Assembly: GCA_021815655.1 (NCBI GenBank)
Contig: JAKAGJ010000021.1
Coordinates: 1-10,702 of the forward strand
From: Deltaproteobacteria bacterium
GTDB taxonomy: Bacteria > Desulfobacterota > Desulfarculia > Desulfarculales > Desulfarculaceae
Length of the DNA stretch: 10,702 nt
Direction: 5' to 3'
Shown here: piece by piece, positions 1 to 10,702 of the stretch
Layout: each line of letters begins with the position of its first letter
Numbering within the stretch: position 1 is the stretch's first letter
Notes under the pieces: generated by a model
What the model was told of the DNA's origin: nothing
Seen by the model: the letters and a program-made list of their open reading frames with translations, nothing else
Databases searched by the model: none
Program-made: the position numbers and the translations under genes

Positions 1-485
1 TCGCTAACCCCCGAGACCACCAGGAGCGATTGCTTGCTCTCCACCAGGGGCAGGTTCAGCCGCGCGGCGGCGGCGTGGTAGGCGGTGACGCCGGGCACGG
101 TCTGCACCTTGGCCGCCGGGGCCATCTCCTTGAGGGTGCGCAGCAGGTAGGCGTAGGTGCTGTAGGTCAGGGGGTCGCCGATGGTGACAAAGGCGGCGTC
201 GCGGCCCGAGTCCAACACCTTAAGCACTTGGCGGGCGTTATCCCGCCAGGCGGCCCGCAGCACGTCCTCATCCTCGGTCATGGGGAAGCCCAGTTTTTGT
301 ATTTCAGTCTGGGGCGGCAGGTGCCGAGCCACCACGTTCAGGGCCAGGCTATAGTCGTTCTTGGTGGAGCCGGCGGCAAAAACCACCGGCACGGCCTTGA
401 GCACTTCCAGGGCCTTGAGGGTGATGAGCTGGGGGTCGCCGGGACCCACGCCCAGTCCATGGAGGGTGCCTTGCTTGATAGCCAT
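1..485 (-). CDS. cbiL: Cobalt-factor II / precorrin-2 C20-methyltransferase, 5' part (3' end outside window)
   Basis: This frame is open from an ATG at 485 to the window edge, giving 161 codons; the family is usually about 230-250 residues, so the last third is missing. The enzyme transfers a methyl group from S-adenosylmethionine to C20 of the early corrinoid intermediate in the cytoplasm. The N-terminus reads GTLHGLGVGPGDPQLITLK, the glycine-rich start typical of corrin/tetrapyrrole methyltransferases. Further on, GDPLTYSTYAYLL (about residues 110-122) is a hallmark of the CbiL/CobI branch, and VPGVTAYHAAAARLNLPL is the next conserved block. It starts 6 bases after the cbiC stop, and a GGAGG lies about 11 bases before the ATG. 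The sequence alone cannot settle CbiL (cobalt-first) against CobI (cobalt-late); the neighbouring cbi genes favour CbiL. Confidence 0.9.
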   Translation of the reverse strand, partial: MAIKQGTLHGLGVGPGDPQLITLKALEVLKAVPVVFAAGSTKNDYSLALNVVARHLPPQTEIQKLGFPMTEDEDVLRAAWRDNARQVLKVLDSGRDAAFVTIGDPLTYSTYAYLLRTLKEMAPAAKVQTVPGVTAYHAAAARLNLPLVESKQSLLVVSGVS

Positions 486-491
486 TGGGAT

Positions 492-1121
492 TTAGACCTC
501 CCCGCACAGTTCGGCCAGGGCGTTTATGACGCTGGCCGCCACCGCCGAGCCGCCCTTGCGCCCCACGGCGGTAATGAATGGCTGGCTGGTGGCGGCCAGA
601 GCCGCCTTGGCCTCGGCGGCATTGACAAAGCCCACCGGCAGCCCCACCACCAGGGCCGGCTGGGCCTGGCCCGCCCGCACATGCTGGAGCAATCTATACA
701 GGGCCGTGGGAGCGTTGCCCACCACGTAGATGGCGCCCTCCAACTCTGGCAGGGCCAGGTCCACGGCGGCCAGGGCGCGGGTGGTGCCCCGCTCGACGGC
801 CAGCCGGGCCACCTGGGGGTCGTCCATCAGACAGCGCACTCGCGCGCCAAAAGGCGCCAGCCTTCTTTGCGAAATGCCGGCCTGGGCCATGCGCGTGTCG
901 GTGAAGACGGTCGCGCCGGCCTTGAGGGCCGCCAGGCCACTGGCGATGGCCTGGGGATGCATGCGCACGCTCTCCACCCAGTCGAAGTCGGCGGTGGTGT
1001 GGATCATGCGTCGGATGATGCGCCAGGCCTGGGGCGGCCAGGCATGGGGCGGAGCCTCGGCCTCGATGATTCCCCAACTCAGGCGCTCGATCTCCTGGGG
1101 AGGCAGGTTCCAGTCAGTCAT
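492..1121 (-). CDS. cbiC: Precorrin-8X / cobalt-precorrin-8 methylmutase
   Basis: This enzyme moves the C11 methyl group to C12 to give (cobyrinate) hydrogenobyrinate, the last step of corrin macrocycle formation. The 209-residue product is of normal family length. RRMIHTTADFDW contains the conserved catalytic His (residue 41) followed by the TAD motif. VVGNAPTALYRLL (133-145), VGLPVGFVNAAEAK (159-172) and GRKGGSAVAASVINAL (187-202) are the other conserved blocks of CobH/CbiC. I chose the ATG at 1121 because it forms an ATGA overlap with the cbiA stop and has AAGGA about 7 bases upstream. A GTG at 1154 would add 11 residues that do not look like the family. The gene is translationally coupled to cbiA and followed at once by cbiL. 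Confidence 0.93.
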   Translation of the reverse strand: MTDWNLPPQEIERLSWGIIEAEAPPHAWPPQAWRIIRRMIHTTADFDWVESVRMHPQAIASGLAALKAGATVFTDTRMAQAGISQRRLAPFGARVRCLMDDPQVARLAVERGTTRALAAVDLALPELEGAIYVVGNAPTALYRLLQHVRAGQAQPALVVGLPVGFVNAAEAKAALAATSQPFITAVGRKGGSAVAASVINALAELCGEV

Positions 1122-2503
1122 GAGGTTATCCTTGTGGCGTTGGTGCGGCAGCACTCCACCAGGGCCGGGGCCAGGGCGGGGTTGCTGCCGAAGTGTAGAT
1201 GCACGTAGCTGGCCAGAACATTGCCGCGCAGATAGCCCCGGCAGTCCGGCTCGGGGCCGCGGCGGCCGGTGGCTTGATAGACGTCCTGGTCGGTGGCGGG
1301 GTCAGGCTCCTGGCCGCTGATCTCGGAGTAGTGGAACTCGTGGCCCCGCGCTTGCGCGCCGGCCGGCCCCAGGGGCGTGGGCCTGGTGAGGGTGATTTCG
1401 CGGTAGCCCAGGGAGCGCAGGCGCGGCAGCATGGCGAAGCGCTGGGGCAACAGCCCGGCCATGAGCCAGCGCCGGCTCTCTTGGTCCACCACCTCCCGGC
1501 CCAGGTACATCATGCCCCCGCACTCGGCGTAGATGGGCAGTCCCTGGCGGCCCAGCTGAGCGATCTGGCGGCTTAGACCCTGATTGGCCGACAGGGCCGG
1601 GGCGTGCAGCTCGGGATAGCCGCCGCCCAGGTAGAGGCCGTGCAGGCCCGCCGGCAGTTGGCGCTCGGCCAGGGGCGAGAAGTACACCAGCTCCGCCCCG
1701 GCGGCCTCCAGGCGGCGCAAGTTCTCGGGGTAGTAGAAGCAGAAGGCCTGGTCCCGGGCCACGCCCAGGCGCACGGGCGGGCCGGCGGGCGGCGGCTGGG
1801 GCGCCGGCGGGGCGAGGCCAATCTCGGGCAGGGCCGCCAGCAGGGCGTCCAGGTCCAGGCCCGTTTCCAGCCAGTCGGCCAGGGCCAGGAGCCGGGGCTG
1901 GTCAAAGCCGCCGTCCTCGGCCGTGACCAGCCCCAGGTGACGCTCGGGCAAGGCCAGATCAGGGCGGCGGGGCAGACCGCCCAGGAAGGGCAGTTCCGGC
2001 ACCGTGGACATGGCTTGCTTGAGCAGGGCGGCGTGGCCCACGCCGCCCAAATTGTTGGCCACCAGCCCGGCCCAGGTCAGGCCTGGGTCGAAGCGGGCAA
2101 AACCCTGCGCCAGGGCCGCCAGGCTGCGGGCCATGGCCCGGGCGTCCACGCACAAGAGCACCGGCAGGCCCAGCCATTTGGCCATCTGGGCGCTTGATCC
2201 CTCCTCGGCCACCGGGTCGAAGCCGTCGTAGAGGCCCATGACGCCCTCCACCACGGCCACGTCGCAGCCCTGGGCGTGGCGCGCGAAGATGGCCAGGTTC
2301 TCTTGGCGCGAGAGCATCCAGCCGTCCAGGTTGTGGGAGGGGCGCCCACTGGCCAGGGCGTGGTGGCCGGGGTCGATGAAGTCCGGTCCCACCTTGAAGG
2401 CCTGCACGGCGAGCCCCCGCCGGCGAAAAGCGGACAGCAGGGCCAGGCACAGGGTGGTCTTGCCCGCGCCGCTGTGGGTACCAGCCAGCAGCAAGGCCTT
2501 CAT
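1118..2503 (-). CDS. cbiA: Cobyrinic acid a,c-diamide synthase
   Basis: This ATP-dependent, glutamine-using amidotransferase amidates the a and c side chains of cobyrinic acid. The 461-residue length is typical. The N-terminal synthetase domain opens with the P-loop GTHSGAGKTT (8-17), then KVGPDFIDPGHH (38-49) and VEGVMGLYDG (85-94). The C-terminal class I-type glutaminase domain has LYLGGGYPELHA (290-301) and the nucleophile Cys328 in YAECGGMMYLG. HEFHYS (388-393) and SYVHLHF (432-438), with its His, follow. A Pro/Ala-rich linker (about 231-243) separates the domains. The ATG at 2503 overlaps the stop of the upstream binding-protein gene by four bases, and its own stop overlaps cbiC. The choice of CbiA over CobB rests on the cbi context and the precise substrate is inferred. 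Confidence 0.95.
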   Translation of the reverse strand: MKALLLAGTHSGAGKTTLCLALLSAFRRRGLAVQAFKVGPDFIDPGHHALASGRPSHNLDGWMLSRQENLAIFARHAQGCDVAVVEGVMGLYDGFDPVAEEGSSAQMAKWLGLPVLLCVDARAMARSLAALAQGFARFDPGLTWAGLVANNLGGVGHAALLKQAMSTVPELPFLGGLPRRPDLALPERHLGLVTAEDGGFDQPRLLALADWLETGLDLDALLAALPEIGLAPPAPQPPPAGPPVRLGVARDQAFCFYYPENLRRLEAAGAELVYFSPLAERQLPAGLHGLYLGGGYPELHAPALSANQGLSRQIAQLGRQGLPIYAECGGMMYLGREVVDQESRRWLMAGLLPQRFAMLPRLRSLGYREITLTRPTPLGPAGAQARGHEFHYSEISGQEPDPATDQDVYQATGRRGPEPDCRGYLRGNVLASYVHLHFGSNPALAPALVECCRTNATRITS

Positions 2504-3459
2504 GGCCTGGCCTCCCGGGTGGCGGTCGCGCCGGCGCCTGTGGGATAGAGAAGGGCGTGGATGGCCTCGATGCCCCGCAAGAGGCGCGGGGTGGGGCGGG
2601 AGACCATCTCCTCGTCCACCAGATGCACGCGCCCGTTCCGCACGGCCTTGATGGCCTGGAAGCCGGCCTCGTCTTTTATCTGCTGCACGCTCACCTTGTT
2701 CATGGTGCCCACCTGGGCCAGGTACACATCGATGGTGGACCCCAGGGCCAGGATGCGCTCCTGGCCGTATTGGGCGATGTTGGTGCCGCGCACCGACTCG
2801 GCGTCGCTGGCCACGTTGACCCCGCCGGCGGCGGCCAGCACGAAGGCGGCCATGGAGTCGGGGGCGAAGGTCTTCATCTTGGCGTGGATGGCCTCGAAAT
2901 ACACCCGGGGCCGCTTCTCCAGGGGCAATCCGGCCCAGCGGGCCTGGATGGCGGCCAGCCCCTGCTGGAAGCTCTTGACCATGGCCTCGGCCTGGGCCTC
3001 ATGTCCACCCAGTTGGCCCAGGCGGCGCCAGTAGGCGTACATCTCCTGCACGTTGTTGGGTTGCAGACTGACCACGGCTATGCCGGCCTGCTTCAGGCGG
3101 TCCACCAGGGCGCGGTGGCCGCGATAGACCATGGGGCGGATAAGCACCAGGTCGGGCCGGGCGGCCAGGAAGCGCTCGGGGTCGTCGCGGTAGCTGAAGA
3201 CGGGTTTGCCTGAAGCGGCCGGCGGCTCGGTTTCGCCGGGGCTGACGCCGATGATGGCCCTCTCCAGGCCCAGGGCGTAGAGGTTTTCGGTGTGGGCGGG
3301 GTAGAGGCTGATGATGCGCTTGCAGGGCGCCTGGATATTGATGACCTGACCTGAGTCGTCCACAAAGGTCTGGCCGGCCCAGGCCGTGAGGGCGGGCCAG
3401 ACCACGAGCAAGGCCGGCAGCAGGACCGCCAGGCCCCAGGACAGGGAGTGCCTTCTCAT
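2500..3459 (-). CDS. btuF: BtuF-type periplasmic substrate-binding protein of a corrinoid/metal-complex ABC importer
   Basis: This 319-residue protein begins with a clear Sec signal peptide: MRRH, then a hydrophobic stretch ending in AWA, with likely cleavage near residue 28. The mature start GQTFVDDSGQVINIQAPCKRI and IISLYPAHTENLYALG are typical of the PF01497 family that captures vitamin B12, siderophores or haem. FLAARPDLVLI and AGIAVVSLQPNN follow in the usual order. No lipobox Cys is seen at the cleavage site, so it is probably soluble in the periplasm. It sits between the ATPase gene and cbiA with ATGA overlaps at both ends. That context argues for a corrinoid (or a cobalt complex) as ligand, but iron-complex binders of the same family look alike, so the symbol is a context-based assignment. 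Confidence 0.8.
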   Translation of the reverse strand: MRRHSLSWGLAVLLPALLVVWPALTAWAGQTFVDDSGQVINIQAPCKRIISLYPAHTENLYALGLERAIIGVSPGETEPPAASGKPVFSYRDDPERFLAARPDLVLIRPMVYRGHRALVDRLKQAGIAVVSLQPNNVQEMYAYWRRLGQLGGHEAQAEAMVKSFQQGLAAIQARWAGLPLEKRPRVYFEAIHAKMKTFAPDSMAAFVLAAAGGVNVASDAESVRGTNIAQYGQERILALGSTIDVYLAQVGTMNKVSVQQIKDEAGFQAIKAVRNGRVHLVDEEMVSRPTPRLLRGIEAIHALLYPTGAGATATREARP

Positions 3460-4256
3460 GCCGCGCCTCCGCGCTTGTCAAAGACCACCACCCGCGCGCC
3501 GGCGAAGTCGTCCCAGGCCACGCGGGCGCGCACCCCGAAGACCTCTTGCAGGCTGCCGCTCTCCAGCACCTGGGCGGTGGGGCCGGCGGCGTGCAGGCGG
3601 CCCTGCTTGATGAAGACCAGGTGGTCGCAGAAGGCCGCGGCCAGGTTGAGGTCGTGCATCACCGCCAGCACCGTGCGCCCGCCTTGCCGCACCCGGGCCT
3701 CGGCCACCCGGAGCACCGCCAGGGCGTGGTTGATGTCCAGGTGGGAGGTGGGCTCGTCCATCAAGAGCACCGGCGTGTCCTGGGCCAAGGCCCGGGCCAG
3801 CACCACCCGCTGGCGCTCGCCGCCCGAAAGCTCAGTCACCAGCTTGTGGCGCAGGGGCGATAGCTCCAGGGCGGCCAGGGCCTGCTCCACCTTTTCTATG
3901 TCGGCCTCGCCGGGGGCGGCGAAGCGGGGGATGTGGGGGTGGCGCCCCATGAGCACCGTCTCGCTGACTGTGAAGGGAAAGCCCAGCGGCATCTCCTGGG
4001 GCACCAGGGCCAGGCTGCGGGCCAGGGCGCGGCGGGGGTAGGCGGCCAGCTCTTGGCCCAGGAAGCTGATGGCCCCGGCCAGGGGCTGGCGCTGACCCAC
4101 CATCAAGTCCAGGAGCGTGGTCTTGCCGCAGCCGTTGGGACCCACCACGCCATAGAAGCGCCCCGGCAGAATTTCCAGCGATAAACCCTCCAGCACCGGC
4201 GGCCCGCCGTAGGCGAAGCTCAGGTCCTTGATCTGGTACACGGCGGTATCAGGCAT
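3456..4256 (-). CDS. btuD: ABC importer ATPase, BtuD/FecE type
   Basis: This is the cytoplasmic ATPase that drives the adjacent permease. The 266-residue chain has all the motifs: Walker A GPNGCGKTT (39-47), Q-loop PQEMPLGF (Gln87), signature LSGGERQRVVLARAL (143-157), Walker B LLMDEPTSHLD (164-174) and the switch His in VMHDLN (His201). I took the ATG at 4256 because MPDTAVYQIKDLSFAYGG matches the family's N-terminus. Upstream in-frame codons run into the permease gene and add low-complexity residues. The start overlaps the permease stop by 8 bases, and its stop overlaps the binding-protein start by four. The tail after about residue 235 (VFGVRARVAWDD) is the usual extension of siderophore/B12-type ATPases. 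The substrate is inferred from context. Confidence 0.88.
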   Translation of the reverse strand: MPDTAVYQIKDLSFAYGGPPVLEGLSLEILPGRFYGVVGPNGCGKTTLLDLMVGQRQPLAGAISFLGQELAAYPRRALARSLALVPQEMPLGFPFTVSETVLMGRHPHIPRFAAPGEADIEKVEQALAALELSPLRHKLVTELSGGERQRVVLARALAQDTPVLLMDEPTSHLDINHALAVLRVAEARVRQGGRTVLAVMHDLNLAAAFCDHLVFIKQGRLHAAGPTAQVLESGSLQEVFGVRARVAWDDFAGARVVVFDKRGGAA

Positions 4257-5295
4257 GGCCGCGCCCCATCTGCCGGCGGCGGAAGACATAGCAGAAGAAA
4301 GGCCCGCCGATGATGGCCGTGAGCACGCCAATGGGCACCTCGTGGGGCAGGACCGCCCGGGTCAAGGTGTCGGCGCCCAGCAGGAGCAGCGCGCCGGCCA
4401 GGGCCGAGGCCGGCAGGAGCACCCGGTGGTCCGGCCCCACCAGGGAACGCATCACATGGGGGATCAAAAGCCCCACGAAACCGATGATGCCCGAGACGGC
4501 CACGCAGACCGCGCTGACCAGGGAGGCGGTTATCAAGAGGGTCAGGCGCACGCGCTTGGTCTGCACCCCCAGGGAGGCGGCGGCCCTGGACCCCAGACAG
4601 AGCAGGTTTAAGTCGCGGGCGTGATAGAGAAACACCAGGAGCCCCAGGAGCCCGGCCCCCAGGGTAAGCGCAAAATCCAGCCAGCCCTTGCTGACCAGGC
4701 TGCCCATGAGCCAAAAAATGATGACCGCCACCTGCTCGTCGGCCAGGTATTTTATCAGCCCGATGCCCGCCGAGAGGATGGCCGCCACGATCACCCCCGA
4801 GAGGATGAGGTTGCCCGGCGCCACCTGGCCATCCTGGGATGCCAGCCAGATCACGGCCAGCAGGGTGAGCACCGCGCCCAGGAAGGCCATGAGGCATACC
4901 GAGTAGGCCCCCCAGAAATCCAGTCCCAGGATTAGGCACAGGGAAGCCCCGAAGGCCGCGCCGGAACTGACCCCCAGGGTATAGGGATCGGCCAGGGGGT
5001 TGAGCAGGATGCCCTGGAAGACCACCCCCGACATGGCCAGGCCCGAGCCCACCACCGCCGCGGTGAGGATGCGCGGCAGCCGCACCTCCCACACCACGTG
5101 GGGCAAGAGTTGATCCAGCCCTTGGGCCAGGCTACCCAGCCCCGGCAGGCGCGCGGCCACCACCCTGAGCACCTGGCCGGGGCTCACGGCGATGAAGCCC
5201 AGGCCGCTGGCCAGCACCACCAGGGCCAGCAGCATAAAGAGCATGACCGGCAGGAGCCAGCGGGGGTTGAGCCTATGGGTGGCGGCGGGTGGCAT
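4249..5295 (-). CDS. btuC: ABC importer permease, BtuC/FecCD family
   Basis: This inner-membrane permease has 348 residues and about ten hydrophobic segments. VRLPRILTAAVVGSGLAMSG (71-90) followed by FQGILLNPLADPYTLGVSSG (93-112) is the diagnostic N-terminal region of the FecCD/BtuC family. VSGIIGFVGLLIPHVMRSLV (about 267-286), which includes the loop contacting the ATPase, and LLLLGADTLTR come near the C-terminus. The ATG at 5295 follows a perfect hairpin whose 3' arm carries the only nearby Shine-Dalgarno-like GGGGA. It ends 8 bases inside the ATPase gene. It works with the next two genes as a homodimeric permease plus ATPase and binding protein. Corrinoid uptake is inferred from the linked cbi genes. 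Confidence 0.88.
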   Translation of the reverse strand: MPPAATHRLNPRWLLPVMLFMLLALVVLASGLGFIAVSPGQVLRVVAARLPGLGSLAQGLDQLLPHVVWEVRLPRILTAAVVGSGLAMSGVVFQGILLNPLADPYTLGVSSGAAFGASLCLILGLDFWGAYSVCLMAFLGAVLTLLAVIWLASQDGQVAPGNLILSGVIVAAILSAGIGLIKYLADEQVAVIIFWLMGSLVSKGWLDFALTLGAGLLGLLVFLYHARDLNLLCLGSRAAASLGVQTKRVRLTLLITASLVSAVCVAVSGIIGFVGLLIPHVMRSLVGPDHRVLLPASALAGALLLLGADTLTRAVLPHEVPIGVLTAIIGGPFFCYVFRRRQMGRGHA

Positions 5296-5303
5296 GGCTT
5301 GAT

Positions 5304-5330
5304 CCCCGGAGGGCGGGGCGCCCTCCGGGG
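5304..5330 (-). promoter_or_regulatory. Perfect 12-bp hairpin covering the permease ribosome-binding site
   Basis: CCCCGGAGGGCG pairs exactly with CGCCCTCCGGGG around a 3-base loop. In the minus-strand transcript the 3' arm ends in GGGG, directly followed by ATCAAGCC and the permease ATG. The ribosome-binding site would therefore be buried in the stem. No T-run follows in either direction, so an intrinsic terminator is unlikely. It may limit permease translation or stabilise the downstream transcript. Confidence 0.5.
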
Positions 5331-5344
5331 GGGTGCTCCTTATC

Positions 5345-5668
5345 CTAGATCATGGCCTGGCGGGGCGGGGGGATGATGGGGCCCGCTCCGGCCTGCCGCG
5401 TGGTTTGCCAATATTGACGCAGGGCTAAGGCCGCCGGAGCGGCGTCCAAGCGCTCGGCCTCGTAGACCAGCCAACTCACCAGGGGCCTGGTGGGCAGCGG
5501 CGACTGCTCGGCCCGGTTCACCAGTTGCTCGGGAGAATAGCGCAGGATCTGTTCCAGACAACCCCGCAGGGCCACGGCCAACTGCTCCTTGGGGGATTGA
5601 GGGTCCTCCATGGAGGAGGCCAGCTTCTCCATGGTTTCCCAGGCGGCGTTCAACAGAGAATCGCTCAT
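5345..5668 (-). CDS. Small protein of unknown function in corrinoid-transport operon
   Basis: I do not recognise this 107-residue protein. The ATG at 5668 has GGAG six bases upstream; a GTG at 5680 has a poorly spaced site and is less likely. The sequence is mostly helix-forming, with an acidic, amphipathic N-terminal half (MSDSLLNAAWETMEKLASSM) and KEQLAVALRGCLEQIL. A short Pro/Gln-rich tail (PIIPPPRQAMI) ends it. It has no signal peptide or membrane segment, and its single Cys lies near residue 37, so it is probably a cytoplasmic soluble protein. It begins 16 bases after the outer-membrane barrel gene and ends 49 bases before the permease, so it is very likely co-transcribed with both. Codon use resembles its neighbours. 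The reading frame is well supported; the function is unknown. Confidence 0.7.
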   Translation of the reverse strand: MSDSLLNAAWETMEKLASSMEDPQSPKEQLAVALRGCLEQILRYSPEQLVNRAEQSPLPTRPLVSWLVYEAERLDAAPAALALRQYWQTTRQAGAGPIIPPPRQAMI

Positions 5669-5684
5669 GTCGTTCTCCACGTTC

Positions 5685-6476
5685 CTAGAAGGAGTAGGTC
5701 AGGGTCAGCCCCCAGAAGCCCTTGTCGTCGTAGCCGAAGGCGTCCTTGATGGCGCTGTCCATGAGCCACATGTGGGTGTAGGAGGGCGTGACGGTCAGGG
5801 CGTCCTTGATCTTCACGGCCAGACCCAGGGTCAGGCTGGTGTCCAGGAAGGCGCTTTCATCCACGCCGGCGTTGTAGCGGTACTGGTTGTAGTCGCGAGA
5901 GCCCCAGTCCAGGCCGGCGTTGGCCAGCAGGGAGACGGCCACCGCCTGGTGGGGCTTGTACACTTCCTCGTTGACGCACAGGTTCAGGTTCACCAGTTGG
6001 CCGTGGACGTCGCCCACGTCCTGATAGACCTTGAGGGTGGGGGTGACCAGCCACTTGTAGGAGATGCCGGCGTAGAGCTCGGTGGTGGTGGGCTGGGTCA
6101 TGTTGGGATAGAGGTAGTGGACCACGCCCACCGGGAAGCTGAAGCCGCCGGCCTCGAAGGCGTATTCGCCGGTGAGGTCCACCTCGCTGAACTTGTTCTT
6201 CTTGCCGATCTTGTCGGTCAGGTTGTAGTTGCCCCAGACGTTGAAGGCAAAGCCGTAGCCGGCCAGCGTCACGCCCGGTTGCAGCACCGGGTCGTCCACG
6301 GTCAGGGCTCCCCGCGAGACATACCGGCTGTAGTAGGGCAGGGTGAGGTCCACGGACCAGGCCTTTACGTCGCTCTCCTTTAGGCTGGTGCCCTCCTCGG
6401 CGGCCGAAACGTGGGCCGGCAGGGCCAGGGCCGCCAGCACGAGGGCGTAGGCGAGGGCTTTCTTGGTTCCACTCAT
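5685..6476 (-). CDS. Putative outer-membrane beta-barrel protein (TorF-like porin family)
   Basis: The 263-residue product starts with a signal peptide (MSGTKKALAYALVLAALALP, likely cleaved after AHVSA, about residue 25). The mature part is made of alternating polar/hydrophobic strands with many Tyr, Trp and Gly, and it ends in GLTLTYSF. A C-terminal Phe of this kind is the usual BAM-recognition end of outer-membrane barrels. YYSRYVSRGALTVDDPVLQPG resembles the opening strands of TorF/CHP02001-type putative porins. There is no plug domain or TonB box, so it is not a BtuB-type receptor. The second ATG (6476) is chosen because GGAG lies seven bases before it; the first ATG (6482) is only one base from it. 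It heads the corrinoid-transport operon, suggesting a passage for corrinoids or metals, but this is inference. Confidence 0.75.
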   Translation of the reverse strand: MSGTKKALAYALVLAALALPAHVSAAEEGTSLKESDVKAWSVDLTLPYYSRYVSRGALTVDDPVLQPGVTLAGYGFAFNVWGNYNLTDKIGKKNKFSEVDLTGEYAFEAGGFSFPVGVVHYLYPNMTQPTTTELYAGISYKWLVTPTLKVYQDVGDVHGQLVNLNLCVNEEVYKPHQAVAVSLLANAGLDWGSRDYNQYRYNAGVDESAFLDTSLTLGLAVKIKDALTVTPSYTHMWLMDSAIKDAFGYDDKGFWGLTLTYSF

Positions 6477-6694
6477 CGTCATTCTCCGCTATGGCACATG
6501 GTGGTTTGCTGGAGGGCGCGGCCTTTTGACCGGCCCCTCCCTCGGGGCCGGGCGGGCGGGCGCCCGGCTCATTGTTCGCCCTTCAGGGCGCCTGGCTTCT
6601 GAATATGGACTATGAGGCGGCGCGGGCCGCCGGCCGCTGCGCCGGCCATGGGATGGGGCGGGGAGGTGCCTCCTTCGGGATGGCGTTGACCCGC
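6477..6694 (-). other. Long GC-rich leader of the corrinoid operon with several hairpins
   Basis: This stretch contains no convincing gene. On the minus strand it holds, in order: GGAGG-CA-CCTCC (6662-6673); GGCGGC-CCGC-GCCGCC (6616-6631); CGCCC-TGAA-GGGCG with a tetraloop (about 6577-6590); CCGGGCG-6-CGCCCGG (about 6550-6570); and CCGGCCCC-6-GGGGCCGG (6530-6551). None is followed by a T-run. I searched by eye for the conserved cobalamin-riboswitch core and did not find it. One short piece, GAAGCCAGGCGCCCTGA (about 6582-6598), only vaguely resembles its 3' part. The region may be a regulatory leader or part of the feo operon's 3' end. Confidence 0.35.
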
Positions 6695-6700
6695 TGAGCC

Positions 6701-6729
6701 AGTCTCGGCCAAGGGCAATCCGTTGTCAA
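6701..6729 (-). promoter_or_regulatory. Candidate sigma-70 promoter for the corrinoid operon
   Basis: A perfect -35 hexamer TTGACA (6724-6729) lies 35 bases after the stop of the last feo gene. A 17-base spacer leads to GAGACT (6701-6706), a poor -10 with three of six matches. If used, transcription would start near 6694 and leave a leader of about 218 bases. The spacing and -35 are good; the -10 is weak. Confidence 0.35.
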
Positions 6730-6739
6730 GCCCCTTGCC
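6707..6739. repeat. Inverted repeat around the candidate -35 element
   Basis: GGCCAAGGG (6707-6715) and CCCTTGCC (6732-6739) pair over eight bases with one bulge, with 16 bases between them. The TTGACA -35 element sits inside. This could be an operator, or a weak hairpin at the end of the feo transcript. It is short enough to arise by chance in GC-rich DNA. Confidence 0.3.
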
Positions 6740-6763
6740 GCCTAGTGCCGCCAGGGAATTACC

Positions 6764-6982
6764 CTACTTGCCCAAGCCGCGGGAGGGGCATCCCGAGGGC
6801 GGCGGCGCCCCTTCTTGGGCCGCGGGGCAGGAGCCGCAGGAGCAGTCCTGGAGGGCCTCAGGGTCGGCGTCCCCGCCGCAGCCGCAGGCCGGGCCTCGCC
6901 CCTGCACGGCGCGCCACAGGCGTCGGGCCAGCCACAGGGCCGCCAGACCCACCACCAGCACCACGATCAGCGTCTGCCACAT
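6764..6982 (-). CDS. FeoB-associated Cys-rich small membrane protein
   Basis: The 72-residue product has one N-terminal membrane helix (MWQTLIVVLVVGLAALWLAR, about 3-19) followed by a basic stretch (RRLWRAVQGR). A cytoplasmic-type Cys-rich tail follows, with Cys33, Cys35, Cys47, Cys49, Cys52 and Cys65 (CGCGG, CSCGSC). This matches the small Cys-rich proteins found just after feoB in many anaerobes, thought to assist FeoB, perhaps by handling Fe2+ or sensing redox state. The ATG at 6982 is firm: AAGGAG lies seven bases upstream, overlapping the end of feoB. An in-frame start at 7096 would lie within feoB and break the membrane-first layout. The Pro-rich end (GAPPPSGCPSRGLGK) is longer than usual. 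It is not the winged-helix FeoC of enteric bacteria. Confidence 0.82.
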   Translation of the reverse strand: MWQTLIVVLVVGLAALWLARRLWRAVQGRGPACGCGGDADPEALQDCSCGSCPAAQEGAPPPSGCPSRGLGK

Positions 6983-6996
6983 GGTCAAGCTCCTTC

Positions 6997-9141
6997 CTAG
7001 CCCAGGCCCAGCAGGCGGCCGCCCTGGTAGACCAGCAGCGCCAGCAGGTAGGCCACCAGGGTGTGGTGCAGCATGGCGAACAAGGGCCAGCGCCAACCGC
7101 CGGTCTCGCGGCGGATCACGGCCAGGGTGGCCACGCAGGGCGAGTAGATCATCACGAAGATCATCAGGGCGAAGGCGGCCAGGGGCGTCCAGCCCGGGCT
7201 GGCGGCCAGGCGCTTGGCCAGGGGCTCGGCGTCCACGCTCTTCTTGGCGCCCTGGCCCAGGCTGTAGGCCGTGCCCATGGTGGAGACGATCACCTCCTTG
7301 GCCGCCAAGCCGCCCACCAGGGCCACGTTGGTGCGCCAGTCAAAGCCCAGGGGATCGGTGACCACGGTCAGCACCCGCCCCAGGCGGCCGGCCACGGTGG
7401 CCGAGAGCTCGGCGGCGGCCCGCTGGTTGGCCACTTCCTGGCGTTCCTGGTCGCTTTGAGCCTGGGCGGCCAGGCGCTCGTAGCGGGCGGCCTGCTGGGC
7501 GTCCAGGCCGGGAAAGCTCATCAGCGCCCAGACCACCAGGCTCACGGCCAAGAGGATGGTGCCGGCCTTCTTGACGTACTGCCAGGTGCGTTCCCAGGTG
7601 TGGATAAAAAGACCCTTGAGGGTGGGGGTGCGGTAGGGCGGCAGCTCCATGACAAAGGGGGCCTGGCTGCCCTTGAGCAGGGAGGAACGCAACAGCCGCG
7701 CCGCCAGGAGGGCCACGCCCCAGGAAATGATGGTCAGGGCGAACATCACGTCCGCCTGGCGGTGGGCGAAGAAGGCGCTGATAAGAAGGCTGTAGACCGG
7801 CAGCTTGGCCCCGCAGTTCATGAAGGGCACCACCAAGATGGTGGCCAGGCGGGCCTGGGGGTCCTTCAAGGTGCGCGTGGCCATCACCGCCGGCACCGCG
7901 CAGCCGCCGCTGATGCCGCCGCCCACGATGAGGCTTATCACCGAGTTGCCGTGCAGGCCGAAGGCCCGAAGCAGGCGGTCCATGAGGTAGGCCATGCGGG
8001 CCATGTAGCCCGAGTCCTCCATGATGGCGATGGCGAAGAACATGAACATGATGAGCGGCACGAATCCCAGCACCCCGCCCACGCCGTCTATGACGCCGCT
8101 GACGATGAGCGAGCGCAGGATGCCCTCGGGCAGAGTCGCCTCCACGGCGCCGCCCAGCCAGCCGAATAGCCGCTCGAACCACTCCACCGGGGTCTTGCTG
8201 GCCCAAAAGACGAACTGGTAGACGCCGTAGAGCACTCCCAGCAGAAACAGCGGCCCGATGAGCCGGTTGGTCAGCACCCGGTCCACCTTGTCGCTGAAGT
8301 CCATGCGCACCTCGCGCTCCAGGACCAGGGCCTGGCGGGCGATGGCGCTGATGAAGCCGTAACGGTAGTCGGCGATGACGCTCTCGGGCTCGTCATCCAG
8401 GGTGGCTCGCATGTGCTCGCTCAACCGTTGACAAACCGGCAGTATCTGGCCGGCCAGGGCTTGGTTCTCGCGCACGCGCTCCATCACCTCGCTGTCGCCC
8501 TCCAGGCACTTCAAGGCCAGCCAACGCGCCGAGAGAAGCCCCTGGCGGGGGGTGGCGCCCTCCAGGAGGGCGGCCAGCTCGCTTAAGCCCTGGTCCACGT
8601 CCGCGCCGTAGGAGATGTTCAGAGGCTTCCACTGGGGGTGCTGGGAGCCCAGCAGCACGGCCTGGCGCAGAAGCTCCTGCACGCCCTGGCCGCTGCGGGC
8701 CACCAGGGGCACCACCGGCAGGCCCATCAACTGCGAGAGCTTGGCCACGTCGATCTTCATGCCCCGCTGCTCGGCCACGTCCATCATGTTCAGGCCGATG
8801 ACCAGGGGCACGCCCAGCTCCATCAGCTGCACGGCCAGGTAGAGGTTGCGCTCCAGGTTGGAGGCGTCCACCACGTCCACCACCACATCGGGGCGGTCGC
8901 CGATGAGGTAGTTGCGCGCCACCAGCTCCTCCAGCGAATAGGCCGTCAGGCTGTAGGTGCCGGGCAGGTCCACGATCTTCACCGCCTGGCCGTCCAGGCG
9001 GGCCTCGCCTTCCTTCTTGTCCACGGTGACGCCGGGATAGTTGCCCACGTGCTGGCGCGCGCCGGTGAGCGCATTGAACAGGCTGGTCTTGCCGGCGTTG
9101 GGGTTGCCGGCCAGGGCCACGATAAGCTGCGCCTGGCTCAT
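6997..9141 (-). CDS. feoB: Ferrous iron transporter FeoB
   Basis: This is the inner-membrane Fe2+ transporter with an N-terminal G-protein domain, 714 residues from the ATG at 9141. The GTPase motifs are GNPNAGKTS (12-20, G1), NYPGVTVDKKEG (switch I/G2), DLPGTYSL (58-65, G3) and NMMD (118-121, G4, where most G proteins have NKxD). A helical spacer follows, then the membrane part with two Gate motifs: GCAVPAVMATRT (413-424) and NCGAKLPVY (442-450), whose Cys is conserved in FeoB pores. The C-terminal helices end in ALLVYQGGRLLGLG. GGAG lies eight bases before the ATG. A GTG at 9150 would overlap the feoA stop as GTGA and add three residues, and cannot be excluded. The gene is fifth from the right, between feoA and the Cys-rich helper. 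A Fur box upstream of feoA suggests iron repression. Confidence 0.97.
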   Translation of the reverse strand: MSQAQLIVALAGNPNAGKTSLFNALTGARQHVGNYPGVTVDKKEGEARLDGQAVKIVDLPGTYSLTAYSLEELVARNYLIGDRPDVVVDVVDASNLERNLYLAVQLMELGVPLVIGLNMMDVAEQRGMKIDVAKLSQLMGLPVVPLVARSGQGVQELLRQAVLLGSQHPQWKPLNISYGADVDQGLSELAALLEGATPRQGLLSARWLALKCLEGDSEVMERVRENQALAGQILPVCQRLSEHMRATLDDEPESVIADYRYGFISAIARQALVLEREVRMDFSDKVDRVLTNRLIGPLFLLGVLYGVYQFVFWASKTPVEWFERLFGWLGGAVEATLPEGILRSLIVSGVIDGVGGVLGFVPLIMFMFFAIAIMEDSGYMARMAYLMDRLLRAFGLHGNSVISLIVGGGISGGCAVPAVMATRTLKDPQARLATILVVPFMNCGAKLPVYSLLISAFFAHRQADVMFALTIISWGVALLAARLLRSSLLKGSQAPFVMELPPYRTPTLKGLFIHTWERTWQYVKKAGTILLAVSLVVWALMSFPGLDAQQAARYERLAAQAQSDQERQEVANQRAAAELSATVAGRLGRVLTVVTDPLGFDWRTNVALVGGLAAKEVIVSTMGTAYSLGQGAKKSVDAEPLAKRLAASPGWTPLAAFALMIFVMIYSPCVATLAVIRRETGGWRWPLFAMLHHTLVAYLLALLVYQGGRLLGLG

Positions 9142-9146
9142 GGGGT

Positions 9147-9380
9147 TCACTCCACTTCCACGATGATATGGTCGGCCTCGTTGTTGCGCAAAGTCAGGTT
9201 GTAGCCCCGGAGCTTGATCTCCACCGGGTCCTTCAAGGGCGCCCGTCCGATGACCTTCAGGGGGGTGCCGGGCACCAGGCCCATGTCGCGCAGGCGACGG
9301 CCCAACTCGCCGCCGGTGGTCACCTTGGCCACCACGGCGCTCTGTCCGGGGGCCAAATGCCGCAGGGATATGGTCTGCAT
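9147..9380 (-). CDS. feoA: Ferrous iron transport protein FeoA
   Basis: This 77-residue SH3-like cytoplasmic protein is thought to act with FeoB at its G-protein domain. MQTISLRHLAPGQSAVVAKV, GELGRRLRDMGLVPGTPLKV and DPVEIKLRGYNLTLRNNEAD follow the family from end to end. The ATG at 9380 gives the normal length and has AAGAG and GGAG just upstream. A TTG at 9410 would start inside the candidate Fur box and add a non-family leader, so I rejected it. It begins 84 bases after the fur-feoA stop, behind a terminator, and ends five bases before the feoB ATG (overlapping if feoB starts at GTG). It is therefore the first gene of its own feo transcript. Confidence 0.94.
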   Translation of the reverse strand: MQTISLRHLAPGQSAVVAKVTTGGELGRRLRDMGLVPGTPLKVIGRAPLKDPVEIKLRGYNLTLRNNEADHIIVEVE

Positions 9381-9400
9381 ACTCTTGCTACTCCAAAACA

Positions 9401-9424
9401 GCAATTGCAACTCAATTGCAATTA
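9401..9424 (-). promoter_or_regulatory. Candidate Fur box upstream of feoA
   Basis: Within an AT-rich patch, TGCAACT-C-AATTGCA (9406-9420) forms a 7-1-7 inverted repeat with one mismatch. This is the same geometry as the classical TGATAAT-n-ATTATCA Fur box but with different bases. The surrounding 24 bases match the site upstream of fur-feoA (10210-10233) at 21 positions. A -10-like AATAAT (minus strand, 9421-9426) lies directly before it, which would put the box over the transcription start. No convincing -35 was found. Confidence 0.6.
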
Positions 9425-9430
9425 TTGGCC

Positions 9431-9453
9431 ATAATAAAAGGCCCGCGCGGGCC
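9431..9453 (-). terminator. Intrinsic terminator after fur-feoA
   Basis: On the minus strand GGCCC-GCGC-GGGCC (9440-9453) is followed at once by TTTTATTAT (9431-9439). It starts 11 bases after the fur-feoA stop and separates the regulator from feoA. The stem is only five base pairs but entirely GC. Confidence 0.7.
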
Positions 9454-9464
9454 GTAATTGCCTC

Positions 9465-10166
9465 TCAGGCCGCCGCAGTGCCGCAGCCGTTGTTCACATG
9501 GCTGACCAGGACCTTTTGGGCCGCGCCGCGCCCCAGGGCCACCCGGCAGCCCTTGACCGCGATGACCATGTTGCCGCCGCCGGAGCTTATCACCTCCAGC
9601 TCGCTGCCCAGTTGCAAACCCAGGTCCTGGAGCTGGCAGGCCAGCCCTTGGCCGCCGGCCAGGCGCTCCACGCGCAGGCGCTCGCCCGGGGCCGCCAGGG
9701 CCAGGGGCAGGGAGGGCTGGCGGGAGGCCAGGCACTCCTGGCACAGGCCGTAGATGTGCAGGGCGTGGCGCAGGGGATGAAAGCCCTGGGACCGGGCCAC
9801 CTTCTGTTGCAGGGCCTCCAGGTCGGGATCGTGGAATTCGTGGATGGAACCGCAGCGGGTGCAGATCAGGTGGTCGTGGTGCTCGCCCAGATGGCGGTGC
9901 TCGTAGCGCGGCGGCCCTCCCTCAAACTCCCGGCGGGTAGCCAAGCCGAAGCGGGTAAGCAGGTCCAGGGTTTGGGCCACGAAGGAGGGCTCCAGGTCCA
10001 CCCCGCCGGCGGCCAGCAGCCGCTGGCAGTCGCTGGCGCTCATATGACCCTCGTGACCCAGGAAGGCCTGCAACACCGCCAAACGGTCGGCCACGCGATC
10101 CACGCGCTGCTGGTGCAGCAGGCGTTCGAACTGCCGGCTCTCTTCTTGGTGCAGGACCTGGTTCAA
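9465..10166 (-). CDS. Fur-family regulator with C-terminal FeoA domain
   Basis: This 233-residue protein joins two families. Residues 1-150 are a Fur-type repressor: an N-terminal winged helix (RVADRLAVLQAFLGHEGHMS, 24-43), GLATRREFEGGPPRYEHR, then the metal region HHDHLICTRCG with Cys102 and Cys105 and LCQEC with Cys142 and Cys145, the structural zinc ligands. Residues 154-222 are a FeoA/SH3-like domain (APGERLRVERLAGGQGLACQ, LQDLGLQLGSELEV, MVIAVKGCRVALG). Fur proteins are normally about 140-150 residues, so the extension is a true fusion; no stop or frame change separates the parts. The start is TTG at 10166, with AGGGAG eight bases upstream; the next in-frame ATG would delete part of the DNA-binding domain. 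It lies upstream of feoAB with its own terminator and probably represses itself and feo when iron is plentiful. The role of the fused domain is inferred. Confidence 0.9.
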   Translation of the reverse strand: MNQVLHQEESRQFERLLHQQRVDRVADRLAVLQAFLGHEGHMSASDCQRLLAAGGVDLEPSFVAQTLDLLTRFGLATRREFEGGPPRYEHRHLGEHHDHLICTRCGSIHEFHDPDLEALQQKVARSQGFHPLRHALHIYGLCQECLASRQPSLPLALAAPGERLRVERLAGGQGLACQLQDLGLQLGSELEVISSGGGNMVIAVKGCRVALGRGAAQKVLVSHVNNGCGTAAA

Positions 10167-10190
10167 CGGCTCATCTCCCTGGTTGGCGCA

Positions 10191-10219
10191 AGCCTACCAG
10201 AGGGGGCATGCAATTGCAA
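10191..10219 (-). promoter_or_regulatory. Candidate promoter of fur-feoA
   Basis: TTGCAA (10214-10219) and TAGGCT (10191-10196) are spaced by exactly 17 bases on the minus strand. They match the sigma-70 consensus at four and three positions. Transcription would start near 10184, giving a leader of about 18 bases that still contains the AGGGAG ribosome-binding site. The -35 lies within the candidate Fur box, as expected for autorepression. Confidence 0.4.
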
Positions 10220-10233
10220 CTCAGTTTCAATAA
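10210..10233 (-). promoter_or_regulatory. Candidate Fur box upstream of fur-feoA
   Basis: TGCAACT-C-AGTTTCA (10215-10229) is a 7-1-7 inverted repeat with one mismatch (TGCAACT against TGAAACT). The 24-base segment matches the feoA-upstream site at 21 positions and overlaps the candidate -35 element. It is one of only two obvious AT-rich patches in the right half of the window. Confidence 0.6.
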
Positions 10234-10304
10234 AATCCGGTAACGCCCCCCGTAGACTGAAGATAAGTCCGGCGGGGCGGGAGGCAAGAGGCGGCGGGCA
10301 GGTC

Positions 10305-10399
10305 GGAGGCATCCCTCGGCCTAACCGCTTGTCGCCGCGCGCCCTGGGCAGCGGGTTGTCCAGGTCACCCAAGGCAATGAAGTTCCCCGCCGAGCCTCC
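10305..10399 (-). ncRNA. Possible structured RNA between the TusA-like gene and fur-feoA
   Basis: On the minus strand GGAGGC and TCGGC (10389-10399) pair with GCCGA and GCCTCC (10305-10320) as an 11-bp stem interrupted by a five-base bulge. Inside, CCTTGGG (10368-10374) pairs with CCCAGGG (10342-10348). One of these pairs is G-U on the minus strand but would be a C-A mismatch on the plus strand, which favours minus-strand transcription. No known riboswitch or RNA family was recognised. A stem of this size could arise by chance in such GC-rich DNA, so this is a weak call. Confidence 0.2.
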
Positions 10400-10432
10400 C
10401 CTGACGCTTCCTCTGGCCGCGCCGGCCCAGCC

Positions 10433-10681
10433 CTAGCCTCTTTCGCCTCCGCCCCGGGCCAAGAGCAGGCTGTAGCCCTGGGCGCCCTGGCGGCAGTGCA
10501 GGCAGCGGTCGCCACCCCGGCGCACGATGACGGGCAGGTCGCGGGCCCAACAGGGGCTGGTCAGCCGGACCTCCAGCTGCTGGCCGGGGGCGAGAAGGGC
10601 CAGGGCCCGGCGCACCAACAGGGGCAGCACCGGCGAGTCGCCGTCGCGCAGGTCCAACAGTAGCGGGTCAGGGCTGGTCAT
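10433..10681 (-). CDS. TusA/SirA-like small protein lacking the catalytic cysteine
   Basis: The 82-residue product follows the TusA fold: LLLDLRDGDSPVLPLLVRRA (8-27), LLAPGQQLEVRL (29-40), SPCWARDLPVIVRRGG (42-57), and a closing strand SLLLARGG. True TusA proteins carry the CPxP motif whose Cys relays persulfide sulfur. Here the aligned position is Ser16 (SPVLP), so ordinary sulfur transfer through it is unlikely. Three other cysteines exist: Cys44 and the pair CLHC (Cys60, Cys63), which could bind metal or form a disulfide. The ATG at 10681 has AGAGG nine bases upstream; a GTG at 10699 would add six residues. After the stop there is a GC hairpin (about 10412-10430) without a T-run. A link to the iron genes is unproven, since 266 bases separate them. 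Confidence 0.65.
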   Translation of the reverse strand: MTSPDPLLLDLRDGDSPVLPLLVRRALALLAPGQQLEVRLTSPCWARDLPVIVRRGGDRCLHCRQGAQGYSLLLARGGGERG

Positions 10682-10702
10682 GGTCTTGATCCTCTGCACC
10701 GC

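Follow-up and report, generated by a model that had tools for sequence, protein, structure and literature searches.

Does a Fur protein that carries a FeoA domain and lies beside feoA and feoB still read DNA, or does it serve the FeoB transporter itself? The question is raised by a frame in the 10,702-nucleotide stretch of Desulfarculaceae DNA analyzed here as a whole (the window). Our answer, which we favor tentatively and with somewhat less than even confidence, is that the sequences describe a Fur-derived iron sensor that would have lost sequence-specific DNA reading and would act on FeoB via its FeoA domain.

The fusion gene, its neighbors and its relatives

A sequence-only reading of the window had described a Fur domain continuous with a FeoA domain, the latter foreign to ordinary Fur, with two CxxC zinc pairs and with feoA and feoB alongside. 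This description was borne out. Both domains lie in a single open frame and exceed their Pfam cut-offs (FUR, 80.9 bits against 23.1; FeoA, 52.5 bits against 23), both zinc pairs are present (C102/C105 and C142/C145), and feoA and feoB follow downstream on the same strand (Table 1). A join of two genes by sequence error is ruled out by separate database entries (P0002-P0007), which are full length at 233 aa and 80-91% identical to the window protein; the same-genus genomes G001-G005 likewise contain the whole fusion frame without stops.

Table 1. Features of the fusion locus (window coordinates)
Feature	Position	Strand	Details and basis
Fur-FeoA fusion gene	9465..10166	-	233 aa, TTG start; one open frame
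FUR domain (PF01475), residues 27-139	9750..10088	-	Pfam, E 1.1e-22
FeoA domain (PF04023), residues 154-222	9501..9707	-	Pfam, E 5.1e-14
Recognition helix, residues 60-72, PSFVAQTLDLLTR	9951..9989	-	helix from AlphaFold model and alignment
Palindromic Fur-type box before fusion gene, TTGAAACTGAGTTGCAATT	10212..10230	-
Palindromic Fur-type box before feoA, TTGCAATTGAGTTGCAATT	9403..9421	-
Terminator-like hairpin between fusion gene and feoA, GGCCCGCGCGGGCC + TTTTATTA	9440..9453	-
Separate feoA (PF04023)	9147..9410	-	Pfam, 80.4 bits
feoB, 717 aa (TIGR00437)	6997..9150	-	profile match, 593 bits
Possible FeoB-associated Cys-rich membrane protein	6764..7096	-	16.7 bits, under Pfam cut-off 27

Judged by eye, the ATG at 9380 is the more likely true start of the separate feoA. 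Two terminator-like hairpins were found in 9100-10702, with 0.9 expected by chance; the second overlaps the box before feoA.

The AlphaFold model of the fusion protein (mean pLDDT 89.1, pTM 0.57) is confident in the winged-helix core and in the strands of the FeoA part, which has an SH3-like fold. The pTM and the weaker stretches at residues 91-100 (pLDDT 75) and 131-150 (pLDDT 78-80) mean that the model leaves the mutual arrangement of the parts open. The best Foldseek matches in the PDB were Fur-family structures (MgFur, H. pylori Fur, PerR and others; E ~1e-9). When the C-terminal domain was compared with solved chains at E≤0.5, four of the five matches were of FeoA type, two of them at E≤4e-5, and the fifth was ribosomal L21; the absence of any DtxR, IdeR or MntR chain among them speaks against the convergence on a DtxR/MntR-like design that the sequence-only reading had proposed. 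Pfam searches of the fusion protein at E≤0.01 yielded neither DtxR-type DNA-binding or dimerisation domains nor a match to the FeoC profile (PF09012), and no Rfam family reached its gathering score in the window.

Elsewhere on the minus strand, the window contains a cobalamin cluster (492-5295) with CbiC (PF02570, 255.5 bits), a periplasmic binding protein (PF01497) and a FecCD permease (PF01032), in which frames 1118-2503 and 3456-4331 resemble, by eye, CobB/CbiA and an ABC ATPase. A Gcw_chp protein (PF09694, 38.7 bits against 24) is encoded at 5685-6482, beside a frame at 5345-5680 with no Pfam match, and a small TusA-like protein (27.6 bits, Pfam cut-off 28.6) lies upstream of the fusion at 10433-10699.

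A protein search returned 264 relatives at E≤1e-10, and 119 of the 120 listed carry both Pfam domains. With a profile of diverse members, the number of matches at E≤1e-15 was 1591; both domains were present in each of the 120 listed, and ordinary Fur may be included in the rest. With the FeoA part alone as query, 22 proteins were found, one of which (P0121) has FeoA only, and the 21 two-domain proteins were all already among the relatives listed from the whole-protein search. Rows shorter than 190 aa were removed before the two protein alignments (2 of 120 and 2 of 236).

Genome searches covered one phylum (297 genomes) and the window's family (20 genomes). A full-length match was present in 17 of the 20 family genomes, one with a stop flagged. 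Across the phylum, a match spanning both domains (E≤1e-51) occurred in at least 52 of the 297 genomes, from 28 families as counted by hand; one of the 52 matches has a stop flagged and one reaches only position 198. In a contig scan, the best 80 of 538 relatives all hold the fusion, under record titles that include Desulfarculus, Desulfobacterales, Desulfobacteraceae and Thermodesulfatator, among others; these 80 loci were retrieved by a pattern containing HHDHLICT, which preselects part of the metal site. As the Fur-FeoA family itself served as the query for relatives, an independent fusion with an intact Tyr-Arg pair (see below) could be missed. Duplicates were removed before the 110 fused domains and 110 fusion frames considered below were counted.

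A tree was built from 65 of the 110 fused domains (the window's, those from L104 onward and 35 drawn at random) and 22 ordinary Fur sequences, two of them identical. The fusions formed one side of a branch with an SH-aLRT value of 93, obtained by a quick method on few columns, and a single origin of the Fur-FeoA fusions appears likely from these sequences.

Five loci (L124-L128) have an unfused ordinary fur followed by an in-frame feoA gene, adjoined by feoB in L125, L126 and L127; this order is possibly the ancestral one. Stop-codon readthrough was considered for the TAG-interrupted matches in G118, G178, G298, G317 and G199 and rejected, as these are ordinary fur genes followed by a separate feoA gene in frame. 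The database names of several relatives, 'transcriptional repressor' or 'Fur family ferric uptake transcriptional regulator', may be wrong for these fusions.

Metal ligands and DNA-reading residues of the Fur core

For comparison with the 110 non-redundant fused Fur domains, the fetched loci supplied 20 ordinary Fur proteins. The residues that we take, by alignment, to be the Fur metal ligands are almost fully retained in the fusions: E89, H97, D98 and H99 in all 110, H41, E110 and H134 in 109 each, and E117 in 101, with Asp in a further six. Each of the four zinc cysteines is present in 110 of 110. Loci L104-L107, which came from the family genome search and hence lie outside the HHDHLICT retrieval, have the same ligands except for Asp at 117. 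Two additional histidines, H90 and H92, occur in 105 and 104 of the 110 fusions versus 8 and 1 of the 20 ordinary Fur domains. Among the latter, 15 of 20 have Cys in place of Asp in the HxH metal motif (HHCHLRC versus HHDHLIC); loci with ordinary Fur of this type are L034, L038, L052, L064, L065, L084, L103, L108, L120, L122 and L123.

The DNA-reading side is changed. At positions 64-65, which presumably correspond to Tyr56/Arg57 of Magnetospirillum Fur by alignment with ordinary Fur and by the Fur motif, the window protein has Ala-Gln where ordinary Fur has Tyr-Arg. The Tyr-Arg pair is found in none of the 110 fused domains (Tyr in 0, Arg in 3) versus 20 of 20 ordinary Fur domains, a result at odds with the plain repressor with a tuning domain that the sequence-only reading had pictured. 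Only one of 233 database proteins with letters at both positions has the pair, namely P0032; the individual counts, Tyr in two (the first position of P0063 among them) and Arg in eight, each include P0032. This entry combines a C-terminal half identical to the window's with the N-terminal half of an ordinary Fur on a 1423-base contig, switches at or just before the HHDHLIC stretch, and is probably an assembly chimera. For Magnetospirillum Fur, the results given in PMC4506495 include very weak DNA binding after exchange of the Tyr for Ala and none after exchange of the Arg for Ala.

The comparison was repeated with matched divergence (mean pairwise identity 0.48 for fused and 0.47 for ordinary domains; 300 resamples of 20 fusions). 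Entropy at the Tyr-Arg positions averaged 2.51 bits in the fusions (rank 0.81, lowest resample rank 0.60) and was 0.00 bits (rank 0.02) in ordinary Fur; the ranks of the metal and zinc ligands were 0.08 and 0.10. Within the 81 nearest relatives of the window protein, the two base-contact positions still had entropies of 2.07 and 2.18 bits (ranks 0.80 and 0.81). The recognition helix has a mean net charge of -1.34 in the fusions (range -5 to +2) and +1.85 in ordinary Fur (+1 to +3); for the DNA-binding domain the values are -3.15 and +2.30. The fusions may still touch DNA to some extent: 88 of the 110 fused domains retain Arg28, by alignment the counterpart of an Arg that never varies in ordinary Fur, and 78 of the 81 nearest relatives have kept Arg24. 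The recognition helix has not simply decayed, since its Phe62 is conserved in 94 of 110. The fusion protein resembles ordinary Fur, such as that of Magnetospirillum, in fold, metal ligands and zinc cysteine pairs, and differs from it by the missing Tyr-Arg pair, an acidic DNA face and the added FeoA domain.

Promoter boxes

The two boxes of the window are 7-1-7 palindromes that fit the pattern TTGMAAYTGAGTTGCAATT. Both sites are conserved in G001, G003, G010 and, more weakly, G002. With up to two mismatches allowed, neither the window's genome (71% complete) nor G001 (99% complete) has such a box outside this locus, a uniqueness that could indicate a dedicated local regulator. Most genomes of genus g4, though fusion-bearing, have no boxes in the locus; in the g4 relatives L114, L117-L119 and L029 the conserved promoter region of the fusion is a different one and has GTTAACGTTAACGTTAA-like repeats at a greater distance upstream. 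The idea of one operator shared by the whole family was rejected: upstream of the fusion gene no palindrome rose beyond chance across 109 loci, the best scoring 5.39 of 7 versus 5.24 after shuffling.

A looser box, TTGNAANTNANTTNCAA, was sought with 0-1 mismatch in 1.46 Mb of loci. Thirty of its 40 sites lay within 160 bases before a fusion gene (14), feoA (10) or an ordinary fur gene (6), versus one of six for the reversed control; three contigs were counted twice, the distinct sites being 11, 7 and 6. Six of 21 ordinary fur genes have the box in front of them, among them that of L127 in G317, a genome with no fusion detected, whose best match to the family profile is this ordinary fur plus feoA. 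According to the footprint described in PMC4506495, ordinary MgFur protects TTAATCGCAACTCATTCGCAATTGC, the feoAB1 operator, which is close to the window's boxes. As the MgFur operator and the boxes before ordinary fur genes belong to the same class, we dropped the window's boxes as proof of self-regulation, and the shared class also counts against the plain repressor of the sequence-only reading. On the simplest reading, ordinary Fur probably represses both the fusion gene and feoAB through TTGNAANTNANTTNCAA boxes. The reader of the boxes may also be Zur-like, because their core equals the Desulfovibrio Zur box ATGCAACNNNGTTGCAT predicted in PMC545781.

Sites like the delta-proteobacterial Fur box given in PMC545781, scoring at or above 95% of shuffles, precede 13 of 53 feoB-linked fusions, 6 of 56 other fusions and 9 of 19 ordinary fur genes. 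The dFUR-like pattern TGAAAATNATTTTCA was counted with up to two mismatches against a reversed control in 12 genomes (pattern/control): G000 5/0, G001 9/1, G002 11/2, G003 7/3, G006 103/21, G007 11/1, G008 7/2, G009 17/5, G010 6/6, G012 9/7, G014 13/10 and G015 11/4.

Linkage to feoB and proposed function

A feoB gene lies within 1.5 kb downstream on the same strand in 54 of the 110 fusion frames; 48 have none nearby despite at least 1.5 kb of contig, and in the remaining 8 the contig ends early. The profile detected a separate feoA in at least 28 of the 54 feoB-linked loci, a lower bound, as those of L031 and L036 were missed. Twelve of the 54 encode Fur-FeoA-FeoA in one frame before feoB: L038 (3005-3970), L043, L047, L050, L061, L066, L071, L073 (second FeoA domain assigned by eye), L082, L089, L134 and L140. 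The second FeoA of these frames is canonical and resembles the window's free feoA, and in 11 of the 12 the feoB frame starts within 100 bases. To judge from these frames, the FeoA encoded directly before feoB is in such species physically tied to the Fur core. The suggestion of the sequence-only reading that the domain might touch FeoB fits these variants and the gene neighborhoods. At the genome level, all 43 fusion-bearing genomes tested (41 of the phylum's 52 plus G006 and G041) had a feoB scoring over cut-off, versus 35 of 42 chosen genomes without fusion, a comparison uncorrected for kinship and involving a gene that is common anyway.

In Bacteroides, FeoA contacts the FeoB G domain in a nucleotide-dependent manner and stabilises the GTP-bound form, as set out in parts of PMC8980893. 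Five positions were matched by eye to the hydrophobic clamp of this FeoA; four of them have hydrophobic residues in 117 or more of the 118 rows, and the first is mostly Ala. The B. fragilis FeoAB protein described there provides a parallel, as FeoA is tied to another part of the iron system and the clamp positions are largely kept; its partner is FeoB, whereas in the window protein it is a Fur core.

The kept metal switch, the variable and mostly acidic DNA face, and a FeoA positioned next to feoB or doubled before it together point to a sensor acting on FeoB. Against this reading stand the 48 frames away from feoB on contigs that run on, the two boxes unique to the locus, as expected of a dedicated regulator, the retention of Arg28, Arg24 and Phe62, and the Ala at the first clamp position. 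Fur-FeoA would be a presumably dimeric Fe(II) sensor and an accessory subunit of the transporter. Cytoplasmic iron would fill the Fur-type sites and change the shape of the protein, and the FeoA domain, docked on the FeoB G domain by analogy with Bacteroides, would pass this change on. The iron-loaded form would then alter the FeoA-FeoB contact and transport; inhibition by iron is our guess. Iron could thus act twice, slowly on transcription through ordinary Fur and the boxes, and quickly on the transporter. We regard it as possible, though still short of an even chance, that a Fur family of sulfate reducers has left gene regulation in this way, keeping its iron switch, losing DNA reading and becoming an iron gauge of the FeoB importer, with direct feedback of cytoplasmic iron on ferrous-iron uptake. 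Such a shift of a metalloregulator from DNA to a transporter would, if true, be unusual. The role of FeoA and the curbing of FeoB at plentiful iron are presented as unsettled in the relevant sections of PMC7762939 and PMC8980893; the natural tie of a known Fe(II) switch to FeoA makes both testable, the more so because the fusion of some species includes the FeoA encoded directly before feoB.

The fused Fur could also be a genuine repressor whose DNA specificity has changed, binding both boxes and tuned by FeoA in the way that SH3-like domains tune DtxR-type regulators. This would account for the conservation of the 7-1-7 boxes at both sites, their restriction to the locus in two genomes and the retained Arg28 and Arg24. 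We nevertheless consider it unlikely: the base-contact positions vary even among the near relatives, the recognition helix is acidic on average, no palindrome exceeds shuffles across the loci, and boxes of this class also stand before ordinary fur genes, one of them in a genome with no fusion detected, and resemble the operator of an ordinary Fur. Alternatively, the protein could be a partner of ordinary Fur, forming mixed dimers through the kept dimerisation domain that weaken or tune repression, with FeoA as FeoB link or stabiliser. Twelve of the 110 fusion frames have an ordinary fur within 700 bases, another Fur, of ordinary type, is encoded on contig C119 of the window's genome, and a Desulfovibrio Fur without DNA-binding domain has been proposed, in the account of PMC545781, to form inactive heterodimers. 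However, the other 98 frames have no ordinary fur within that distance, and the putative mixed dimers would have to join distant Fur domains that fall on separate sides of the tree, which makes a partner role distinctly doubtful. The nearly invariant metal ligands and the additional H90 and H92 would suit a non-regulatory protein that buffers or chaperones iron, receiving Fe(II) from FeoB and delivering it further. Such a protein would have no need of a winged helix, yet the core of this fold is kept, with confidence in the model, and we think this function very improbable.

FeoC, a winged-helix helper of FeoB whose DNA binding is undemonstrated according to the FeoC passages of PMC7762939 and which affects FeoB turnover in the experiments outlined in PMC10710835, may serve as a partial model by analogy; the fusion protein is larger, carries Fur metal sites and gave no FeoC match. 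D. desulfuricans FUR2, treated in PMC545781, is likewise a Fur relative proposed to act without DNA reading; it has no DNA-binding domain, whereas the fusion retains the fold of this domain, with altered residues, and has FeoA in addition. DtxR, IdeR and MntR share the order of a metalloregulator followed by a FeoA-type domain, exemplified by the twin FeoA of PgMntR (PMC4805248), but the fusion has FUR in place of a DtxR-type N-terminal domain, and its DNA-reading residues are lost. A literature search that left subscription papers and preprints outside its scope found no paper on a Fur-FeoA fusion. The string 'Fur-FeoA' appears in three papers, in one of which (PMC4506495) it refers to the complex of Fur with the feoAB1 operator, and the sections of a Feo evolution study (PMC8749426) that mention FeoA with an additional domain include no Fur among these. 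A small FmdB-like zinc-ribbon frame (MPI[YF]EF+C, named by eye) often lies just upstream of the fusion, as in L030, L031, L034, L036, L037, L044 and L060.
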